This document shows, piece by piece, positions 1 to 64,000 of a stretch of DNA of 64,000 nucleotides. The notes below the pieces were generated by a model. That model searched no databases. It saw nothing but the letters and a program-made list of their open reading frames with translations, and was not told where the DNA came from. This DNA comes from Chryseobacterium jejuense. GTDB lineage: Bacteria > Bacteroidota > Bacteroidia > Flavobacteriales > Weeksellaceae. How positions within the stretch are numbered: the stretch's first letter is position 1; the number at the start of each line of letters is the position of its first letter. The translations under genes and the position numbers were made by a program. Where the stretch lies: the NCBI RefSeq assembly GCF_900100075.1, contig NZ_FNEG01000003.1, positions 186,001 through 250,000 of the forward strand, read 5' to 3'.

Positions 1-1
1 T

Positions 2-988
2 GAACCGAACCTGGGAACAGTTTCAGTACCGGATCAGAGATTATTTGAATTGGAGAAAATCGTAAAGCCTGAGAGAGTTTTACCAGCTGTAGTTGAGATC
101 GTTGATATTGCAGGTCTTGTAAAAGGTGCCAGCAAAGGAGAAGGATTGGGGAACCAGTTCCTTGCAAATATCCGTGAGTGTGAAGCAATCATCCACGTTT
201 TAAGATGTTTTGATAATGGAAACATCATTCACGTAGAAGGTTCAGTAGATCCGTTAAGAGATAAAGAAATTATTGATATCGAACTTCAATTGAAAGACCT
301 TGAAACAGTAGGAAAAGCAGTTGAAAAAGCTAAAAAGTTCATCAAATCCGGTAAGAAAGAAGATCTTCTTACTTATGAAACGCTTCAGAACTTGCAAAAG
401 TTCCTTGAAGATGGAAAAAATGCAAGAGAGTTTGCAATGGATGACTTTGCAAAATCAGTTATTGCTGAAGTTCAGCTTCTAACGAACAAACCGGTACTTT
501 ACGTTTGTAACGTAGATGAAAACTCTATTAAAAACGGAAACGACTGGATTGGAAAAATCGAGGAAATGGCTAAAAATGAAGGTGCTGAAGTTGTTGTTTT
601 AGCGGCTCAGATTGAAGCTGACATCAATGAACTTGAAACTTTCGAAGAAAGAGAAATTTTCCTTGAAGAACTAGGACTTACAGAACCGGGAGTAAACCGT
701 TTGATTAGAAAAGCTTATGATCTTTTAAAACTTCAGACGTATTTCACTGCGGGAGTAAAAGAAGTAAGAGCTTGGACTATCGGACAGGGATGGACCGCTC
801 CTCAAGCAGCTGGAGTAATCCACACAGACTTTGAAAAAGGATTCATCCGTGCAGAAGTAATCAAGTATAACGATTATATGACGTACGGTTCAGAAGTAAA
901 AGTAAAGGAAGCCGGAAAATTATCTGTAGAAGGTAAAGAATATATTGTACAGGATGGTGACATCATGCACTTTAGATTCAACGTATAA
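2..988 (+). CDS. ychF: YchF/OLA1-family ATPase, 5' end outside window
   Basis: Ribosome-associated P-loop NTPase of the YchF/OLA1 family (cytosolic, translation and redox stress). The reading frame is open from base 2, so 328 residues are visible and about 35 N-terminal residues, including the P-loop, lie outside. Visible are the family's EPN...VPD segment, the DIAGLVKG switch, GEGLGNQFL, and NVDE where canonical GTPases have NKxD; that substitution is the known reason the family prefers ATP. The C-terminal TGS-like domain (FTAGVKEVRAW, then DFEKGFIRAEV) ends in HFRFNV, as in E. coli YchF. A terminator follows at 1021-1050. Identity is secure. Confidence 0.96.
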   Translation, partial: EPNLGTVSVPDQRLFELEKIVKPERVLPAVVEIVDIAGLVKGASKGEGLGNQFLANIRECEAIIHVLRCFDNGNIIHVEGSVDPLRDKEIIDIELQLKDLETVGKAVEKAKKFIKSGKKEDLLTYETLQNLQKFLEDGKNAREFAMDDFAKSVIAEVQLLTNKPVLYVCNVDENSIKNGNDWIGKIEEMAKNEGAEVVVLAAQIEADINELETFEEREIFLEELGLTEPGVNRLIRKAYDLLKLQTYFTAGVKEVRAWTIGQGWTAPQAAGVIHTDFEKGFIRAEVIKYNDYMTYGSEVKVKEAGKLSVEGKEYIVQDGDIMHFRFNV

Positions 989-1020
989 GAAAAAAATATT
1001 AAAGTTAGTTTATAAAAAAA

Positions 1021-1050
1021 CGCTTCCATAATTGTTTGGGAGCGTTTTTT
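1021..1050 (+). terminator. Rho-independent terminator after ychF
   Basis: Stem CGCTTCC / GGGAGCG (one G-T pair) followed by six T, preceded by an A run. Confidence 0.85.
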
Positions 1051-1074
1051 GCATTTAGTAGTAAAACTGTTTCT

Positions 1075-2151
1075 ATGAAAATTCATTATTTTATAATTAT
1101 TGCCTCCTTTTTTTCATGTTCAGAATCTATTGATGATAAATGCTTCATTGATAAGCTTGATACCGAAAATATTGTGAGTCTGAATGAGGAATACGAACCT
1201 TATACGCTAAAACAAATTCTTGCAGAAAAGCCCGATTACCTTGAAATTACCAACCTCAAAGCATACAGGAATTTTAAAACAGACAGAACAGAATTTCCTC
1301 TTTATGAAATGAATGCTAGAAAGGTCGGAAAGATAAAGAAAAATAGCTTTACAATATTTGATGAAAAGTTTTCTGATCAGTTTTTATATTTTGCAGAACA
1401 AAAGATAGGAAATATCTTATATGGATTGGGCGCCAACAGACTCGGATATTGGTTGCTGAAAATTGAAAATAATAAATCTTTTGCCTATTTTTTAGGGTTG
1501 AGTCCTAACCAGTATTATTGCAACAAGGCTCAACAGAATCCAATTGTTCAGGGAGATTATCTCCAGATTCAAGGAAGTGTAGTGAAACCTTTAGAGTCCT
1601 TTACTCGCGGTGAATTTAAAGATTATGCAGTACTTGGAGAAGGTAAATTATTTAAAATAAAACTCAAAGATTTAATGCAGGATTCCGATCAGGATGGCTA
1701 CAATGATATTTTTGAGAATAGCTTGGGGTTAAATTCCCATCATGCAGATACAGATAACGATGGAATTAACGACTTTGAGGATAGGAATCCAATGTTTAAA
1801 TCATCGGATAACAAATTTACCCGTCTCTATGAGTCATTGTTACCTAATGTTTCCAAAGATTCTGAAAAAAAGAGCTATGAGTTTCAAGTGTATAAAACCG
1901 ACTGTGAGTATTTTCATCAGATTAATCCAACATTAAAGGTTTTATTTATACCTGAGCATAAAAAGAAACGGACTTATTATACCAGAGTATCTGATATTAT
2001 TACCGAGGCTATCTCCCCAATACAGAAAAATAATAAGAATCCTAACAGTTTTTATATTTATAAAGTAGGAGATTTCTATAAAAATGATTATTCTGCAGAT
2101 TTTGAAGATGGAAAGTGGGTACTTAAAGTAGTGGGTGGATATGTTATTTAG
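1075..2151 (+). CDS. Lipoprotein with thrombospondin type-3-like calcium repeats
   Basis: Predicted 358-residue lipoprotein of unknown function. The ATG at 1075 was preferred over an in-frame TTG at 1036 because 1036 lies inside the ychF terminator and 1075 gives a clean lipoprotein signal peptide (IIASFFSC, Cys15). Around residues 203-240 are aspartate-rich repeats (DSDQDGYND, then DTDNDGINDFEDRNP) typical of thrombospondin type-3/EF-hand-like calcium binding. The rest matches no family I recognise. It stands alone between ychF and the peptide array on the other strand. Surface location is inferred from the signal and the calcium repeats. Confidence 0.8.
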   Translation: MKIHYFIIIASFFSCSESIDDKCFIDKLDTENIVSLNEEYEPYTLKQILAEKPDYLEITNLKAYRNFKTDRTEFPLYEMNARKVGKIKKNSFTIFDEKFSDQFLYFAEQKIGNILYGLGANRLGYWLLKIENNKSFAYFLGLSPNQYYCNKAQQNPIVQGDYLQIQGSVVKPLESFTRGEFKDYAVLGEGKLFKIKLKDLMQDSDQDGYNDIFENSLGLNSHHADTDNDGINDFEDRNPMFKSSDNKFTRLYESLLPNVSKDSEKKSYEFQVYKTDCEYFHQINPTLKVLFIPEHKKKRTYYTRVSDIITEAISPIQKNNKNPNSFYIYKVGDFYKNDYSADFEDGKWVLKVVGGYVI

Positions 2152-2173
2152 AAGATAAGATAATGTAGTTCAT

Positions 2174-2204
2174 AAAAAAGCACTTTCAAAACAATGAAAG
2201 TGCT
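2174..2204 (-). terminator. Terminator of peptide array 1
   Basis: Perfect 10-bp stem AGCACTTTCA / TGAAAGTGCT (2179-2188 / 2195-2204). The A run 2174-2179 reads as a T run on the minus strand, so it fits the end of the minus-strand peptide operon. Confidence 0.8.
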
Positions 2205-2235
2205 CAAATTATAAAAAATAACATAAGGTTCATGT

Positions 2236-2400
2236 TTAGTCCAGTGGCGGATCCAATATGGTTCTGCACTTTCTTTCAAAGCAGCTGTTACCAACAGTTG
2301 TACATAAACCTGTTGCGGGATCAATACACCTTAGCAATCCACCGGTGATTGATCGTAATTCTTTTTTGTTCAGCTTTTTTCCATTGTTTAGATTTTCCAT
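2236..2400 (-). CDS. GG-leader Cys-rich peptide, array 1, fifth gene
   Basis: 54-residue peptide found by translating the minus strand. The leader MENLNNGKKLNKKELRSITGG has the double-glycine motif (KELxxIxGG) cut by C39-peptidase ABC exporters in bacteriocin systems. The core after GG holds four cysteines spaced C-x7-C-x6-C-x4-C and ends PPLD. It is last of five genes on this strand, 55 bp after its upstream neighbour and followed by a terminator. Chryseobacterium genes of this type are called 'bacteriocin-like'; antibacterial activity is not shown by sequence. Alternatives are a signalling peptide or a secreted metal or redox peptide. Confidence 0.85.
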   Translation of the reverse strand: MENLNNGKKLNKKELRSITGGLLRCIDPATGLCTTVGNSCFERKCRTILDPPLD

Positions 2401-2455
2401 AATTTCTCTATTTTTAAAATGGACTTATTACTGTTAATCAAAAGGAGAGGTGTGC

Positions 2456-2617
2456 CTATGGCTCTAATACAGGTCTGCACTTTAGCTCAGCACATCCAAT
2501 ACCAAAAATTCTGCATTGGCCGGTCATAGGATCTATACACTGTCTTAATCCTCCAGTAATGCTTCTTAACTCTTTTTTATTGAGTTTTTTTCCGTTGTTT
2601 AAGTTTTGATTTTTCAT
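2456..2617 (-). CDS. GG-leader Cys-rich peptide, array 1, fourth gene
   Basis: 53-residue peptide. The leader (MKNQNLNNGKKLNKKELR, then SITGG) is nearly identical to its neighbours. The core has four Cys in the C-x7-C-x6-C-x4-C pattern (CIDPMTGQC, then CAELKC) and ends VLEP. It lies 38 bp downstream of the third gene. Leader conservation with a variable core is the usual sign of exported, leader-processed peptides. Confidence 0.85.
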   Translation of the reverse strand: MKNQNLNNGKKLNKKELRSITGGLRQCIDPMTGQCRIFGIGCAELKCRPVLEP

Positions 2618-2655
2618 GATTTTTTTATTTTAATTTTGAAATGAATCTACTATTG

Positions 2656-2826
2656 TTAATCAAATGGAGGTCCAGGTACATATCTGCATTCCCTTTCAGC
2701 GCATCTTATTCCTGTATCTACGCAGCGTCCTGTTTCAGGATCAAGACACATCTGTAATCCTCCGGTAATGCTTCTTAACTCTTTTTTATTGAGTTTTTTT
2801 CCGTTGTTCAATTGTTGATTTTTCAT
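2656..2826 (-). CDS. GG-leader Cys-rich peptide, array 1, third gene
   Basis: 56-residue peptide. The frame stays open upstream to 2904, but the ATG at 2826 places the leader (MKNQQLNNGKKLNKKELR) exactly as in the neighbours, so the short start was chosen. The core has C-x7-C-x6-C-x4-C (CLDPETGRC, CAEREC) and ends GPPFD. It lies 31 bp after the second gene. Confidence 0.87.
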   Translation of the reverse strand: MKNQQLNNGKKLNKKELRSITGGLQMCLDPETGRCVDTGIRCAERECRYVPGPPFD

Positions 2827-2857
2827 GATTTCTTTATTTAAAAATAAACTGGTATTG

Positions 2858-3010
2858 TTAATCCAATCGAGGCTCAGGAGCATACCAGCATGCTCTTTCA
2901 GCACATCCTGTTCCTGTCATTTTGCATCTGCCTTTTTCGTCTATGCAAGAGAATGAACCGCCAGTAATGGTTTTCAATTCTTTCTTATTCAGTTTTATTC
3001 CTTTATTCAT
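2858..3010 (-). CDS. GG-leader Cys-rich peptide, array 1, second gene
   Basis: 50-residue peptide with a shorter leader (MNKGIKLNKKELKTITGG). The core has C-x6-C-x6-C-x4-C (CIDEKGRC, CAERAC) and ends PEPRLD. The start is 16 bp after the stop of the first gene, so the two are probably co-transcribed. Confidence 0.85.
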   Translation of the reverse strand: MNKGIKLNKKELKTITGGSFSCIDEKGRCKMTGTGCAERACWYAPEPRLD

Positions 3011-3026
3011 CGCATTAGTTTTAAGA

Positions 3027-3233
3027 TTACTCTATAGTGATGGGTGCCGGTCTGCATTCTTTTTGTCCGCATACAGGAGAAATAATGGTACAGCCATTGG
3101 GATATGGAGATTCACATGGTTCATATGGAGTTGGGCAAAGCACCGGTTCCATACAGTTTAATAATCCACCAGTAATGGTTTTCAGTTCTTTTTTGTTTAG
3201 TCTTTTACCAGACTGTAAAAAATGGTTTTTCAT
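3027..3233 (-). CDS. GG-leader six-Cys peptide, array 1, first gene
   Basis: 68-residue peptide. Leader MKNHFLQSGKRLNKKELK then TITGG. The longer core has six Cys spaced C-x5-C-x6-C-x7-C-x6-C-x4-C and the block NGCTIISPVCGQKECRP, shared almost exactly with the peptide at 5769-5963 in array 2. The first gene of the operon, with its upstream region (3240-3312) duplicated before array 2. Confidence 0.88.
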   Translation of the reverse strand: MKNHFLQSGKRLNKKELKTITGGLLNCMEPVLCPTPYEPCESPYPNGCTIISPVCGQKECRPAPITIE

Positions 3234-3239
3234 TTGTTT

Positions 3240-3312
3240 GATTTTTAGTGAGTTAGTTAATGACGAATGTAGTAAAAATATTCATTCATATATCACTTAT
3301 CATAGAAAAAAA
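3240..3312 (-). promoter_or_regulatory. Upstream region of peptide array 1, duplicated before array 2
   Basis: The block GAGTTAGTTAATGACGAAT and the flanking ATCAC-TAT...AGAAAAAAA match 6171-6247 upstream of array 2. On the minus strand it contains TACATTCG (3264-3271), one base from TAnnTTTG, placed 31 bp before the first start codon. No -33 TTG is conserved at the right distance, so promoter function is an inference. Confidence 0.5.
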
Positions 3313-3326
3313 TGAAATAAACATTT

Positions 3327-3358
3327 TTGTTTTATTAAAAATCAACTTTGTATATTTG
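3327..3358 (+). promoter_or_regulatory. Promoter of the AraC-family gene
   Basis: TATATTTG (3351-3358) matches the TAnnTTTG -7 element. TTG at 3327-3329 lies 21 bp upstream, and the ATG is at 3379. Confidence 0.6.
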
Positions 3359-3378
3359 AATTTTACAACTGATTGATT

Positions 3379-4317
3379 ATGGAGAAAATAGCACATTCCT
3401 CATTAGAAGATTTTTATAGGGAAATGACTGCCAAGCTCGGAAAAAGCCTGGAAGATATTTTTCCTAAAGGCCTCCATAAAGATATTGGGCATTTTAATGT
3501 GTTTGATATTGCACAAACTATTGAACGAATAAAAACGACTTCCGAAATGCCCTATAACAGGCGCAAGTATTATAAAATCAGCTTAATCAGAGGGAAAAAC
3601 AGAGCAGAATATGCCGATAAGATTATTTCCATAGAAAAAAACGCACTGCTATTTGCCACGCCTAAGGTTCCTTATCATTGGATTCCGGAGGATGCACAGC
3701 AGTCCGGAAGTTTTTGTGTATTTACCGAAGACTTTTTCATGAAAGAAACCTCCTATAATACCTTGGAAAATTTGCCTATTTTTCAGCCGGGAGCCGTTCC
3801 TGTATTTGAAATTGATAATGAATTGGCGGATGAAATAGAACTTCTTTTTAAAAAAGTAAAAAACGAAATAGATTCAGATTATTTATTTAAATACGACCTC
3901 ATTAGAAATTACGTCTGGGAACTGATTCATTATGGTCAAAAGTTGCAGCCTGCAACTAAAATATCAATATCAAAAGATGCTTCCATGAGAGTGGTATCTT
4001 TATTTATAGAATTATTGGAAAGACAGTTTCCCATTGAATCCCGTGAGCAGAGACTACAGCTAAGAACGGCAAAAGATTATGCAGAAAGACTGTCTGTACA
4101 CGTCAATTATCTCAATAAAAGATTAAAAGATAGCACTGGAAAAACCACCACAGAATTTATTGGTGACAGAATTATTCAGGAAGCAAAAATCCTTTTAAGA
4201 CAAACCCAATGGAATGTTTCAGAGATATCCTATGCTCTAGGTTTTGAAGAAATAGCCCACTTTTCAAATTTTTTCAAAAGAAAAACATCATTTACACCCT
4301 TAGAATTTCGCACCTGA
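3379..4317 (+). CDS. AraC-family transcriptional regulator
   Basis: 312-residue cytosolic regulator. The C-terminal hundred residues are an AraC/XylS double helix-turn-helix (YAERLSVHVNYLNKRLK, then WNVSEISYALGFEEIAHFS and FFKRKTSFTPLEFR). The N-terminal part (YYKISLIRG, PYHWIPED, GSFCVFTEDFF) looks like the cupin-type effector domain of the family. The ATG at 3379 was chosen over an in-frame TTG at 3373. It lies just upstream of an SDR gene on the same strand, an arrangement in which the regulator usually controls the enzyme. The effector is unknown. Confidence 0.9.
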   Translation: MEKIAHSSLEDFYREMTAKLGKSLEDIFPKGLHKDIGHFNVFDIAQTIERIKTTSEMPYNRRKYYKISLIRGKNRAEYADKIISIEKNALLFATPKVPYHWIPEDAQQSGSFCVFTEDFFMKETSYNTLENLPIFQPGAVPVFEIDNELADEIELLFKKVKNEIDSDYLFKYDLIRNYVWELIHYGQKLQPATKISISKDASMRVVSLFIELLERQFPIESREQRLQLRTAKDYAERLSVHVNYLNKRLKDSTGKTTTEFIGDRIIQEAKILLRQTQWNVSEISYALGFEEIAHFSNFFKRKTSFTPLEFRT

Positions 4318-4404
4318 TTTGAATTTTGCAAATTTCGGATTGATTCAGGTAAATCTTATCTGCTGTAAATGTTTCAACTTTGTATCACTAAAACAACCAA
4401 AAAT

Positions 4405-5169
4405 ATGGAAACAAAGACAAAAATAGCACTGGTAACTGGAGGAAGCAGAGGTTTAGGAAAGAACTCAGCCCTTAAAATCGCTCAAAAAGGACTGGATGTT
4501 ATTATTACGTATAGAAGCAATCAGGAAGAAGCAGAAGCTGTTGTTCAAGAAGTAAAAGCTATTGGCAGAAATGCCGCAGCATTTCAGTTGGATACAAAAG
4601 ACCGTAAAAGCTTTGATCCATTTGTAGAAGAAGTTACCAATTACTTGAAAGAAACTACGGGTAGCTCTCACATCGATTATCTTGTCAATAATGCCGGAAC
4701 AGCTTTATATTCACCTATCACAGATGTTACAGAAGAGCAGATGGATGACATGGTGGATATCCATTTCAAAGGAGTCTTTTTCTTAACTCAAAAACTATTG
4801 CCTTTCATTAATGATGGCGGAGGAATTATCAATATTTCTTCAGGGCTGGCAAGATTTGCAACACCAGGTTCTTCTGTTTACGGATCAATAAAAGCAGGAG
4901 TAGAGATGCTGACTAAATATATGGCCAAAGAATTGGGATCTAGAAAGATCAGAGCCAATGTAATTGCACCTGGAGCTATTGAAACAGACTTTGGTGGCGG
5001 AAGAGTAAGAGACAATAAAGAAATCAATGAAATGGTGGCAGGTGCTACTGCTTTGGGAAGAGTAGGGTTGCCTGATGATATTGGTGGAGTTGTAGCTTTC
5101 CTATGTACGGAAGATGCAGGATGGATTAATGGGCAAAGAATTGAAGCTTCAGGAGGAATGTTTTTATAA
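4405..5169 (+). CDS. SDR-family NAD(P)-dependent oxidoreductase
   Basis: 254-residue classical short-chain dehydrogenase. Cofactor motif TGGSRGLG (11-18), NNAG (95-98), catalytic Ser145/146, Tyr159 and Lys163 (YGSIK), and a C-terminal AGWINGQRIEASGGM lid. An upstream in-frame ATG at 4369 adds twelve residues without family support. The substrate cannot be read from sequence. It is 87 bp downstream of the AraC-type gene, its likely regulator, and is followed by a terminator. Confidence 0.92.
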   Translation: METKTKIALVTGGSRGLGKNSALKIAQKGLDVIITYRSNQEEAEAVVQEVKAIGRNAAAFQLDTKDRKSFDPFVEEVTNYLKETTGSSHIDYLVNNAGTALYSPITDVTEEQMDDMVDIHFKGVFFLTQKLLPFINDGGGIINISSGLARFATPGSSVYGSIKAGVEMLTKYMAKELGSRKIRANVIAPGAIETDFGGGRVRDNKEINEMVAGATALGRVGLPDDIGGVVAFLCTEDAGWINGQRIEASGGMFL

Positions 5170-5208
5170 TGAAAATGTACTTTAACTTTTTTGACAAATA
5201 AAATAAGA

Positions 5209-5240
5209 AGAACCGGTAAAATATGCCGGTTCTTTTATTT
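5209..5240 (+). terminator. Terminator after the SDR gene
   Basis: Stem AGAACCGG / CCGGTTCT (5209-5216 / 5226-5233) followed by a T-rich tail. It lies between convergent genes and may also stop the minus-strand peptide at 5242. Confidence 0.8.
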
Positions 5241-5241
5241 T

Positions 5242-5424
5242 TTATGCAATAACTTCAATTGGATCAACAGGAGTAGGGGGTTGACATTCTTTTTCTCTGC
5301 ATCCCGGACCATAATAATAACAGCGGTTTCCAGAAATTTTACATCTTACATCTCCTCCTCCTGTAATCATTTTCAGCTCTTTCTTGGCTAATTTCTTTCC
5401 TTTGTGTACATTTTGTTTGTTCAT
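5242..5424 (-). CDS. GG-leader Cys-rich peptide, array 2, separate unit
   Basis: 60-residue peptide. Leader MNKQNVHKGKKLAKKELK then MITGGG. The core has C-x6-C-x6-C-x4-C (CKISGNRC, CREKEC) and a proline-rich tail (PPTPVDPIEV). A terminator (5529-5562) separates it from the other three genes of array 2, so it is probably transcribed alone from within 5425-5528. Confidence 0.85.
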   Translation of the reverse strand: MNKQNVHKGKKLAKKELKMITGGGDVRCKISGNRCYYYGPGCREKECQPPTPVDPIEVIA

Positions 5425-5528
5425 GGTTTTAATTTTTATTATTTCACTAATTTAGGAAAAATAGTTGAATGGTTTGTATGAAAAGTACTTAAATACAAAT
5501 GGTTATATGGTTGATAATGGTTTTTAAA

Positions 5529-5562
5529 TAAAAAGCCTATCTTGTTGGAGATAGACTTTTTT
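5529..5562 (-). terminator. Terminator inside peptide array 2
   Basis: Stem GCCTATCT / AGATAGAC with one G-T pair (5535-5542 / 5549-5556), an A run on the left and a T run on the right. It can act in both directions and falls just after the gene at 5586-5738. Confidence 0.75.
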
Positions 5563-5585
5563 AATATAATATAAGAGTAATTTAA

Positions 5586-5738
5586 TTAAGGAGTTTTGCA
5601 TTCCGGTTCCCCGCAAAATCTTCCGTATTGTATACATTCTGCGTAGCCTTCCGGTCTGCAGATTCTTAATCCGCCTTTGATGGTACTCAATTGTTTTTTG
5701 TTCAATTTTCTTCCGTTACGTTCAGTGTTGTTTTTCAT
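5586..5738 (-). CDS. GG-leader Cys-rich peptide, array 2, third gene
   Basis: 50-residue peptide. The leader is the most diverged (RNGRKLNKKQLSTIKGG, with K before GG and Q for E), but the four-Cys core keeps C-x7-C-x6-C-x4-C (CRPEGYAEC, CGEPEC). It lies 30 bp downstream of the gene at 5769. Confidence 0.82.
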   Translation of the reverse strand: MKNNTERNGRKLNKKQLSTIKGGLRICRPEGYAECIQYGRFCGEPECKTP

Positions 5739-5768
5739 AGTTTGGATTTTATAAATTGGTTGGTTTTA

Positions 5769-5963
5769 TTAAGGTCTGCAAATTTTTTGTCCACAATAAG
5801 GAGAAATCATGGCACAACCATTCTCATCAACATTAGAATTACATGGCTCCATATGAGGTAAGCAGATTTCCTGAGCAGGCATGCAGTCCAGTAGACCTCC
5901 TGCAATTGTTTTTAATTCTTTTTTACTGAGCTTTTTTGCCTTTAGAGAAGTTTGATTTTTCAT
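5769..5963 (-). CDS. GG-leader six-Cys peptide, array 2, second gene
   Basis: 64-residue peptide. Leader MKNQTSLKAKKLSKKELK then TIAGG. The core has six Cys spaced C-x6-C-x6-C-x8-C-x6-C-x4-C and the block NGCAMISPYCGQKICRP. It is the closest relative of the peptide at 3027-3233, sharing also the MEPC segment. Spacing to both neighbours is 30 bp. Confidence 0.88.
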   Translation of the reverse strand: MKNQTSLKAKKLSKKELKTIAGGLLDCMPAQEICLPHMEPCNSNVDENGCAMISPYCGQKICRP

Positions 5964-5993
5964 AGTAGTGATATTTTGTTTATAGTGATAAAA

Positions 5994-6164
5994 TTAATTC
6001 CAAGGCTTGCGTGGTTGATCTGGCTTGCATTGATCCTCTGCACACTTAGGATGATACTGTCTGCATCTTAGCGAAGGATCAAGGCACATCAAAAGACCTC
6101 CATTGATGCTTCTTAGCTCCTTTTTATTAAGTTTTTTTCCTTTTAATACTGTTTTGCTTTTCAT
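5994..6164 (-). CDS. GG-leader Cys-rich peptide, array 2, first gene
   Basis: 56-residue peptide. Leader MKSKTVLKGKKLNKKELR then SINGG. The core has C-x6-C-x6-C-x4-C (CLDPSLRC, CAEDQC) and a basic, proline-containing tail (KPDQPRKPWN). First gene of the second operon; its upstream region is homologous to that of array 1. Confidence 0.85.
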   Translation of the reverse strand: MKSKTVLKGKKLNKKELRSINGGLLMCLDPSLRCRQYHPKCAEDQCKPDQPRKPWN

Positions 6165-6170
6165 GATATT

Positions 6171-6247
6171 GATTTTTAATGAGTTAGTTATGACGAATAT
6201 ATGAAAAGTTTCAATAGTAAATCACCTATTGAAGAAAAAAACAATAT
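6171..6247 (-). promoter_or_regulatory. Upstream region of peptide array 2
   Basis: Homologous to 3240-3312 (GAGTTAGTTATGACGAAT and AGAAAAAAA blocks conserved). On the minus strand TATATTCG (6194-6201) is one base from TAnnTTTG. The likely role is the array promoter and 5' leader. Confidence 0.5.
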
Positions 6248-6329
6248 ACTATATTCTTGTTTATCGCTGAAAATGAATGTATTCTCTAATGATAAGTTGA
6301 AAAATGCTCTCTGAGTATTTTGAAAATGA

Positions 6330-7478
6330 TTATATTTTTGAAAGATTCTCTAGAGCCTTTTCCAATGTTTCCTGTTTCTTGGCAAAACATAGTCTGATGA
6401 CATTTTCATTGATCTTGTTTTTGTAAAATGATGAGAACGGAACACTCGCCACCTTATGATTAATGGTCAGTTCACTAGCGAAATCAAAGTCATTTTTATC
6501 TGAAATCTTAGAATATTTTACTGCCTGGAAATACGTTCCCTCACAATCCAGGAGCTCAAAGGAAGTTCCGGAAAGTCCTTTTCTCAGGAAATCTCTTTTC
6601 TCCTGGAAGAATTGATTCAGATGAAGATAATGTTCATCATTTTTCATATACTCAGCCAAAGCAAGCTGAATAGGAGTATTCACACAAAAAACATTGAACT
6701 GATGTACCTTTCTGAACTCATCCGTTAAAGCTTTGGGAGCGGCACAATATCCAACCTTCCAGCCTGTAACATGGAAAAGCTTTCCAAATGAAGCTACAAG
6801 AAGGGACCTTTCTTTAAGCTCGGGATATTTACAGATGCTTAAATGCTCTTTCCCATCAAAAACAATATTTTCATACACTTCATCACTTAAAATAAGGATC
6901 GAAGTTCCTTTTACCAATTGAATAAGCTCGTTGATATCCTCTTCTGTTAAGATTTTTCCTGATGGATTATTCGGGTTATTAAGGATAATCATCTTGGTTT
7001 TATCGCTTATCAGGCTTTTCACAACAGTCCAATCAATTTGATAGTCTGGAGCCTTCATTTCAAACCGTTTTACAATACCTCCAAAAAGTTCAACAGTAGG
7101 TTCATAACAGTCGTAAGCCGGTTCAAAGATAACCACTTCATCATCTTTTTTGATAAAAGCTGCGATGGCTGTAAAAATAGCCTGGGTTCCGCCAGCAGTA
7201 ACCGTGATTTCAGAATCCGGATGATAAGAACTTTGGTGGCTATTTTCAATTTTTCTTGCAATTTCTTCCTTCAAGCCAATCATTCCTCCCAAGGGTGCAT
7301 ATTGATTAAACCCTTTTTTCACAAAGTGATCTACATTATTTAATAACTCGAGATCCGGCATGAAATCAGGAAATCCCTGAGAAAGATTAATAGCTTCATT
7401 TTCATTGGCAAGCTGTGTCATTTGGCTGAAAATAGTAGTTCCCACATTGGAAAGTTTCGATAAAGGAAGTTGTATCAT
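6330..7478 (-). CDS. Methionine-type aminotransferase (PLP, class I/II)
   Basis: 382-residue cytosolic PLP aminotransferase, closest in memory to E. coli YbdL, which prefers methionine. It shares SKL..VGTTIF.QM at the N-terminus, INLSQGFPDF, QYAP, ITVTAGGTQA, NNPNNPSGK and SDEVYE, with the PLP lysine in SFGKLFHVTGWKVGY and the C-terminal IRLCFAKK. The frame is open to an ATG at 7532, but the family start fits the ATG at 7478. A TAnnTTTG-like box (AAAATTTG) ends only five bases before that ATG. It is monocistronic next to the repeat region. Confidence 0.9.
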   Translation of the reverse strand: MIQLPLSKLSNVGTTIFSQMTQLANENEAINLSQGFPDFMPDLELLNNVDHFVKKGFNQYAPLGGMIGLKEEIARKIENSHQSSYHPDSEITVTAGGTQAIFTAIAAFIKKDDEVVIFEPAYDCYEPTVELFGGIVKRFEMKAPDYQIDWTVVKSLISDKTKMIILNNPNNPSGKILTEEDINELIQLVKGTSILILSDEVYENIVFDGKEHLSICKYPELKERSLLVASFGKLFHVTGWKVGYCAAPKALTDEFRKVHQFNVFCVNTPIQLALAEYMKNDEHYLHLNQFFQEKRDFLRKGLSGTSFELLDCEGTYFQAVKYSKISDKNDFDFASELTINHKVASVPFSSFYKNKINENVIRLCFAKKQETLEKALENLSKI

Positions 7479-7572
7479 AAAAACAAATTTTGTTGATACC
7501 GAATTTAATGAATTATTTAAAACGCTGTTCATTTAAATATTCCTATGATAATCTATATACCTAAACAAAATT

Positions 7573-8180
7573 ATTCGTGGCCATTAAATATTCTTTTAGA
7601 TATCTGCGTCATCAGCAAAATCTGCGAGGCCTTTTTAGGTTGGAAAACGCAATGGCGCAAAGGATTAATCATACAGACCGTATTTAAGGCGCAAGAGAAT
7701 CCAAGATTCTCAGCAAAGAAAGGTTTTTACAAGATTTCTATTATCACAATTGATACATTAGTAAAAATCATTCGTGAATTAGTGGCGTTTAGAAATTCTT
7801 TTAGATATCAGCGTCATCAGCAAATTCTGCGAGAAAATTTTAGGTTGGAAAACGCAATGGCGCAAAGGATTAATCATACAGACCGTATTTAAGGCGCAAG
7901 AGAATCCAGGGTTCTCAGCAAAGAAAGGCTTTCACAAGATTTCTATTATCATAATTGATACATCAGTAAAAATCATTCGTGAATTAGTGGCGTTTAGAAA
8001 TTCTTTTAGATATCAGCGTCATCAGCAAATTCTGCGAGAAAATTTTAGGTTGGAAAGCGCAATGGCGCAAAGGATTAATCATGCAGACCGTATTTAAGGC
8101 GCAAGAGAATCCAAGACTCTCAGCAAAGAAAGGTTTTTACAAGATTTCTATTATCATAATTGATACATTAGTAAAAATAT
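7573..8180. repeat. Tandem repeat A, three units of about 205 bp
   Basis: Three near-identical direct units: 7573-7770 (a shorter, more diverged first copy), 7771-7975 and 7976-8180. Each starts ATTCGTG..., contains TTTTAGATATC.GCGTCATC, a GGTTGGAAA.CGCAATGGCG segment and AAGGCGCAAGAGAATCC. Open frames across it are repeat artefacts. No transposase or coding signal was seen. Confidence 0.9.
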
Positions 8181-8890
8181 TTCGTGCATTGGCGGCGATT
8201 ATAAAAGGCTATTTTAGCAGTATACCATTTTATCGGAGATAAAATCCTTGCGCCTTAAAAGCAGTTATTCAAAAAAACGTTGCGACTTTGCGATTTCCAA
8301 CATGTTTCAACGTTGAGATTGCTTCACCTTTGGTTCGCAATGACTAGAACTGAAATTATTTTTTTAACCACATAGATACATAAGGTTTATGTGTAAATAA
8401 AATAATTCGTGCATTGGCGGCGATTATAAAAGGCTATTTTAGCAGTATACCATTTTATCGGAGATAAAATCCTTGCGCCTTAAAACAGTAAGTATTCAAA
8501 AAACTTTGCGACTTTGCGATTTCCAACATGTTTCAACGTTGAGATTGCTTCCCCTTTGGTTCGCAATGACAAGAACTAAAATTATTTTTTTAACCACATA
8601 GATACATAAGGTTTATGTGTAAATAAAATAATTCGTGCATTGGTGGCGATTATAAAAAGCTATTTTAGCAGTATACCATTTTATCGGAGATAAAATCCTT
8701 GCGCCTTAAAACAGTAAGTATTCAAAAAACTTTGCGACTTTGCGATTTCCAACATGTTTCAACGTTGAGATTGCTTCACCTTTGGTTCGCAATGACAAGA
8801 ACTAATTTTTTTTTTTTAACCACATAGATACATAAGGTTTATGTGTAAATAAAATAATTCGTGCATTCGTGGCCATTATAAAAGCCTATT
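8181..8890. repeat. Tandem repeat B, three units of about 226 bp plus a partial unit
   Basis: Direct copies at 8181-8405, 8406-8631 and 8632-8857, then a truncated start to about 8890. Each has GTGCATTGGCGGCGATTATA, TTATCGGAGATAAAATCC, GCGACTTTGCGATTTCC, a GAGATTGCTTC...GGTTCGCAATGAC segment and CCACATAGATACATAAGG. Unit boundaries are set by the recurring TTCGTGCATT. Diverged copies lie at 25255-25645 (reversed) and 61575-61800. Confidence 0.9.
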
Positions 8891-8945
8891 TAAACATTTG
8901 TTTGAAGAATGTAACTTTTTGTTTTTAAATATGTTCGATGATGTT

Positions 8946-8953
8946 TATATTTG
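8946..8953 (+). promoter_or_regulatory. -7 element of the DUF2867-like gene
   Basis: TATATTTG, a full match to TAnnTTTG, 26 bp before the ATG at 8979. It argues against in-frame starts further upstream. The nearest TTG (8919-8921) is 24 bp away, longer than usual. Confidence 0.6.
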
Positions 8954-8978
8954 TTATGCTAAAAATAATATAAAACCC

Positions 8979-9527
8979 ATGACAATGAAAATTAAGAAGA
9001 TTGAGTTTCCGGCAAAATCTATTTTATCACAAGGAAAAGAAAAGTTTGATTATGCAGATAGTTTTACTGGCGGGTTGGTAGGAAATGGACAGAATTTTGA
9101 CATGACGCAAGTTGGAAAAGCTTTCTTTACAAGCGGACCGAAATGGGGAAGTAAAATGTTTGCTTTCAGAAACAAGATGGTAGGATTATTCGGATTGAAA
9201 ACGGGTGCAGAAACAGATCCGATGAAAGAAGTTGATCATTTTACATTGGAAATAGGAGATCGGGTAGGGCTTTTTAAAGTTTTTAATAAAACCAGTAATG
9301 AGATTGTCATTGGTGAAGATGATAAACATCTGGATTTTAGGGTTTCTCTTTTGTTTGATAAAAACCAGGGTGGTCAGGATGAAAATTCCTTAACCATTTC
9401 CACTACGGTAAAGTTTCATAACTGGCTGGGTATATTATATTTTTTACCGGTACGTCCCTTTCATAAACTCATTGTTCCGGCTATGCTGAAAAATATTATA
9501 GGCAAGCTGGAAGCGGCGAAACAATAA
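8979..9527 (+). CDS. DUF2867-like protein
   Basis: 182-residue protein, probably of the DUF2867 family (ligand-binding fold, function unknown). Features seen: DYADSF near the start, FTSGPKWGSKMFAFRNKMVGLFGL, VDHFTLEIGDRVGLFKVF, then FRVSLL and the C-terminal TTVKFHNWLGILYFLPVRPFHKLIV. No signal peptide. The start is either 8979 or 8985 (ATGACAATG); both follow the -7 element. A hairpin terminator follows. The gene sits alone between repeats and parE. Confidence 0.72.
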   Translation: MTMKIKKIEFPAKSILSQGKEKFDYADSFTGGLVGNGQNFDMTQVGKAFFTSGPKWGSKMFAFRNKMVGLFGLKTGAETDPMKEVDHFTLEIGDRVGLFKVFNKTSNEIVIGEDDKHLDFRVSLLFDKNQGGQDENSLTISTTVKFHNWLGILYFLPVRPFHKLIVPAMLKNIIGKLEAAKQ

Positions 9528-9536
9528 TTTCTGAGG

Positions 9537-9572
9537 GTAAATGTCGGAATACAGACATTTACTCTTTATTTT
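9537..9572 (+). terminator. Terminator after the DUF2867-like gene
   Basis: Stem GTAAATGTC / GACATTTAC (9537-9545 / 9554-9562) followed by a T-rich tail. Confidence 0.75.
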
Positions 9573-9674
9573 CCATTCAATTAAGTCTACTTTTTTTTGA
9601 TACGAATCCTGATTTCAGGAAGAATGTTGATAAAAAAAGGAAAACTAAAATTCGGATAATTTTGGACAATTTCG

Positions 9675-9682
9675 TACTTTTG
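9675..9682 (+). promoter_or_regulatory. -7 element of parE
   Basis: TACTTTTG matches TAnnTTTG, 20 bp before the parE ATG at 9703. No TTG at standard spacing was found. Confidence 0.6.
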
Positions 9683-9702
9683 TATGTTTGCTGAAATCAT
9701 AT

Positions 9703-11589
9703 ATGTCACAAGAAATAAATCCAACCTACTCCGAAGAGAATATCAGAACCCTCGATTGGCAGGAACATATCCGTCTGCGTCCCGGCATGTACATCGGGAA
9801 ACTGGGCGATGGCTCCTCTGCCGATGATGGTATTTACATTTTACTTAAAGAAATCCTGGATAACTCCATAGATGAGTTTAGGATGAGATCCGGTAAAAGA
9901 ATTGAAATAAAGCTGGATGACGGCAAGGTTACTATTCGTGACTTTGGTCGTGGAATTCCGCTGGGAAAAATGGTTGATGCCGTTTCCAAAATGAATACCG
10001 GTGGTAAGTACGACAGTAAGGCGTTCAAGAAATCTGTAGGATTGAACGGGGTGGGTACCAAAGCTGTAAATGCCCTTTCAGAATACTTCAGAGTGCGCTC
10101 TTTCCGTGATGGAATGATGAAAGCGGCAGAGTTTTCCCGTGGGATGATCAAAGAAGACTTTGATGAAAAAGAAACTTCAGACCGAAATGGAACTGAAATT
10201 TCATTTATTCCTGATGGAGAAATCTTCCTGCATTTTAAGTACAGAAAAGAGTATATCGAAAGAATGCTCCGCAACTATGCATACCTGAACCCGGGGCTGA
10301 AAATAGTATTCAATGGAGAAACCTATTTTTCTGAAAACGGTCTTAAAGACCTTTTAGAAGAAGAATTGGAAAGCGATATCCTGTATCCGATCGTTCATTT
10401 AAAGGATGAAGATATTGAAGTTGCCATCACCCATTCTGATAAATCACAGACGGAAACTTATTTTTCATTTGTTAACGGGCAGAATACAACACAAGGTGGT
10501 ACTCACCTTAATGCTTTCCGTGAAGCGTATGTGAAAACAATCCGTGAGTTTTTCAATAAAAGTTTTGATGCCTCTGATATCAGAAAATCAATTATTGCAG
10601 CCATTTCCATTAATGTGGAAGAGCCGGTTTTCGAATCTCAGACCAAAACAAAACTGGGATCCAATGATATGGGACCTAACGGGCCAACCGTAAGAACCTT
10701 TATTATTGATTTTCTAAAAAGTAAACTAGATAATTTCCTACATAAAAACCCCGAAATAGCAGAAGGAATTCAAAGAAAGATTCTGATCTCTGAGAGAGAG
10801 AGAAAAGAGCTTTCAGGAATCCAAAAACTTGCAAGAGAAAGGGCTAAAAAAGTATCCCTTCACAACAAAAAACTGCGTGACTGCAGACAGCATTATAACG
10901 ATCAAAAAGCTGAGAGAAAAGGAGATACGCAAATCTTTATCACCGAGGGAGACTCCGCATCAGGATCAATCACCAAATCAAGAGACGTAGAAACACAGGC
11001 GGTATTCTCATTAAAAGGAAAACCTCTGAATTGCTATGGTTTAACGAAGAAAGTAGTGTACGAGAATGAGGAGTTCAACCTTCTTCAGGCTGCTTTAAAT
11101 ATTGAAGAAAGTTTGGAAGACCTGAGATACAATCAGGTAATTATTGCAACCGATGCCGATGTGGATGGAATGCACATCCGTTTGTTGATGATTACATTCT
11201 TCCTACAGTTCTTCCCGGATCTGATTAAAAATAATCACCTTTATATTCTTCAGACCCCGTTATTCAGGGTTAGAAATAAAAAGGAGACAAGATATTGTTA
11301 TTCAGAAGCAGAAAGAGTAAAAGCCTTGAATGATCTAGGAAAGAATCCTGAAATTACCCGATTCAAAGGATTAGGGGAGATCTCTCCGGATGAATTTAAG
11401 CATTTCATTGGTAAAGATATCCGTTTAGAGCCGGTAGTAATAGGGAAAGATCAAACCATAGACCAATTACTGGAGTTCTATATGGGTAAAAATACACCAG
11501 ACAGACAGACTTTCATTCTTGAGAACTTGGTAGTGGAAGATGATACTGATATAGACAAAAAAAACATACCTGATGAAGTAAGCAGCTAA
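9703..11589 (+). CDS. parE: Topoisomerase IV subunit B (ParE)
   Basis: 628-residue ATPase subunit of a type IIA topoisomerase; with ParC it decatenates chromosomes. GHKL ATPase domain: RPGMYIG (26-32), [10 protein letters not shown] (50-59), GRGIPLG, and the [14 protein letters not shown] lid near 104. TOPRIM domain: EGDSASGS and [10 protein letters not shown]. The length (about 630, without the insert of some gyrase B) and the linkage to parC favour topoisomerase IV over GyrB. The ATG at 9703 follows the -7 box; an in-frame ATG at 9688 is nearly on top of it. parC is two genes downstream. Confidence 0.93.
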
Positions 11590-11620
11590 TACACCTTACG
11601 AACACCAGATAAGAATCACA

Positions 11621-12097
11621 ATGAGATTAAGTAACCGTAGTAAAACATCATTTTATAACTTCATAAATACACTGTTGGTAATGATAACAGTGTTTGGAAT
11701 AGCAGGATTTCTAGCCAATAAATACAGGTTTAATGTATTAGGAGTGGAAAGCTATCTGATGATTATTGTTCCTGTATTGCTATTGATAATCTTTCATCTT
11801 AACGGACGACAGATTTTTGAATACGACAGTGATGGTGAAGCATTGCATTTTAAGAACAGGAATATCATTCCCTTTTTAAGCAAGCCTCTTCACGATGAGT
11901 TTCCGAAATATAAACTGATAAAATATGACATAGTTAGTATTTTCTTTATCAAAAGATTATATATTACCGTCTCTAGTAAGAATAATGGATCTACGATGTT
12001 GAAGTACCAGGTTTCTTACTTAACCAGAAAAGAAGTAAACGATTTAAAACTCTCTCTGAATAAAGTTTTAAAAGCTAATAAAGAGAAAAAAGATTAA
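11621..12097 (+). CDS. Small membrane protein between parE and parC
   Basis: 158-residue protein of unknown function. Two hydrophobic segments (about residues 15-35 and 42-62) form a hairpin, followed by a polar C-terminal half of about 95 residues ending in a lysine-rich tail (KVLKANKEKKD). It looks like a two-TM protein with a cytosolic PH-like or mixed domain; no motif is recognised. It is 31 bp after parE and only 8 bp before parC, so it is almost certainly co-transcribed with both. Confidence 0.82.
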   Translation: MRLSNRSKTSFYNFINTLLVMITVFGIAGFLANKYRFNVLGVESYLMIIVPVLLLIIFHLNGRQIFEYDSDGEALHFKNRNIIPFLSKPLHDEFPKYKLIKYDIVSIFFIKRLYITVSSKNNGSTMLKYQVSYLTRKEVNDLKLSLNKVLKANKEKKD

Positions 12098-12105
12098 TAT
12101 AACAG

Positions 12106-14697
12106 ATGACGACAGAAGAATATTCGCATGAGGGTGAAAGCTTGAAGAAGGTTTCCGGTCTATACAAAGATTGGTTTCTGGATTATGCTTCCTATGTAAT
12201 TTTGGATAGGGCGATTCCTTCGATATATGACGGGCTAAAGCCTGTTCAGCGAAGAATTATGCACTCTATGCGGGAACTGGAAGATGGCCGTTACAATAAG
12301 GTGGCCAATATCGTGGGAAATACCATGAAGTATCACCCTCACGGTGATGCCTCCATTACAGATGCCATGGTACAGATCGGGCAGAAAGAATTGCTGATCG
12401 ATACTCAGGGAAACTGGGGGAATATCTATACAGGAGACTCTGCCGCCGCCGCGAGGTATATTGAAGCAAGATTAACTCCTCTAGCATTAGAGGTAGTCTT
12501 CAACCCTAAAACTACGGACTGGACAAAATCCTATGACGGGAGAAATAATGAACCCATTGATCTTCCGGTAAAATTCCCATTGCTTCTTGCACAGGGGGTG
12601 GAAGGAATTGGGGTAGGACTTTCCACAAAGATCCTTCCACATAACTTCAATGAGCTTATCAATGCTTCTGTAGCCTATTTAAAAGGAAAGAGATTTGAGA
12701 TCTATCCGGACTTTTTAACAGCCGGTTATCTGGATGTATCAGAATATAATGATGGTCACCGTGGCGGAAAAGTAAGAGCCAGAGCAAAAATCACTCAGAC
12801 AGATAAACATATGCTGGTGATTTCTGAACTTCCTTATTCCAAGACAACGAGTGATCTGATTGATTCTATCCTGAAAGCCAATGAAAAAGGAAAAATCAAG
12901 ATCAAGAAAATTGAAGACAACACGTCTGATAAGGTTGAGATCCTGATTCATATTCATAATGATGTATCTCCGGATAAAACTATTGATGCCCTGTATGCTT
13001 TTACAGACTGCCAGGTAACAATTTCTCCGAATGCCTGCGTGATTGTTGGTGATAAACCAATGTTCCTTAATGTTTCTGAGATTCTGAAAACGAATACGGA
13101 TCACACGGTATCATTGCTGAAAAAAGAGCTTGAAATAGAACTTCATGAGCTTCAGGAAAGCTGGCATTTCTCCTCACTGGAAAGAATATTCATCGAAAAC
13201 AGAATCTATCACGACATTGAAGAAGTGAAGACCTGGGAAGATGTAATAAAGACGATAGATGCAGGATTAAAACCACATACCAAACATCTGTTAAGAGCTG
13301 TTACTGAAGAGGATATCTTAAAGCTGACCGAAATCAGAATCAAGAGGATTTCAAGATTCGATTTAGATAAATTCAAAGAAAATATTGCCTCTTTGGAAGG
13401 TAAAATTGAGCAGGTAAAATACCATCTTGCCAACCTGATTGCGTATGCGATTGAATATTATCTGAATATCCAGAAGAAATACGGAAAAGACAAGCAGAGA
13501 AAAACAGAACTTAGAATCTTTGATACTATTGATGCAACCAAAGTAGCGGTGGCCAATGAGAAGTTCTATGCCAACTTTGAAGAAGGCTTCATCGGAACAT
13601 CTCTGAAGAAAGATCAGTACATGTTTGATTGTTCGGATATTGATGATATCATTACTTTCAGAAAAGATGGTAGCATGAAGGTGGTGAAAGTGGAGGCTAA
13701 AACATTTATCGGAAAAGATATTCTTCACGTTGCCATATGGAAGAAAAATGATAAGAGAACAGTGTATAACATGATCTACCGTGAAGGCAGGGAAGGACCT
13801 TATTATATGAAGCGTTTCTCTGTAACCGGAGTTACAAGAAATACAGATTATCCGTTAGCTTCAGATAAGAAAGGTTCAGAAACATTATACTTCTCAGCCA
13901 ACCCGAATGGTGAAGCGGAAACGGTTACGGTTCTTTTAAAACCAAATCCGAGAATCAGAAAGAATAAAATGGAGATCAATTTCTCTGATCTGGCCATTAA
14001 AGGACGTGATTCTAAAGGAAATCTGGTAACAAAATATGCAGTGAAGAAAGTAGACCTTAAAGAAGAAGGGGTTTCTACACTGGCTCCAAGAAGAATCTGG
14101 TTTGATGATACGGTACGAAGACTGAATGCTGATGTAAGAGGTACTTTGCTGGGTAGTTTCAAAGGAGATGATAAAATTTTAACGATCAATACCAATGGAG
14201 AAGTAAAACTAGTCTCCTTTGATCTAGGGAACCGTTTTGATGATGAATATCTGATATTGGAAAAATGGAAGCCTGAACAGCCTATTACGTGTATTTACTA
14301 TGATGGAGAAAAGGATATCTATTTCATCAAGAGATTCTTACTGGAAAATACAGTAAACATACAAACCTTTATGCCATCTGAGCATCCGAAATCATTCATC
14401 GAGAATGTGATTGTAGCGAATGATGTAACGGCGGAAATTATTTTTGCAAAAGATAAAGGAAAAGAACGTGACCCGGAAACTATTAATATAGACGAATTTA
14501 TTGCTGTAAAAGGAATAAAAGCGATAGGAAACCAGTTTACGAAATTTAAAGTAAAAGCCATCAATATCACCATTCCTGAACCTGTAGAAGAGGAACCGGA
14601 AGTATATGAAGATCCGGAACCAACCGGAGATATGGATGAAGAAGGAGGAATTATTGGAGATCTGTTCCAGGAAGATGGAGCTAATGAAACTGAATAG
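12106..14697 (+). CDS. parC: Topoisomerase IV subunit A (ParC)
   Basis: 863-residue DNA-cleaving subunit. N-terminal YASYVILDRAIPSIYDGLKPVQRR, the HPHGDASITD helix and the catalytic tyrosine in AAARYIEARL (Tyr118). The coiled-coil part spans roughly 330-460 and a beta-pinwheel C-terminal domain follows, with an acidic tail (EEEPEVYEDPEPTGDMDEE). The GyrA Ser83 position of the quinolone pocket is Ala82 here (HPHGDA rather than HPHGDS). Translationally close to the upstream membrane protein gene. Confidence 0.94.
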   Translation: MTTEEYSHEGESLKKVSGLYKDWFLDYASYVILDRAIPSIYDGLKPVQRRIMHSMRELEDGRYNKVANIVGNTMKYHPHGDASITDAMVQIGQKELLIDTQGNWGNIYTGDSAAAARYIEARLTPLALEVVFNPKTTDWTKSYDGRNNEPIDLPVKFPLLLAQGVEGIGVGLSTKILPHNFNELINASVAYLKGKRFEIYPDFLTAGYLDVSEYNDGHRGGKVRARAKITQTDKHMLVISELPYSKTTSDLIDSILKANEKGKIKIKKIEDNTSDKVEILIHIHNDVSPDKTIDALYAFTDCQVTISPNACVIVGDKPMFLNVSEILKTNTDHTVSLLKKELEIELHELQESWHFSSLERIFIENRIYHDIEEVKTWEDVIKTIDAGLKPHTKHLLRAVTEEDILKLTEIRIKRISRFDLDKFKENIASLEGKIEQVKYHLANLIAYAIEYYLNIQKKYGKDKQRKTELRIFDTIDATKVAVANEKFYANFEEGFIGTSLKKDQYMFDCSDIDDIITFRKDGSMKVVKVEAKTFIGKDILHVAIWKKNDKRTVYNMIYREGREGPYYMKRFSVTGVTRNTDYPLASDKKGSETLYFSANPNGEAETVTVLLKPNPRIRKNKMEINFSDLAIKGRDSKGNLVTKYAVKKVDLKEEGVSTLAPRRIWFDDTVRRLNADVRGTLLGSFKGDDKILTINTNGEVKLVSFDLGNRFDDEYLILEKWKPEQPITCIYYDGEKDIYFIKRFLLENTVNIQTFMPSEHPKSFIENVIVANDVTAEIIFAKDKGKERDPETINIDEFIAVKGIKAIGNQFTKFKVKAINITIPEPVEEEPEVYEDPEPTGDMDEEGGIIGDLFQEDGANETE

Positions 14698-14731
14698 AGC
14701 TTCTACTTAAGAATAAAATAAAAAACATCAG

Positions 14732-15373
14732 ATGGATATATTGGTTTTGATTATTATTGCCGTTACTTGTGTATTTAGTTACATGGGTTTCAACAATACG
14801 GTTTTATTTGAAAAATATAAATTCAATGTTGGAGCCATTGCCAACCGTAAAGAATATATAAGGCTGATAAGCTCTGCTTTTTTACATGCAGATTTTATGC
14901 ACCTGTTTTTTAACATGCTTTCCTTATACTTCTTTCAGGGAGTGGTGGTTCATTTCTTTGGAGAAATTGGATTCTTGATTATCTATTTCGGATCAATGAT
15001 CCTTGGAAACTTATTCAGTTTACAGATTTATCAGAAACAGCCTTGGTATTCTGCAATCGGAGCCTCAGGAGCTGTTTCGGGAATCATTTTTGCTTCCATA
15101 GCCATGGCACCGAATGAAATCAGCGTGAATTTCTTACCGGGATGGTTATTTGGAACTTTGTATTTTGGATATTCCGTATACATGATGCTGAATCCTAAGC
15201 AGTGGGACAATCTGGGCCATGCTGCTCACCTTGGAGGAGCCTTTTTTGGGTTAGTGTACTCCATTGTACTGCATCCGCAATTGGCTATGACTAATATTTT
15301 ATATCTAGGAGTCATGTCATTACCGCTGATTTATCTGGGATATCAAATTTTTGTCCGGAAACGAATCGGATAA
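14732..15373 (+). CDS. Rhomboid-family intramembrane serine protease
   Basis: 213-residue polytopic inner-membrane protease. The catalytic serine motif is GASG (Ser112), the partner histidine lies in GHAAHLGGA (His166), and the HLFFNMLSLYFF segment supplies the conserved His57 and Asn61. About six TM segments, with no extra cytosolic domain, match the compact prokaryotic type. It is 34 bp after parC on the same strand and could be read from the same transcript. Substrate unknown. Confidence 0.92.
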   Translation: MDILVLIIIAVTCVFSYMGFNNTVLFEKYKFNVGAIANRKEYIRLISSAFLHADFMHLFFNMLSLYFFQGVVVHFFGEIGFLIIYFGSMILGNLFSLQIYQKQPWYSAIGASGAVSGIIFASIAMAPNEISVNFLPGWLFGTLYFGYSVYMMLNPKQWDNLGHAAHLGGAFFGLVYSIVLHPQLAMTNILYLGVMSLPLIYLGYQIFVRKRIG

Positions 15374-15406
15374 AAAGACTATTTTTACTCTAAAATATCA
15401 AAACCA

Positions 15407-16495
15407 ATGAACACATTAGAATTCAACAGTTTCATCGTGATACTTATCTATGGTTCATTGGTTTTGCTTTCTCTGCTCAATATTGCCAACCCTTTAAAGG
15501 TTAACCGAAAAGCTAATTTCTGTTTTGGAATTTTCCTCTTTCTTTGGTCTACCTTCTGGTTAGATGAGATTCTTTTTCTGATTACCGGATCGCCCATTGA
15601 ATTTCATTCCTTATTTCCGGTTCGGATTGTACAATATCTTACTCCTATCTTTTTTTATTTCAGCGTATTATTTTATACCAATCCTTCTTTTAGATTTAAA
15701 GTAACAGATCTGAAATTTCTGTTGTTACCGGCAGCATTCGTGATATGTCTTGGATTGGTTAGCGTAGGGTATACCAGTCCTTTCGATTCCTTAAGCATTA
15801 TCCTTATCTTGGTTCAGGCCTTGTTTTATACCTTACTTTCTTATATCACTATTAGAAAACATCAACGAAAGATCCAGCAGTTTTCTTCCAATACCGAAGG
15901 AATCAATCTGAACTGGCTGGAATACATTATTCTGGTGATTCTTGCTGTGAACATTATTTACGTAGTATACAATCGGTTTTATGATCCAAAATCATTAAAC
16001 TTCTTTATTAATGCCGTATTCTTGTTTGTTATTTATTGTGTTGGATACTATTCTTTAAAGCAGAAAGAAATTTATCCATTGGAAGAAAAACAGCGCGAAG
16101 AATTAATTTCTATGCAGGATGATTCTGATTCTGAAGAAGTAAAAAGAAAGCTGATGCCGAATGAAGAGCTGGAAAGAATCAAAGTACAGCTTGAAAATAT
16201 AATGGAAACCCAGAAACCTTATTTAGACAGTGAACTGAACCTTATTAAGCTGGCAGAAATGTTATCTGTTTCTACTCATCATTTATCCTATGTAATTAAT
16301 ACCGGTTTTCAAAAGAACTTTTTCCAATACGTGAATGAATTCCGGGTTGAATATGCCAAGCAGCTTCTTAAAGATTCCGGCAGTAAATTATCTATTCTGG
16401 GAATTGCTTACGAATCAGGTTTCAATTCCAAGACTTCCTTCAATACTACTTTCAAAAAAGTAACTGGACAAACTCCTTCCGAGTTCAAGAAATAA
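15407..16495 (+). CDS. Membrane-bound AraC-family regulator
   Basis: 362-residue protein. About seven hydrophobic segments fill residues 1-220, then an acidic linker (SMQDDSDSEEVKRK) and a C-terminal AraC helix-turn-helix (LNLIKLAEMLSVSTHHLSYVIN, then YESGFNSKTSFNTTFKKVTG). This membrane-AraC architecture is common in Bacteroidota; the N-terminal part presumably senses a membrane or external cue. It lies 161 bp upstream of the SDR pair and may control it. Confidence 0.88.
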   Translation: MNTLEFNSFIVILIYGSLVLLSLLNIANPLKVNRKANFCFGIFLFLWSTFWLDEILFLITGSPIEFHSLFPVRIVQYLTPIFFYFSVLFYTNPSFRFKVTDLKFLLLPAAFVICLGLVSVGYTSPFDSLSIILILVQALFYTLLSYITIRKHQRKIQQFSSNTEGINLNWLEYIILVILAVNIIYVVYNRFYDPKSLNFFINAVFLFVIYCVGYYSLKQKEIYPLEEKQREELISMQDDSDSEEVKRKLMPNEELERIKVQLENIMETQKPYLDSELNLIKLAEMLSVSTHHLSYVINTGFQKNFFQYVNEFRVEYAKQLLKDSGSKLSILGIAYESGFNSKTSFNTTFKKVTGQTPSEFKK

Positions 16496-16628
16496 GTTCC
16501 GGTTTATAAACTTTTACTTTTGAACTTAATTCAATTAGTTGTTTGTCAATTGGTTGAATTGTTTTTGTTTTTTCATTGAAAATAGGTTCGTTCAGATAAC
16601 CTGGAACATTCAAAGGGCATTTCCACGA

Positions 16629-16636
16629 TAGCTTTG
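16629..16636 (+). promoter_or_regulatory. -7 element of the SDR gene pair
   Basis: TAGCTTTG, a full TAnnTTTG match, 19 bp before the ATG at 16656. No -33 TTG at the usual spacing. Confidence 0.55.
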
Positions 16637-16655
16637 TACTGTAAAATTTAATCTT

Positions 16656-17441
16656 ATGGATACCAAAGAATCATATGCTGTGGTTACAGGAGCCAGCCAG
16701 GGACTGGGAAAAGCCTTTGCTGAAAAACTGGCAGAAAAAGGCATCAATCTTATTCTCGTAAGTCTTCCCAATCAGAATTTAACAGAACTTTCCCAAGCAC
16801 TGGAAGAAAAGTATCATATAAAGGTTCATTGCTATGAAGTAGACCTTTCTGTCAATGAAAACGTATTGAAGCTTACAGAATGGCTTAATTCGTCTTTTAA
16901 TATTCATATTTTAATCAATAATGCAGGGCTGGGGGGAACAAAGAAGTTTACGGAGGCAAGCCCAGAATATATCAACACGATTTTGCAGGTTAATGTCACA
17001 GCAACATCGCTTATCACCCACCAATTACTTCCCAATCTTCTAAAGCAGCCTAAAGCTTATATTTTAAATGTTTCAAGCATGGCGGCGTTCTCTCCGATAG
17101 GGTTTAAAACTGTATATCCTGCCTCTAAAAGTTTTATCCATTCCTTTTCAAGAGGTTTGCATGAAGAATTAAAAGACACTAATGTCTTTGTAAGCGTAGT
17201 GAATCCCGGAGCAATGAAAACCAATGCGGATGTCTGTAAAAGAATTGAAAAACAAGGCGTTTGGGGCAGACTGACGCTTTTAAATCCGGATAAAGTAGCA
17301 GCCCGTTGTATTCGGCAGTTATTTAAAAAAGATTCCGTAATTATGGTCAATCCAATAAGCTGGCTGGTGATGAAGATTCTGCCGATATGGATTAAACTTC
17401 CCCTGATGACCCAGGCTATAAAAAGAGAGATCAAAGCATGA
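16656..17441 (+). CDS. SDR-family NAD(P)-dependent oxidoreductase
   Basis: 261-residue short-chain dehydrogenase. TGASQGLG (11-18), NNAG (88-91), Ser140/141 and the YPASK active site (Tyr154, Lys158), and NPGAMKT after strand 6. The C-terminus is hydrophobic then basic (VMKILPIWIKLPLMTQAIK), like lipid- or steroid-handling SDRs attached to membranes. Its stop overlaps the start of the next gene by ATGA, so the two are translationally coupled. Confidence 0.9.
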   Translation: MDTKESYAVVTGASQGLGKAFAEKLAEKGINLILVSLPNQNLTELSQALEEKYHIKVHCYEVDLSVNENVLKLTEWLNSSFNIHILINNAGLGGTKKFTEASPEYINTILQVNVTATSLITHQLLPNLLKQPKAYILNVSSMAAFSPIGFKTVYPASKSFIHSFSRGLHEELKDTNVFVSVVNPGAMKTNADVCKRIEKQGVWGRLTLLNPDKVAARCIRQLFKKDSVIMVNPISWLVMKILPIWIKLPLMTQAIKREIKA

Positions 17442-18409
17442 AAAAAGTTTTTGTAACCGGAGCTACCGGGCTTCTGGGAACCAATGTTATCATTAAATTA
17501 TTACAAAATGGTTATTCTGTTACTGCTCTGGTGCGCCAGAAAAGCAAATATCTGGGTGAAGAAAATGAAAACCTGAAACTGATTGAAGATAGTCTATCCT
17601 CAGATCTTTCAGTATACCTTACTCATGTTGACTGTGTCATTCATATAGCTGCAGAAACGAGTCAGAACCTGATTCGTTATGAAGACTATAAAAAAATAAA
17701 CTATGACCTCACTGTACATTTGTTTTCCCAAGCGGAAACCTGTGGAGTAAGAAGGTTTCTGTTTGTAAGCTCAGCCAACACCATTGGATATGGAAATGAA
17801 AAACAATTAGGAAATGAGAATGAGCTTCAGAAATATCCTTTTACAGACTCTTTTTACGCACAGAGCAAGTTGGCCGCTGAGAACTATCTTTTAAGGAACC
17901 AGAAGGATATGGAAGTTATCATTCTGAATCCTACTTTTATGATTGGAGCTTATGATACAAAACCAAGTTCCGGGAAACTGATTTTCTGGGCCTGGAAAAA
18001 GAAGCTGATCTTCTATCCAAAAGGAGGAAAGAATTTTGTTCATGCAGAAGATGTTGCCAATGGAGTAGTTGCTGCAATTGATAAGGGAAAAAACGGAGAA
18101 AAATACTTATTGGCTCATGAAAATCTAAGCTATAGAGAATTTTTTAATAAAGTAAACCGGATTACCCATCAAAAGCCAATCATGATAGCCATTTCTAATA
18201 ATTTTTTAAGTTTTCTTGGATTAGTTGGTGACGGTTTGAGAAAATTGAAGATAAAAACAAATCTCAGTACTTCCAATATGAAAGCGCTCCAAATCAGGAA
18301 TTATTATTCTCATAAGAAATCAATAGAGGAGCTTGGGATTCAATACCAGCCTATCAATAAAGCGGTTGAAGATGCTGTTCGGTATTTTATTAAAAACAAT
18401 AAGAGTTGA
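17438..18409 (+). CDS. NAD-dependent epimerase/dehydratase (extended SDR)
   Basis: 323-residue extended SDR of the dihydroflavonol-4-reductase-like group. Cofactor motif TGATGLLG (7-14), VIHIAAET, SSANTIGYGN, and the active-site pair Tyr140/Lys144 (YAQSK). ILNPTFMIGAYD and the FVHAEDVANG block match the group. The ATGA overlap with the preceding SDR suggests sequential steps in one pathway; the substrate, perhaps an acyl or isoprenoid aldehyde or ketone, is unknown. Confidence 0.88.
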   Translation: MKKVFVTGATGLLGTNVIIKLLQNGYSVTALVRQKSKYLGEENENLKLIEDSLSSDLSVYLTHVDCVIHIAAETSQNLIRYEDYKKINYDLTVHLFSQAETCGVRRFLFVSSANTIGYGNEKQLGNENELQKYPFTDSFYAQSKLAAENYLLRNQKDMEVIILNPTFMIGAYDTKPSSGKLIFWAWKKKLIFYPKGGKNFVHAEDVANGVVAAIDKGKNGEKYLLAHENLSYREFFNKVNRITHQKPIMIAISNNFLSFLGLVGDGLRKLKIKTNLSTSNMKALQIRNYYSHKKSIEELGIQYQPINKAVEDAVRYFIKNNKS

Positions 18410-18430
18410 TTTTTCATTCTGTAAATAAAA

Positions 18431-18460
18431 AAGCCAGCTTTTAAAAGCTGGCTTTATCAA
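18431..18460. terminator. Bidirectional terminator
   Basis: Perfect 12-bp inverted repeat AAGCCAGCTTTT / AAAAGCTGGCTT (18431-18454) between convergent genes, with an A run on the left and CTTTAT on the right. Confidence 0.85.
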
Positions 18461-18461
18461 A

Positions 18462-20003
18462 TTATCTTGTTATGGTCTGAGTTATATTTTTATTGGAAAC
18501 AACGCAGGCTTTGCTACAGTTATTTGTACTTGAAATATTAACCTGTACCAGTGCCGGCAATGATCTGTATTCTTCCTTATTATAAGGAGCTTCAGTACCA
18601 TTGCTTCCACCGCCCTTAATATCATATTGTATTTGGGCAATTCCTGTAAATCCACTGGCAGGCCTAAAAGAAAGGGCTCCCGTAGTGGATGAATAGGTCC
18701 ATGTTCCTTGGCTGTTGGTATAAACATTACCTGTTATATTCGGAATCACAGCTCCATTGTTATCCAAAAACCGAAATGAATTAAAATCAAGGTTATTATA
18801 GGAAAGTGTAGGCGGGTTTTGACCACCTGCTGAAGAATAGGCTGCATCATTAAGCAAAGGATAATAGATTGATTTGATTCCCGGGCAACCACCAAACAGG
18901 TCATCTGTTACTTCAGCAGCATAAGGTCTTGTAACCCCTAAGTTTTTCAATAAATGGATGTTTTTAGCAGCTCCTGTAGAAGCAGCAAATCCAATTCTGA
19001 AAGTTGAAGGAGCTGAAGTATCCAGAGTTCTTACCGTAGTGTTGGATATGGTAGTTTCTGTATATTTCAGTGAAGTTGGGTAGTAATAATTATCAATCAC
19101 TTTTTCCTTCACATTTCCGTGCTGTATTTCCAGAGTTATATTGTAACCGCCGGCAGGATTGGGCACCAAAACAACATATGCTTTACGAAATCTTACATCA
19201 TTTTCATTTTGAGGAATGGTAGTTCCTCCGCTTTCAATACTGAATTGCTGAAGACCTGCGTTTTTAATACCAATATATTTTCCCGTTGTAGTATCCAGAT
19301 AAGCAGATCTGTTGCTGCTGGAAGGGGAAGCATTGGTTGCAATACTGTAAAGCAATGGGTAACCATTGTATCCCGCAGGCTCAGCCGATGATAGATATTG
19401 GTTTCCACGCTTACCTCTTAAAGAAACATTGCTTCTTCCATCGGCTAATGTTACTCCAAATATCCCATTTCTCACTCTTTCACGCTGGTTAAAGCTTGTT
19501 TTGAAATTTCCAAATTCATCCAGCCCTATTCCAAGATAGGCTCCTCTCAATCCTTCCGTGGATTCTCTGCCGCGTACAAAACTATATCCTAATCCTCCTC
19601 CAAAATATCCCAGATTAAGCTGATCTTTAGGAATAGATCCGTCTACCAGAAATATAGAAATACCGTCTCCTCCGTTGGTATTTCCTCCATAAATGGCAAA
19701 TTCAAATTCGAATTTAATTCCCTGATCACTTTTGAATATCTTATCCGCGAGGATTACTCCTCCTGAAATGTTATTGATGCTGCGGGTAAGTCGTAATCCA
19801 TCCGTGGTAAAGGTAGCATCATTCTGCACACCACTTGTTGCTACTTTATAGGCTTCCTGAGGCTGTAATCCTTGTGTAAAGTTGACAAAATATGGATATC
19901 CGGTTCCCTGTTCATTCTGCGCCTTAATATTTTGAGCGAAAATAACCAGAGGAAACGTAAGCAAGAGCCTTTTGTATCGCATAATTGATTTACTTTTTAT
20001 CAT
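18462..20003 (-). CDS. Secreted lectin-like (ConA-type) protein
   Basis: 513-residue secreted protein with a signal peptide ending IKAQ. Residues about 35-350 resemble the L-type (legume) lectin/ConA-like beta sandwich (FEFEFAIYGGN, GDGISIFLVDG, GGGLGYS, GAYLGIGLDEFGNF). The C-terminal part (TYSSTTGALSFRPASGFTG) looks like a cadherin- or Ig-like surface repeat. No clear T9SS sorting domain was seen. It starts 8 bp after the gene at 20011 and belongs to that operon; an alternative start at 19982 is possible. Sugar binding at the surface is an inference. Confidence 0.78.
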   Translation of the reverse strand: MIKSKSIMRYKRLLLTFPLVIFAQNIKAQNEQGTGYPYFVNFTQGLQPQEAYKVATSGVQNDATFTTDGLRLTRSINNISGGVILADKIFKSDQGIKFEFEFAIYGGNTNGGDGISIFLVDGSIPKDQLNLGYFGGGLGYSFVRGRESTEGLRGAYLGIGLDEFGNFKTSFNQRERVRNGIFGVTLADGRSNVSLRGKRGNQYLSSAEPAGYNGYPLLYSIATNASPSSSNRSAYLDTTTGKYIGIKNAGLQQFSIESGGTTIPQNENDVRFRKAYVVLVPNPAGGYNITLEIQHGNVKEKVIDNYYYPTSLKYTETTISNTTVRTLDTSAPSTFRIGFAASTGAAKNIHLLKNLGVTRPYAAEVTDDLFGGCPGIKSIYYPLLNDAAYSSAGGQNPPTLSYNNLDFNSFRFLDNNGAVIPNITGNVYTNSQGTWTYSSTTGALSFRPASGFTGIAQIQYDIKGGGSNGTEAPYNKEEYRSLPALVQVNISSTNNCSKACVVSNKNITQTITR

Positions 20004-20010
20004 AACTCAA

Positions 20011-20583
20011 TTATTTGACAACAAAAACAATATTGATAAAAGAACAGTCTGTAGCGGCTGCTTTTACATCATACCTCATTACACCATCATCAGAAATAGT
20101 AATATTACTAAATACATTAGGATCAGCATCCGTTACATAATAGTAAAGATCTCTGCTGGAAGGGAAAAAAGGAATGGCTGCAGGAGCACTGGTGCTTTTG
20201 GCTCTTGGAGATCCGAACTGAGTCTTATACAGTGTATATAAATCTTTAGTTCGGCCAGCTGCAGTGGTGGAAGTATCAAAAGAAACACTAGGCATATAAA
20301 ACATTTTTACAGCATTATTACTGATGCATAGCCAATCTGGGCTGGTTGGTGTTCCCACATTCTGACTTAAACATTTCTTATCAGTGTCATAAATAAGAAG
20401 GGAGTTAGCTGGTTTGGAAATAGCATCTCTTTTTGCAGTAGTAAGTCTTGGTATCAACATTCCCTTATCCTGACTGTAAATATCAAGGGCTGCACTGCCA
20501 TCTGGAGTAGGAGTATTAATCCCTACTTGAGCAAATGAAAACGAACTTACTAAAACGATTGGTAGAAATAATTTTTTAATCAT
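20011..20583 (-). CDS. Secreted protein with an AQVGINTPTP N-terminus
   Basis: 190-residue secreted protein of unknown function. The signal peptide ends FSFAQ and the mature part begins VGINTPTPDGSAALDI, a common start of flavobacterial surface and tail-like proteins, followed by GMLIPRLTTAKRDAI. The C-terminal half has no known domain. It precedes the lectin-like gene by 8 bp and has a long 5' region of 566 bp without genes. Confidence 0.78.
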   Translation of the reverse strand: MIKKLFLPIVLVSSFSFAQVGINTPTPDGSAALDIYSQDKGMLIPRLTTAKRDAISKPANSLLIYDTDKKCLSQNVGTPTSPDWLCISNNAVKMFYMPSVSFDTSTTAAGRTKDLYTLYKTQFGSPRAKSTSAPAAIPFFPSSRDLYYYVTDADPNVFSNITISDDGVMRYDVKAAATDCSFINIVFVVK

Positions 20584-21149
20584 GATGTTCTTAAATAATT
20601 TTTTATCTAGGTATTTTATGTTTTTTTTTAATGGTTATGTTTTTAGTTAAGACGAATCTTCAGGAGGCTTAGTTCCAAAAAGGAAATAAGGATCTCTAAC
20701 AGTTCATTGAAACAATGAATTGCTATTTTCAAAAAATGACATAATGAGGCCTTTTATTTCAAAAGCCAATAACAGATATAACAGTGATGTCTCATAGAGA
20801 AACATACTATGCTTAACTGGAAAGTCGAAAAAATGAATTGAGTTAAGTGACCGTGTAAGCCCTTAAATAAGTAAGATTCATCTTCCCTCGTGTTTTTTGT
20901 AAATGTACGAATAAATTACTTGTTGGCTTGCTTTCAGAAGGTTGAATTTTAATTTATCCTCAATAGTTAATCTAATTATTATATTTTAGTTTAAATTTTT
21001 ATATAATTAACAATTTATTGGGATTATTTTTAATGTGTAAATCTTTATGTTTTATTAAAGAATCTTAAAATGAAGTGTATTAACACGGATAAATTGGAGA
21101 AAATACGGGGAAATTCTCTTTTTTTTTATCTAATGAACTGAAAAATAGT
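20584..21149. other. Gene-free 566-bp region
   Basis: No convincing ORF. It probably holds the promoter of the 20583 gene: TTAGTTAAGACGAAT at 20643-20657 repeats the string found upstream of both peptide arrays. A perfect 7-bp hairpin TTCATTG/CAATGAA lies at 20703-20719. The remainder is AT-rich with nothing recognised. Confidence 0.5.
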
Positions 21150-21509
21150 CTAGTTTGAAAAATGAGTCAAAGCTTCATCCAATGTTCCTACAAAATTAAC
21201 ATGCCCGGTTTTATTACTTTCAAAGATAAAATCCTTCATGCTTTTGCTTTCATACTTGCTGAAATCTCCAATAATAGCCAATCCAATGCGGTAATTGGAA
21301 AATTTTTGCAGAATTTCTCCTGCTATTTTGGTTTTCAGATCAAAAAAATCGAGAGTAATGTTCTTTTCATAAACAATTACTTTATCGAAGCCCTGATAAT
21401 AGATATTTCCCATGAGATCCAACCCATCTTCCGCAGATTGAATGATGATTTGATCCGAAGTAACTTCAGCAATTTTTATATTTCCGGCATTGTGTGGTTT
21501 GATGATCAT
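21150..21509 (-). CDS. DUF4180-family protein
   Basis: 119-residue cytosolic protein of the DUF4180 family, function unknown. Matching segments are ITSDQ-like near residue 17, DLMGNIYYQGFDKVIVYE, FFDLKTKIAGEILQKFSNY and the C-terminal VNFVGTLDEAL. No catalytic motif is apparent. It lies 37 bp before prmC on the same strand and may be the first gene of that transcript. Confidence 0.82.
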   Translation of the reverse strand: MIIKPHNAGNIKIAEVTSDQIIIQSAEDGLDLMGNIYYQGFDKVIVYEKNITLDFFDLKTKIAGEILQKFSNYRIGLAIIGDFSKYESKSMKDFIFESNKTGHVNFVGTLDEALTHFSN

Positions 21510-21546
21510 GAGTTATGTGATGTATGGTTATGAGAGATAAAATTAC

Positions 21547-22395
21547 TTATTTTCTCCCATAAATAAACCGGTCATTTTCAGATAAGTCTTTTAATAACTG
21601 TGCGTTGGAGAAAAAATTATACAGATCCAGCGTTTCAGGTCCCAACTTTTGGTTGATTTCTAAAAATAGAAGTCCATTATTTTTCAGATGTTCTCTGGAA
21701 TCCTCTGCAATCTTTCGGTAAAAGATCAAAGCATCGGAAGTAGGGGAGAACAGTGCCATAGTAGGTTCAAACCCTTTTACGGAATCTTCGATCTCTATTT
21801 CTTCTTCAATACCTATATAAGGTGGGTTGGAGATGATAACATCATATTCTCCAGTGAGCTGGATATTCAGATAGTCTGCATGGATTAACTGAATATCAAG
21901 TTGGTGATAGGCTGCGTTCCGTTGTGCTGTTTCCAAAGCTTTTTCAGAAAAATCTATGGAAGATATTTCAGCGTTTGGAAAATGCTTTTTCAAAACCAAA
22001 GGAATCACTCCGCTTCCCGTACCAATATCAAGAATCTTTAATCCCGAACCATTATTTTCTAACTTTTGAATTTCACGGATCGCTATTTCCAAAAGTTCTT
22101 CTGTTTCAGGACGCGGAATTAAAACATGTTCATCCACAAGAAAAGTCATTCCGTAAAACTCCGTTTCTCCAAGAATCTGCTGATAAGGTCTTCCGGTTTT
22201 AAGCTCAGAAACCAGAGAACATAACTTTTGTTCATCATCTGTCAGAAGTTCCTGTTCGGAAAATCGTCTTTGTTCAAACGAATTGAAGCCTACAATTTTA
22301 TGAACCAATATAGAGACTAAAAAAGCACTTTCCGACTCAGTATAAAGGTCGGAAAGTTCTGCTTTGAAGTGTTTTTTAAATGTTGATATTGTCAT
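21547..22395 (-). CDS. prmC: Release factor glutamine methyltransferase PrmC
   Basis: 282-residue enzyme that methylates the GGQ glutamine of class I release factors using SAM. PRPETE (94-99), SAM motif I DIGTGSG (123-129) and the NPPY motif (190-193) typical of N5-glutamine methyltransferases. The N-terminal helical domain is present. Its start directly abuts the yaaA stop (22396), so yaaA and prmC are in one operon. Confidence 0.95.
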   Translation of the reverse strand: MTISTFKKHFKAELSDLYTESESAFLVSILVHKIVGFNSFEQRRFSEQELLTDDEQKLCSLVSELKTGRPYQQILGETEFYGMTFLVDEHVLIPRPETEELLEIAIREIQKLENNGSGLKILDIGTGSGVIPLVLKKHFPNAEISSIDFSEKALETAQRNAAYHQLDIQLIHADYLNIQLTGEYDVIISNPPYIGIEEEIEIEDSVKGFEPTMALFSPTSDALIFYRKIAEDSREHLKNNGLLFLEINQKLGPETLDLYNFFSNAQLLKDLSENDRFIYGRK

Positions 22396-23154
22396 TTATC
22401 TTGTGAAAACCAGTTTAGTGTCAGTAGATTTTTCTTCATCAATTCTGTATCCTTCATAATCGAAAGCCTTTACATCATCCAACGTCTGAGCATTGGTTTC
22501 TGCACAGAATCTTACCACAAGACCTCTTGCATGTTTGGTATAGACTACAATAGTTTTCAGTTTACCCTCTTTCAATTCATAAAAATCAAAATCAATCACC
22601 TTATGGTTCAGTTTTTTCCTGTCGATAACTTTTCCATATTCATTACTGGCTAAATGAAGCAGAATTTCTCCTTTTTTCATCTCAGTATTCAGCTGTTCTG
22701 TGATTTTTTCTCTCCAGAATTCATATAAGTTTTTATACTGGTCGAACTCAAAATGACGACCCATTTCCAACCTATAAAGCATTACTTTATCAGAAGGCTT
22801 CAGAAGACCATATAGTCCGGAAAGCATTCTGTAGTTCTTTTGAAGATAATCTACAGCCGTTTTGTCAAGTGTTTTGGCATCTAATCCTCTGTATACTTCT
22901 CCTGTAAAGGCAAGCATAGCAGGAGCAGATTCTTTAGCTGTAGGCTTTGATTTCCATTTTTGATTTCTTTCCCAGTTTTCATCAGCCAGCTTAGGCGAGA
23001 TTTCCATAAGTTCGGAAAGATATTTTGGTGATTTTTCTTTTAAATAAGTTTGTATAAAAGCTGCCTCTTCAATGAATTTAGGAGTCGTTGATTTCAACAG
23101 GTCTGTTGAATTTTCTACGTTCATTAATTTGGCAGGTGATGTTACAATTTTCAT
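22396..23154 (-). CDS. yaaA: Peroxide stress protein YaaA (UPF0246)
   Basis: 252-residue cytosolic protein of the YaaA family, which in E. coli lowers free iron under peroxide stress. Matches are the N-terminal MKIVTSPAK, LAFTGEVYRGLDA, YRMLSGLYGLLKP, NLYEFWREKIT and YTKHARGLVVRF. An upstream start at 23187 would overlap the CPBP gene; 23154 gives the family N-terminus. Confidence 0.93.
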   Translation of the reverse strand: MKIVTSPAKLMNVENSTDLLKSTTPKFIEEAAFIQTYLKEKSPKYLSELMEISPKLADENWERNQKWKSKPTAKESAPAMLAFTGEVYRGLDAKTLDKTAVDYLQKNYRMLSGLYGLLKPSDKVMLYRLEMGRHFEFDQYKNLYEFWREKITEQLNTEMKKGEILLHLASNEYGKVIDRKKLNHKVIDFDFYELKEGKLKTIVVYTKHARGLVVRFCAETNAQTLDDVKAFDYEGYRIDEEKSTDTKLVFTR

Positions 23155-23158
23155 AATG

Positions 23159-23872
23159 TTAAAATACAGATAAATGTTTAAAATCAATAAAATTCATTGC
23201 CATCAGCGTGACAAAGTCAATCATAAAATGACAGACAATAAGAATTTTAATATTTGAATATTTTTTATAAAACATAGCAAAAACGACTCCAATAAAGAAA
23301 GGTACAACGACCTGACCTATGGTTCCGTAAGTGCTGTGCAGAATTCCGAATAAAGCAGCAGAGACTAAGATCCCAGCTAACGGACTGTTATATATTTTCT
23401 CAATCCTGGGTTGTATATATCCGCGCATCAGAAGCTCTTCTACAGCGCCGGCTGTAAAACATGTAAAAATAATTAAAAAATAATCATTTTTAAAAAGGGT
23501 AGTGAATTGTAAAATTTTACTGCCATCTTCTTTATGGATTAAAAACTGAATCAATCCATTTAAAATAGCTCCCCCAAAAACACAGGCCAGATATAAAACG
23601 ATTACCGCCTTAATGCTGAATGCAATTGAATATTTCTTTTCTATTTTAAGTAAAAAAGAACCTTTTTCAATAAAAAGACTATACAGAAATGTGATAAGTA
23701 AAACGGCCCAAAGAGCAATTCTACTTAGAGAGAAAGTATTTCCTGTAACCGTTTTTACCCCTGTAATCATACTGATAACAGGGAAAACATAAAGCATCAT
23801 GATGCCTAAAAGCACAAATGTAAGTAGAATTCCTACAGAATATTTTCCATTAAGCCCCATAAAACCTATCAA
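23159..23872 (-). CDS. CPBP-family intramembrane glutamic endopeptidase
   Basis: 237-residue polytopic membrane protein of the CAAX-prenyl-protease-like (CPBP/Abi) family. The active-site motifs are EELLMRG (Glu145/146, Arg150), His179 in GILHSTYG, and His215 with Asp219 in CHFMIDF. It is 4 bp from the yaaA start and so in the same operon. Substrate unknown; bacteriocin self-immunity is one role reported for the family, but nothing here proves it. Confidence 0.9.
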   Translation of the reverse strand: MIGFMGLNGKYSVGILLTFVLLGIMMLYVFPVISMITGVKTVTGNTFSLSRIALWAVLLITFLYSLFIEKGSFLLKIEKKYSIAFSIKAVIVLYLACVFGGAILNGLIQFLIHKEDGSKILQFTTLFKNDYFLIIFTCFTAGAVEELLMRGYIQPRIEKIYNSPLAGILVSAALFGILHSTYGTIGQVVVPFFIGVVFAMFYKKYSNIKILIVCHFMIDFVTLMAMNFIDFKHLSVF

Positions 23873-23920
23873 CCATAACTATTATGCTACACCAGAACCT
23901 TAAATGTCAAAACTTTTGAA

Positions 23921-24532
23921 TTAAATAATTCCTTTTCCCTGACGAATAATTTCAGGTTCTCCGGAAGTAAGATCCACAATAGTTGATGCTACATTATCTC
24001 CATATCCGGAATCAATAACGATGTCTACCAGATGATCGTATTTTTCAGCAATCAGTTCTGGATCTGTAGAATATTCGATAATTTCATCATCATCTCTGAT
24101 GGAGGTTGATGCAATAGGGTGGCCCAATTTTTCAACAATAAGCTGTGGAATGGGATGATCCGGTACACGGATACCGATTGTTTTATGTCCTTTATAAGCT
24201 AAAGGCAAGCTTTTGTTAGCTTCAAGAATAAAAGTGAATGGCCCCGGAAGGTGACTTTTCAGAAATCTGAACACTGAAGTATCTATAGGTCTTGTAAAGT
24301 CAGAAAGATGACTCAGATCATTACAGATTATCGAGAATTTTGACTTTTCAAGCTTTAATTTTTTGAGTTGAGCCAGCTTCTCCATGGCTTTTATATCAAA
24401 AATATTACAGCCAAGTGCATAAATTGTATCGGAGGGATAGATAATCAATCCGCCATTATTTAATGTTTTAATGACTTCATTCACAAGATTTTCCTGTGGG
24501 TTGTCGGGATAAATTTTTAATATCTTTGCCAT
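23921..24532 (-). CDS. YciO-type protein (Sua5/YciO/YrdC family)
   Basis: 203-residue protein of the family that makes threonylcarbamoyl-AMP for tRNA t6A. The sequence resembles E. coli YciO more than TsaC: IYPDNPQENLV, GGLIIYPSDTIYALGC, GPFTFILEA, TIGIRVPDHPI, and STS where TsaC has SAN. Annotation pipelines usually name it L-threonylcarbamoyladenylate synthase, but catalysis by the YciO branch is less certain. The ATG at 24532 begins four bases after a TATCTTTG box read on the minus strand, suggesting a very short or absent leader. It diverges from the tRNA array. Confidence 0.85.
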   Translation of the reverse strand: MAKILKIYPDNPQENLVNEVIKTLNNGGLIIYPSDTIYALGCNIFDIKAMEKLAQLKKLKLEKSKFSIICNDLSHLSDFTRPIDTSVFRFLKSHLPGPFTFILEANKSLPLAYKGHKTIGIRVPDHPIPQLIVEKLGHPIASTSIRDDDEIIEYSTDPELIAEKYDHLVDIVIDSGYGDNVASTIVDLTSGEPEIIRQGKGII

Positions 24533-24536
24533 AAAA

Positions 24537-24544
24537 CAAAGATA
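24537..24544 (-). promoter_or_regulatory. -7 element of the YciO-type gene
   Basis: On the minus strand TATCTTTG, a full match to TAnnTTTG, ending four bases before the chosen ATG. The transcript may be nearly leaderless. Confidence 0.55.
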
Positions 24545-24614
24545 CAAATAATAAAATAGTTTTCATAAAAGTCCTTTATTTAAAAGAAAAATTAGGATTT
24601 GTGAAAAATATTCG

Positions 24615-24622
24615 TACCTTTG
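24615..24622 (+). promoter_or_regulatory. -7 element of the initiator tRNA array
   Basis: TACCTTTG matches TAnnTTTG and ends 11 bp before the first tRNA. A TTG at 24599-24601 is only 13 bp upstream, shorter than the usual -33 spacing. Confidence 0.6.
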
Positions 24623-24633
24623 CAATCCAATAT

Positions 24634-24706
<73 letters not shown>

Positions 24707-24744
24707 CTAAGCAAGTGTTTTCGGTAAACACTCTAAAAATACAC

Positions 24745-24817
<73 letters not shown>

Positions 24818-24855
24818 CTAAGTAAGTGCTTTCGGTAAGCACTCTAAAAATACAC

Positions 24856-24928
<73 letters not shown>

Positions 24929-24967
24929 CTAAGTTAAGTGCCTTCGGTAGGCACTCTAAAAATACAC

Positions 24968-25040
<73 letters not shown>

Positions 25041-25079
25041 CTAAGTTAAGTGCCTTCGGTAAGCACTCTAAAAATACAC

Positions 25080-25152
<73 letters not shown>

Positions 25153-25160
25153 CTAAGCTG

Positions 25161-25192
25161 GAGAAGTAATTTGATATTGCTTCTCTTTTTTA
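25161..25192 (+). terminator. Terminator of the tRNA array
   Basis: Stem GAGAAGTAAT / ATTGCTTCTC (one G-T pair; 25161-25170 / 25176-25185) followed by six T. Confidence 0.85.
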
Positions 25193-25254
25193 TTTCCTGC
25201 TATTAATACCTTCATATACTTTCCTGATTATATAATTGATGAATACTTCTACCA

Positions 25255-25645
25255 GCGTTTTTGTCATTGCGAGCAAAGCGAAGCAATCTCAACTTTGAAA
25301 ATAGGTTGGAAATCGCAAAGCTGCAAAGCCTTTTTGAATGACTGCTGTTGTAAGGCACAAGGATTTTATCTCCGATAAAACTGAATATGGATAGTTTTCT
25401 AACAGATTTCACTGATTACACAGATGCTTATAAGGGAGCTTTTGATTCCTTTTTAATGGCCACGTAACGTTTTATAAAAAACTCTCGCAGATTTTGCAGA
25501 TGAGGCAGATTTTTGAAAAAAATAATCACCACGAATGCATGAATGATTTTGTTTACAGATAAAGCCTATGTGCCTATGTGGTTAAAAAAAAATACAAAGG
25601 TACATAGGCTTTTAAAACTTATTTATTCGTGCATTCGTGGCAAAA
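25255..25645 (-). repeat. Diverged, reversed copy of intergenic repeat B
   Basis: Reading the minus strand, this stretch follows unit B of 8181-8857: GTCATTGCGAGCAAAGCGAAG and GCAATCTCAAC, GGTTGGAAATCGCAAAG, AAGGCACAAGGATTTTATC and TCCGATAAAA. Near the end, CACGAATGCATGAATGATTT with CCTATGTGGTTAAAA (25526-25590) and TTCGTGCATTCGTGGC (25627-25642) form a facing pair. No gene; this fills most of the 554-bp gap before the methyltransferase. Confidence 0.8.
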
Positions 25646-25706
25646 AATATGGGTCTGTGTTTCTAGCTCCAAGATACTGAGGGTATCTTTGGAGATTCAG
25701 AAGATA

Positions 25707-26513
25707 TTAATCATTCTTCTTCGTAGCCACTACAGAGTAAACCATAGGGATTTTGTCTTCCAAATGGGCTATCCTATATTTTTTGGGTTCAAATTCAACG
25801 ATTCCGTTGAAACAGTTGTAAGGAGAATAATCAAATTCATCAAGACTGTTGATTTCTAGTCCGTTTTTGATCAGGCTGTTCATTACTTCACTTAATCCAT
25901 GGTTCCATGTTACAGTAGATTCAGTTATATCTGCATTTCTATCAGCGTAGGTTCCGCTTACAGTTTCTACGATGGCTTCTGAATTAAAATATCTGTAACC
26001 TACTGATTCAAAGTTATCATCAAACATCCAAACTACAGGGTGGAATTCAACAAATACAAATTTCCCGTTAGGTTTTAAAAAGTGGGTAATGACTTTAGCC
26101 CATTTATCAAGATCCGGTAACCAGCCAATAGTTCCATAGCTGGTAAAAACAATATCAAACTGTTTATCCAGATGATTAGGAAGATCATAAACGTCACTGC
26201 AGATAAATTGAGCATTTGAATTCGTCTCACGTGCCAATTGCTGAGCGCTTTCAATGGCTTTATCAGATAAATCAATTCCTGTTACTTCAGCTCCAAGTCT
26301 GCTTAGAGAAATGGTATCCTGCCCAAAATGGCATTGTAAATGTAAAACAGATTTTCCTTTTAAATCTCCTAATAGATTCAGTTCAATATCGTTTAAGGAA
26401 CTTTTTCCATTCAAAAATCCATCCACATCATAAAATTCTGAATTGATATGAGATTCGGTTCTGTTATTCCAGGAGTTTCTGTTAATTTCTAGATAGTTAT
26501 TTTCGGGTTTCAT
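25707..26513 (-). CDS. Class I SAM-dependent methyltransferase
   Basis: 268-residue cytosolic methyltransferase. SAM motif I is SVLHLQCHFGQDTISLSR, followed by GAEVTGIDLSDKAIE (acidic loop), FICSDVYDLP and DIVFTSYGTIGWLPDLDKWA (motif IV region), in the Methyltransf_11/25 style. The substrate is not readable; the acceptor is probably a small molecule. It is 55 bp after the Ada-like gene on the same strand, so it may belong to that group. Confidence 0.88.
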   Translation of the reverse strand: MKPENNYLEINRNSWNNRTESHINSEFYDVDGFLNGKSSLNDIELNLLGDLKGKSVLHLQCHFGQDTISLSRLGAEVTGIDLSDKAIESAQQLARETNSNAQFICSDVYDLPNHLDKQFDIVFTSYGTIGWLPDLDKWAKVITHFLKPNGKFVFVEFHPVVWMFDDNFESVGYRYFNSEAIVETVSGTYADRNADITESTVTWNHGLSEVMNSLIKNGLEINSLDEFDYSPYNCFNGIVEFEPKKYRIAHLEDKIPMVYSVVATKKND

Positions 26514-26568
26514 TTTGTAATTAGTTTTTAATGAATATGAAAGTTACTAATTTACATAAAATTTATCT

Positions 26569-26826
26569 TTATTTTAAATGTTGAGTTTGTTGCAACTTCC
26601 ACTGTTGATATTCTTCTCTCATGCAATGACCACATGGACGATATCCATTTTGTAAAGCTTCAAATTTATCGGTAAAGAAAACCCTGTTTCCTTTTTTCAT
26701 TCTTTTTCCTGATCTACAGCTAAGTAATCCAAATATTTTCAGGTTTTTATTTCCACCCAGATGGATTTCCTGCTTTCGTATTTTACTTCTTAGTTCTGAA
26801 TCTGAAAGTTGTGAGTGTAGTAGCAT
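26569..26826 (-). CDS. Stand-alone Ada-like metal-binding protein
   Basis: 85-residue protein resembling the zinc-binding N-terminal domain of the Ada alkylation-repair protein: IFGLLSC, then GNRVFFTDKFEALQNGYRPCGHC. Only three of the four zinc cysteines are present (Cys37, Cys65, Cys68). In my alignment the residue matching the methyl-accepting Cys38 of E. coli Ada is missing, so phosphotriester repair by itself is unlikely. It lies downstream of the 2OG oxygenase on the same strand, with a 164-bp gap. Confidence 0.8.
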   Translation of the reverse strand: MLLHSQLSDSELRSKIRKQEIHLGGNKNLKIFGLLSCRSGKRMKKGNRVFFTDKFEALQNGYRPCGHCMREEYQQWKLQQTQHLK

Positions 26827-26840
26827 GTTTTTATTGTAGT

Positions 26841-26980
26841 AAGGAAGCTGGAGGCTGGAAGGGGGAAGTTCCTGAAGCCTGGAGTTTAAATGTTGTTGTA
26901 TTGTAATTAATTGAATTGAATGGGGGTATGGATTTTATGTCTACCATTAACTTCCATCCTCCCGCTTCCATCTTCCATCT
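26841..26980. repeat. Purine/pyrimidine imperfect inverted repeat
   Basis: GGAAGCTGGAGGCTGGAAGG near 26843 faces CTTCCATCCTCCCGCTTCC near 26951. It is an intergenic palindromic element of unknown role between two minus-strand genes. Confidence 0.45.
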
Positions 26981-26990
26981 TTTACTCCAA

Positions 26991-27704
26991 TCAACTCTCT
27001 GCATCATGGAAAATAATTCCCAAGGCATAACGTTTTCCTGTTTTTACTTCACTTACGCCATGTTTCATGTTGATCCTGTAATATCCTTTTGTTCCTTTTT
27101 CGGGTTTAAAATTGGTGGTAAATATAAGAATGTCTCCTTTTTTAGGTTTTAAAACGATGGCTTTGGATTGGGCTCTTGGCACTTGTTGAGTAAGGACAAA
27201 TTCACCACCTGTAAAATCCTGCTCAGGTTCACTCAGCATCAATACAATCTGAATAGGGAAATAAAGATCACCATATAAATCCTGATGCAAAGTATTGAAA
27301 CCACCTTCTCCATATTTCAAAATCAGGACAGTAGCTTTTAGCTGATTGTTGGAGTGACATTGCTTCAAAAATTTCTGATGTTCTAAAGGAAACGATGTGT
27401 CAATATTTAAAGCTTTAAACCATGTATTGGCAATTGGGGCAAGATGTGGATAAATATGGGTTCTTAGGTTCTGAAGTAATTCCGGTAGCGGATAATTGAA
27501 ATATTTATATTCACCCAAACCGAAACGATGTCGAGCCATGACAACGGTTTTACGATAGAGTTCAGATTGATTGTAATCAGAACTTAGCGTATCACATTCG
27601 TCATTTGATAATAGATTGGGAAGAACGGCATATCCGTTCTGATGCATAGATTCCGTAATAGACTGCCAATCTGTATTTTCAATTCTTTGGAGTAGATCTG
27701 TCAT
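26991..27704 (-). CDS. 2OG-Fe(II) oxygenase of the Oxygenase-NA type
   Basis: 237-residue protein matching the family described in Pfam as an oxygenase acting on damaged nucleic acid (DUF2086/Oxygenase-NA). Iron ligands are His140 and Asp142 (HQDLYGD) and His215 (KHGVS), with Arg225 as the 2OG contact; also VVMARHRFGLGEYKYF, TGGEFVLTQQVPRAQS and the C-terminal LGIIFHDAES. The ATG at 27704 was chosen over an in-frame ATG at 27725 because MTDLLQRIENTDW matches the family start. It is followed by the Ada-like gene. Confidence 0.88.
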   Translation of the reverse strand: MTDLLQRIENTDWQSITESMHQNGYAVLPNLLSNDECDTLSSDYNQSELYRKTVVMARHRFGLGEYKYFNYPLPELLQNLRTHIYPHLAPIANTWFKALNIDTSFPLEHQKFLKQCHSNNQLKATVLILKYGEGGFNTLHQDLYGDLYFPIQIVLMLSEPEQDFTGGEFVLTQQVPRAQSKAIVLKPKKGDILIFTTNFKPEKGTKGYYRINMKHGVSEVKTGKRYALGIIFHDAES

Positions 27705-27866
27705 TGTTTTGCTTTTGTTGAGCAAAGGTCTGAAGTTGTAAGGATGTATAAAATCCGAAACGTGCGGTATGTAGGCTTTTGTAGAATATTCTTAAATCTG
27801 GTTACCAACCTTCTGGACTATCTTTATAACTTAAATCTGGATGGTGATTATAGTCCTGTTTAAAGA

Positions 27867-27874
27867 TACTTTTG
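27867..27874 (+). promoter_or_regulatory. -7 element of the GNAT gene
   Basis: TACTTTTG matches TAnnTTTG, 26 bp before the ATG at 27901. Confidence 0.55.
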
Positions 27875-27900
27875 CAGTGTTAATTAAAATCAATATAACA

Positions 27901-28347
27901 ATGAATTACACAATTAAAAAAGCGAGTCTTGAGGATCTTAATGAAACTGCAGAATTATTTAATCTTTACCGTGTTTTTTACAGACAGGAATCTGATGTAG
28001 AAAAAGGAAAAGCGTTTCTTAAAGAAAGATTCCTGAACAGTGAGTCTGATATTTTCCTAGCCTATGTTGATGGTAAAGCCGCAGGATTTGTACAGCTTTA
28101 CAAACTATTCCATTATACTAAATTACAAAAACAATGGCTGCTGAGCGACTTATTTGTACACCCTGACTATAGAGGGAAAGGACTTTCTGTAGGGTTAATA
28201 GACCGCAGTAAGCAATGGTGTGAGGAAACAGGAGCTTGCGGACTGATGCTTGAAACGGAGAAAACAAATGAAATTGGAAACACACTATATCCTCGTTGTG
28301 GATTTGAATATGATGGATTACACAATTACTACCACTGGTGGAAATAA
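27901..28347 (+). CDS. GNAT-family N-acetyltransferase
   Basis: 148-residue acetyl-CoA-dependent acetyltransferase. The acetyl-CoA loop is in LLSDLFVHPDYRGKGLSVGLID (R-G-x-G), followed by LETEKTNEIGNTLYPRCGFEYDGLHNYYHW, typical of the GNAT fold. The frame is open to 27841, but the -7 element at 27867-27874 makes the ATG at 27901 the likely start. The acceptor is unknown. It diverges from the oxygenase gene. Confidence 0.9.
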   Translation: MNYTIKKASLEDLNETAELFNLYRVFYRQESDVEKGKAFLKERFLNSESDIFLAYVDGKAAGFVQLYKLFHYTKLQKQWLLSDLFVHPDYRGKGLSVGLIDRSKQWCEETGACGLMLETEKTNEIGNTLYPRCGFEYDGLHNYYHWWK

Positions 28348-28629
28348 ACAAAAAATGAAAGTTGATATGGGATACTTATTCCCTCTGGCATTAGTTATTT
28401 ATACGTAATAATGAGTAGTATTACTTCTACAATTGCTGATATTTAATTCTACAGCTATTCTTTTATGGGTAGGGCACATAGTCCTATTTTTGTACAACTC
28501 TTATAGATCAAGGGTAGGACAGTTGATTCTATAGAGTTTATGCAAATTATCTCCGCCTTATTTCTACTTTTTCCCCAGGTTTTATGATTAGTACCACAAA
28601 ACTGCTTTTGGCGGGGATTTTTTGCTACA
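28348..28629. other. Gene-free stretch after the GNAT gene
   Basis: No supported ORF. Two similar segments (GGGTAGGGCACATAGTCCT near 28468 and GGGTAGGACAGTTGATTCT near 28512) form a loose direct repeat. No gene remnant was recognised. Confidence 0.4.
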
Positions 28630-28664
28630 AAAAAAGAGAACTGCAAAAGCAGTTCTCTTTTTAT
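28630..28664 (-). terminator. Terminator of the 28686 gene
   Basis: Perfect stem AGAGAACTGC / GCAGTTCTCT (28635-28644 / 28649-28658) flanked by A and T runs; it works in both directions. Confidence 0.85.
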
Positions 28665-28685
28665 ATTGTTAGAATATATGTTTTC

Positions 28686-29267
28686 TTATTGAGCCAGTTG
28701 CGCATAAGGTGCTAACTTATTGTCGTCGCTCATCGTGGTTCCAAGGAATTCTCTTTTTTGGTCTGCTTTCATTCTGCCTGCAGCATCGTTAGCATTGAAA
28801 TAGGCCTCGGTAAGCTTCGTTGCGATGTCAGCAGGTTTGAATTCAAATTTAGTATCTCCTTCTACTCCTAAGTATCCATTTTTTCTGGTAAGGTTAGAAA
28901 TATAGTTGCTATAATTGATGAATGTATTTCTAAGGTATTGAGTATGGTATTCCATACATTTTTTAGCTTTCTTGGAAGAGTTGTTCATAATACAGTTTTT
29001 CATATTATTTCTGTATAAAAACCATTCGGATTCTAAGATGCCATATTCTTTTCCCAGTGCAGTTTTTCCGTTGATAACGATATTATTGTCGCCTTCTTTT
29101 GTAGCAATGGCCTGAAGATGTTGAATGACTAATGGAACTGTAGCTTCAATTTTAGATTTAGTATCCTTTAAGATGCTAAGATCAGCAGCTGGAGATTTTT
29201 TCTTTTGTGCTGTAGTAACATTAAAAATAAGCAGCAGTAGTACAATCAATAAATTATATCTTTTCAT
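28686..29267 (-). CDS. Secreted protein of unknown function
   Basis: 193-residue protein with a signal peptide ending in TTAQ. The mature part is mostly predicted helix, with two cysteines near the middle (MKNCIMNN and AKKCMEYH, about 22 residues apart) that may pair. Segments such as NGKTALGKEYGILESEWFLYRNN suggest an all-helical periplasmic protein. I do not recognise a family. Monocistronic, with its own terminator. Confidence 0.75.
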   Translation of the reverse strand: MKRYNLLIVLLLLIFNVTTAQKKKSPAADLSILKDTKSKIEATVPLVIQHLQAIATKEGDNNIVINGKTALGKEYGILESEWFLYRNNMKNCIMNNSSKKAKKCMEYHTQYLRNTFINYSNYISNLTRKNGYLGVEGDTKFEFKPADIATKLTEAYFNANDAAGRMKADQKREFLGTTMSDDNKLAPYAQLAQ

Positions 29268-29732
29268 GAGAAATTTTTAAGGCACTAAAATAAATATAAT
29301 TTCCCGGTTTTAACAAATTCATTTTAATTTTATTTAATAAAATTTAACAAATCTACAATGTAAAGTGTTCATCTTTGTATAAATGATGGTTTTGAACTGT
29401 TTGTTGTGGTGATTTTTTTATAAAATTTCTTAATAATACATAAAATTCATGTGTATATCGGATGTTCATATTTAAATTACCAAATTGGAGGATACAGGAT
29501 CTTGCCTTTAAAACTGATGAGATTTCAACCCTTCAGTTGAAGATTTATAAAGAATTTTGCATTATTTAAAGTGAGATATTAATCTTTTAGAAATTTTAGA
29601 TTGACTGAATATTCTAGAGAATCATACCTTTTCTTTATCTTGAGTAAGATCAATTCTCATAATTCCTAATAAAAATCAGGTTTTCAAGTGAAATAAAGTT
29701 CTCTCTCTGTTTAGAATTATTACAAATAAAGT
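29268..29732. other. Gene-free region between divergent genes
   Basis: AT-rich divergent intergenic region; it must hold the promoters of the 29267 gene (minus) and of the PepSY gene (plus). No ORF, repeat or riboswitch was recognised. Confidence 0.5.
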
Positions 29733-29740
29733 TATATTTG
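29733..29740 (+). promoter_or_regulatory. -7 element of the PepSY operon
   Basis: TATATTTG matches TAnnTTTG, 38 bp before the ATG at 29779. No clear -33 TTG. A Fur-type site could be expected for an iron locus, but I could not define one. Confidence 0.5.
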
Positions 29741-29778
29741 CATTTCATTTATTTTTAATAAGACTAAATAAGGGTAAT

Positions 29779-30987
29779 ATGCAAGAGACTGGTAGAAAGA
29801 AATCCAAAGGTATCTTCAAAAAATATATTCTGAAAGCTCATTTGTGGCTAGGCCTGCTTTCCGGTATTATTGTTTTAATTGTTTCTTTATCAGGTGCATT
29901 TTTTGTTTTTAATGAAGATATTACTGCTGCATTGCGTAAAGAAGACATCTTTCATGGGGAGAAAGATATTCAGCATAAAAAACCAATCCCTTTACATGAG
30001 TTAAAAGATCTGGTTAATGCCCAACTGAAAAATGAAATCGTAAAAACAGATGAAGTAACCATTCCTATTGATCCTGCCCGTTCTTACCAATTTGGACTGA
30101 TTAAAGGTAATCCTGATGGCTGGCATCACTTCAATAGCATTATTATCTATAAAAACGTGTATGTAAACCAATATACCGGAAAAGTACTTGCCATATATGA
30201 TGTAAAAAATAATCCTTTCTTTATCTGTATGGCTCTGCATCGTTCTTTGCTGCTGAGCGATAAAGTGGGTGGTACTATTGTAGGTGTAGCTACAATTATT
30301 TTCGTAGTCATGCTGGTTACCGGAATTGTCTTATGGTGGCCAAAGAATAAAAAGATGCGTAAACAACGCTTATGGTTCCAATGGGAGAAGGTAAAAGGCT
30401 GGAGACGTAAGAACTATGATGTACACAATATCCTTGGGTTTTATGCCTCTTTTCTTGCTTTCATTGTAGCGATTACCGGAATTATGTATTCGTTCCGTAT
30501 TACCCAAATGTGGGTTTATGTAGTACTTAATGGCTTCTCTTCAGCGACAACGGATTTCAGTAAGTATAAAACAACAGCTCCGGAATCTGCGGAATCTGTA
30601 ACAACCATAGACCGTATTGTTGAACAGGTAAAAATTCATTATCCGGAAGCTTATTCCTTTGGGGTTGATCTGGAAGACCATGCCCAAGCAGACCATAAAC
30701 ATGAGAATTTAAGCATTTGGATTAAAGAAAAAGAATTTACTTATGCTGAATCTTCGATGATGATTTTTGATGAACATTCAGGAAAGCTGCTGTTTAATCA
30801 TCCACACGAAAACAAGCCTATGGCTGAAAGAGCTACGGATGCTACCTATGATTTGCATGTGGGTGCGTTCTTCGGAATGCCCGGAAAAATATTGGCATTT
30901 ATCATGAGTTTGTTCTGTGCCTCATTGCCGGTAACCGGATTTATGATCTGGTGGGGCCGAAAAAATAAAAAGAAAACAACAACCTAA
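29779..30987 (+). CDS. PepSY-associated TM protein (XusC-like)
   Basis: 402-residue inner-membrane protein of the PepSY_TM family, whose members act in uptake or reduction of ferric siderophores. Four or so TM segments: LKAHLWLGLLSGIIVLIVSLSGAFF near the start, a second around GGTIVGVATIIFVVMLVTGIVLWWP, then ILGFYASFLAFIVAITGIMY and a C-terminal pair. Conserved histidines are in HLWLG, ALHRSLL, VHNILG and DLHVGAFFG. It is 11 bp upstream of an outer-membrane barrel gene and lies opposite a DUF4374/TonB-receptor pair, together matching XusABC components. Confidence 0.88.
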   Translation: MQETGRKKSKGIFKKYILKAHLWLGLLSGIIVLIVSLSGAFFVFNEDITAALRKEDIFHGEKDIQHKKPIPLHELKDLVNAQLKNEIVKTDEVTIPIDPARSYQFGLIKGNPDGWHHFNSIIIYKNVYVNQYTGKVLAIYDVKNNPFFICMALHRSLLLSDKVGGTIVGVATIIFVVMLVTGIVLWWPKNKKMRKQRLWFQWEKVKGWRRKNYDVHNILGFYASFLAFIVAITGIMYSFRITQMWVYVVLNGFSSATTDFSKYKTTAPESAESVTTIDRIVEQVKIHYPEAYSFGVDLEDHAQADHKHENLSIWIKEKEFTYAESSMMIFDEHSGKLLFNHPHENKPMAERATDATYDLHVGAFFGMPGKILAFIMSLFCASLPVTGFMIWWGRKNKKKTTT

Positions 30988-30998
30988 ACCCATTATTC

Positions 30999-33122
30999 AT
31001 GAAGAAACACTATATATGGCTACCTTTAATGGCGAGCCTGAATGCTTACGGGCAAACGGAAAGCCAGAACGATTCTTTGCAGACAGATAAAGTTTCTGAG
31101 ATTAGCGGCATCGTAGTAAAGGGCAACAAAGCGGTTTTTCAGCAGAAAGCTGATAAAATGATTTTTAATGTAGAAAACAGTGTATTATCTGATGGTACTA
31201 CGGTGTTGGAAGTATTGGGCAAAACACCTGGGGTAGTAGTCTCTCAGGATGGCGAGCTGTCGTTACGTGGAAAGAAAGGTGTAAGTGTAATGATTAACGG
31301 TAAGCTCAGTTCCCTGTCCGCTAAGGAATTGGCCAATCTGTTACGTTCTACCAACTCTACTTTGGTAAAGAATATTGAAATTATTGCCAATCCTTCTTCC
31401 AAATACGATGCTGCCGGAAATGCCGGGATCATTAATATTGTTCTTAAAAAGAGTTCATTGGAGGGACTTAGCGGGAATTATTATGTGAACGGCGGAAGAG
31501 GTCGTAAGAATAGAGTTAATACCGGATTGAGTTTGAATTACACCCATAAGAAACTGTCTCTGCATGGAGATTACAGTTATACTTTCCGCGGTGAGGAAGA
31601 AAGAAAGGATTTCAGTCAGGTTTTTTTTGATGAAAAACAGCCTCAGCTGATGACTCGCAGAACAGATCAGAATTCAATAACTAATGAGCCTTTAACTTCC
31701 AATAACTTTAAAGTAGGAGCAGATTATGCTTTCAGTGATAAAACATCCATTGGTGCTTTATTCGATGCTAAAATAGGGCGATATGAAGATTTTTCGAAGG
31801 GTGAAAACAGAATATTTCAGCCTGTAGATAATTTGTTTGCCCATGTGCTTTCAGATAACAAAAGCAAAGAAAACTGGTATGATTATACCTATAACCTAAA
31901 GGGAACACACATTTTCAATGATAAGGATTATAAGGTAGATGTGGATCTGGAATATGAAACTTCACGTTTTACTTCCCATCAGCATCAGCTTTCGGATGTG
32001 TTAGTGAATCAAGGGACAGAGAAATTTAATAATAGGAGAGGGAGTATTGCTTCCCGCCTGAAAGTCTTCAATGCTAAAGTAGATTTCACACTTCCATTTA
32101 GCGAAAAACATAGTCTGGAAACAGGATTGAAGTCTACGATAAAATCTAATAATAACCCTTCTGAATATTTTATACAGCAGGGAAAAGAGTGGATTAATGA
32201 CGATAAGGCAAGTAATGAATATGTATACAAAGAGCAGATTCATGCATTATATGCCAACTATAAGCTAAATCTTACGAAATGGACTTTCCAACTGGGATTG
32301 AGAACAGAAATGACCCATACAGACATCAACCAGAAAACATCTCAGGAGCAGCGAAAAAGAGAGTATACGAATCTGTTTCCGAGTGCCTCAATCAAATATC
32401 AGGTGAACGATCAGCATGGATTTTATGCTTCATACAGTAAAAGGATCAACAGACCAAGTCACTTCGATTTGAACCCATTCCGTTTTTACGACGACCCGTT
32501 CAATTACTGGCAAGGAAATCCGAATCTGAACCCAGAGTTTACCCATGCTACAGAATTAGGATATACCTGGGGAAAATACATCATAGCATCAGCTTATTTT
32601 AGTGTAACTAACGATGTAATGACAGAAGTTTACAATTATCAGCCGGACACAGGGATTCTTGTAAAAACTCAGGATAATCTGAACAAATCATATGTATACG
32701 GAGCCAATATAACGGCTACTACAAAGCTTTTCAATTGGTGGTCACTTACATCTATGTTCAATATTTTCAACAATGAGTATAAAGGGAATTATCAAAATTA
32801 CTCGGTAAACAGTTCACAGCTGGCCTTTACGCTCAATGCCCAAAACAGTTTCAATATTGCAAAAGGTATGAAAGCCGAGATTAATGGACAGTATTTCTCA
32901 AAATCAAATATTGGACTGTTTATCCGTGATGCTTACTTTGATCTGACATTGGGGGTTTCGAAGACATTATTGAAGGATAAAGCAACTGTAAAATTAGCGG
33001 TAACGGATTTATTAAAAACAAATAATTACCGTGTAACAGGAGACAATTTCAGTTCTACTATCCGACAGAAATATAATCTGGACAGCCGTGTGATAACATT
33101 GTCATTCAATTACAAGCTTTAG
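30999..33122 (+). CDS. Outer-membrane beta-barrel / TonB-dependent receptor-like protein
   Basis: 707-residue outer-membrane protein. The signal peptide ends AYGQ. A plug-like domain follows (IVVKGNKAVFQQKADKMIF, VLEVLGKTPGVVVSQDGEL, VSVMINGK, then NAGIINIVLKK), with no N-terminal carboxypeptidase-regulatory domain. The rest is barrel, with aromatic strand ends (FYASYSKRINRPS, GNPNLNPEF) and VITLSFNYKL at the C-terminus. It matches the OMP_b-brl_3 family. Co-transcribed with the PepSY gene (11 bp), so probably a ferric-siderophore or heme porin. Confidence 0.88.
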   Translation: MKKHYIWLPLMASLNAYGQTESQNDSLQTDKVSEISGIVVKGNKAVFQQKADKMIFNVENSVLSDGTTVLEVLGKTPGVVVSQDGELSLRGKKGVSVMINGKLSSLSAKELANLLRSTNSTLVKNIEIIANPSSKYDAAGNAGIINIVLKKSSLEGLSGNYYVNGGRGRKNRVNTGLSLNYTHKKLSLHGDYSYTFRGEEERKDFSQVFFDEKQPQLMTRRTDQNSITNEPLTSNNFKVGADYAFSDKTSIGALFDAKIGRYEDFSKGENRIFQPVDNLFAHVLSDNKSKENWYDYTYNLKGTHIFNDKDYKVDVDLEYETSRFTSHQHQLSDVLVNQGTEKFNNRRGSIASRLKVFNAKVDFTLPFSEKHSLETGLKSTIKSNNNPSEYFIQQGKEWINDDKASNEYVYKEQIHALYANYKLNLTKWTFQLGLRTEMTHTDINQKTSQEQRKREYTNLFPSASIKYQVNDQHGFYASYSKRINRPSHFDLNPFRFYDDPFNYWQGNPNLNPEFTHATELGYTWGKYIIASAYFSVTNDVMTEVYNYQPDTGILVKTQDNLNKSYVYGANITATTKLFNWWSLTSMFNIFNNEYKGNYQNYSVNSSQLAFTLNAQNSFNIAKGMKAEINGQYFSKSNIGLFIRDAYFDLTLGVSKTLLKDKATVKLAVTDLLKTNNYRVTGDNFSSTIRQKYNLDSRVITLSFNYKL

Positions 33123-33130
33123 AATATGAT

Positions 33131-33159
33131 CCTTGTCAAGGTTAGAAACCTTGTCAAGG
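33131..33159. repeat. Double palindrome CCTTGTCAAGG
   Basis: Two exact copies of the near-palindrome CCTTGTCAAGG (33131-33141 and 33149-33159) separated by TTAGAAA, just after the barrel gene and before its terminator. Confidence 0.7.
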
Positions 33160-33190
33160 ATAAACTTAATCGTGACAATCTAACCAGAAA

Positions 33191-33230
33191 TAAAAAACTG
33201 TTCTCAAAATAATTGAGAACAGTTTTTTAT
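33191..33230. terminator. Bidirectional terminator between convergent iron operons
   Basis: Perfect 12-bp stem AACTGTTCTCAA / TTGAGAACAGTT (33196-33207 / 33213-33224) with A and T runs on either side. Confidence 0.88.
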
Positions 33231-33273
33231 TAAGTAAATATCCTATATTTTCTACGAAATTGAAAGACTCTGC

Positions 33274-34476
33274 TTAGTCATAGAGTTTATCAAATCTTGC
33301 AAAACCTGAGATATTATCCGGAAGCTTCATTCCTCTAGTTATTTTATCAGTTTGCAGATCATAGATCCATACATAGTTTCCTCCTTTACTAGCATTTACA
33401 GCAATGTATAATTTTTTATTCTGAACAAATACGGCTTGTTCATAAGGTTCATCTCCGGGCAGTTCATCCAATACTCTAACCAATTGTTTGGTTTGGATAT
33501 CTACAATAGCATAACGGCCATTATAAGTGTTACCCAAAGCCGGATCACGGTATAGAATTACCATCTTATTATTACCAATATAATCGATCATTGTTTCCAA
33601 TGTTTTACCTCCTACAAGATCTGTAAGATTGATCTGATAAGTCGCATCAGGTGAAGTAGCTCCTTTAAGCGTTCTGAAAAGCTGAATTTTACTTGTTCCA
33701 GCTCCTATACGTGGGAAACATGCATAATAAAAGGCTTCATTATCTTTTCTGAAAGCGGTTTTAAAATAAGGTGAACCATTAGCTACGCCAGAGCTTCGGT
33801 TGTCACCTACTGAATGTTTTACTTTGAAGGTGTTATAATCGATTACGGCAAAGTTGTAATATTCAGGAGTTATCCATTTTCCATTACGGTAGCTATACTG
33901 CAGATAGATTTGTCCGTCCATATAGGTCATAGAGCCTAGTGTATAGAAGTTATAGGCATCCGGAAAAGGTTGGAATCCTTCAATCTCACCTTGGCGGATA
34001 ATACTAAGGTCTGAGGCATTGAAAACTGTATAACGGATATGCTGACCATCACCGGTTTCTCCAACCAATACCAAAGTATTATCATCTACCCATACATAGC
34101 TGGAAATATCGCTGATATAGGTATAAGGAACTTCTTTTGCCGTAGTCAGCCTATCTTGTGTATATTTAAACTTTTTGAAGACTCCCTGATCGGTTTTGTA
34201 GTTGTAAATAAAACCATTTTTTACAATGTAGGAATAGGTTCCCTTAGAATTAATCTCATCACCTTCTTTGGTAATATCCATGGCACCTTGGGTAAGGTCA
34301 TTGGTAGCCGTCATATAGTGTACGGTATTAGGCCAGCTTCCTAAAGCGGAAAGAAGGAAATATTTATAGTCTTTTTCACCGCTTCCGGAACTTCCGGCAT
34401 CTGGTTCACGTTCACAACCAATGATGGTTAAACATGTAAGTAATAAAAGTATACTGTTTCTGAAATATTGTGTCAT
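33274..34476 (-). CDS. DUF4374 lipoprotein (XusB-like siderophore binder)
   Basis: 400-residue lipoprotein; lipobox LTIIGC (Cys21) followed by a Ser/Gly linker. The body is beta-propeller-like, with blades such as YIVKNGFIYNYKTDQG, WVDDNTLVLVGETGDG, SMTYMDGQIYLQYSY and KKLYIAVNASKGGNYVWIYDL, as in DUF4374. In Bacteroides the DUF4374 lipoprotein XusB binds ferric enterobactin at the surface. It is 6 bp after the TonB-receptor gene, the XusA-XusB order. Confidence 0.88.
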   Translation of the reverse strand: MTQYFRNSILLLLTCLTIIGCEREPDAGSSGSGEKDYKYFLLSALGSWPNTVHYMTATNDLTQGAMDITKEGDEINSKGTYSYIVKNGFIYNYKTDQGVFKKFKYTQDRLTTAKEVPYTYISDISSYVWVDDNTLVLVGETGDGQHIRYTVFNASDLSIIRQGEIEGFQPFPDAYNFYTLGSMTYMDGQIYLQYSYRNGKWITPEYYNFAVIDYNTFKVKHSVGDNRSSGVANGSPYFKTAFRKDNEAFYYACFPRIGAGTSKIQLFRTLKGATSPDATYQINLTDLVGGKTLETMIDYIGNNKMVILYRDPALGNTYNGRYAIVDIQTKQLVRVLDELPGDEPYEQAVFVQNKKLYIAVNASKGGNYVWIYDLQTDKITRGMKLPDNISGFARFDKLYD

Positions 34477-34482
34477 GGTCTT

Positions 34483-36843
34483 TTACTTAAGTAGATATCT
34501 GAATTTTATATAGAAAGCACGTCCCTGCTTCTGAAGTTTGAAGTTATCATAAGCCAGTGCATCACTAAGATTGGTTACATCGAACGCCAAATTATATCTT
34601 CCGTTCTTCATAGAGTAGCTTATTCCTATGTTGTGAAGGGTTTGTCTTGGGATAATAGGAATGTTTCTTGGGTTTCCGTAAGTTTTCCAGTTCTTGTAAA
34701 ACCATTCAGTCATTTGTAATCCATAGTAAAGCTCTACACGGCTGTCTTTCTGAAACCAGTCGTCTTTACCGATGCTTACATTCACATTTCCAAATAACCA
34801 AGGTTGGTTAGGCACATCTTTTTTGTAAGTTGCTGAAATAACATCTTCGCTGTTGTTGGCAAATTTTGTATTGTCATAAGCTTTGTTGTAGCTTACATTC
34901 ATCAGCACATTCAGGAGTCTTTTATATTGATAATTTAGCTCTCCTTCCAGTCCGCGGGTAAGAATATTAGACAGGTTTTCATATTTGAAAGTACTGTTGT
35001 ATAAATTAGGAACGGTGAAAATAAAATCCTTTGTATCACGGATGTATCCTGCACCTTCTACACGGAAAGCATGCTCGCCCCAATGATGGCTGTAATATAA
35101 ACCTACATTTATATTATTACTGGTTTCAGGTTTCAGGTTCATATTACTGGTTATGGCAACACCATCTCCGAAGATTTCCTGTGGCTCTACCAAACGGTAA
35201 GAACGTTCAAAAGATCCTTTAATACCTAAATCTCTGGTGATTTTTACAGTGGTAGCAAAACCATAACCCCAATTACTGAAATTATCTTTTACCGGCTTAT
35301 CAGTTCTGGTTACCTGATCGAAAACCATCTTCTGAAGTCCTACCTTATAATATTTAGCAAAGAAAATATTGGTCCAGTGTTTATTGAAAAATTCCTGTTG
35401 ATAGGCCATAGACAAGATCTGCTTGGTCATCTTCGCCGGAACTACATCATCTTTCTCTTCCTCCAGTTTATTGAATGTAGTATTCTTAAGATAATCGAGT
35501 ACATAGTTAAAGATCAGCTTATGATGGTCAACAATTCTGTAAGTTGCCCCTATCTGTGAATAAAGACGGTCTTCATGCTGCATGATTATGCTTCTGCCTC
35601 CTTTTTCACTGGTAGCGGAGGGTTCAAAAGTTCCATCCCAGCTATATTTACGCATAAGAGTATCGGTTGCTTTCTGAACACTTCTAGAGAAACCTGCGTA
35701 CACATTCAAATCCAAATGGTCATTGAAGAGACTGGCCTTTTTATACTTCATAAAGTAATTATGAGCTTCTCCGGTTTGTTTTACTCCACCATACACCACA
35801 TCCTGATTAGAACCTGTCTGTATCTGTTTATCAAAAACTGATTGCGACGCTCCTATAAAGAAAGAATCTGCCCAGCTTTTGTTTTCAATCCCGAGTTCAG
35901 CCATTCCAAAAACAGATTGATAGCGGTCATTAAAACGTTTTAGATTTCTTGGCTCGTATTCATTTTTGGCAGGATTCCAGATTTTCATATCCTTCATCAG
36001 ATAGTTATTATCCGAATGGTTATAAAAACTGTTGATGCGTAGGATAATTCCCGTTTTATCATCCTTAAACTGTCCATTCAGATTAATTCTCTGCGTGTTA
36101 AAAGATCCTACACTGATCCCTGCATCCAGATAATTTTTGCTGCTTCCGGGAGTAATAATATTAACAGCTCCACCCATAGCATCGGTACTCAGATGAATAG
36201 GTACAACACCTTTATAAATCTCCACACGATCTGCCATATTTACTGGTAAGGTACTCAGATCTACACCTTTGCCGAGCATTTCCAAAGGAACACCATCTAT
36301 AAAGAATTTTACGGCTTTACCGGACATTCCGTTAATAGAGAAGTTATAGTCGGAACCTACACCTCCTTGCTGACGAACTTTAATCCCTGTGGTTCTGTTC
36401 AAAACCTGATTAAGATCTGCCGTGGTATTGGCTAGTTTTGCAACATCTATGGCATTAACGGTAAAAGCACCGTCCTGCAGTGCTTTCACTTTACCTTTAC
36501 CGTGTACAATAACTTCCTTTACCACCGATTGATCTTCTTCTAACTGAATACTTACCGGAGATCCTTCATTGCTAAAGTTCATTTTCTTTTTGAACTTTTT
36601 GTAGCCGTCCAAACTGAAAACTAATGTAGCTTCTCCTTTTTTGTAATGAATTCTGAAATTTCCGTTTTGATCGGTTTGTGTTTTAATTTTTGTGTTTTCA
36701 ACAAAAATGGTTACTCCGTTTAATCCCTGTTTTTTGTGATCCTCTACAACTCCCTGAACGGATAAACCGGTATCCTGTGCTGTAATGTGGGAAATTGAAA
36801 GAGTGAAAATGAGAAAAATAAAAATTCGCTGATATAATTTCAT
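34483..36843 (-). CDS. TonB-dependent receptor (XusA-like)
   Basis: 786-residue outer-membrane receptor. The signal peptide ends ITAQ, then a carboxypeptidase-regulatory-like domain (SVQGVVEDHKKQGLNGVTIF, residues about 27-110), a plug (LNQVLNRTTGIKVRQQGG, FFIDGVPLEMLGKG, MADRVEIYKGVVP, DAMGGAVNIIT) and a barrel ending in AFYIKFRYLLK. The closest role is ferric-siderophore uptake, from its coupling to DUF4374. Its promoter is on the minus strand at 36866-36873. Confidence 0.9.
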   Translation of the reverse strand: MKLYQRIFIFLIFTLSISHITAQDTGLSVQGVVEDHKKQGLNGVTIFVENTKIKTQTDQNGNFRIHYKKGEATLVFSLDGYKKFKKKMNFSNEGSPVSIQLEEDQSVVKEVIVHGKGKVKALQDGAFTVNAIDVAKLANTTADLNQVLNRTTGIKVRQQGGVGSDYNFSINGMSGKAVKFFIDGVPLEMLGKGVDLSTLPVNMADRVEIYKGVVPIHLSTDAMGGAVNIITPGSSKNYLDAGISVGSFNTQRINLNGQFKDDKTGIILRINSFYNHSDNNYLMKDMKIWNPAKNEYEPRNLKRFNDRYQSVFGMAELGIENKSWADSFFIGASQSVFDKQIQTGSNQDVVYGGVKQTGEAHNYFMKYKKASLFNDHLDLNVYAGFSRSVQKATDTLMRKYSWDGTFEPSATSEKGGRSIIMQHEDRLYSQIGATYRIVDHHKLIFNYVLDYLKNTTFNKLEEEKDDVVPAKMTKQILSMAYQQEFFNKHWTNIFFAKYYKVGLQKMVFDQVTRTDKPVKDNFSNWGYGFATTVKITRDLGIKGSFERSYRLVEPQEIFGDGVAITSNMNLKPETSNNINVGLYYSHHWGEHAFRVEGAGYIRDTKDFIFTVPNLYNSTFKYENLSNILTRGLEGELNYQYKRLLNVLMNVSYNKAYDNTKFANNSEDVISATYKKDVPNQPWLFGNVNVSIGKDDWFQKDSRVELYYGLQMTEWFYKNWKTYGNPRNIPIIPRQTLHNIGISYSMKNGRYNLAFDVTNLSDALAYDNFKLQKQGRAFYIKFRYLLK

Positions 36844-36865
36844 TATTTATAATTATTATAAATAG

Positions 36866-36873
36866 CAAAATTA
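36866..36873 (-). promoter_or_regulatory. -7 element of the TonB-receptor operon
   Basis: On the minus strand TAATTTTG, a full TAnnTTTG match, 22 bp before the ATG at 36843. Confidence 0.55.
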
Positions 36874-37132
36874 AAGTATCCCTATGAATCCTCAAAGGAA
36901 ACTACTTCTTTATTTTTAATTATTCTAATTATAATTAATTTTCATTTGCAGATTGAATTTAAATACAATTTGTAATTGCTTTAAAATCAAATATTAAAAA
37001 ATATAAAAGGCATTTTCTTTTCTTTTTTGTATGAAAAATATCATCTGTTATACAGGGTCCTATTCTAGGTATGTAGTCAGTTTTGATGGAGTTGTGGTGA
37101 AAACTTAATAATAAACCAATCTTTCTTTTAAC

Positions 37133-37473
37133 TTATTTGTTCTCACAGAGTTTCAATCCTTCAGTGATAAAATCACCATATGAAATTTTTAATCCAACTA
37201 AGTCAGGATCATCCAGCCATATTTCTTCGATCTTGCTTATAGAAGGATTATGATCTGAAATTCCCTTTGCAGAACCATTAAGGTGTAGACTTTTCCATTA
37301 CTGGCCTCACAGTAAATTTCTTTGTAGCCAGAACAATAAACTTCAATTTCATTTACAGAGAAGGGCCATTTTCCAGGATACTCTTCTTTTGTAAATTTTA
37401 AAGTAGGACGCTGAGTAGGACTCGAACAGGAAATGGTAATTAATAATAGTAAGAGATAATAGAATGTTTTCAT
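37133..37473 (-). pseudogene. DUF2511-like lipoprotein gene with a 1-nt frameshift
   Basis: The first frame (from ATG 37473) gives a lipoprotein signal (LLLITISC) and the family segment EYPGKWPFSVNEIEVYC, GKVYTL, then runs into a stop. Continuing in another frame at about 37278 restores NGSAKGISDHN, IEEIWLDDPDL and GDFITEGLKLCENK to a stop at 37133. DUF2511 proteins (E. coli YebY) read KVY.LNG at this point. One missing A in the coding-strand run (TTAATGG instead of TTAAATGG) explains everything, and the total length is one base short of a multiple of three. It is either a true frameshift or a homopolymer sequencing error. Confidence 0.85.
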
Positions 37474-37672
37474 AACAGTAAAATGTATCCAAATATAATA
37501 TAGAGTCTATTACGTTTATTATGGATTTCCGTAATGACTAGTGAAAAATTCAATTGAAAGCTGTAGTTTTTCTGCCAATTAATAAAGAATAGTTTTATTT
37601 TATTAAAAAAATAATATATTTGAATGAAAATTATAATGTTGATTTACAGGTGTTTAAATGGTGGATTTAGTT

Positions 37673-37741
37673 TATCACTAAAAAAATAGTTGTTTGATTC
37701 AAATTTATTTCTACATTTGTATAACTAATTTCTTAGTGATA
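37673..37741. promoter_or_regulatory. Inverted repeat flanking the BlaI-type promoter
   Basis: TATCACTAA (37673-37681) and its exact inverse TTAGTGATA (37733-37741) flank the promoter, with 60 bp between centres. A third partial copy, TATCACTTTA, starts at about 37760. This looks like additional regulator binding, possibly with looping. Confidence 0.55.
37690..37721 (+). promoter_or_regulatory. Promoter and BlaI-type operator
   Basis: TTG (37690-37692), a 19-bp spacer and TACATTTG (37712-37719) give a full Bacteroidota promoter. The -7 element lies inside TACATTTGTA (37712-37721), a perfect TACAnnTGTA BlaI/MecI operator, so the repressor would block its own operon. Confidence 0.75.
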
Positions 37742-37786
37742 TAGGAATTGCAATTTGTGTATCACTTTAATGATAAATGAAAGGAC

Positions 37787-38152
37787 ATGAAAAACCAGAC
37801 TTTAACAAAGGCAGAAGAACAGGTAATGCAGTATGTATGGAAATTGGAAAAAGGATTTCTTAAAGATATTCTTGATCTGTTTCCTGAACCAAAACCACAT
37901 ACCAACACCGTTTCCACTATTTTAAAAGTATTAAAGGATAAGGAATTCGTAGACTATAATGTACACGGAAGACAGCATGAGTATTTTCCGTTGGTCACCA
38001 AAGAGCAGTATTCAGGAAAGACCATGAAGAGCCTTGTGAAAAATTATTTCAAAGGATCCTATAAAAGTGCCGTTTCATTTCTGGTAGAAAAGAATGAAAT
38101 GACTGTAGAAGATCTTGAAATGTTACTGGACGAACTTAAAAACAAAGACTAA
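37787..38152 (+). CDS. BlaI/MecI/CopY-family repressor
   Basis: 121-residue winged-helix repressor. N-terminal LTKAEEQVMQYVWKLEKGF, recognition helix region HTNTVSTILKVLKDKEFV, wing VDYNVHGRQHEYFPLV, and a C-terminal dimerisation helix (AVSFLVEKNEMTVEDLEMLLDEL). In the family the protein is cleaved when the M56 partner senses a signal. It lies 5 bp before the M56 gene and downstream of a matching operator, so autoregulation is likely. The inducer need not be a beta-lactam. Confidence 0.93.
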   Translation: MKNQTLTKAEEQVMQYVWKLEKGFLKDILDLFPEPKPHTNTVSTILKVLKDKEFVDYNVHGRQHEYFPLVTKEQYSGKTMKSLVKNYFKGSYKSAVSFLVEKNEMTVEDLEMLLDELKNKD

Positions 38153-38157
38153 TAACC

Positions 38158-39879
38158 ATGGAAACTATACTTCTATACTTTGGAAAAGTAATTTTATGTT
38201 CAGGTGTAATGTTTCTGTATTATCAGTTGTCTTTAAAAGACAAGACATTCCATCATTATAACAGATTTTATCTTTTATTGGCAATTGTGATATCACTGTT
38301 GTTACCGCTTATTAAAGTGGATGATTTTACAATAGAAGTTAATAGTGATGTGTATTTGCTGCTTGATAAGATTCAAAATTTTAACACACAAAAAAACGTA
38401 AGCAATGGTAACCTTTATTTTAACATTATTTTTTCAGCTCTGGGACTGGTTTCTCTCTACTTTTTAGGGAAGCTTATCTACGGGATCTTTAAGATTCAGC
38501 AGTTTAAGGGACAGTTTCAGAAAGAAAGCTTTGACGGGATTAATTTTTACCGTACAGACCTTACCGAAGCTCCGTTTTCATATTTTAAAAACCTTTTCTG
38601 GAAGAATACCATTATCCTGGATTCTGATGTAGGGAAGCAGATTTTAAAACATGAAATGGTTCACATTGAACAGAAACACTCATTTGATAAGATCCTTATT
38701 GAAGTGGTTACAGCTGTTTTCTGGTTCAATCCGTTCTTTCATATCATTAAAAGAGAAATTAGTTTAATCCATGAATATCTGGCTGATAAAAAAGCCGTAA
38801 AGAATTCGGACACCAAAGCATTTGCGCAGATGCTTTTAGCAAGCCACTTTTCCGGAACCCAGTTGCCTGCTTCCAGTCCGTTTCTAAGTTCAAACCTTAA
38901 AAAAAGACTTAAAATGTTACAAAAACCAAAAACCAAATTCGGGTATGCGCGTAGAATCCTTGCGTTGCCGGTTTTATTCACTGTAGCTTTTGCTTATCTG
39001 GTAAACGCTAAGAACAGAGAAATTGAAGAAACTAACCTTTCTGTTAAAAAAGCACTTACAGAAATTAAAAATGATACTGTAAAAGAAAAAACAGAGCATA
39101 AAGAGAAAACAGGATTGCCTGACCCTGAAGATTCCAACAAGCAATTGGCTGAGCTTCAGAAAAAAATGGAAGGAAAACAGAAAGAGTTAAGTAAACTTGA
39201 TCCTGACAGCAATGCTTTTGAAAAGAAAATGGAGGAAATAGATGAACTGGTTTCTGCCATGACTGAAATTACAGATGAATCCAGCAGACAGGTAGAAGCG
39301 TATTTTAATTCTCCTGAATGGAAAAAACAAATGGAGGAGCTTGAAAATATGGAGCCTCTTGATAAAAAAGAACTTCGAAAAATAGAGAGAGAAGCTGCAA
39401 AAGCGGCTAAGGAAGCTCAAAAAATAGGTAAGAAAGCCGCAAAATTGGGTGTGGATGCTGCAGAAATCGGAAGAAAAGCAGCTGAACAAGCCAGAATAGA
39501 AGTTGAAAAATCTAAAATTGATGTGGAAGCTGCAAAAAAAGCAGCTGAGCAGGCTAAGGTAATTGCAGAACAGGCAAGACAGGAAGCCGAGATTGCCACA
39601 AAGAACATGAGCTTCACAACAGTAAAAGGTTATCCCAAAGTAATGGTGCTGCAGGCAGATTTCATTAAAAGAGACGGAAATGGAAACATCACTATGAATG
39701 GGGTGAAGAAGTATAATATGAGAGGTATGGATAATATAAAATACTTCATTGATGGAGTTGAAATTTCCAAAGAAGAAGCTCATTCTCTAAAGCCTGAAAA
39801 TATTGCAAGCATTAATATCATTAAGGAAAATGCAATACGGGGGACGCAGAATGAAATAAGAATTCAGACAAAAAAATAA
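38158..39879 (+). CDS. M56-family sensor protease with long C-terminal extension
   Basis: 573-residue BlaR1-like membrane metalloprotease. N-terminal TM segments, zinc motif HEMVHIEQKH (HExxH) and a further TM region near residue 270. After it comes a charged, helical stretch (about 320-500) rich in Ala/Lys/Glu heptads, likely a periplasmic coiled coil. The C-terminus (about 495-573: VLQADFIKRDGNGNI, IKYFIDGVEISKEEA, ENIASINIIKENA) resembles a TonB-receptor plug, as often seen in Bacteroidota M56 proteins, and no penicillin-binding sensor domain is present. Partner of the BlaI-type repressor. Confidence 0.9.
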   Translation: METILLYFGKVILCSGVMFLYYQLSLKDKTFHHYNRFYLLLAIVISLLLPLIKVDDFTIEVNSDVYLLLDKIQNFNTQKNVSNGNLYFNIIFSALGLVSLYFLGKLIYGIFKIQQFKGQFQKESFDGINFYRTDLTEAPFSYFKNLFWKNTIILDSDVGKQILKHEMVHIEQKHSFDKILIEVVTAVFWFNPFFHIIKREISLIHEYLADKKAVKNSDTKAFAQMLLASHFSGTQLPASSPFLSSNLKKRLKMLQKPKTKFGYARRILALPVLFTVAFAYLVNAKNREIEETNLSVKKALTEIKNDTVKEKTEHKEKTGLPDPEDSNKQLAELQKKMEGKQKELSKLDPDSNAFEKKMEEIDELVSAMTEITDESSRQVEAYFNSPEWKKQMEELENMEPLDKKELRKIEREAAKAAKEAQKIGKKAAKLGVDAAEIGRKAAEQARIEVEKSKIDVEAAKKAAEQAKVIAEQARQEAEIATKNMSFTTVKGYPKVMVLQADFIKRDGNGNITMNGVKKYNMRGMDNIKYFIDGVEISKEEAHSLKPENIASINIIKENAIRGTQNEIRIQTKK

Positions 39880-39888
39880 AGTTCAACC

Positions 39889-39925
39889 AGGCTTTGCCAA
39901 TATCGTATTGACAAAGCCTTTTTTA
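39889..39925 (+). terminator. Terminator after the M56 gene
   Basis: Stem AGGCTTTG / CAAAGCCT (39889-39896 / 39912-39919) then TTTTTT. It lies just before the GLPGLI start, so readthrough or a separate promoter must serve the next gene. Confidence 0.7.
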
Positions 39926-39934
39926 TCATCCATT

Positions 39935-40840
39935 ATGAAAAATAAGATTCTATTTTTTATGTTCCTGGGAATACTGGCTAATGCACAGATGAACAGGTTC
40001 TATTATGAATACAAATTTATTCCGGACTCCAACAATAAAGAGGATGTAAAGAAGGAAATAATGTTTCTGGATATTGATAAAAACGGATCAAACTATTACA
40101 GCCATGATAAATTTGTAGCAGATTCCACAATGAGAGCAGATCTTGAAAAACAGATCAATAATGGTGGCGGAAGTTTAAAAATGAACAAAACCGAAAGGCC
40201 AGGTGATGTTTCCTATAAAGTAACCAAGCAGTATCCTGATTTTAAAACTTATCTTTTCAGAAGCATCTCCATGGATAAATATAAAATCAAAGATGATAAA
40301 AAACCGGAATGGAAAATCTTATCTGATAAACAAAAAATTGGAGAATATAATGCTCAAAAAGCAACCACAAGCTTTGGCGGAAGAGAATGGACAGCATGGT
40401 TTACAACAGATATTCCCTTTCAGGATGGGCCGTATGTATTTTATGGACTTCCGGGACTTATTGTGAAAATAGAAGATGCTACAGGATCCCACAGTATGCA
40501 GTTGGTAGGAAATAAAACTGTACAAAATCAGAATGCTGAAAAAGAAGTTCAACTTCCTGAAAAAGTAAAGATATTAGGATTAGGAGGAAAGGAAATTGAA
40601 GTAACTAAAGATCAGTTTAAGAAAGCCTGGAAAGCCTATGTAAATGATCCTACAAAAGGTATGAGGGAGATGATGATGAGAAATGGTGGTGAATTGGGAA
40701 CCCAGGTTGCTTTTAAAGTAAAAACAGCGGATGGAAAGGAGTTTTCAGATCCGAGCCAGATTTTCAAAGAAATGGAAAAAAGAACGAAAGATAAACTTCA
40801 AAAAGATAACAATCCGATAGAACCGGATCTGGTGAACTAA
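39935..40840 (+). CDS. GLPGLI-family secreted protein
   Basis: 301-residue protein with a signal peptide (MKNKILFFMFLGILANAQ). It has the diagnostic GLPGLI motif in GPYVFYGLPGLIVKIED and the family's preceding TAWFTTDIPF. Function unknown. The ATG at 39935 was used because an in-frame upstream start (39908) lies inside the terminator. Its position after BlaI-M56 is common for GLPGLI genes in flavobacteria. Confidence 0.93.
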   Translation: MKNKILFFMFLGILANAQMNRFYYEYKFIPDSNNKEDVKKEIMFLDIDKNGSNYYSHDKFVADSTMRADLEKQINNGGGSLKMNKTERPGDVSYKVTKQYPDFKTYLFRSISMDKYKIKDDKKPEWKILSDKQKIGEYNAQKATTSFGGREWTAWFTTDIPFQDGPYVFYGLPGLIVKIEDATGSHSMQLVGNKTVQNQNAEKEVQLPEKVKILGLGGKEIEVTKDQFKKAWKAYVNDPTKGMREMMMRNGGELGTQVAFKVKTADGKEFSDPSQIFKEMEKRTKDKLQKDNNPIEPDLVN

Positions 40841-40856
40841 AATTATTATTTTCTAC

Positions 40857-40893
40857 TGAACAGGATAACTCAAAAGGTTGTTCTGTTTTTTTT
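40857..40893 (+). terminator. Weak terminator after the GLPGLI gene
   Basis: Imperfect stem GAACAG / TTCTGTT followed by a run of T. Confidence 0.5.
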
Positions 40894-40896
40894 GTT

Positions 40897-40927
40897 AGGT
40901 AATAGGTAATAGGTAATAGGTAATAGG
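40897..40927. repeat. Heptanucleotide tandem repeat AGGTAAT x 4.4
   Basis: Four exact AGGTAAT units plus AGG, intergenic. A simple slippage-prone repeat. Confidence 0.9.
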
Positions 40928-41009
40928 TTGGAGAGATTGTGGCTTTATTCCGGGGAAATATTTCTATTTTTAACAATCTTAAACGTCAAACTTTAAACGA
41001 GAAATCTTT

Positions 41010-41576
41010 ATGACAGAAAAAGAAAAATGTAAAACAGGAATTTTATATGACGCGAATTATGATCCGGAACTTATTCAGGAGCGAATAGCCTGTAAAGATC
41101 TGTGCTTAGAATATAATGGATTGAAGAATTCTGATACAGAAGGAAGAAGTCAGGTGCTTAAAAGAATTTTAGGAAGTACAAAAGAAAACCTGTGTATTGA
41201 ACCTTCTTTCTGGTGTGACTATGGCTATAATATTGAAGTAGGTGAGAACTTTTATTCCAATCATAATCTTGTGATTTTAGATTGTGCTAAGGTAGTATTC
41301 GGGGATAATGTTTTTATCGGGCCTAATTGTAGTTTTTATACAGCAGGACATCCACTTGATGTAAAACAGAGAAATGCCGGGTTGGAATATGCCCGTCCCA
41401 TTACGGTAGGAGATAATGTATGGTTTGGCGGCAATGTAGTGGTTTTACCTGGCGTTACTATTGGAAATAATGCAGTAATAGGAGCAGGAAGTGTGGTTAC
41501 CAAAGATATTCCGGAGAACGTTGTAGCGGTAGGAAACCCCTGTAAAGTTGTGAGAAATATTGAAGAGAATGAATAA
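41010..41576 (+). CDS. Maltose/galactoside-type O-acetyltransferase
   Basis: 188-residue hexapeptide-repeat acetyltransferase of the Maa/LacA type, transferring acetyl from acetyl-CoA to sugar hydroxyls. An N-terminal Mac-like helical segment (ILYDANYDPELIQERIACKD) is followed by left-handed beta-helix coils (VEVGENFYSNHN, NVFIGPNCSFYTAGHPLD with the catalytic His, VWFGGNVVVLPGVTIGNNAVIGAGSVV, ENVVAVGNPCKVV). The acceptor sugar is unknown. Confidence 0.92.
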   Translation: MTEKEKCKTGILYDANYDPELIQERIACKDLCLEYNGLKNSDTEGRSQVLKRILGSTKENLCIEPSFWCDYGYNIEVGENFYSNHNLVILDCAKVVFGDNVFIGPNCSFYTAGHPLDVKQRNAGLEYARPITVGDNVWFGGNVVVLPGVTIGNNAVIGAGSVVTKDIPENVVAVGNPCKVVRNIEENE

Positions 41577-41580
41577 AACA

Positions 41581-41612
41581 AAATCCCGGAACGAAGTTCC
41601 GGGATTTTTATA
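41581..41612. terminator. Bidirectional terminator
   Basis: Perfect stem AAATCCCGGAAC / GTTCCGGGATTT (41581-41592 / 41596-41607) followed by TTTTA, between convergent genes. Confidence 0.88.
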
Positions 41613-41632
41613 TCTGATATAACAGTCCGTAA

Positions 41633-42286
41633 TTAAGATAACTTTTGAGAATCAGCAATAAACTGAGCCAATCCGCTGTCTGTTAATGGGTGCTTTAATA
41701 AGCTCAAGATTGGAGGAAGTGGAGATGTAATCACATCAGCTCCAATTTTAGCACAGTCGATGATGTGCATTGAGTGACGGATAGAAGCTGCTAAGATTTC
41801 AGTTTCGAACATATAGTTATCGAAAATTAATCTGATCTCTTGGATAAGGTTTAATCCGTCTGTAGAAATATCATCTAATCTTCCAAGGAACGGAGAAACA
41901 TAAGTAGCTCCTGCTTTAGCTGCTAAAAGAGCTTGTCCTGCAGAGAAGATCAATGTACAGTTAGTTCTGATTCCTTTATCAGAAAAATATTTTAATGCTT
42001 TGATACCATCCTTAATCATTGGGATTTTAACCACAATATTTGGGTGGATTGCAGCCAATTCGTCTCCTTCCTTAATCATTTCTTCATAAGTTGTAGAAAG
42101 TACTTCAGCAGAAATATCTCCGTCTACAAGCTCGCAGATCGTTTTATAATGGTTGTTGATTGCTTCAGTTCCCTGAATACCTTCTTTAGCCATTAATGAA
42201 GGGTTGGTAGTTACACCATCTAAGATTCCAAGATCTTTAGCTTCCTTGATTTGCTCTAAATTAGCTGTGTCAATAAAAAATTTCAT
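41633..42286 (-). CDS. fsa: Fructose-6-phosphate aldolase / TalC-type transaldolase
   Basis: 217-residue class I aldolase of the short transaldolase (MipB/TalC/FSA) family: [35 protein letters not shown] with the Schiff-base lysine, [32 protein letters not shown], and the C-terminal [18 protein letters not shown]. The short length rules out the long TalB type. Whether it works as aldolase or transaldolase cannot be told from sequence alone. Confidence 0.9.
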
Positions 42287-42309
42287 TTTGTTAAATAGAT
42301 TTATTACTG

Positions 42310-42317
42310 CAAAGATA
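42310..42317 (-). promoter_or_regulatory. -7 element of the fsa gene
   Basis: On the minus strand TATCTTTG, a full TAnnTTTG match, 23 bp before the ATG at 42286. Confidence 0.55.
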
Positions 42318-42520
42318 AGTCATTTAATTGAGTTCTGAGATATGATTTTTTCAGGAACGGAGTTCGGGAGGGAGAGCGTTAGTGTTTTAGAGTAATAGAG
42401 ATGTTAAGGTTATAAAGAGTAAAAGTGAATAGGTAAATTGGAGAGAGAAAGGATAAAATCTAATGATAAAAAAACACTGAAAAACAACTCTGGAGAAAAT
42501 AGCTAATTATGCCTCACATT

Positions 42521-42580
42521 CCCCTTCTCTGAAGGGGTGGCTTTTTACAAAGCAAAAAGACGGGGTAGTTTATCATGAGT
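42521..42580. repeat. Palindromic intergenic element
   Basis: Hairpin CCCCTTC/GAAGGGG (42521-42537) followed by TGGCTTTTTACAAAG and AAAAAGACGGGGTAG. The layout (GGGGTGG ... GGGGTAG around a small hairpin) resembles intergenic repeats frequent in flavobacteria. It sits in the 374-bp gap before the YdeI-like gene, which otherwise shows nothing. Confidence 0.5.
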
Positions 42581-42660
42581 AGTAAGCAATAGTTGTGGTC
42601 ACCAAAAGAATTGGAGGTAATATAAAATCTATTAGTTAATTTTGTTTTAATTCAATCGTC

Positions 42661-43149
42661 ATGAAAAACACCACCTTTACAGCCACTTTAGAAATCATAG
42701 GAATCAATCCTTTCGTTTTTATTCCAGAAGAAATTCTGGAAGATATTTTTGAAGCCTCAGGAAAAAATAAAAGTCCGATTCCGGTGAAAGGAACGGTTAA
42801 TGGAAAAGAATTTCAGCAAAACCTGATGAAATATCTGGGCGAGTGGAGGCTATATGTGAATTTAATAATGCTGAAAAATTCTCCAAAAAGGATTGGAGAA
42901 ACCATTGAAGTGAGGTTGGAATATGATAACTCAGACAGAAGTATTTCCATTCATCCTCAATTGGAACAAGCCATACAAGATAGTACATTGGCTACGAGTA
43001 ACTTTGAAAAACTGATTCCTTCCAGACGACATGAATTAATCCGTTATATCAACAATCTGAAAACAGAAGCCAGCATCCGGCGTAATATTGAAAAAATTAT
43101 CCGGCATTTGCATGGAGAAACAGATTTCTTTGGGAAGACAATTGAGTAG
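42661..43149 (+). CDS. YdeI/OmpD-associated protein with DUF1905
   Basis: 162-residue cytosolic protein. The N-terminal half matches DUF1905 (FTATLEIIG, PFVFIPEEI, PVKGTVNG, WRLYVNLIML, GETIEVRLEYD). The C-terminal half is the YdeI/OmpD-associated helical part (FEKLIPSRRHELIRYINNLKTEA). Function unknown in this family. It stands alone, with a terminator shared with the convergent TPR gene. Confidence 0.88.
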   Translation: MKNTTFTATLEIIGINPFVFIPEEILEDIFEASGKNKSPIPVKGTVNGKEFQQNLMKYLGEWRLYVNLIMLKNSPKRIGETIEVRLEYDNSDRSISIHPQLEQAIQDSTLATSNFEKLIPSRRHELIRYINNLKTEASIRRNIEKIIRHLHGETDFFGKTIE

Positions 43150-43185
43150 AATCAAGATTTTGTGAAGAGATCAGGTTAAATAAAA

Positions 43186-43222
43186 AACAAACTCCGGAAA
43201 TGTCTTCCGGAGTTTGTTTCTT
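43186..43222. terminator. Bidirectional terminator
   Basis: 14-bp stem AACAAACTCCGGAA / TTCCGGAGTTTGTT (43186-43199 / 43205-43218) between convergent genes. Confidence 0.9.
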
Positions 43223-43225
43223 TAG

Positions 43226-43783
43226 TTATGAATTTAAAGCTTTGCTCAATTTTATAGCATCCTGGTTGTTAGGATCGTATTTCAATGATTTTGCAATATG
43301 TTCTTTTGCCTTATTCGGATCAGTTTGCTGTTCTGAGAAGGCAATATAGAAGTAAGCATAGGCCAGATTTTTCTTATTCTGCTCTACTTCTTCCGGTTTT
43401 ACAGCGGCAACATACTTTTCATAGGCCATCTTTGCATTGGCATCATCTTTAGCTGACTGATAAGCATAAGCCTGGCTGTAATAAGACGGAGCCCAATCAG
43501 GTAATAAAACGGATATTTTTTTCCAGGTTTCAATTGCATTGGTCCAGTCTGATGCTTCCTGGTAAATAGTGGCCAGTTTAGCTAAGGCTTCCGTATCTTT
43601 TGGATTGGTTTCAATTTGTTTTTTAAGACCTTCAATAGTAGGGTTTTGTTGAGTTGTAGCAGCCTGAGTTGCTGTACTGTTTGCACTGTCCGTTTGAGTG
43701 GTTTGTGCAGTTACAAAACTTGCGCTTCCTACAAGAATTAAACCTGCAAATAGGTTTTTGATGTTAACTTTCGGCATTTTCAT
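43226..43783 (-). CDS. Exported TPR protein
   Basis: 185-residue protein with a signal peptide (LFAGLILVGSASFVTAQ). After a Thr/Gln/Asn-rich linker come about three tetratricopeptide repeats (EALAKLATIYQEASDWTNAIE, PSYYSQAYAYQSAKDDANAK, AYAYFYIAFSEQQTDPNKAK). Probably periplasmic, with a protein-interaction role. The start could also be the ATG at 43777. Monocistronic. Confidence 0.85.
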   Translation of the reverse strand: MKMPKVNIKNLFAGLILVGSASFVTAQTTQTDSANSTATQAATTQQNPTIEGLKKQIETNPKDTEALAKLATIYQEASDWTNAIETWKKISVLLPDWAPSYYSQAYAYQSAKDDANAKMAYEKYVAAVKPEEVEQNKKNLAYAYFYIAFSEQQTDPNKAKEHIAKSLKYDPNNQDAIKLSKALNS

Positions 43784-43907
43784 AATCTTATATTTTATAA
43801 TTCGGATTTCTAAAATTCAATAATAATTCCATAAAAGCTCAAATTTTAGAGGTTTTAAGGTTTTTTAGAAAATATTAACGGGATTCCTGTTTTTTTTAGA
43901 TTAATTT

Positions 43908-43937
43908 TTGATTCGTTGAGGTTAGAACTTATCTTTG
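43908..43937 (+). promoter_or_regulatory. Promoter of pepE
   Basis: TTG (43908-43910), a 19-bp spacer and TATCTTTG (43930-43937), 31 bp before the ATG at 43968. Confidence 0.7.
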
Positions 43938-43967
43938 TAAGTCTATTTTTATAATCAAAATAATCCT

Positions 43968-44660
43968 ATGAATATCATATTAGCTTCTACTTCTACGCTT
44001 TTCGGCGGAGAATATCTGGAATATTTAAGAGCAGAATTAATCCAATTATATGCAGGAATTGACGAAATAGTTTTTGTTCCTTTTGCAAGACCGGGAGGTA
44101 TTTCCCATGATGATTATACGGCAAAAGCCCGTTCTTTTTTCGAAACCATCAACATCAAAGTAAAAGGATTGCATGAGTTTGAAAATAAAACTGAAGCTTT
44201 AAACCAGGCAAAAGGTTTCTTTACCGGCGGTGGCAATACATTTTTATTGGTGAAAACATTACACGAAGAAGGTTTAATGTCTGTGTTAAAAGAAAATGTA
44301 ACCAACGGAAAACCATACCTTGGATGCAGCGCAGGAAGCAATATCGGAGGGCAGAATATGAAAACAACGAACGATATGCCGATTGTATATCCGCCAAGCT
44401 TCGACTGTATGGGATTGGTTCCGTTTAATCTTAATCCACATTATCTTGATCCGAATCCGGATTTAAAACATAACGGAGAAACAAGAGAAACCCGTATCAT
44501 GGAATTTCTTACCCAAAATAATATGAAGGTAGTAGGTCTTAGAGAAGGAAACTGGATCAGAAGAGTTAATGATACTATTACGGTAGAAGGAAGTGAGTTG
44601 ACCAGAATTTTTGAAAAAGGAAAAGAACCTTACGAAATAGTAGCAGGAAGTTCTTTATAA
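43968..44660 (+). CDS. pepE: Dipeptidase E (PepE, S51)
   Basis: 230-residue cytosolic alpha-aspartyl dipeptidase. The nucleophile is Ser121 in GCSAGSN, with FTGGGNTFLLVKTL (83-97) and FNLNPHYLDPNP holding the histidine. Length and order match E. coli PepE. Its last base overlaps the start of the next gene (TAATG), so the two are coupled. Confidence 0.94.
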   Translation: MNIILASTSTLFGGEYLEYLRAELIQLYAGIDEIVFVPFARPGGISHDDYTAKARSFFETINIKVKGLHEFENKTEALNQAKGFFTGGGNTFLLVKTLHEEGLMSVLKENVTNGKPYLGCSAGSNIGGQNMKTTNDMPIVYPPSFDCMGLVPFNLNPHYLDPNPDLKHNGETRETRIMEFLTQNNMKVVGLREGNWIRRVNDTITVEGSELTRIFEKGKEPYEIVAGSSL

Positions 44661-45523
44661 TGAAACAGCAGGACATCAATAGCTTTATAGAACGAAACCT
44701 GAAGAATTTTTCAGTAAACAGTACCGGTTGGAATGATCTGATCGGAAACATGCTCTCTGAATTGGTGGCTGCAGGCTGGAATATGGAACATGATGTTTTT
44801 GGAAAAGAGAAATTCGGGGGACTGCGTTGCTATATTTATTCTGAAAATGAAGAATTGAATGCCAGGCTGAGAAAAATCACCAATAAATATGCCCGACTGT
44901 CTGGAAAGGTCTGTGAGATTTGTGGTCATGAAGGGAAACTCAGAATGATTAATTCGTGGGAAACCACCTTATGCATTCATCATTTTATTGATCAGAAGCC
45001 CATCATGGAAATTGATGAAAATGAGAATATCGTTTATAAACAGAACCCTATTCTGAACATGAAAGATATTGTAAAAGCGGAAGTAGAATTTGATTTGCAA
45101 ACATTGAAACTTTACATTAAAAAGAAGATCAATACTGATGAATATTTCTCTTTTTCCACACAGGAACCGAATTATTATCTGCTTTTAAAGACTGTTCCTC
45201 TACATTTGTTTTCTGAAGATAGGCAGAGCAGAATTTCGGATTTGTTCCAGAATCTAAAAGATTGTGAAGTGTGCGGACATAAAGCACTATATCATAAATC
45301 CTGTTTACGTTGCCATAATGAACCTTGGGGTGCCAGTAAATATCACGAGGAAGATTATGGAGAAAAGCTCGAATATTTAAAAGAATGTCAAATGGATATG
45401 TTCATAGACGAGGATGGCTATGAGGATTATTTTAATTATGATTGTTCTTTTGATAAAATTCCTGGCCATGAAATTCTTTTCACTCTCGATGATCTAGAGG
45501 AATATAAAAAGCTTTTATTTTAA
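44660..45523 (+). CDS. Protein with two zinc-type Cys motifs
   Basis: 287-residue cytosolic protein of unknown function, translationally coupled to pepE. The N-terminus (GWNDLIGNMLSELVAAGW ... KEKFGGLRCYI) recalls a widespread small family with a KEKFGGLRFY motif followed by a Cys pair. Here CEICGHEGKLR ... TLCIHH (about 92-113) and later CEVCGHKALYHKSCLRCH (about 204-221) look like two zinc ribbons. The C-terminal 50 residues are strongly acidic (MDMFIDEDGYEDYF). Function is not predicted. Confidence 0.75.
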   Translation: MKQQDINSFIERNLKNFSVNSTGWNDLIGNMLSELVAAGWNMEHDVFGKEKFGGLRCYIYSENEELNARLRKITNKYARLSGKVCEICGHEGKLRMINSWETTLCIHHFIDQKPIMEIDENENIVYKQNPILNMKDIVKAEVEFDLQTLKLYIKKKINTDEYFSFSTQEPNYYLLLKTVPLHLFSEDRQSRISDLFQNLKDCEVCGHKALYHKSCLRCHNEPWGASKYHEEDYGEKLEYLKECQMDMFIDEDGYEDYFNYDCSFDKIPGHEILFTLDDLEEYKKLLF

Positions 45524-45577
45524 CTATATTTGAGTTAGAATTTTAAATAAAGTAATAGATACAATTTTAAATGACTG

Positions 45578-45670
45578 TCATTCCAACGCAGAAGGATCTC
45601 ATTGGCAACTTAGGTTCTTCATTTGACTTCTGAACTGCGTGCACAAGCTTTCAGTTGGTATTTGGAATGA
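45578..45670. repeat. 93-bp intergenic element with terminal inverted repeats
   Basis: Bounded by TCATTCCAA (45578-45586) and TTGGAATGA (45662-45670). The interior holds CGCAGAAGGATCTCATTGGC and CTGAACTGCGTG. No ORF. It looks like a palindromic dispersed element, and may separate the pepE unit from dacB. Confidence 0.6.
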
Positions 45671-45696
45671 TACGTTTAGTATAAAACAACAATGCA

Positions 45697-47070
45697 ATGA
45701 AAAAAACACTTGCAGTTCTCACTCTTTCTGTACAGATGGTTTCGGCCCAAAATATAGCTCAGAAACTAGACAAAGCAACCAAAGATCTTATGGATTCTTC
45801 AGGTGCGGTTGCCTCCAGTTTATCATTTTATGTGTCAGATGAAAGTGGCAATTTTATATACGAATATCAGGGAAGCAAAGGCCTTTCTACCGCTTCTACT
45901 CAAAAAATATTTACAGCCGCTGCTGCCTTAGAAGCATTAGGGAAAAATTATACCTATACTACCACTTCAAGCTATTCCGGAAGTATATCTGGCGGGAATC
46001 TGAACGGAAACCTCTTCATTAGTTCCAATGGTGATCCTACTCTGGGAAGCTGGCGATATGAAGCCTATAAACCTGAAAGTTTTAAAAAGAAACTGATAGA
46101 AGCTATTAAAAACTCCGGGATTACAAAGATTTCCGGTGATCTGGTGATTGATGATTCTTATTTTGACCATCAGACAATTCCCGGCGGATGGCCGTGGGAT
46201 GATCTTGGAAATTATTATGGTGCAGGAGTTTGGGGAATCAATTGGAGAGAAAACCAATTTGATATCAACATCAATGGAACCGATTTTAAAAGCTTTTCCT
46301 ATCCTTTGGAAAACGTAAAATGGCTGAATGATCTGAAAGCAGGTGGCAGTTCCGATCAAAGTTTAATCTTTACAGCTCCTCATTCCAATGTAGCACTGAT
46401 TAACGGAATGCTTCCGGGAGGAAAAACGGTAACGGTTTCAGGTTCTACACCTAATCCACCTGTACAGCTGGCAACGGAAGTGAAGCAATGGTTAAAAGAA
46501 TCCGGCATTGAACTTTCGGGAAAAGCAATCACCAATTCACAGATTGAGTTAGATGGAAAACAAGCACTGGAAGCTCCTAAAAATAATGTTATTCTTACCT
46601 ACCAATCTCCAACACTCGATAAAATAATCTATTGGTTTTTGAGAAAAAGTGTCAACCTTTATGGGGAAACGCTGATTAAAACCTTAGGAAAAGAGAAAAA
46701 AGGAAATCCAAGTTTTAAAAGTGGAGTAGCATATTTGAAAGAATTCTGGAAATCAAAAGGAATCAATCCGAATATGATAAACTTTGCAGATGGAAGCGGA
46801 CTTTCTCCGCAGAATTATGTGGCGGCAAAAGCTGAAGTGCAGGCACTTTTATATGCCAAAAAACAATCCTGGTTTGAATCGTATTATGATGGCTTCCCGG
46901 TTCAGGACAACGGCATGAAAATGAAAAGCGGAACAATGAGGGATACGAAATCCTTTGCAGGTTACCACACGGCAAAAGATGGGAAAAAATATGTGTTTTC
47001 AATTATTGTCAATAATTATCAGGGGAGTGGAAGTGCAGAACTGCAGAAAATTCTTAACGTTTTAAAATAA
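45697..47070 (+). CDS. dacB: D-alanyl-D-alanine carboxypeptidase/endopeptidase (PBP4)
   Basis: 457-residue periplasmic S13 peptidase that trims peptidoglycan cross-links. The signal peptide ends SAQ. Active-site SxxK is STQK (Ser67, Lys70), the SxN motif is SVN near residue 318, and the KTG-type motif is KSGT (Lys410). The large insert between motifs 1 and 2 (GNLFISSNGDPTLGS, WPWDDLGNYYG) is typical. 6 bp before the kinase gene. Confidence 0.94.
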   Translation: MKKTLAVLTLSVQMVSAQNIAQKLDKATKDLMDSSGAVASSLSFYVSDESGNFIYEYQGSKGLSTASTQKIFTAAAALEALGKNYTYTTTSSYSGSISGGNLNGNLFISSNGDPTLGSWRYEAYKPESFKKKLIEAIKNSGITKISGDLVIDDSYFDHQTIPGGWPWDDLGNYYGAGVWGINWRENQFDININGTDFKSFSYPLENVKWLNDLKAGGSSDQSLIFTAPHSNVALINGMLPGGKTVTVSGSTPNPPVQLATEVKQWLKESGIELSGKAITNSQIELDGKQALEAPKNNVILTYQSPTLDKIIYWFLRKSVNLYGETLIKTLGKEKKGNPSFKSGVAYLKEFWKSKGINPNMINFADGSGLSPQNYVAAKAEVQALLYAKKQSWFESYYDGFPVQDNGMKMKSGTMRDTKSFAGYHTAKDGKKYVFSIIVNNYQGSGSAELQKILNVLK

Positions 47071-47076
47071 TTAACT

Positions 47077-48243
47077 TTGAGGAAATCCATATTAACCAGA
47101 CTGAATAACTGGATCATTTTTGTTGTCATGACTACCTTGGTAATTGCCATTGTAGTGTCTTCTACAACATTAATTAATTTCCTGAGAAAAGAGGAGATTA
47201 AAAGGATAAATTTACTTTCCAAGGCTATCAGAATACAGCAGGAAGTAAAAAGTCCTGATACTGATGTTCTGGATCTGTTACCTGAGATTCTTAATATTAA
47301 TAATACCATTCCGTTTATTGTGACGGATAAATATAAAAATCCTATCCTTGAGTTGGGATATTATCGTAATATTCCTGAAAGTACAATCAAGAATCCAGAA
47401 AAGCTTCATAATCTGATTATGAATATGGAGAAAAACTACGACCCGATTGAAATTAAAGTTCCGGATGGGAATAATCAGTTTGTATATTATGATAATTCAC
47501 GATTGCTGAATAATCTGAGGTATTCACCTTATATTTTAGGATTGTTTATTCTGTTGTATTTCGGATTTACTTTCTGGTTTTTTAAGACCATAAAAAAAAC
47601 AGATGAAGGCTATCTGTGGGCAGGTCTGGCTAAAGAAACCGCGCATCAGATCGGGACTCCTTTATCCTCAATGATCGGCTGGATGGAAATCATGAAGATG
47701 GAAAATCCGGATTCTGAAGGGGTACATGAGATAGAAAAAGATATTGAAAGGCTAAGAACCATTTCTGAACGTTTTTCAAAAATAGGTTCCGTTCCTGAAC
47801 TGAATGATATGAATTTCAACGAAATGATTCAGGAAAATTATGACTATTTAAAAACAAGAATTTCAAGAAAAGTTGATTTTACGCTTCACCTTCCTGCTTA
47901 TAAAGTATTAGTTCCCCATAATAAAATCCTGATGAGCTGGGTAATTGAAAACCTTGTGAAAAATGCTGTGGATGCCATGAAAGGAGAAGGTGCCATCGTG
48001 ATGTCGGTTTTTGAAAGAAATAAAAATATTCTGATAGAAGTCAAAGACAATGGCAGCGGAATGACGAGTCAACAGGCAAGAAATGCTTTTAAACCTGGAT
48101 ATTCAACCAAGAAAAGAGGTTGGGGACTGGGATTGTCATTAGCTCAGAGAGTTATTCACGAATATCATAATGGAGATATTAAGATTTCCCAGACAGAGGT
48201 TGGAAAAGGAACTACATTCAGAATTACGATAAGAAAGGTATAG
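47077..48243 (+). CDS. Membrane sensor histidine kinase
   Basis: 388-residue kinase: one TM near the N-terminus (IIFVVMTTLVIAIVV), a sensor region of about 110 residues, a second TM (ILGLFILLYFGFTFWFF), then the dimerisation helix with His190 (KETAHQIGTPLSS), N box (VIENLVKNAVDAM), G1 (VKDNGSGM) and G2 (RGWGLGLSLAQRV). The start is a TTG at 47077; the first internal ATG (47128) would cut into the first TM. No response regulator is adjacent. It follows dacB by 6 bp, so cell-wall sensing is a reasonable inference. Confidence 0.88.
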   Translation: MRKSILTRLNNWIIFVVMTTLVIAIVVSSTTLINFLRKEEIKRINLLSKAIRIQQEVKSPDTDVLDLLPEILNINNTIPFIVTDKYKNPILELGYYRNIPESTIKNPEKLHNLIMNMEKNYDPIEIKVPDGNNQFVYYDNSRLLNNLRYSPYILGLFILLYFGFTFWFFKTIKKTDEGYLWAGLAKETAHQIGTPLSSMIGWMEIMKMENPDSEGVHEIEKDIERLRTISERFSKIGSVPELNDMNFNEMIQENYDYLKTRISRKVDFTLHLPAYKVLVPHNKILMSWVIENLVKNAVDAMKGEGAIVMSVFERNKNILIEVKDNGSGMTSQQARNAFKPGYSTKKRGWGLGLSLAQRVIHEYHNGDIKISQTEVGKGTTFRITIRKV

Positions 48244-48282
48244 AATGATTAAGAAGGCTCTAGCATAACTTCTAAGAAAAAC

Positions 48283-48313
48283 AAAAGCGAGGATATTCTC
48301 CTCGCTTTTCTAT
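48283..48313. terminator. Bidirectional terminator
   Basis: 11-bp stem AAAAGCGAGGA / TCCTCGCTTTT (48283-48293 / 48299-48309) between convergent genes. Confidence 0.87.
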
Positions 48314-50170
48314 TTATTTTTTACCTGTCAGCCATTGAGTCTGCAGTTTCATTTCTTCCGGCGTTGGATTGGCTTTAAACTGAAGCGTTTCCATACTTAA
48401 TTTATCCAGAATAGCTTTTCCTTTAAGAGTCATTTTTTCCTTCTTACCTGCATTATCTCTTAAAATAGTTACGGTAACATCCTGTCCTTCTTTAATCGTT
48501 TTGGTATATCCGATAAGTTCCTGGATTTTTTGAATGTCAATAGTCTTTCCATCCAGAGCAAGTATCTGATCGGTAATTTTAAATCCTATGCTTTTGGCAA
48601 ATGGAGATAAGGCAGAATTTTCATCAAAAGCCAGAGCTTTGTTCTTGTCATCATAACCTGTCTGATTCGGATCTTTAATGAACCAGAAAATAGGTGGCGT
48701 TTCCTGTTTGCGAACTTCCACACCTACCATCTTCAGATATTCAGCATAAGGAGTAGGCTGGCTTCCTGCAATGTATTTATTATAGAAATCTTTTACCTGA
48801 GAATAACCTGTTACTGTTACCAATTCATCAATCAGTTTATCATCTTTGAACGGTTTGTTTTCCCCGAATCTTTGAGATAATTTTCGGATCATATCGCGGT
48901 AACCCATTTCTCCATTGGAAAGCTTTCTCAGTTCAATATCCATGCACATGGCCAGAAGAGCTCCTTTTTCATACACGTTTCTGTATTGATCCTTATATTG
49001 ATCTTGTAATACATTTTTACTCATTACCGTAAATGGCATGGTATCATTGTAATTCTTGGAGTTGGTGATCTTTTCTCCGATTCTTTTAAGAAATTCGTCT
49101 TTGTTGATAAGACCTTCCTGAATCTGGAATAAGTTGGCAAAATATTCAGTTCCTCCTTCATACATCCATAGATGCTGAGACATTTTCGGATCTGCATAAT
49201 TAAAGTAATGGATCTCCTCAGAATGCGTTTTCAAAGGATTAACCGTGTGGAAGAATTCATGAGAAACCACATCTGTAATAGTTTGGTCAATAGCATCCTT
49301 AGGCATGGCTTCAGGAAGAACTACGCTTGTAGACTCATGATGTTCTAACGCTCCAAAACCTTTTACCATAGGACCATCACCACCAGACAGATAAAGCATG
49401 ATAGCATACTTTTTATTGGTATTCATATCCCCAAGGAATTTCTTTTGAGCCACAACCATTTTTTCAAGATTGTCCTTGAAGTCTGTAGCTTTATATTTTC
49501 CGGTTGGGGAGTAAACTCCCAAAACAAGATCCATTCCGCCAGCATTGAAGGTGATATAATCCGGTTTAGTATACATGAGTGGAGAATCCGTCACCTTTGC
49601 ATAATTGGCAAGCGTATAAGTATCTGTAGATTCAGATTTGTCCTGATCTACCAATGCTGTTGTTCCGTAGAAATCAGTTGGTTTTTGAATAACAAGCTGA
49701 TAAGGTACATCCTGCATATTTTCTATATAGCCAATGAAACCGTGGGTATTAATCATATAGACTTTTCCTGCTTCAATATCAGTTCCTGATGGGGAAAATA
49801 CGGCTTTATGTTTTGAAGTATTCATTTCTTCATCAAAACTATCATTTACAAGATAAGAGATCTTGCTAAGGTTTTGCGCGTTTTTCAATGAATAGCTGTT
49901 ATCATTAACTTTTGTGAAGGCCAATTCCTTTCCTTTGTTGTCATAAAACTTTATGCCCTCTACAAACCTTCCATAATCATCTACAGAATAAGTTCCCGGA
50001 ACCGTTTTTGGAAAATGAAATTTGATATCTCCCGATTTCATTTTCGGAAACTCCATTGTAACGGCTACTTTATCATCTTTTACATTAACGAGGTCAATAG
50101 TGGTTTTTATAGATTGGGCATTCGCTAAAAAAGCGGCAAAGAGGCCTAAGCTAAGTGCTGTTTTTCTCAT
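48314..50170 (-). CDS. M61-family metallopeptidase with PDZ domain
   Basis: 618-residue exported gluzincin. The signal peptide ends FLANAQ. Zinc motif HEFFH (His304, His308) with Glu338 in YEGGTEYF. An N-terminal beta domain (YSVDDYGRFVEGIKFYD) matches the M61 type, and a C-terminal PDZ follows (IGFKITDQILALDGK, GYTKTIKEGQDVTVTILRD). Probably a periplasmic or surface aminopeptidase. Next to an M1 peptidase on the same strand. Confidence 0.92.
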   Translation of the reverse strand: MRKTALSLGLFAAFLANAQSIKTTIDLVNVKDDKVAVTMEFPKMKSGDIKFHFPKTVPGTYSVDDYGRFVEGIKFYDNKGKELAFTKVNDNSYSLKNAQNLSKISYLVNDSFDEEMNTSKHKAVFSPSGTDIEAGKVYMINTHGFIGYIENMQDVPYQLVIQKPTDFYGTTALVDQDKSESTDTYTLANYAKVTDSPLMYTKPDYITFNAGGMDLVLGVYSPTGKYKATDFKDNLEKMVVAQKKFLGDMNTNKKYAIMLYLSGGDGPMVKGFGALEHHESTSVVLPEAMPKDAIDQTITDVVSHEFFHTVNPLKTHSEEIHYFNYADPKMSQHLWMYEGGTEYFANLFQIQEGLINKDEFLKRIGEKITNSKNYNDTMPFTVMSKNVLQDQYKDQYRNVYEKGALLAMCMDIELRKLSNGEMGYRDMIRKLSQRFGENKPFKDDKLIDELVTVTGYSQVKDFYNKYIAGSQPTPYAEYLKMVGVEVRKQETPPIFWFIKDPNQTGYDDKNKALAFDENSALSPFAKSIGFKITDQILALDGKTIDIQKIQELIGYTKTIKEGQDVTVTILRDNAGKKEKMTLKGKAILDKLSMETLQFKANPTPEEMKLQTQWLTGKK

Positions 50171-50262
50171 TAGGTTTAAATTTATAGTTAAATAGTTGCT
50201 TATTTTTCCATTTTGTTACGGAATGAAGTATTAAACTTTTCTTAAAAATTTTAAATAAAAGC

Positions 50263-50302
50263 AAAAAGGCAAACCTGCTGATCTGCAAATTTGCCTTTTT
50301 TT
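50263..50302 (-). terminator. Terminator after the M1 peptidase gene
   Basis: Stem AAGGCAAA / TTTGCCTT (50266-50273 / 50290-50297) with A and T runs, at the 3' end of the minus-strand gene. Confidence 0.8.
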
Positions 50303-50303
50303 C

Positions 50304-51935
50304 TTACTGTACACTTAAATAATTAATATAGTAATTTTTGTTCAGTTCAACAGGAGTGCTTTTCTTAAGCTTTACTGTCTGCCATTCTTCAGTTGGGTTT
50401 ATCGTCTGATCTCCGTTGATAATGATCGGAAGTTTCAAGTTTTTCACAACATTCGTGTATCTGAATTTCAAAGTGTCTCCATTTTGAGTATATTCAAGAG
50501 TAGGGATCTTAATAGTTCTCAGATATTGATCAAAAACAGTGGAGAAATCAATCCCTGATTTTGATGAAATATAATCTTCAATCTGTTTTGTAGTAACCGT
50601 TTGATGATAGAAATCCTTGCCTAATCCTCTTAAAATCTGTCTGAATTTTTCATCATTATTAATTACCTGTCTTATTGTGTGAATCATGTTGGCTCCTTTC
50701 GGATACATATCTCCGCTGCCTTCGTTTCTTACTCCATATTTTCCGATAATAGGGATGTCATTTTTTATTCCTTTTCGGATACCTTGAGCATAGATTTCAG
50801 CAGATTTTTTGTCCATATATTTTTCCGTGAAAAGAGTCTCGGAATAATTGGTGAAACTTTCATGAATCCACATATCAGCCTGGTCTTTTGCTGTAATATT
50901 ATTGGCAAACCATTCATGGCCGCTTTCATGAATAATAATAAAATCCCAGTTTAACCCAACTCCTGTCCCTGAAAGATCTCTGCCAAGATAGCCGTTCTGA
51001 TATTTGTTTCCATAAGCTACATTACTCTGATGTTCCATGCCAAGATGAGGAGATTCTACAAGTTTGTATGAATCTTCATAAAACGGATACGGACCAAACC
51101 AGTATTCAAATGCGGAGAGCATAGGTTTTACCTGTTGAAACTGTTTTTTTGCCTTATCCAGATTATAGTCTATTACCCAATAATCCAGATCTAGTTTTCC
51201 TTTTTCACCCTCAAATATATCTTTAAAATTTACATATTTTCCTATACTTGGGATAATGGAGTAGGCGTTAATAGGGTTTTTAACCTCCCAGGTATAAGTA
51301 GTTTTATTGCCAGTTATTTTTTTATCAGTTAGTCTTCCGTTACCCACACCTACTAAGTCATTAGGAGTTATAATTTTCATAATGATTCCGTTATCAGGTT
51401 CGTCGCTCCAGATATCTTTGGTAGGAAGCCATATGGAAGCTCCTATTCCTTCGTCAGCAGCAGTCATCCATGGATTCCCTTTTTCATCTTTAGTGAAAAC
51501 CCATCCGCCATCCCAAGGAGCATTCTTTGCAATCTGAGGATTTCCGGAATAGTCAACATCAATCGTATATTTTTCACCCTTTTTAAACTTTTTCTTAGTA
51601 GTGATAAATATAAAATCACCATCCTGTTTAGAGCTGGCAATAGGAAAGCTAGCTGTAATTTTTCCAGCTTTCATCGGCTGCTGAAGATCAATCTGAAATA
51701 TAGGATTAGTGACATCCTTTATAATCTCAAGGCTGATCCTGTTGGTTCCTTTAATGCTTTTCTGCTCAAAATCAGGTTCTACGGAAAGATTATATTTCTT
51801 AACATCCCAAAAATCTCTGAATGGGGTATTGGAACCTTTCAATGTATCTTGTTTGGTATAAACCTTATCTTTTTCAAAGAACTGCCCGAAAGCAAGCCCT
51901 GAAACCAATAAAATGGTGTATGACAACTTTTTCAT
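50304..51935 (-). CDS. M1-family metallopeptidase
   Basis: 543-residue exported aminopeptidase-type gluzincin. A short signal peptide (YTILLVSGLAFGQ) precedes the N-terminal beta domain; the GMEHQSN block plays the part of GxMEN. Zinc motif HESGHEW (His336, His340) with Glu359 in WIHESFTNY, at the expected HExxH-x18-E spacing. The C-terminus lacks the ERAP-like helical domain, common in Bacteroidota M1 proteins. The promoter on the minus strand is at 51960-51967. Confidence 0.93.
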   Translation of the reverse strand: MKKLSYTILLVSGLAFGQFFEKDKVYTKQDTLKGSNTPFRDFWDVKKYNLSVEPDFEQKSIKGTNRISLEIIKDVTNPIFQIDLQQPMKAGKITASFPIASSKQDGDFIFITTKKKFKKGEKYTIDVDYSGNPQIAKNAPWDGGWVFTKDEKGNPWMTAADEGIGASIWLPTKDIWSDEPDNGIIMKIITPNDLVGVGNGRLTDKKITGNKTTYTWEVKNPINAYSIIPSIGKYVNFKDIFEGEKGKLDLDYWVIDYNLDKAKKQFQQVKPMLSAFEYWFGPYPFYEDSYKLVESPHLGMEHQSNVAYGNKYQNGYLGRDLSGTGVGLNWDFIIIHESGHEWFANNITAKDQADMWIHESFTNYSETLFTEKYMDKKSAEIYAQGIRKGIKNDIPIIGKYGVRNEGSGDMYPKGANMIHTIRQVINNDEKFRQILRGLGKDFYHQTVTTKQIEDYISSKSGIDFSTVFDQYLRTIKIPTLEYTQNGDTLKFRYTNVVKNLKLPIIINGDQTINPTEEWQTVKLKKSTPVELNKNYYINYLSVQ

Positions 51936-51959
51936 GTAAAATTAAATTAATAATCTTTT

Positions 51960-51967
51960 CAAAAGTA
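51960..51967 (-). promoter_or_regulatory. -7 element of the M1 peptidase gene
   Basis: On the minus strand TACTTTTG, a full TAnnTTTG match, 24 bp before the ATG at 51935. Confidence 0.55.
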
Positions 51968-52032
51968 TAAAATTAAATTAACAGCCGGATGAAGATAATA
52001 TGAAAATACCGGCTAAATTTTCTTAGATGTAT

Positions 52033-52056
52033 AAAAAAAACCCGGCTAATGCCGGG
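52033..52056 (-). terminator. Terminator of the reprolysin-like gene
   Basis: Stem CCCGGC / GCCGGG with an eight-base A run that reads as T on the minus strand. Confidence 0.8.
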
Positions 52057-52078
52057 CTGTAATATAAAAAGGGAATTT

Positions 52079-55024
52079 TTATTTTTTAATGAATTTCAGA
52101 TTTGAAGTAGTTCCCTTATCTTCAATTGAAATAATATAAGCTCCAGTGCTCAGTCTTGAAACAGAAATTTTGTTATCTGAGATCTGACCGCTCATTACTT
52201 TCTGGCCTGCCATATTCGTAATTGAGAATTGCGCCTTAGAAGAAACCTGAGTTACATTCAATACATCACTTACCGGGTTAGGGAAGATCTGGATAGAAGC
52301 TTTGTCTTTTACTACATCATTTGTAGAAAGCTGTGCCTGAATAGTTACAGGATAGTCCTCTATTTCACCATATTCCTGGCTATTACAGCCATCTGCTGGT
52401 TGGTTTTCGTAGGCAAGAGCAACCCTCATTATGATATTTTTCCCTGTATAAGCATCCATAGGAACAGAGAATGTTCCGGAAACAGGAGTTATTTTATTAG
52501 GAAGGCTGGTGAAAATCATTTCAGAGTCAGAGAAAATACCATCCCTATTGAAATCTATCCAAGCGGATACTCCATCATTATATTTTGTAGAAGTTGACCA
52601 GCTTTTGGTAACACTAATTGTATTGCCTGAGCTTCCAGGAACCAGGGTAATTAATTTTGTTGGGTCATTGGTAAAGTTTGAGTAAGGAGTGGCTACCGTA
52701 GTATTAGAAATAGCGGCCATTCCTACTGGAGTTACAGTGATATTAGAAATGTACTCATCAGAAGAATTTGTTCCGGTTGCTCCACAAAGGGAATAAGGGA
52801 GTGTCGTAAAATTATTGGATGTAGAATAGCTTCCAGTCTCAGATCCGCAAATATTAGCAAGCTGAATTTCATATGCCGTAGCTTCATCTAATCCGGACAG
52901 ATAGTAAGAATTGGTTGCCACAGGAACGGTTGTCCATGTTGGAGTTCCTGTTTTTCTATACATGAAGGAGTATGTTGCGTTTTGTAGTGCAGGCCAGTTC
53001 ACATTTACTGTAGATTTTGTGATTCCGGAAACTGTAATTCCTGTTGGAGTAGCTGTTGTACATGCATTTGCTGAGGCAGATACGGAGGCAGATCCTATAG
53101 CATAAAATACATTGTCAATGGCGCTTACTCTGATTTTTAAATTGGTGCCTGTAGCAAGTGAAGAGAATGAAAATGGTTCAGCTCCATCGTTAGGTGTAGA
53201 GGCAGCCACCATGTTCCAGGTTGCTCCATTGTCTGTTGTGTAGTCTATTTTAACATTCTGTACATTATATGGGGCATTGCTTGTATTCACTACATCCCAA
53301 GTAATGGCTCCCGGCGTATTGTTATAAACCGTGGACGAAGTTATTTTAAAAGGCCCGTCGTTCATTACATTTAGCCTTATCAGTGAGCTTTGTGTCTGTT
53401 GTTGGTTAACTACTGGATGATTATCTCTTGCAGTTATCTTGAAGTTCATAGTTCTGGGAACATTGGATACGGTTTCCCAACCGGGGATATTAACCAAAGT
53501 ACCTTGGAGAACATTGGCTAATGCTGGAAAATAACGAGTAGGTGAAGTAGTTGGCATCAGAGATCTGAAGTTAGCTCCGTTATTATGGGTGTCACTTACC
53601 GGCCCAAAAGTAACGGAGGCAAGATCATATTGCTCCCATGTGTAGGTCATTGGATCGTTTTCAGCATCAGTTACTGAGGCTGTTAATGCGAAGGCTGTTC
53701 CTTTTGGAATAGCTTTGTTGAGAAGAGGTTGTATTGTTGGTGGAGTATTATTAACCGTGACAATCGTTCCGCATGTCTGGGAACCTGTATAAGCCTGTAC
53801 CTCTTCAATATTTTTGGTATGGAAATAAGCATCAGAATGCAGTTGAACATCAGCGTCAGTGATTCCTGCATACCCCATAATAGTTGATCCGGAGCCAGGT
53901 TCCATATGAGCTCCGTGAAGGGCGAGCGACATAGTGTGTGCCCCTCCAAATTGATGTCCTATTTCATGAGCCACAAAGTCTATATCAAAGCTGTCCCCAA
54001 AAGGTTCGTTAGCAACACTGGGAGAGGTAATTCCTGCCCCTTTTGACGTTGCATCAGTATTACTGGCTGGGTTTCGGCATACATTTCCAACATCACCGGC
54101 ACTTCCACCACCACCTTTATGTCCGAAAAGATGTCCGATATCATAGGCATCATTACCTACTCCTGGAGTGTTGGTAAGAGTTTGTTGAAGTTGAAGATTC
54201 CAGGCAGCCGGAGCTCCAGTGGTAACAGTAGTGTAAGGGTCAGTAACAGGGTTAGTAAATATTAACTGAGGAAGATCCTGAACAATCATATGAATACCGA
54301 AGTCTTTTTCAAATACTCCATTTACTCTATTTATAGAAGCGTTTATACGGGCAACAGCCTGAGGGACACCACCTGCAAGTTGGGTATATTCACCTGTTAC
54401 AGACATGGCAAGTCTGTAAGTTCTATATTTTTGGTTATTGCTCTTATTGGTAGATCCTGCACCATTTAAACTGTTTTTAGTTTTTATAAACTGCTTCATA
54501 TCCTTTTTTGATTGTGCAGATTCAGATGTCTTGCACTCAAAAGGATCTTCATGTGACTTATTGGTCTTAAAAAATACTCCGTAAATATCTTTTTCTTTGT
54601 TGACAGGTTCTATGAATTCATATTTTCCTGTATTAGCATCAAATAGCATAGACTGGAAATCATCAGGAGCAGTACTGAATCTAATTTGTTTGTTAGGATC
54701 ATCTATTCCTACTCCGGAATAGGCTCCCAACTGATATCTTTCTGCCATTGATTTAGCAACTGTCGGAGAGCTGTAAACGGAAAATCTTTCAATTTTTCCA
54801 TTAGCTGTAGGTAATGAAACAACTATTGGAGCACCGCCAGCTCCTGCTTCCGGAGCATTTTTTAAAGCATCTCTTAGGGAAGCAAGATCAAACTTATAAG
54901 CATATTCGATTTTGACTTCTTTCCTGATAGGAGTAACCTTTTCAGATACTGGAATCCAACGCTGTGCCTGTAAACCAGTAAAGCTTAAAGCAAGAGCGCA
55001 AACAAGAATAATTTTCTTTTTCAT
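52079..55024 (-). CDS. Reprolysin-like metallopeptidase with T9SS sorting domain
   Basis: 981-residue secreted metzincin. The signal peptide ends GLQAQ; the ATG at 55024 was chosen over 55045. After a propeptide (about 25-200) the zinc site is HEIGHQFGGAH (353-363) with the Met-turn STIMGYAG. Then come cadherin/FN3-type domains, with FN3 near 660-740, a GEVED domain (VSAWIDFNRDGIFSDSE, GEIEDYPV), and a C-terminal type IX sorting domain (IFPNPVSDVLNV, ISVSRLSTGAYIISI). Secreted through T9SS and probably anchored or released at the surface. Confidence 0.93.
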   Translation of the reverse strand: MKKKIILVCALALSFTGLQAQRWIPVSEKVTPIRKEVKIEYAYKFDLASLRDALKNAPEAGAGGAPIVVSLPTANGKIERFSVYSSPTVAKSMAERYQLGAYSGVGIDDPNKQIRFSTAPDDFQSMLFDANTGKYEFIEPVNKEKDIYGVFFKTNKSHEDPFECKTSESAQSKKDMKQFIKTKNSLNGAGSTNKSNNQKYRTYRLAMSVTGEYTQLAGGVPQAVARINASINRVNGVFEKDFGIHMIVQDLPQLIFTNPVTDPYTTVTTGAPAAWNLQLQQTLTNTPGVGNDAYDIGHLFGHKGGGGSAGDVGNVCRNPASNTDATSKGAGITSPSVANEPFGDSFDIDFVAHEIGHQFGGAHTMSLALHGAHMEPGSGSTIMGYAGITDADVQLHSDAYFHTKNIEEVQAYTGSQTCGTIVTVNNTPPTIQPLLNKAIPKGTAFALTASVTDAENDPMTYTWEQYDLASVTFGPVSDTHNNGANFRSLMPTTSPTRYFPALANVLQGTLVNIPGWETVSNVPRTMNFKITARDNHPVVNQQQTQSSLIRLNVMNDGPFKITSSTVYNNTPGAITWDVVNTSNAPYNVQNVKIDYTTDNGATWNMVAASTPNDGAEPFSFSSLATGTNLKIRVSAIDNVFYAIGSASVSASANACTTATPTGITVSGITKSTVNVNWPALQNATYSFMYRKTGTPTWTTVPVATNSYYLSGLDEATAYEIQLANICGSETGSYSTSNNFTTLPYSLCGATGTNSSDEYISNITVTPVGMAAISNTTVATPYSNFTNDPTKLITLVPGSSGNTISVTKSWSTSTKYNDGVSAWIDFNRDGIFSDSEMIFTSLPNKITPVSGTFSVPMDAYTGKNIIMRVALAYENQPADGCNSQEYGEIEDYPVTIQAQLSTNDVVKDKASIQIFPNPVSDVLNVTQVSSKAQFSITNMAGQKVMSGQISDNKISVSRLSTGAYIISIEDKGTTSNLKFIKK

Positions 55025-55224
55025 ATAAATTTTTAATAAATTCAATTAATGCATGTAAAAATAACAAATGTTTTCATTTATTTTTGATTTTATTTAGTGT
55101 AAATTTTATTTTTTTTAGTTTTAATTAAATTCATGCTTATTTTGAATAAATTATTGTATGGATTGATTGTGTGTATTATATTGATATTTATTGAATATAT
55201 AAGAGTAAATGAATGGAAATGTAG

Positions 55225-55266
55225 TAAAAATAAAAATGCCGACCTTCCAGTGGAAGATCGGCATTT
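55225..55266 (-). terminator. Terminator of tatC
   Basis: Long stem AAATGCCGACCTTCCA / TGGAAGATCGGCATTT (one mismatch; 55234-55266) with an A run that reads as T on the minus strand. Confidence 0.8.
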
Positions 55267-55309
55267 AGTTAAATTTTATGATAGAATAATTTCTTATTCT
55301 TTTATAAGT

Positions 55310-56137
55310 TTATTTTTGTACAGCAGGGAGGTTTCCATTGCTTTTCTGTACTCTTTTATACGTAAAGGTACACATCATAATACTGAATTCATATAAGATG
55401 AGTAATGGGAAAGCCGCCATCAGCATACTTAATACATCCGCAGGAGTAATAATTGCTGCAACTACCATGATTAATACAATAGCATGACGACGGTAGGTTT
55501 TCATAAATAAAGGAGTAAGAATTCCAATGCTGGTTAGGAAATAGATCAGAATAGGGAATAGGAAAATAACACCCATACCTAAAACTACCTGTAAAAATAA
55601 CGTAGTATAATCGCTCAGGTCATAAAGAGGAACAATGATATCAGAAATTTTAAAGATTACCCCAAAATTAACTGCGAAAGGAAGAATTAAAAAGTATCCG
55701 CATAAAACTCCGGTCATGAAAAGCATCCATACAGCATTAATAATATAGATAGAATTCTTTTTCTCTCTCGGATGTAAAGCTGGACCAATGAAACGCCACA
55801 ATTCCCAAACGATATAAGGAAATGCAGCCACCATTCCACCGAAAACGGAAACGGCCATCATTACATTGAACTGCTGATATAATCTTTGTACACGTACCGG
55901 GAAATCCTTCGGAAGATGAATACTGTCTTCCCCCAAAAGCAACCTTGAGAAATGATTAACAATTCTGAAGGTAGGGAAATCATTTCTGGTAGGCCCAAAA
56001 AAGATATGGTCCATAATCCAGTTGATATTGAAACCAACCGCGAAGGCTGCAATGATGATAGCAATAATCGAACGGACCAAATGCCCTCTTAATTCTCCAA
56101 TATGCCCAAGAAAGGACATGTCTTTTTTATTGTCCAT
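55310..56137 (-). CDS. tatC: Sec-independent translocase TatC
   Basis: 275-residue inner-membrane receptor of the Tat pathway for folded proteins. The diagnostic N-terminal MSFLGHIGELRGHL contains the conserved Glu of TatC, and six TM segments follow, with FPYIVWELWRFIGPALHPREKK and the conserved Phe/Pro region. An upstream in-frame ATG (56155) adds six residues without family support. tatA is not in the window. Confidence 0.94.
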   Translation of the reverse strand: MDNKKDMSFLGHIGELRGHLVRSIIAIIIAAFAVGFNINWIMDHIFFGPTRNDFPTFRIVNHFSRLLLGEDSIHLPKDFPVRVQRLYQQFNVMMAVSVFGGMVAAFPYIVWELWRFIGPALHPREKKNSIYIINAVWMLFMTGVLCGYFLILPFAVNFGVIFKISDIIVPLYDLSDYTTLFLQVVLGMGVIFLFPILIYFLTSIGILTPLFMKTYRRHAIVLIMVVAAIITPADVLSMLMAAFPLLILYEFSIMMCTFTYKRVQKSNGNLPAVQK

Positions 56138-56290
56138 ATAATAGAATCTGTCCAAATGCCAGCCGGAAAGGCAAGCAGTTTAAGTCTGCGAAATTATGAA
56201 ATAATAATCAGTATTTAGAATTTATTAGTCAAGAATTTGTACAGTGTTATGTTACAGATTGTTGATGTATTTATAATAATACTTTTGAAT

Positions 56291-56322
56291 GTAAAAACAG
56301 ACAGCTTTTTGAGCTGTCTGTT
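56291..56322 (-). terminator. Terminator of the DJ-1/PfpI gene
   Basis: Perfect stem AACAGACAGCT / AGCTGTCTGTT (56296-56306 / 56312-56322) with an A run reading as T on the minus strand. Confidence 0.85.
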
Positions 56323-56344
56323 ACAATTATATCCGGATTAATTA

Positions 56345-57031
56345 TTAATTTTTCAAAATCTTCAATACCTTTTCTGCTACGGCAGCCCCGGATTGAGGGT
56401 TTTGTCCAGTCACCAGATTTCCGTCAGTCACGGCAAAAGGAAGAAAATCCTGCTCAGCTTTTACATATTGAGCTCCTCTGCTTTTCAATACATCTTCTGT
56501 AAGATAAGGCATGTGATCTGCCAATTCTGCGGCAATTTCTTCTGAATTTGAAAAACCTGTTACCGTTTTTCCCTGAATCAACAGTTCTCCGTTGGAAAGT
56601 TTAATATTGAAAAGTCCTACAGCTCCATGGCATACAGATGATACAATCCCTCCATCTTCATAAATACTGCGAGCTATTTCCTGCAATTCTATATTGTCTG
56701 GAAAATCCCAAACTACACCATGTCCACCTGCATAATAAATGATATTATAATCTTTAGGATTAATATCACTCGGTGTAAAAGTATTTCCTAATTTATTTCT
56801 GAATGTTTCATCAGCATAGTATTTCCAGTCTATAGGCTGCACAAACATTTGCAGAGATATAGGATCGAGAGGAGTGTAACCCCCTTTTGGACTTACAAAA
56901 TCTATTTCATAGCCCTGTTCTTCCAGTTTTTCATAGAAATGAACTGCTTCGCCCAGCCATAGGCCTGTTGCTCTTTCCATATCAGGGTATTTTTCCACAC
57001 TTGTCACTACGATTAATGCTTTCTTTTTCAT
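56345..57031 (-). CDS. DJ-1/PfpI-family protein (Hsp31-like)
   Basis: 228-residue cytosolic protein of the type 1 glutamine amidotransferase-like superfamily. Nucleophile elbow Cys134-His135 (SSVCHGAVGL), AGGHGVVWDF (101-110), Glu28 in LGEAVHFY, and NPQSGAAVAEKVL at the end. This is the Hsp31/YDR533c-like branch (glyoxalase III or chaperone activity in characterised members). It lies downstream of a Crp/Fnr-type gene on the same strand, with a CRP-like palindrome between them. Confidence 0.88.
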   Translation of the reverse strand: MKKKALIVVTSVEKYPDMERATGLWLGEAVHFYEKLEEQGYEIDFVSPKGGYTPLDPISLQMFVQPIDWKYYADETFRNKLGNTFTPSDINPKDYNIIYYAGGHGVVWDFPDNIELQEIARSIYEDGGIVSSVCHGAVGLFNIKLSNGELLIQGKTVTGFSNSEEIAAELADHMPYLTEDVLKSRGAQYVKAEQDFLPFAVTDGNLVTGQNPQSGAAVAEKVLKILKN

Positions 57032-57100
57032 TGGTATTATTGTTAAAAATTATAATACAAAGGTGGGATTTTTGAGAGAGCTATTACAAGGATATACCTC

Positions 57101-57128
57101 AAAAAAAAGATGTGACCTGTGTCACATC
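57101..57128 (-). terminator. Terminator of the Crp/Fnr gene, also CRP-site-like
   Basis: Perfect stem GATGTGAC / GTCACATC (57109-57116 / 57121-57128) with eight A on the left (T run on the minus strand). The same bases read TGTGA-N6-TCACA, the CRP operator consensus, 78 bp before the downstream gene. Confidence 0.7.
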
Positions 57129-57129
57129 T

Positions 57130-57693
57130 TTATACATATAATCGGCTTAATGTTTCTCTTGAAACTCCCAGATAGCTTGCAATAAGCTGTTTCGGAATAT
57201 GATCTATAAAACCGGGATATTGCTTAATAAAATCTTCATAACGCTCCTTGGCAGATTTACTCATTAATGAAAGAATCCTCTGCTGCAGAGCTACATATCC
57301 GAAATTAGATTTTACCCTGAAAAAGTGCTCTATTGCAGGGACTTTTAAACAAAGCATATTTAAATCTTCATAAGAGATAGCATATACTTCAGCATCTTCA
57401 ATACAATCAATTGCCAGTGATGAAGGTTCTTGCTTGAAAAATCCTGCAAAATCCGAAATCCACCAGTTAGAAGCTGCAAACTGAAGAATATGCTCCTTTC
57501 CAGTATTATCTATGAAGCTGCTCTTAAGAATGCCTTTTTCTATAAGAAAAATCTCGTGTACAGGCTGATGTTCCTGTATCAGAAACTGCCTTTTCCGGAA
57601 TCTTTTTTTTACAAAGAAGCTTTGAATGATTTCAAACTCATCATCTGTGGGATTAATGATGGTCTGAATATGCTCTTTTAGAAAATGGCTCAT
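57130..57693 (-). CDS. Crp/Fnr-family transcriptional regulator
   Basis: 187-residue regulator with an N-terminal cyclic-nucleotide-binding-like fold (FLIQEHQPVHEIFLIEKGILKSSF, WISDFAGFFKQEPSSLAIDCIED) and a C-terminal winged helix whose recognition helix is LIASYLGVSRETLSRLYV. No cysteine cluster for an Fe-S centre and no obvious cAMP-phosphate Arg. It is 13 bp after kdsD on the same strand. Likely target: itself or the DJ-1-type gene downstream. Confidence 0.92.
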   Translation of the reverse strand: MSHFLKEHIQTIINPTDDEFEIIQSFFVKKRFRKRQFLIQEHQPVHEIFLIEKGILKSSFIDNTGKEHILQFAASNWWISDFAGFFKQEPSSLAIDCIEDAEVYAISYEDLNMLCLKVPAIEHFFRVKSNFGYVALQQRILSLMSKSAKERYEDFIKQYPGFIDHIPKQLIASYLGVSRETLSRLYV

Positions 57694-57706
57694 CTTATGT
57701 TAATGA

Positions 57707-58666
57707 TTAGTTGATGCCTTCATCCAATAACGTATGCAGATCAATGATCCCGAAATATTTTCCGTTTTCAGTAACTACCAGCTGACCGATATTATTGCCT
57801 TTTAAGACTTTCATTGCCTCTTTGGCAAGCGCTTCTTTTGCAATAGTCCTTGGATTTGCAGACATGATATCTTTGGCGAGAACCTTAGTGATATCTTCTC
57901 CGTTCATCAACATTCTTCTTAAATCCCCATCGGTAATAACTCCAATAATCTGATCTTCATTGGTGACAACGGTAATTCCATGGCTTGATGCACTAATGGA
58001 AATAATAACATCCCTAATAGGTGCATCCTCTGAAACCTGAGGTTTTTGTGAAGAAAGGAATTGTTCAACCCTGGAAGTTAAATTTTTACCCAGACTTCCC
58101 CCAGGATGAAATTTAGCAAAATCGTTAGCTTTGAATTCATTCAATTCCATTAAAGCCACAGCAAGAGCATCTCCCAATGCCATTTGGATAGTAGTAGAAC
58201 TTGTAGGAGCAAGTTTATTAGGACAAGCTTCTACATCAACATGAGTATCCAGAATAACTTCTGAAAATTCAGCCAACTTACTGCTTTTATTCCCTGTCAT
58301 TCCAATTAATGCAGAAGAATAGTCCTTTAAATAAGGTACAAGATTGGCTATTTCAGGAGAATTTCCAGAATTGGAGATACAAAGCACCACATCCTGTTTC
58401 TGGATCACACCCAAATCACCGTGAATAGCTTCCGAAGCATGCAAAAATTGAGATGGCGTTCCCGTAGAGTTCAATGTAGCAACAATTTTATTACCTACAT
58501 GTGCAGATTTCCCAATTCCTACTACAATTAATTTCCCTTTTGCAGAGTGAATAATCTCTACTGCATGGGCAAATTGGTCGTCAATCCTGTTTTTTAATTT
58601 TTCTAATTCTAAAATTTCAATTTCTAAAGTACTTTTAGCAATTGATATAATGTTGGTTCTATCCAT
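57707..58666 (-). CDS. kdsD: Arabinose-5-phosphate isomerase, KpsF/GutQ/KdsD type
   Basis: 319-residue sugar isomerase making D-arabinose-5-phosphate for Kdo and lipopolysaccharide. SIS domain (VVGIGKSAHVGNKIVATLNS, HASEAIHGDLG, CISNSGNSPE, TSSTTIQMALGDALAVALM) followed by two CBS domains (near 200-260 and 265-319), as in the family. The ATG at 58666 starts the family sequence; an upstream in-frame ATG at 58723 overlaps the AT-rich promoter region. Confidence 0.92.
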   Translation of the reverse strand: MDRTNIISIAKSTLEIEILELEKLKNRIDDQFAHAVEIIHSAKGKLIVVGIGKSAHVGNKIVATLNSTGTPSQFLHASEAIHGDLGVIQKQDVVLCISNSGNSPEIANLVPYLKDYSSALIGMTGNKSSKLAEFSEVILDTHVDVEACPNKLAPTSSTTIQMALGDALAVALMELNEFKANDFAKFHPGGSLGKNLTSRVEQFLSSQKPQVSEDAPIRDVIISISASSHGITVVTNEDQIIGVITDGDLRRMLMNGEDITKVLAKDIMSANPRTIAKEALAKEAMKVLKGNNIGQLVVTENGKYFGIIDLHTLLDEGIN

Positions 58667-58784
58667 TTTATGACAATAAGGTATACAAAAAAGTTTTCGA
58701 AAAACGTTATATTTTAAAAACAATATTTAATATAAATTTTATTTTTTATAAATTCGTTCGCTTTTATTTTAAGCAGAATTTTTA

Positions 58785-58792
58785 TAACTTTG
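58785..58792 (+). promoter_or_regulatory. -7 element of recQ
   Basis: TAACTTTG, a full TAnnTTTG match, 32 bp before the ATG at 58825. No -33 TTG at the usual spacing. Confidence 0.55.
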
Positions 58793-58824
58793 GGTTAGAT
58801 GCAAATTTAGCAATAGAAAATTAG

Positions 58825-61029
58825 ATGAGCGCAAAAAAAGCCAATTTATCAGGCGAATTGAAAAAGTATTTTGGGTTTTCTACATTTAAGGGACAGCAAG
58901 AACAGATTATAGAAAACCTATTGAATGGGAAGGATATATTTGTATTGATGCCTACAGGTGGTGGTAAATCATTATGTTATCAGCTTCCGGCACTTATTTC
59001 GGAGGGAACAGCAATTGTTGTTTCACCTTTAATAGCGTTAATGAAGAATCAGGTGGATGCCGTAAACGGACTTTCATCCGAGGATGGGGTAGCGCATGTA
59101 TTAAATTCATCATTAAACAAGACACAGACAAAACAGGTTTTCGACGATATTAAAAGCGGGAAAACCAAACTTTTGTATGTTGCTCCAGAATCATTGATTA
59201 AAGATGACTATCTTGACTTTTTAAAAGACGTTAAGATTTCTTTCTTTGCTATTGATGAGGCTCACTGTATTTCAGAGTGGGGACATGATTTCAGACCGGA
59301 ATACAGAAACCTTAAACAGATTATTGATAAGATCGCCAGTGTACCTGTGATTGCCCTTACGGCTACAGCTACACCGAAGGTGCAGGATGATATTCAGAAA
59401 ACACTGGGCATGACGAATGCTTTGGTGTTTAAAGAAAGTTTCAATCGGCCGAATTTATATTACGAGGTAACTCCTAAAATTAATATAGATAAGGAGATTG
59501 TTAAATTTATCAACCAGCATAAAGGAAAATCAGGGATTGTATATTGTCTGAGCAGAAGAAAAGTGGAGGAATTTGCCCAGCTTTTGCAGGTTAATGGAAT
59601 CAATGCCCTTCCTTATCATGCAGGTCTTGATCAGAAAGTAAGAGTGGCCAATCAGGATAAATTCCTGATGGAAGAAGTGGATGTAATTGTAGCAACCATA
59701 GCTTTTGGGATGGGAATCGACAAACCGGATGTACGTTTTGTTATTCACTATGATTTCCCGAAATCTTTGGAAAGTTATTATCAGGAAACCGGGAGAGCAG
59801 GAAGAGATGGTGGTGAAGGCCATTGTCTCGCATTCTATGATCCTAAAGATATTGAGAAACTTGAAAAATTCCTGGCTCAGAAACCTGTGTCCGAAAGAGA
59901 AATTGGATTACAGCTTTTAAATGAAGTAGTAGGTTATGCTGAAACTTCTATGAGCAGAAGACAATATATTCTCTATTATTTTGGAGAAAGCTTTGATCCG
60001 GTGAAAGGAGATGGAGCAAGCATGTGTGATAACTCATCCAATCCTCCGAAATTAAAAGATGCCACAGCAGATTTAACAAAAGCACTTGAACTGATTAAAG
60101 ATACAGGCGAAAAATTTAAATCAAAAGATCTGATTGCTGTTATAGTAGGAAAAGAAAACGCCGTTACCAAGTCTTATAAACTTGAACAGAATCGTTATTT
60201 CGGTTTTGGAAAAGAAGAAAAAGATAACTATTGGAAAACGATTCTAAGGCAGGCAACCGTTCAGAATTTTTTACAAAAAGATATTGAAACATATGGTGTT
60301 TTAAAGACTACTGAAAAAGCCAGAAATGTATTAGATGGTAAATCTAAAGAGGTTTTCTTAATTGCTGAAGACAGAGAGTTTGATCTTACACAAGCTAAGG
60401 CAGATAGCGATCAGTTGCAGCAGCAAGCCGGCGGCGGTTTAGATCAAAAACTGTTTAATCTATTAAAAGAATTAAGGAAAAAAGTAGCCAAAAAACACGG
60501 GATTCCACCTTACACGGTATTTATGGATCCAAGTTTGGAGGATATGACCGTTCAGTATCCGATTACGGCAGATGAAATCAACAAGATTTATGGAGTTGGA
60601 GAAGGGAAAGCCAAGAAATATGGTAAAGAATTCGCTGATTATATTAAAACATATGTTGAGGACAACAATATAGAACGTACCCAGGATATGGTATTGAAAC
60701 AGGTGGCTAATAAATCCAGCCATAAGGTTTTCATTATCCAAAGCACTGATAAAAAGATTGATCTTGAAGATATTGCAAGAGCCAAGAATCTTTCTATGGA
60801 TGAACTTCTGAAAGAAATGGAAAGAATTGTTTATCAGGGAACAAAACTTAATATAGACTATTATATCGAAGATAATTTTGACGAAGATATCGTAGACGGC
60901 TTTATGGAATTTATGAACGAATCTGAAAGTGACAGCATGAAGATTTTACTGGATGAATTTGGAGATGAATTGTCTGATGAAGAAGTAAGAATGCTGAGAA
61001 TTAAATTTATCAGTGACGTTGCTAACTAA
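58825..61029 (+). CDS. recQ: ATP-dependent DNA helicase RecQ
   Basis: 734-residue 3'-5' DNA helicase of replication-fork repair. Walker A PTGGGKS (43-49), DEAH box (Asp144-His147) in [26 protein letters not shown], and motif [12 protein letters not shown]. The RQC region follows (CDNSS in place of a full four-Cys zinc site: only Cys396 seen), then an HRDC domain (about 545-615, [11 protein letters not shown]). The C-terminal 100 residues are an acidic extension. Length and order fit RecQ. Confidence 0.95.
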
Positions 61030-61050
61030 GGATTGATATATAAAAAAATA

Positions 61051-61080
61051 AAAAAGCTCTTCAACTGAAGAGCTTTTTTA
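61051..61080 (+). terminator. Terminator of recQ
   Basis: 13-bp stem AAAAAGCTCTTCA / TGAAGAGCTTTTT (61051-61063 / 61066-61078), ending in a T run. Confidence 0.88.
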
Positions 61081-61114
61081 TTGTAATTTAGAGGAAGCTA
61101 ACAAACTATACTGA

Positions 61115-61564
61115 ATGCAATTTTTAAAGAAAAACTATACTATAATTTTATTTTTTCTCATAATAAGTGTATTCGCCTATGATTATTTTACACGGCAGGA
61201 TTTCAAGGGAAATTATAGGAAAACCGGAGCGTATGCCATTGGTAAAATATATGGAATTAAAGAATATGGAAGGGGTACAGGCTATTATTATCTGTATACA
61301 TTTAAAGTAGGTGATAAAGAGTATAAAGATAGATCTGATGGAGAGTTGCCTTTTTCTAAAGGGCCAAGAAATGTAGATAAACGGTTTTTAGTAGTATACT
61401 TAAGAAATAATATACATAATAACGTTCTTTATATAACCATTCCTGTACATGATAGTGTGAAAAATAATTTTGAGCTAGAGAAGTGGTTTTTAGGCCATCC
61501 AGAAATTAATCCTAAATTAGATTCAATTCCTGGTACTGGATTTTTCTTTGAAAATTATTTTTAA
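61115..61564 (+). CDS. Small single-TM protein
   Basis: 149-residue protein of unknown function. One N-terminal TM (YTIILFFLIISVFAYDYF) leaves about 125 residues outside, with basic and aromatic content (GTGYYYLYTFKVGDKEYKD, RFLVVYLRNN) suggesting a small beta-domain. It looks like the recurring 'DUF3592-like' exported type, but the match is not convincing. Confidence 0.7.
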   Translation: MQFLKKNYTIILFFLIISVFAYDYFTRQDFKGNYRKTGAYAIGKIYGIKEYGRGTGYYYLYTFKVGDKEYKDRSDGELPFSKGPRNVDKRFLVVYLRNNIHNNVLYITIPVHDSVKNNFELEKWFLGHPEINPKLDSIPGTGFFFENYF

Positions 61565-61574
61565 AACAATATAC

Positions 61575-61800
61575 ACGCATAGATCTTATGCATGAAGTAA
61601 AATAATTAGTGCATTCGGAGCATAAAAAAAATTCAAAACTCTTTCAAACATCAACGTAATTAGTGGGATAATTTTACACATTCAATTTTATCGGAGATAA
61701 CATCCTTGCACCTTAAAGCAAGAGCCATTCAGTCTTCCAACATACAAATCTTTCCTAGCTGAGATTGTTTTTCCTTACTCGCATGATTGATGTAACGGTG
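61575..61800 (+). repeat. Diverged copy of intergenic repeat B
   Basis: Same order as unit B at 8181-8857, with many changes: TAAAATAATTAGTGCATTCG, TTTTATCGGAGATAACATCC, TTGCACCTTAAAGC, CTTCCAACAT and GCTGAGATTG. No gene; this fills most of the 309-bp gap before the glycosyltransferase. Confidence 0.75.
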
Positions 61801-61873
61801 GACTTATAGGTATAGAAAATCTTCAGGACTCCAATATTTGAAACATAATGAAACTTTTTAGTAACTTTAACTG

Positions 61874-62953
61874 ATGAAAAAAATATCTGTCATATTTATT
61901 CTGCCGGATCTAGAAACCGGGGGCGCAGAAAGAATAGTTACCACTATAGCAAATCATCTTTCCAGGGATCGTTTTGAGCCTAAGATTTTGCTGTTGCGTA
62001 AACAGGGCGGATATTTAAATTTCCTGAAAAAAGATGTTGAAATTATCGACATTAATACTGAGAGAATCAGACATTCTTTAAAGCCAATTTTAGGGGAAAT
62101 CTACAGAAGAAAACCTGATATCGTTTTTTCCGGTTTTGGAGAAGTAAATGCCTATCTATCATTATTCATCAGGCTTTTTCCGAGAACAAAATTCATTGCC
62201 AGGGAAACGAATGTAGTTACTCAGCATGTTACCAGAAAGGAAATTAAATTTTTCTATAATTTTTACAATAACTATCAGAAGATCATTGCTCAAAGTGATG
62301 ATATGATGAAAGATCTGGTTGATAATTTTAAGATTAAAAAGAAGAAAATTGTCAAGATCAATAATCCAGTGGACTTTGATTTTATTGATGATAAACTGAG
62401 TATTGCCTTAAAACCTGAAGGATTTAAATACAATTATAAGAATGTTGTAGCCATTGGTAATTTATCAGCCAGAAAAGGATTTGATAATTTGCTAAAAGTG
62501 TTTTCAAGGCTCAAAAGTGAAAATATCATGCTTCATATTTTGGGTGATGGAAAAGACAAAGAGGTTCTGCTTCAGATGAAAGAGTTTTTAGGATTAAAAA
62601 ATGTTATTTTTCATGGCAGACAGGATAATCCTTATCAATTCTTAAAGTATGCGGATCTGTTTATTTTATCTTCAAGATACGAAGGTTTTCCTAATGTACT
62701 TTTGGAAGCTGGAGCTTGCGGAACCTATTCGTTAGCTAATAATTGTCCTGGAGGAATAAACGAAATCATCCAGCATAATATAAATGGTGAAATAGCCAAT
62801 ATTGAAAACTATGATGATTTTGCCCAGCAAATCATAAAAGTTATGCACGAGAATTATAATCGTGATGCCATCAAGAACTCTATAAAATCCAGATTTTCAA
62901 AGAATATTATATTGGACAAATATGAGAAAGTTTTGTTGGATTTAATGAAGTAG
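61874..62953 (+). CDS. GT4-family glycosyltransferase
   Basis: 359-residue cytosolic glycosyltransferase with two Rossmann domains. The N-terminal LPDLETGGAERIVTTIANHL and the C-terminal VAIGNLSARKGFDNLLKVF, LHILGDGKDKEVL and SRYEGFPNVLLEAGACG (the E-x7-E motif) mark GT4. The product is probably a surface polysaccharide or lipid sugar; no other surface-sugar gene is nearby. The start follows the repeat B copy. Confidence 0.92.
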   Translation: MKKISVIFILPDLETGGAERIVTTIANHLSRDRFEPKILLLRKQGGYLNFLKKDVEIIDINTERIRHSLKPILGEIYRRKPDIVFSGFGEVNAYLSLFIRLFPRTKFIARETNVVTQHVTRKEIKFFYNFYNNYQKIIAQSDDMMKDLVDNFKIKKKKIVKINNPVDFDFIDDKLSIALKPEGFKYNYKNVVAIGNLSARKGFDNLLKVFSRLKSENIMLHILGDGKDKEVLLQMKEFLGLKNVIFHGRQDNPYQFLKYADLFILSSRYEGFPNVLLEAGACGTYSLANNCPGGINEIIQHNINGEIANIENYDDFAQQIIKVMHENYNRDAIKNSIKSRFSKNIILDKYEKVLLDLMK

Positions 62954-62964
62954 TATTTCCATAT

Positions 62965-62996
62965 TTGTCTTATAGAGCTTTATTTTCTTAGATTTG
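62965..62996 (+). promoter_or_regulatory. Promoter of the 63013 gene
   Basis: TAGATTTG (62989-62996) with TTG (62965-62967) 21 bp upstream; the ATG at 63013 follows by 16 bp. Confidence 0.6.
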
Positions 62997-63012
62997 AAAT
63001 CTGATAAAATAA

Positions 63013-63363
63013 ATGATAATGACGAAAATCGCACAAATAGGATGCGCTTGTGAAAAACCTGATTCTAGCTATACTGAATATAGAAGTTCGGAATTAGGGA
63101 TAGATCATACTAACGGAAGATATGGAGAAGTAACAATTCAACAGTGCAAGTTATGCCAGAGAATATGGATTCATTATTTTGTTGAATATGAAAGCTTTTC
63201 CAAATCAGGAAGATGGTACAAAGGAATTGTTTCGAAGAAAGATCGTTCACAGATAACCCCGGAAAATGCAGTGGAGTACTTAGAAAACGTGGAATGGTAT
63301 GTATATGGAGGTTCATTTTTTGAAAGTACTGGCACAATTGGACATGGAAAGTTGAATGTGTAG
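63013..63363 (+). CDS. Small protein with possible zinc cysteines
   Basis: 116-residue cytosolic protein of unknown function. CACEKP near residue 11 and QQCKLCQRIW near 45 put cysteines in C-x-C ... C-x2-C order, suggesting one zinc site. A conserved-looking WIHYFVEYESFSKSGRWY segment follows, and the C-terminus is WYVYGGSFFESTG. No family recognised. Confidence 0.7.
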   Translation: MIMTKIAQIGCACEKPDSSYTEYRSSELGIDHTNGRYGEVTIQQCKLCQRIWIHYFVEYESFSKSGRWYKGIVSKKDRSQITPENAVEYLENVEWYVYGGSFFESTGTIGHGKLNV

Positions 63364-63414
63364 TATTTTGTGCTGGTTTAATAAAAATAAGTTGTACAAT
63401 TAAATATCAAGTCC

Positions 63415-63798
63415 ATGAAGCCACTTATAATTATTTTTATGCTGAATGCTGTTGTCGTAATGGCTCAGCAGAAGTCAATCTCCAGGAAAGAATTATTAAA
63501 AACAGCCATTGATCAGAAAGTGAAATCCACAGAGATTCAGGAAATAACAATGGCAGCAGGACAAGGTGCCCCCAAACATTTGCACCCCTGTCCCGTTTTA
63601 GGAATAATAAATTCAGGAGAAGCCGTTTTTCAGATAGAAGGGCAAGAGAAAGTGGTACTTCATGAGGGAGATGCTTTTTATGAACCTAAAAATGCAAAAA
63701 TCCTCCATTTTGATAATGCATCAGCTGAAAAACCACTTGTCTTTACTGCAATTTATCTGAAGGCAGGGAGTGAGGAGAATATAAAATTCATAAAATAA
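63415..63798 (+). CDS. Exported cupin-domain protein
   Basis: 127-residue protein with a signal peptide ending VMAQ. Cupin motif 1 (GQGAPKHLHPCPVLGIINSGEAVFQIEG: two His and a Glu) and motif 2 (GDAFYEPKNAKILHFDN) indicate a single metal-binding cupin barrel. It probably acts in the periplasm; the substrate is unknown. An 18-bp direct repeat of its 3' end recurs at 63913. Confidence 0.85.
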   Translation: MKPLIIIFMLNAVVVMAQQKSISRKELLKTAIDQKVKSTEIQEITMAAGQGAPKHLHPCPVLGIINSGEAVFQIEGQEKVVLHEGDAFYEPKNAKILHFDNASAEKPLVFTAIYLKAGSEENIKFIK

Positions 63799-63855
63799 CA
63801 TTTTTCATAAAACTAAAGCATATAATTATCATTTTTAAAATTGATAAAACTCACT

Positions 63856-63885
63856 TTGGTGCTTGGTAATTTATATGTAAATTTG
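63856..63885 (+). promoter_or_regulatory. Promoter of lpdA
   Basis: TTG (63856-63858), a 19-bp spacer and TAAATTTG (63878-63885), 43 bp before the ATG at 63929. Confidence 0.7.
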
Positions 63886-63928
63886 TGAGAATTAAGATAG
63901 ATAATAATAAACAAATTCATAAAATAAC

Positions 63929-64000
63929 ATGAGTCAATTCGATGTTACCGTAATAGGTTCTGGTCCTGGTGGTTATGTAGCTGCGATCCGTGCAGCACAG
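63929..64000 (+). CDS. lpdA: Dihydrolipoyl dehydrogenase, 3' end outside window
   Basis: Only the first 24 codons lie in the window. MSQFDVTVIGSGPGGYVAAI with the GxGxxG FAD-binding motif is the classic start of E3, the flavoenzyme of 2-oxoacid dehydrogenase complexes. The TTG-N19-TAAATTTG promoter lies upstream. The family is near certain; assignment to lpdA rather than another E3 paralogue is likely but not proved. Confidence 0.88.
   Translation, partial: MSQFDVTVIGSGPGGYVAAIRAAQ

Follow-up and report, generated by a model that had tools for sequence, protein, structure and literature searches.

The window, by which we mean the whole stretch of 64,000 nucleotides of Chryseobacterium jejuense DNA that was analysed, contains four intact open reading frames, two per strand and convergent. 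The genes and the elements associated with them are as follows.

29646–36931, both strands: smallest segment found reversed in two relatives (L031 and L032), holding the four genes and three Fur-like boxes
29709–29727, plus strand: Fur-box-like site upstream of the PepSY operon, with 3 mismatches; the ATG follows 51 bp later
29779–30987, plus strand: PepSY_TM inner-membrane protein, 402 aa (PF03929, 209 bits)
30999–33122, plus strand: second outer-membrane barrel, OMP_b-brl_3 family, 707 aa (PF14905, 357 bits; PF00593, 84 bits)
33189–33231, both strands: inverted repeat resembling a bidirectional terminator shared by both operons, with perfect arms of 19 bp and a loop of 5 nt
33274–34476, minus strand: XusB-like lipoprotein, 400 aa (family profile and predicted fold)
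34483–36843, minus strand: XusA-like TonB-dependent receptor, 786 aa (Pfam and PDB match)
36845–36863, minus strand: palindrome resembling a Fur box, immediately upstream of xusA (2 mismatches)
36912–36930, minus strand: further Fur-box-like site upstream of xusA (3 mismatches)

An ORF check bore out the layout given in a preliminary description of this DNA, in which the lipoprotein and receptor genes lie 6 bp apart on the minus strand, a PepSY gene and an additional barrel gene lie on the plus strand (11 bp from PepSY stop to barrel start), and the two halves converge on one terminator. The inverted repeat at the meeting point has arms made of an A-tract and a T-tract, and the intergenic region as a whole contains a second hairpin too (folding z = −7.1). 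A consensus terminator scan did not list the repeat, probably because its T-run lies within the stem. An A/T-tracted repeat of at least 16 bp is the best repeat in 12 of 17 intergenic regions (the window and 16 relatives). A sigma-70 promoter scan returned 48 sites against 35 expected and was left unused.

The receptor has CarbopepD_reg_2, Plug and TonB barrel domains (Pfam), and its best PDB match by far is XusA of Bacteroides thetaiotaomicron (9gbc_A, E 1.3e-116), followed by BtuB (E 2.6e-11). Receptor residues 7–782 align with 6–790 of 9gbc_A, and by sequence comparison the protein is a XusA homologue over its length. An MxcH-like identity was rejected, the NCBIfam score of 427 bits falling below the cut-off of 925.

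The neighbouring gene product had been described as a DUF4374 lipoprotein. The Pfam label did not hold: DUF4374 gives no match in the lipoprotein even at E 10, Pfam and NCBIfam leave the protein unnamed, and a single-sequence search with it found no XusB chain. A search of the whole genome for DUF4374 (PF14298) at E 0.1 also found none, but shows little because the control genomes gave no match either. The kinship with XusB did hold, because the family profile, relatives above the Pfam cut-off and the predicted fold all point to it. The profile (A2) matched B. fragilis XusB (BfXusB; 9hqe_A) at E 3e-23 and the B. theta XusB entries at about 3e-5, and of the seven PDB sequences reported up to E 10 all six below E 0.001 are XusB/DUF4374 proteins; two distant relatives (L026 and L048) score above the DUF4374 threshold. 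An AlphaFold model (pLDDT 83.3), set against XusB as the preliminary description had suggested, is a predicted beta-propeller that matches XusB best, with BfXusB at Foldseek ranks 1–6 and VIA scores of Z 32.6 (rmsd 3.1, 346 aligned) and 32.2. The lipobox cysteine, C21, is nearly invariant. The protein is a XusB homologue, short and without the hook, and the Pfam DUF4374 label evidently overlooks some XusB proteins.

This form bears on the substrate, for which ferric enterobactin or salmochelin had been put forward. The long, enterobactin-type XusB was defined here by a hook insertion of about 15 residues and a length near 465 aa. The lipoprotein lacks the hook and, since it has 400 aa and no insertion of more than three residues relative to BfXusB in a profile alignment, falls into the short class, which has been linked to hydroxamates (PMC13142918). 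Its best match, the hookless BfXusB (BF9343_4228), binds ferrichrome (PMC13142918), which argues against enterobactin and salmochelin; the substrate of the cassette is probably not enterobactin-like. Nor could ferrichrome itself be upheld, the BfXusB contact residues being absent: none of those checked (Y52, Y77, L93, W235, W323, D352–G354 and F398) is kept at the aligned positions, where the loop alignment is unsure, although an aromatic is retained at position 77 (F in the window protein). These contacts are mostly unkept in the other aligned relatives too. Loops near the mapped ligand site have a conservation of 0.65 in the clade versus 0.42 elsewhere, a value reached by 6 of 364 circular shifts. 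Because the hook is absent and one paper correlates the two classes with their ligands, our best guess by analogy would be a hydroxamate.

A PepSY protein, the third Xus part named in the preliminary description, is present but does not group with the PepSY proteins that follow XusAB. In a tree it joins two PepSY proteins of its own genome encoded beside other receptors (100/99) and stands apart from seven encoded directly after XusAB in other loci, B. theta XusC being outside the comparison. A PepSY gene lies directly 3' of the lipoprotein gene, on the same strand, in 8 of 14 loci fetched in a phylum search (L125, L127–L130, L132, L133, L136); here it is found not within the XusAB operon, as for XusC, but on the opposite strand. 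All 18 PepSY proteins in the alignment keep histidines 21, 154, 216 and 360. The PDB entry 7abw matches at E 1.3e-4, with designed SAKe proteins scoring better over a short stretch; 7abw is the PepSY protein FoxB, according to the accessible part of PMC13001220. We regard the window protein, on its sequence, as a candidate haem-based ferrisiderophore reductase, and the comparison suggests that the reductase part of Xus systems may be replaceable.

In the second barrel Pfam finds no Plug domain, though barrel families match. TIGR01783 matches it weakly from residue 67 (55 bits against a cut-off of 223.5), and a profile search of the PDB gave weak matches only (PhuR, E 0.002; ferric enterobactin receptor, E 0.008). 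AlphaFold reached a pLDDT of 27.4, so the model was kept out of the fold search. The same barrel is found opposite Xus operons in a second family as well, probably Flavobacterium. The preliminary description suggested that an extra barrel may widen the substrate range. It probably acts as a TonB receptor that takes the same iron complex or a related one, and its recurrence beside Xus operons makes it a specific candidate gene.

Sites resembling the Riemerella Fur-box consensus (PMC5609570) were sought with up to 3 mismatches. The 64 kb hold four matches at three places, all upstream of the two cassette operons, against 0.21 expected. Across the whole genome the pattern gave 49 matches and its backwards control 22, which makes any single site weak evidence; of the six receptors beside other PepSY genes of this genome, two have such a site. 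Among 17 relatives, 13 have a best match of no more than 3 mismatches on the PepSY side, and on the xusA side the same holds for 16 of 17 cassette relatives and one of three Myroides loci; at the barrel in the second family none of seven was found within that limit. We think it likely, from these sites and the homologies above, that the locus is a XusAB-type cassette for ferric-siderophore uptake under Fur repression. Iron shortage would lift Fur repression from both operons. The lipoprotein would then act as a lid on XusA, binding the ferric siderophore at the XusB site and handing it to XusA for TonB-driven import, and the PepSY protein, with two haems on its four histidines, could reduce the iron in the periplasm, causing the siderophore to release it.

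Chryseobacterium and Elizabethkingia keep the four genes together as a unit. Of 22 loci fetched, 17 have the convergent layout, and they comprise every locus from the two genera (17 of 17). The layout recurs in all 8 additional stretches, which come in part from the same genomes. In three relatives (L031, L032 and L206) the cassette is reversed between the same flanking genes, as known from gene order for L206; for L031 and L032 blastn of the flanks places the breakpoints within 29452–29645 and 36932–37606. A search at the cassette's ends for inverted repeats that might explain the two orientations yielded brief or inexact pairings, such as one of 26 nt (81%) in the window; in L031 the longest pairing, of 47 nt (72%), links the two promoter regions within the breakpoints.

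Two independent, neighbouring iron-uptake modules, XusAB for one siderophore and the PepSY protein with its barrel for another, would be a possible but doubtful alternative. They would fit Myroides, in which the two gene pairs lie on different contigs (L172–L174 versus L043–L045), the barrels without an adjoining Xus operon in L186 and L189, and the genome G224, which keeps XusAB and PepSY but has a barrel that stops at residue 620 instead of 707. They would also fit the six further PepSY genes of the C. jejuense genome, each near a receptor, and the genome G223, whose barrel is intact although XusA is gone and the lipoprotein is a 32-codon remnant. The G223 PepSY protein lacks residues 135–375 and with them three of the four histidines; in this single case PepSY has decayed alongside XusAB. 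Against separate modules, of 173 genomes of the genus 27 carry the barrel, and each of these has the lipoprotein, or what remains of it, as well; the four genes occur as a block in both orientations at one site, the barrel adjoins Xus operons belonging to two distinct XusA lineages, and L125 has lipoprotein, XusA, lipoprotein, PepSY and barrel genes in one direction. We tentatively propose, while regarding it as rather unlikely, that XusAB-type uptake in Flavobacteriia has a dedicated second outer-membrane barrel, which has become joined to two XusA lineages, facing the Xus operon, and which in Chryseobacterium moves with a swapped-in reductase as a self-contained cassette found in both orientations. 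In the boldest form of this proposal the barrel would handle the siderophore emptied by PepSY, or a second form of the ligand, turning theft into a cycle.

Uptake of the cell's own siderophore, with no theft involved, appears quite improbable. Elizabethkingia anophelis makes a siderophore with iuc genes, going by the accessible part of PMC7221216, and in a genome of the same genus as ours (G072) a divergent XusAB pair follows acyltransferase and lysine/ornithine N-monooxygenase genes in one direction. However, a search of the C. jejuense genome for IucA/IucC synthetases, the only synthesis genes covered genome-wide, gave no match (2 of 14 controls matched), and the eight proteins scanned in and near the locus include no enzyme of siderophore synthesis. 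A BtuBG-like cobalamin transporter is hardly credible: BtuG lipoproteins are beta-propeller lids as well, BtuG structures come next after XusB in the Foldseek ranking and BtuB is the receptor's second-best match, but XusA leads BtuB by E 1e-116 to 1e-11, BtuG scores Z of about 20, level with unrelated propellers, versus 32 for BfXusB, and the Fur-like boxes and PepSY partner speak for iron.

Xus systems have been described in gut Bacteroides and their relatives. Neither Chryseobacterium nor flavobacteria are named in the main text of the structural Xus paper, the E. anophelis iron study, in the accessible part of its main text, mentions neither PepSY nor a lipoprotein, and literature searches found no paper on xenosiderophores in Bacteroidota involving Chryseobacterium and, judging by titles, none on such a cassette among those on Chryseobacterium siderophore, TonB or ferrichrome uptake. 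The locus would extend XusAB-type uptake to Chryseobacterium and Elizabethkingia. It shares with XusABC of B. thetaiotaomicron (BT2063–2065) a XusA-like receptor with a CarboxypepD-like domain, a propeller lipoprotein encoded next to it, a nearby PepSY protein and predicted iron control, but differs in the lack of a lipoprotein hook, the PepSY gene in the opposite operon, the extra barrel and the convergent layout. The hookless B. fragilis XusB is the best profile and fold match and of the same short length class, yet identity is about 21% and its ferrichrome-contacting residues are unconserved here. FoxB, HiuB and FhuB are PepSY reductases beside hydroxamate receptors, as described in PMC13001220 and PMC10866019. 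Like them, the window protein is a PepSY_TM protein with four invariant histidines and a paired outer-membrane barrel gene; unlike theirs, its barrel belongs to OMP_b-brl_3 and scores well under the cut-off for siderophore receptors, and the pair is met by a convergent XusAB. The cassette looks like a relative of XusABC that differs in its reductase and has one outer-membrane barrel more.

The four genes of the cassette form two pairs that converge on one intergenic region:

29779-30987, plus strand, PepSY membrane protein
30999-33122, plus strand, second barrel (OMP_b-brl_3 family, 707 aa)
33274-34476, minus strand, XusB-like lipoprotein
34483-36843, minus strand, XusA-like receptor

The preliminary description of a minus-strand receptor and lipoprotein 6 bp apart, facing a plus-strand PepSY and barrel, was borne out in this 5.17 Mb, 20-contig genome: all four reading frames are intact, and 11 bp separate the plus-strand pair. 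The receptor (residues 7-782) has as its top PDB match 9GBC chain A (E 1.3e-116), described as the XusAB complex of B. theta (PMC13142918), followed by BtuB at E 2.6e-11.

Assignment of the lipoprotein required its family. Taken alone, its sequence matched neither the DUF4374 model nor, in a single-sequence search, any XusB chain; its closest named relative found was C. jejuense CC143 (97% identical; the window genome's own records possibly excluded). A profile of 20 relatives, in contrast, matched B. fragilis XusB (BfXusB, 9hqe_A) nearly full length at E 3e-23, then five XusB/DUF4374 sequences of B. theta or B. viscericola type (E 3e-5 to 2e-4), the sole remaining listed sequence standing at E 0.22. 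One entry, 8gex, is labelled DUF4374 only and, judging by its scores, we infer that it is B. theta XusB. Two relatives in the profile (L026 and L048, 23% and 28% identical) pass the DUF4374 cut-off themselves. The AlphaFold model (pLDDT 83.3) agrees with an XusB-like fold, BfXusB taking Foldseek ranks 1-6 and two of its entries superposing at Z 32.6 (rmsd 3.1, 346 aligned) and Z 32.2 (rmsd 3.2, 344 aligned), with B. viscericola XusB at Z 25.1 and other propellers at 20.7 and below. Thus the earlier DUF4374 label fails on the protein's own sequence but stands on the family profile, the two relatives and the predicted fold.

DUF4374 proteins have been divided into a long, hooked class (~465 aa) that binds catecholates and a short class (~410 aa) that includes the hookless ferrichrome binder BfXusB (PMC13142918). 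Since the window lipoprotein has 400 aa and no insertion above 3 residues relative to 9hqe_A, its sequence places it in the short class. It does not conserve the residues named as contacting ferrichrome in BfXusB; they are mostly unkept in the other aligned relatives too, and so ferrichrome is neither supported nor excluded as a substrate. Among 18 lipoproteins of Chryseobacterium, Elizabethkingia and Myroides, 65% of sites within 5 residues of the seven mapped contact positions are invariant compared to 42% elsewhere (6 of 364 circular shifts as high), and within 3 residues 63% compared to 44% (23 of 364).

The PepSY protein (family match 209 bits) has histidines 21, 154, 216 and 360 invariant in all 18 aligned proteins. 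FoxB holds two haems by conserved histidines (PMC13038864, PMC13001220), and Caulobacter and Burkholderia need PepSY reductases to use ferrichrome and ferrioxamine (PMC13001220, PMC10866019). In a tree whose deepest forks are weak and whose set excludes B. theta XusC, the window PepSY and its orthologues group with two PepSYs of the same genome that lie beside other receptors (100/99), apart from seven XusAB-following PepSYs (L127-L130, L132, L133, L136) and that of L125. Of the receptors beside the two grouped PepSYs, which score 265.6 and 100.6 bits, only the first passes the TonB-siderophore cut-off of 223.5. This genome has six further PepSY_TM genes (L138-L142), each near a TonB receptor; five of seven receptors scanned there pass that cut-off. 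In eight of 14 loci from a phylum search (L124-L137), a PepSY gene comes immediately after the lipoprotein gene; it is found 0.7 kb beyond that gene in L137 and ahead of XusA in L131, and none was seen within the stretch fetched for L124, L126, L134 and L135. At L124 (genome G428) the XusA-XusB pair converges with genes for a periplasmic-binding protein, a FecCD permease and an ABC ATPase.

The four genes stay together largely as a unit. A named-genome scan gave 22 loci, 17 with all four genes in the window's layout (L042 with split frames), three in Myroides with XusAB only and two distant. The second barrel occurs in 27 of 173 genus genomes (E 1e-150), including all 22 that were lipoprotein-positive, and the other five are lipoprotein-positive as well, one in two pieces; several genomes duplicate contigs of named ones, which leaves these counts non-independent. 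G223, one of the 27, retains a full-length barrel with a lipoprotein remnant, no XusA and a PepSY without residues 135-375; in G224 the barrel stops at residue 620, whereas PepSY, the lipoprotein and XusA are full length. Flanked by the same genes, the cassette is oriented as in the window in L028, L029 and L201 but reversed in L031, L032 and L206. Flank blastn placed the L031 and L032 breakpoints at 29452-29645 and 36932-37606, and no convincing terminal inverted repeat was found at the cassette ends (window 29452-37606 against these three loci). L046/L204, a single contig judging by length, shows the order of the window at one flank; none of these flanking genes appear in the stretches compared for the remaining cassette loci. 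The two orientations may stem either from inversion or from separate insertions. Adjoining the cassette, 37787-40840 carries BlaI-like repressor, M56 peptidase and GLPGLI-family genes.

The two gene pairs meet at their 3′ ends, and the gap between them holds a perfect inverted repeat of 19 bp, with A and T tracts. In 12 of the 17 intergenic regions compared (split-frame L042 excluded), the top-ranking repeat is of this kind and at least 16 bp long; another palindrome ranks first in L029 and L038, the repeats of L039 and L040 are shorter (13 and 11 bp), and L030 has none. The same gap holds an imperfect palindrome (33129-33161) of two CCTTGTCAAGG units, a unit present there in six of 17 loci (window, L029, L037, L038, L041, L046) and nowhere else in the window.

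Riemerella and Chryseobacterium belong to the same family. The predicted Fur box of R. anatipestifer, ATTTAGAATTATTCTAAAT, has gel-shift backing for selected promoters (PMC5609570). With up to three mismatches it occurs at just three places in the 64 kb window (29709, 36845 and 36912), all within the two cassette promoter regions and inside the breakpoints of the segment that is reversed in L031 and L032; 0.21 matches are expected and none of 100 shuffles reached four matches. Among 17 cassette relatives a match lies within 200 bp upstream of xusA in 16 and of pepSY in 13, its position varying and not always being the same site. Genome-wide, 49 matches compare with 22 for a backwards control, an excess modest enough to make single sites weak; of six receptors beside other PepSY genes in this genome two have a match, as has one of three Myroides xusA genes.

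Myroides carries orthologues of PepSY and the barrel (67% identical for the barrel) as a pair on contigs other than those of XusAB, with a Fur-like box within three mismatches in two of three. An order-wide sample found the barrel in 11 of 395 genomes (E 1e-120), four Chryseobacterium and seven of one genus in another family, which we take to be Flavobacterium (49-51% identical). In four of these seven loci (L184, L185, L187, L190) an XusA-XusB-PepSY operon converges on the barrel; L188 has barrel and PepSY only, L186 and L189 the barrel alone. Their XusA groups with three of seven XusA of co-directional Xus operons (95/97) and not with the window type, so either the barrel joined two XusA lineages or XusAB was replaced beside it. 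None of the seven barrels has a box within three mismatches, which counts against a shared iron role, although the four XusA genes do. L125 has a lipoprotein-XusA-lipoprotein-PepSY-barrel row in a single direction (barrel 33-35% identical).

Whether the siderophore is foreign bears on the name given to the locus. A search for IucA/IucC genes found none in this genome. A divergent XusB-XusA pair in G072, a genome of the same genus, lies downstream of GNAT acyltransferase and lysine/ornithine N-monooxygenase genes in one direction (L200:2492-9077); together these may be a hydroxamate siderophore cluster equipped with a XusAB-type importer of its own, and some XusAB pairs may therefore serve the producer. 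With that pair in view and the search confined to IucA/IucC, the word xenosiderophore, as first proposed, is an inference for this locus. The cassette is a predicted XusAB-type system for ferric-siderophore uptake, probably iron-regulated, and its different reductase and extra barrel set it apart from known XusAB-type systems.
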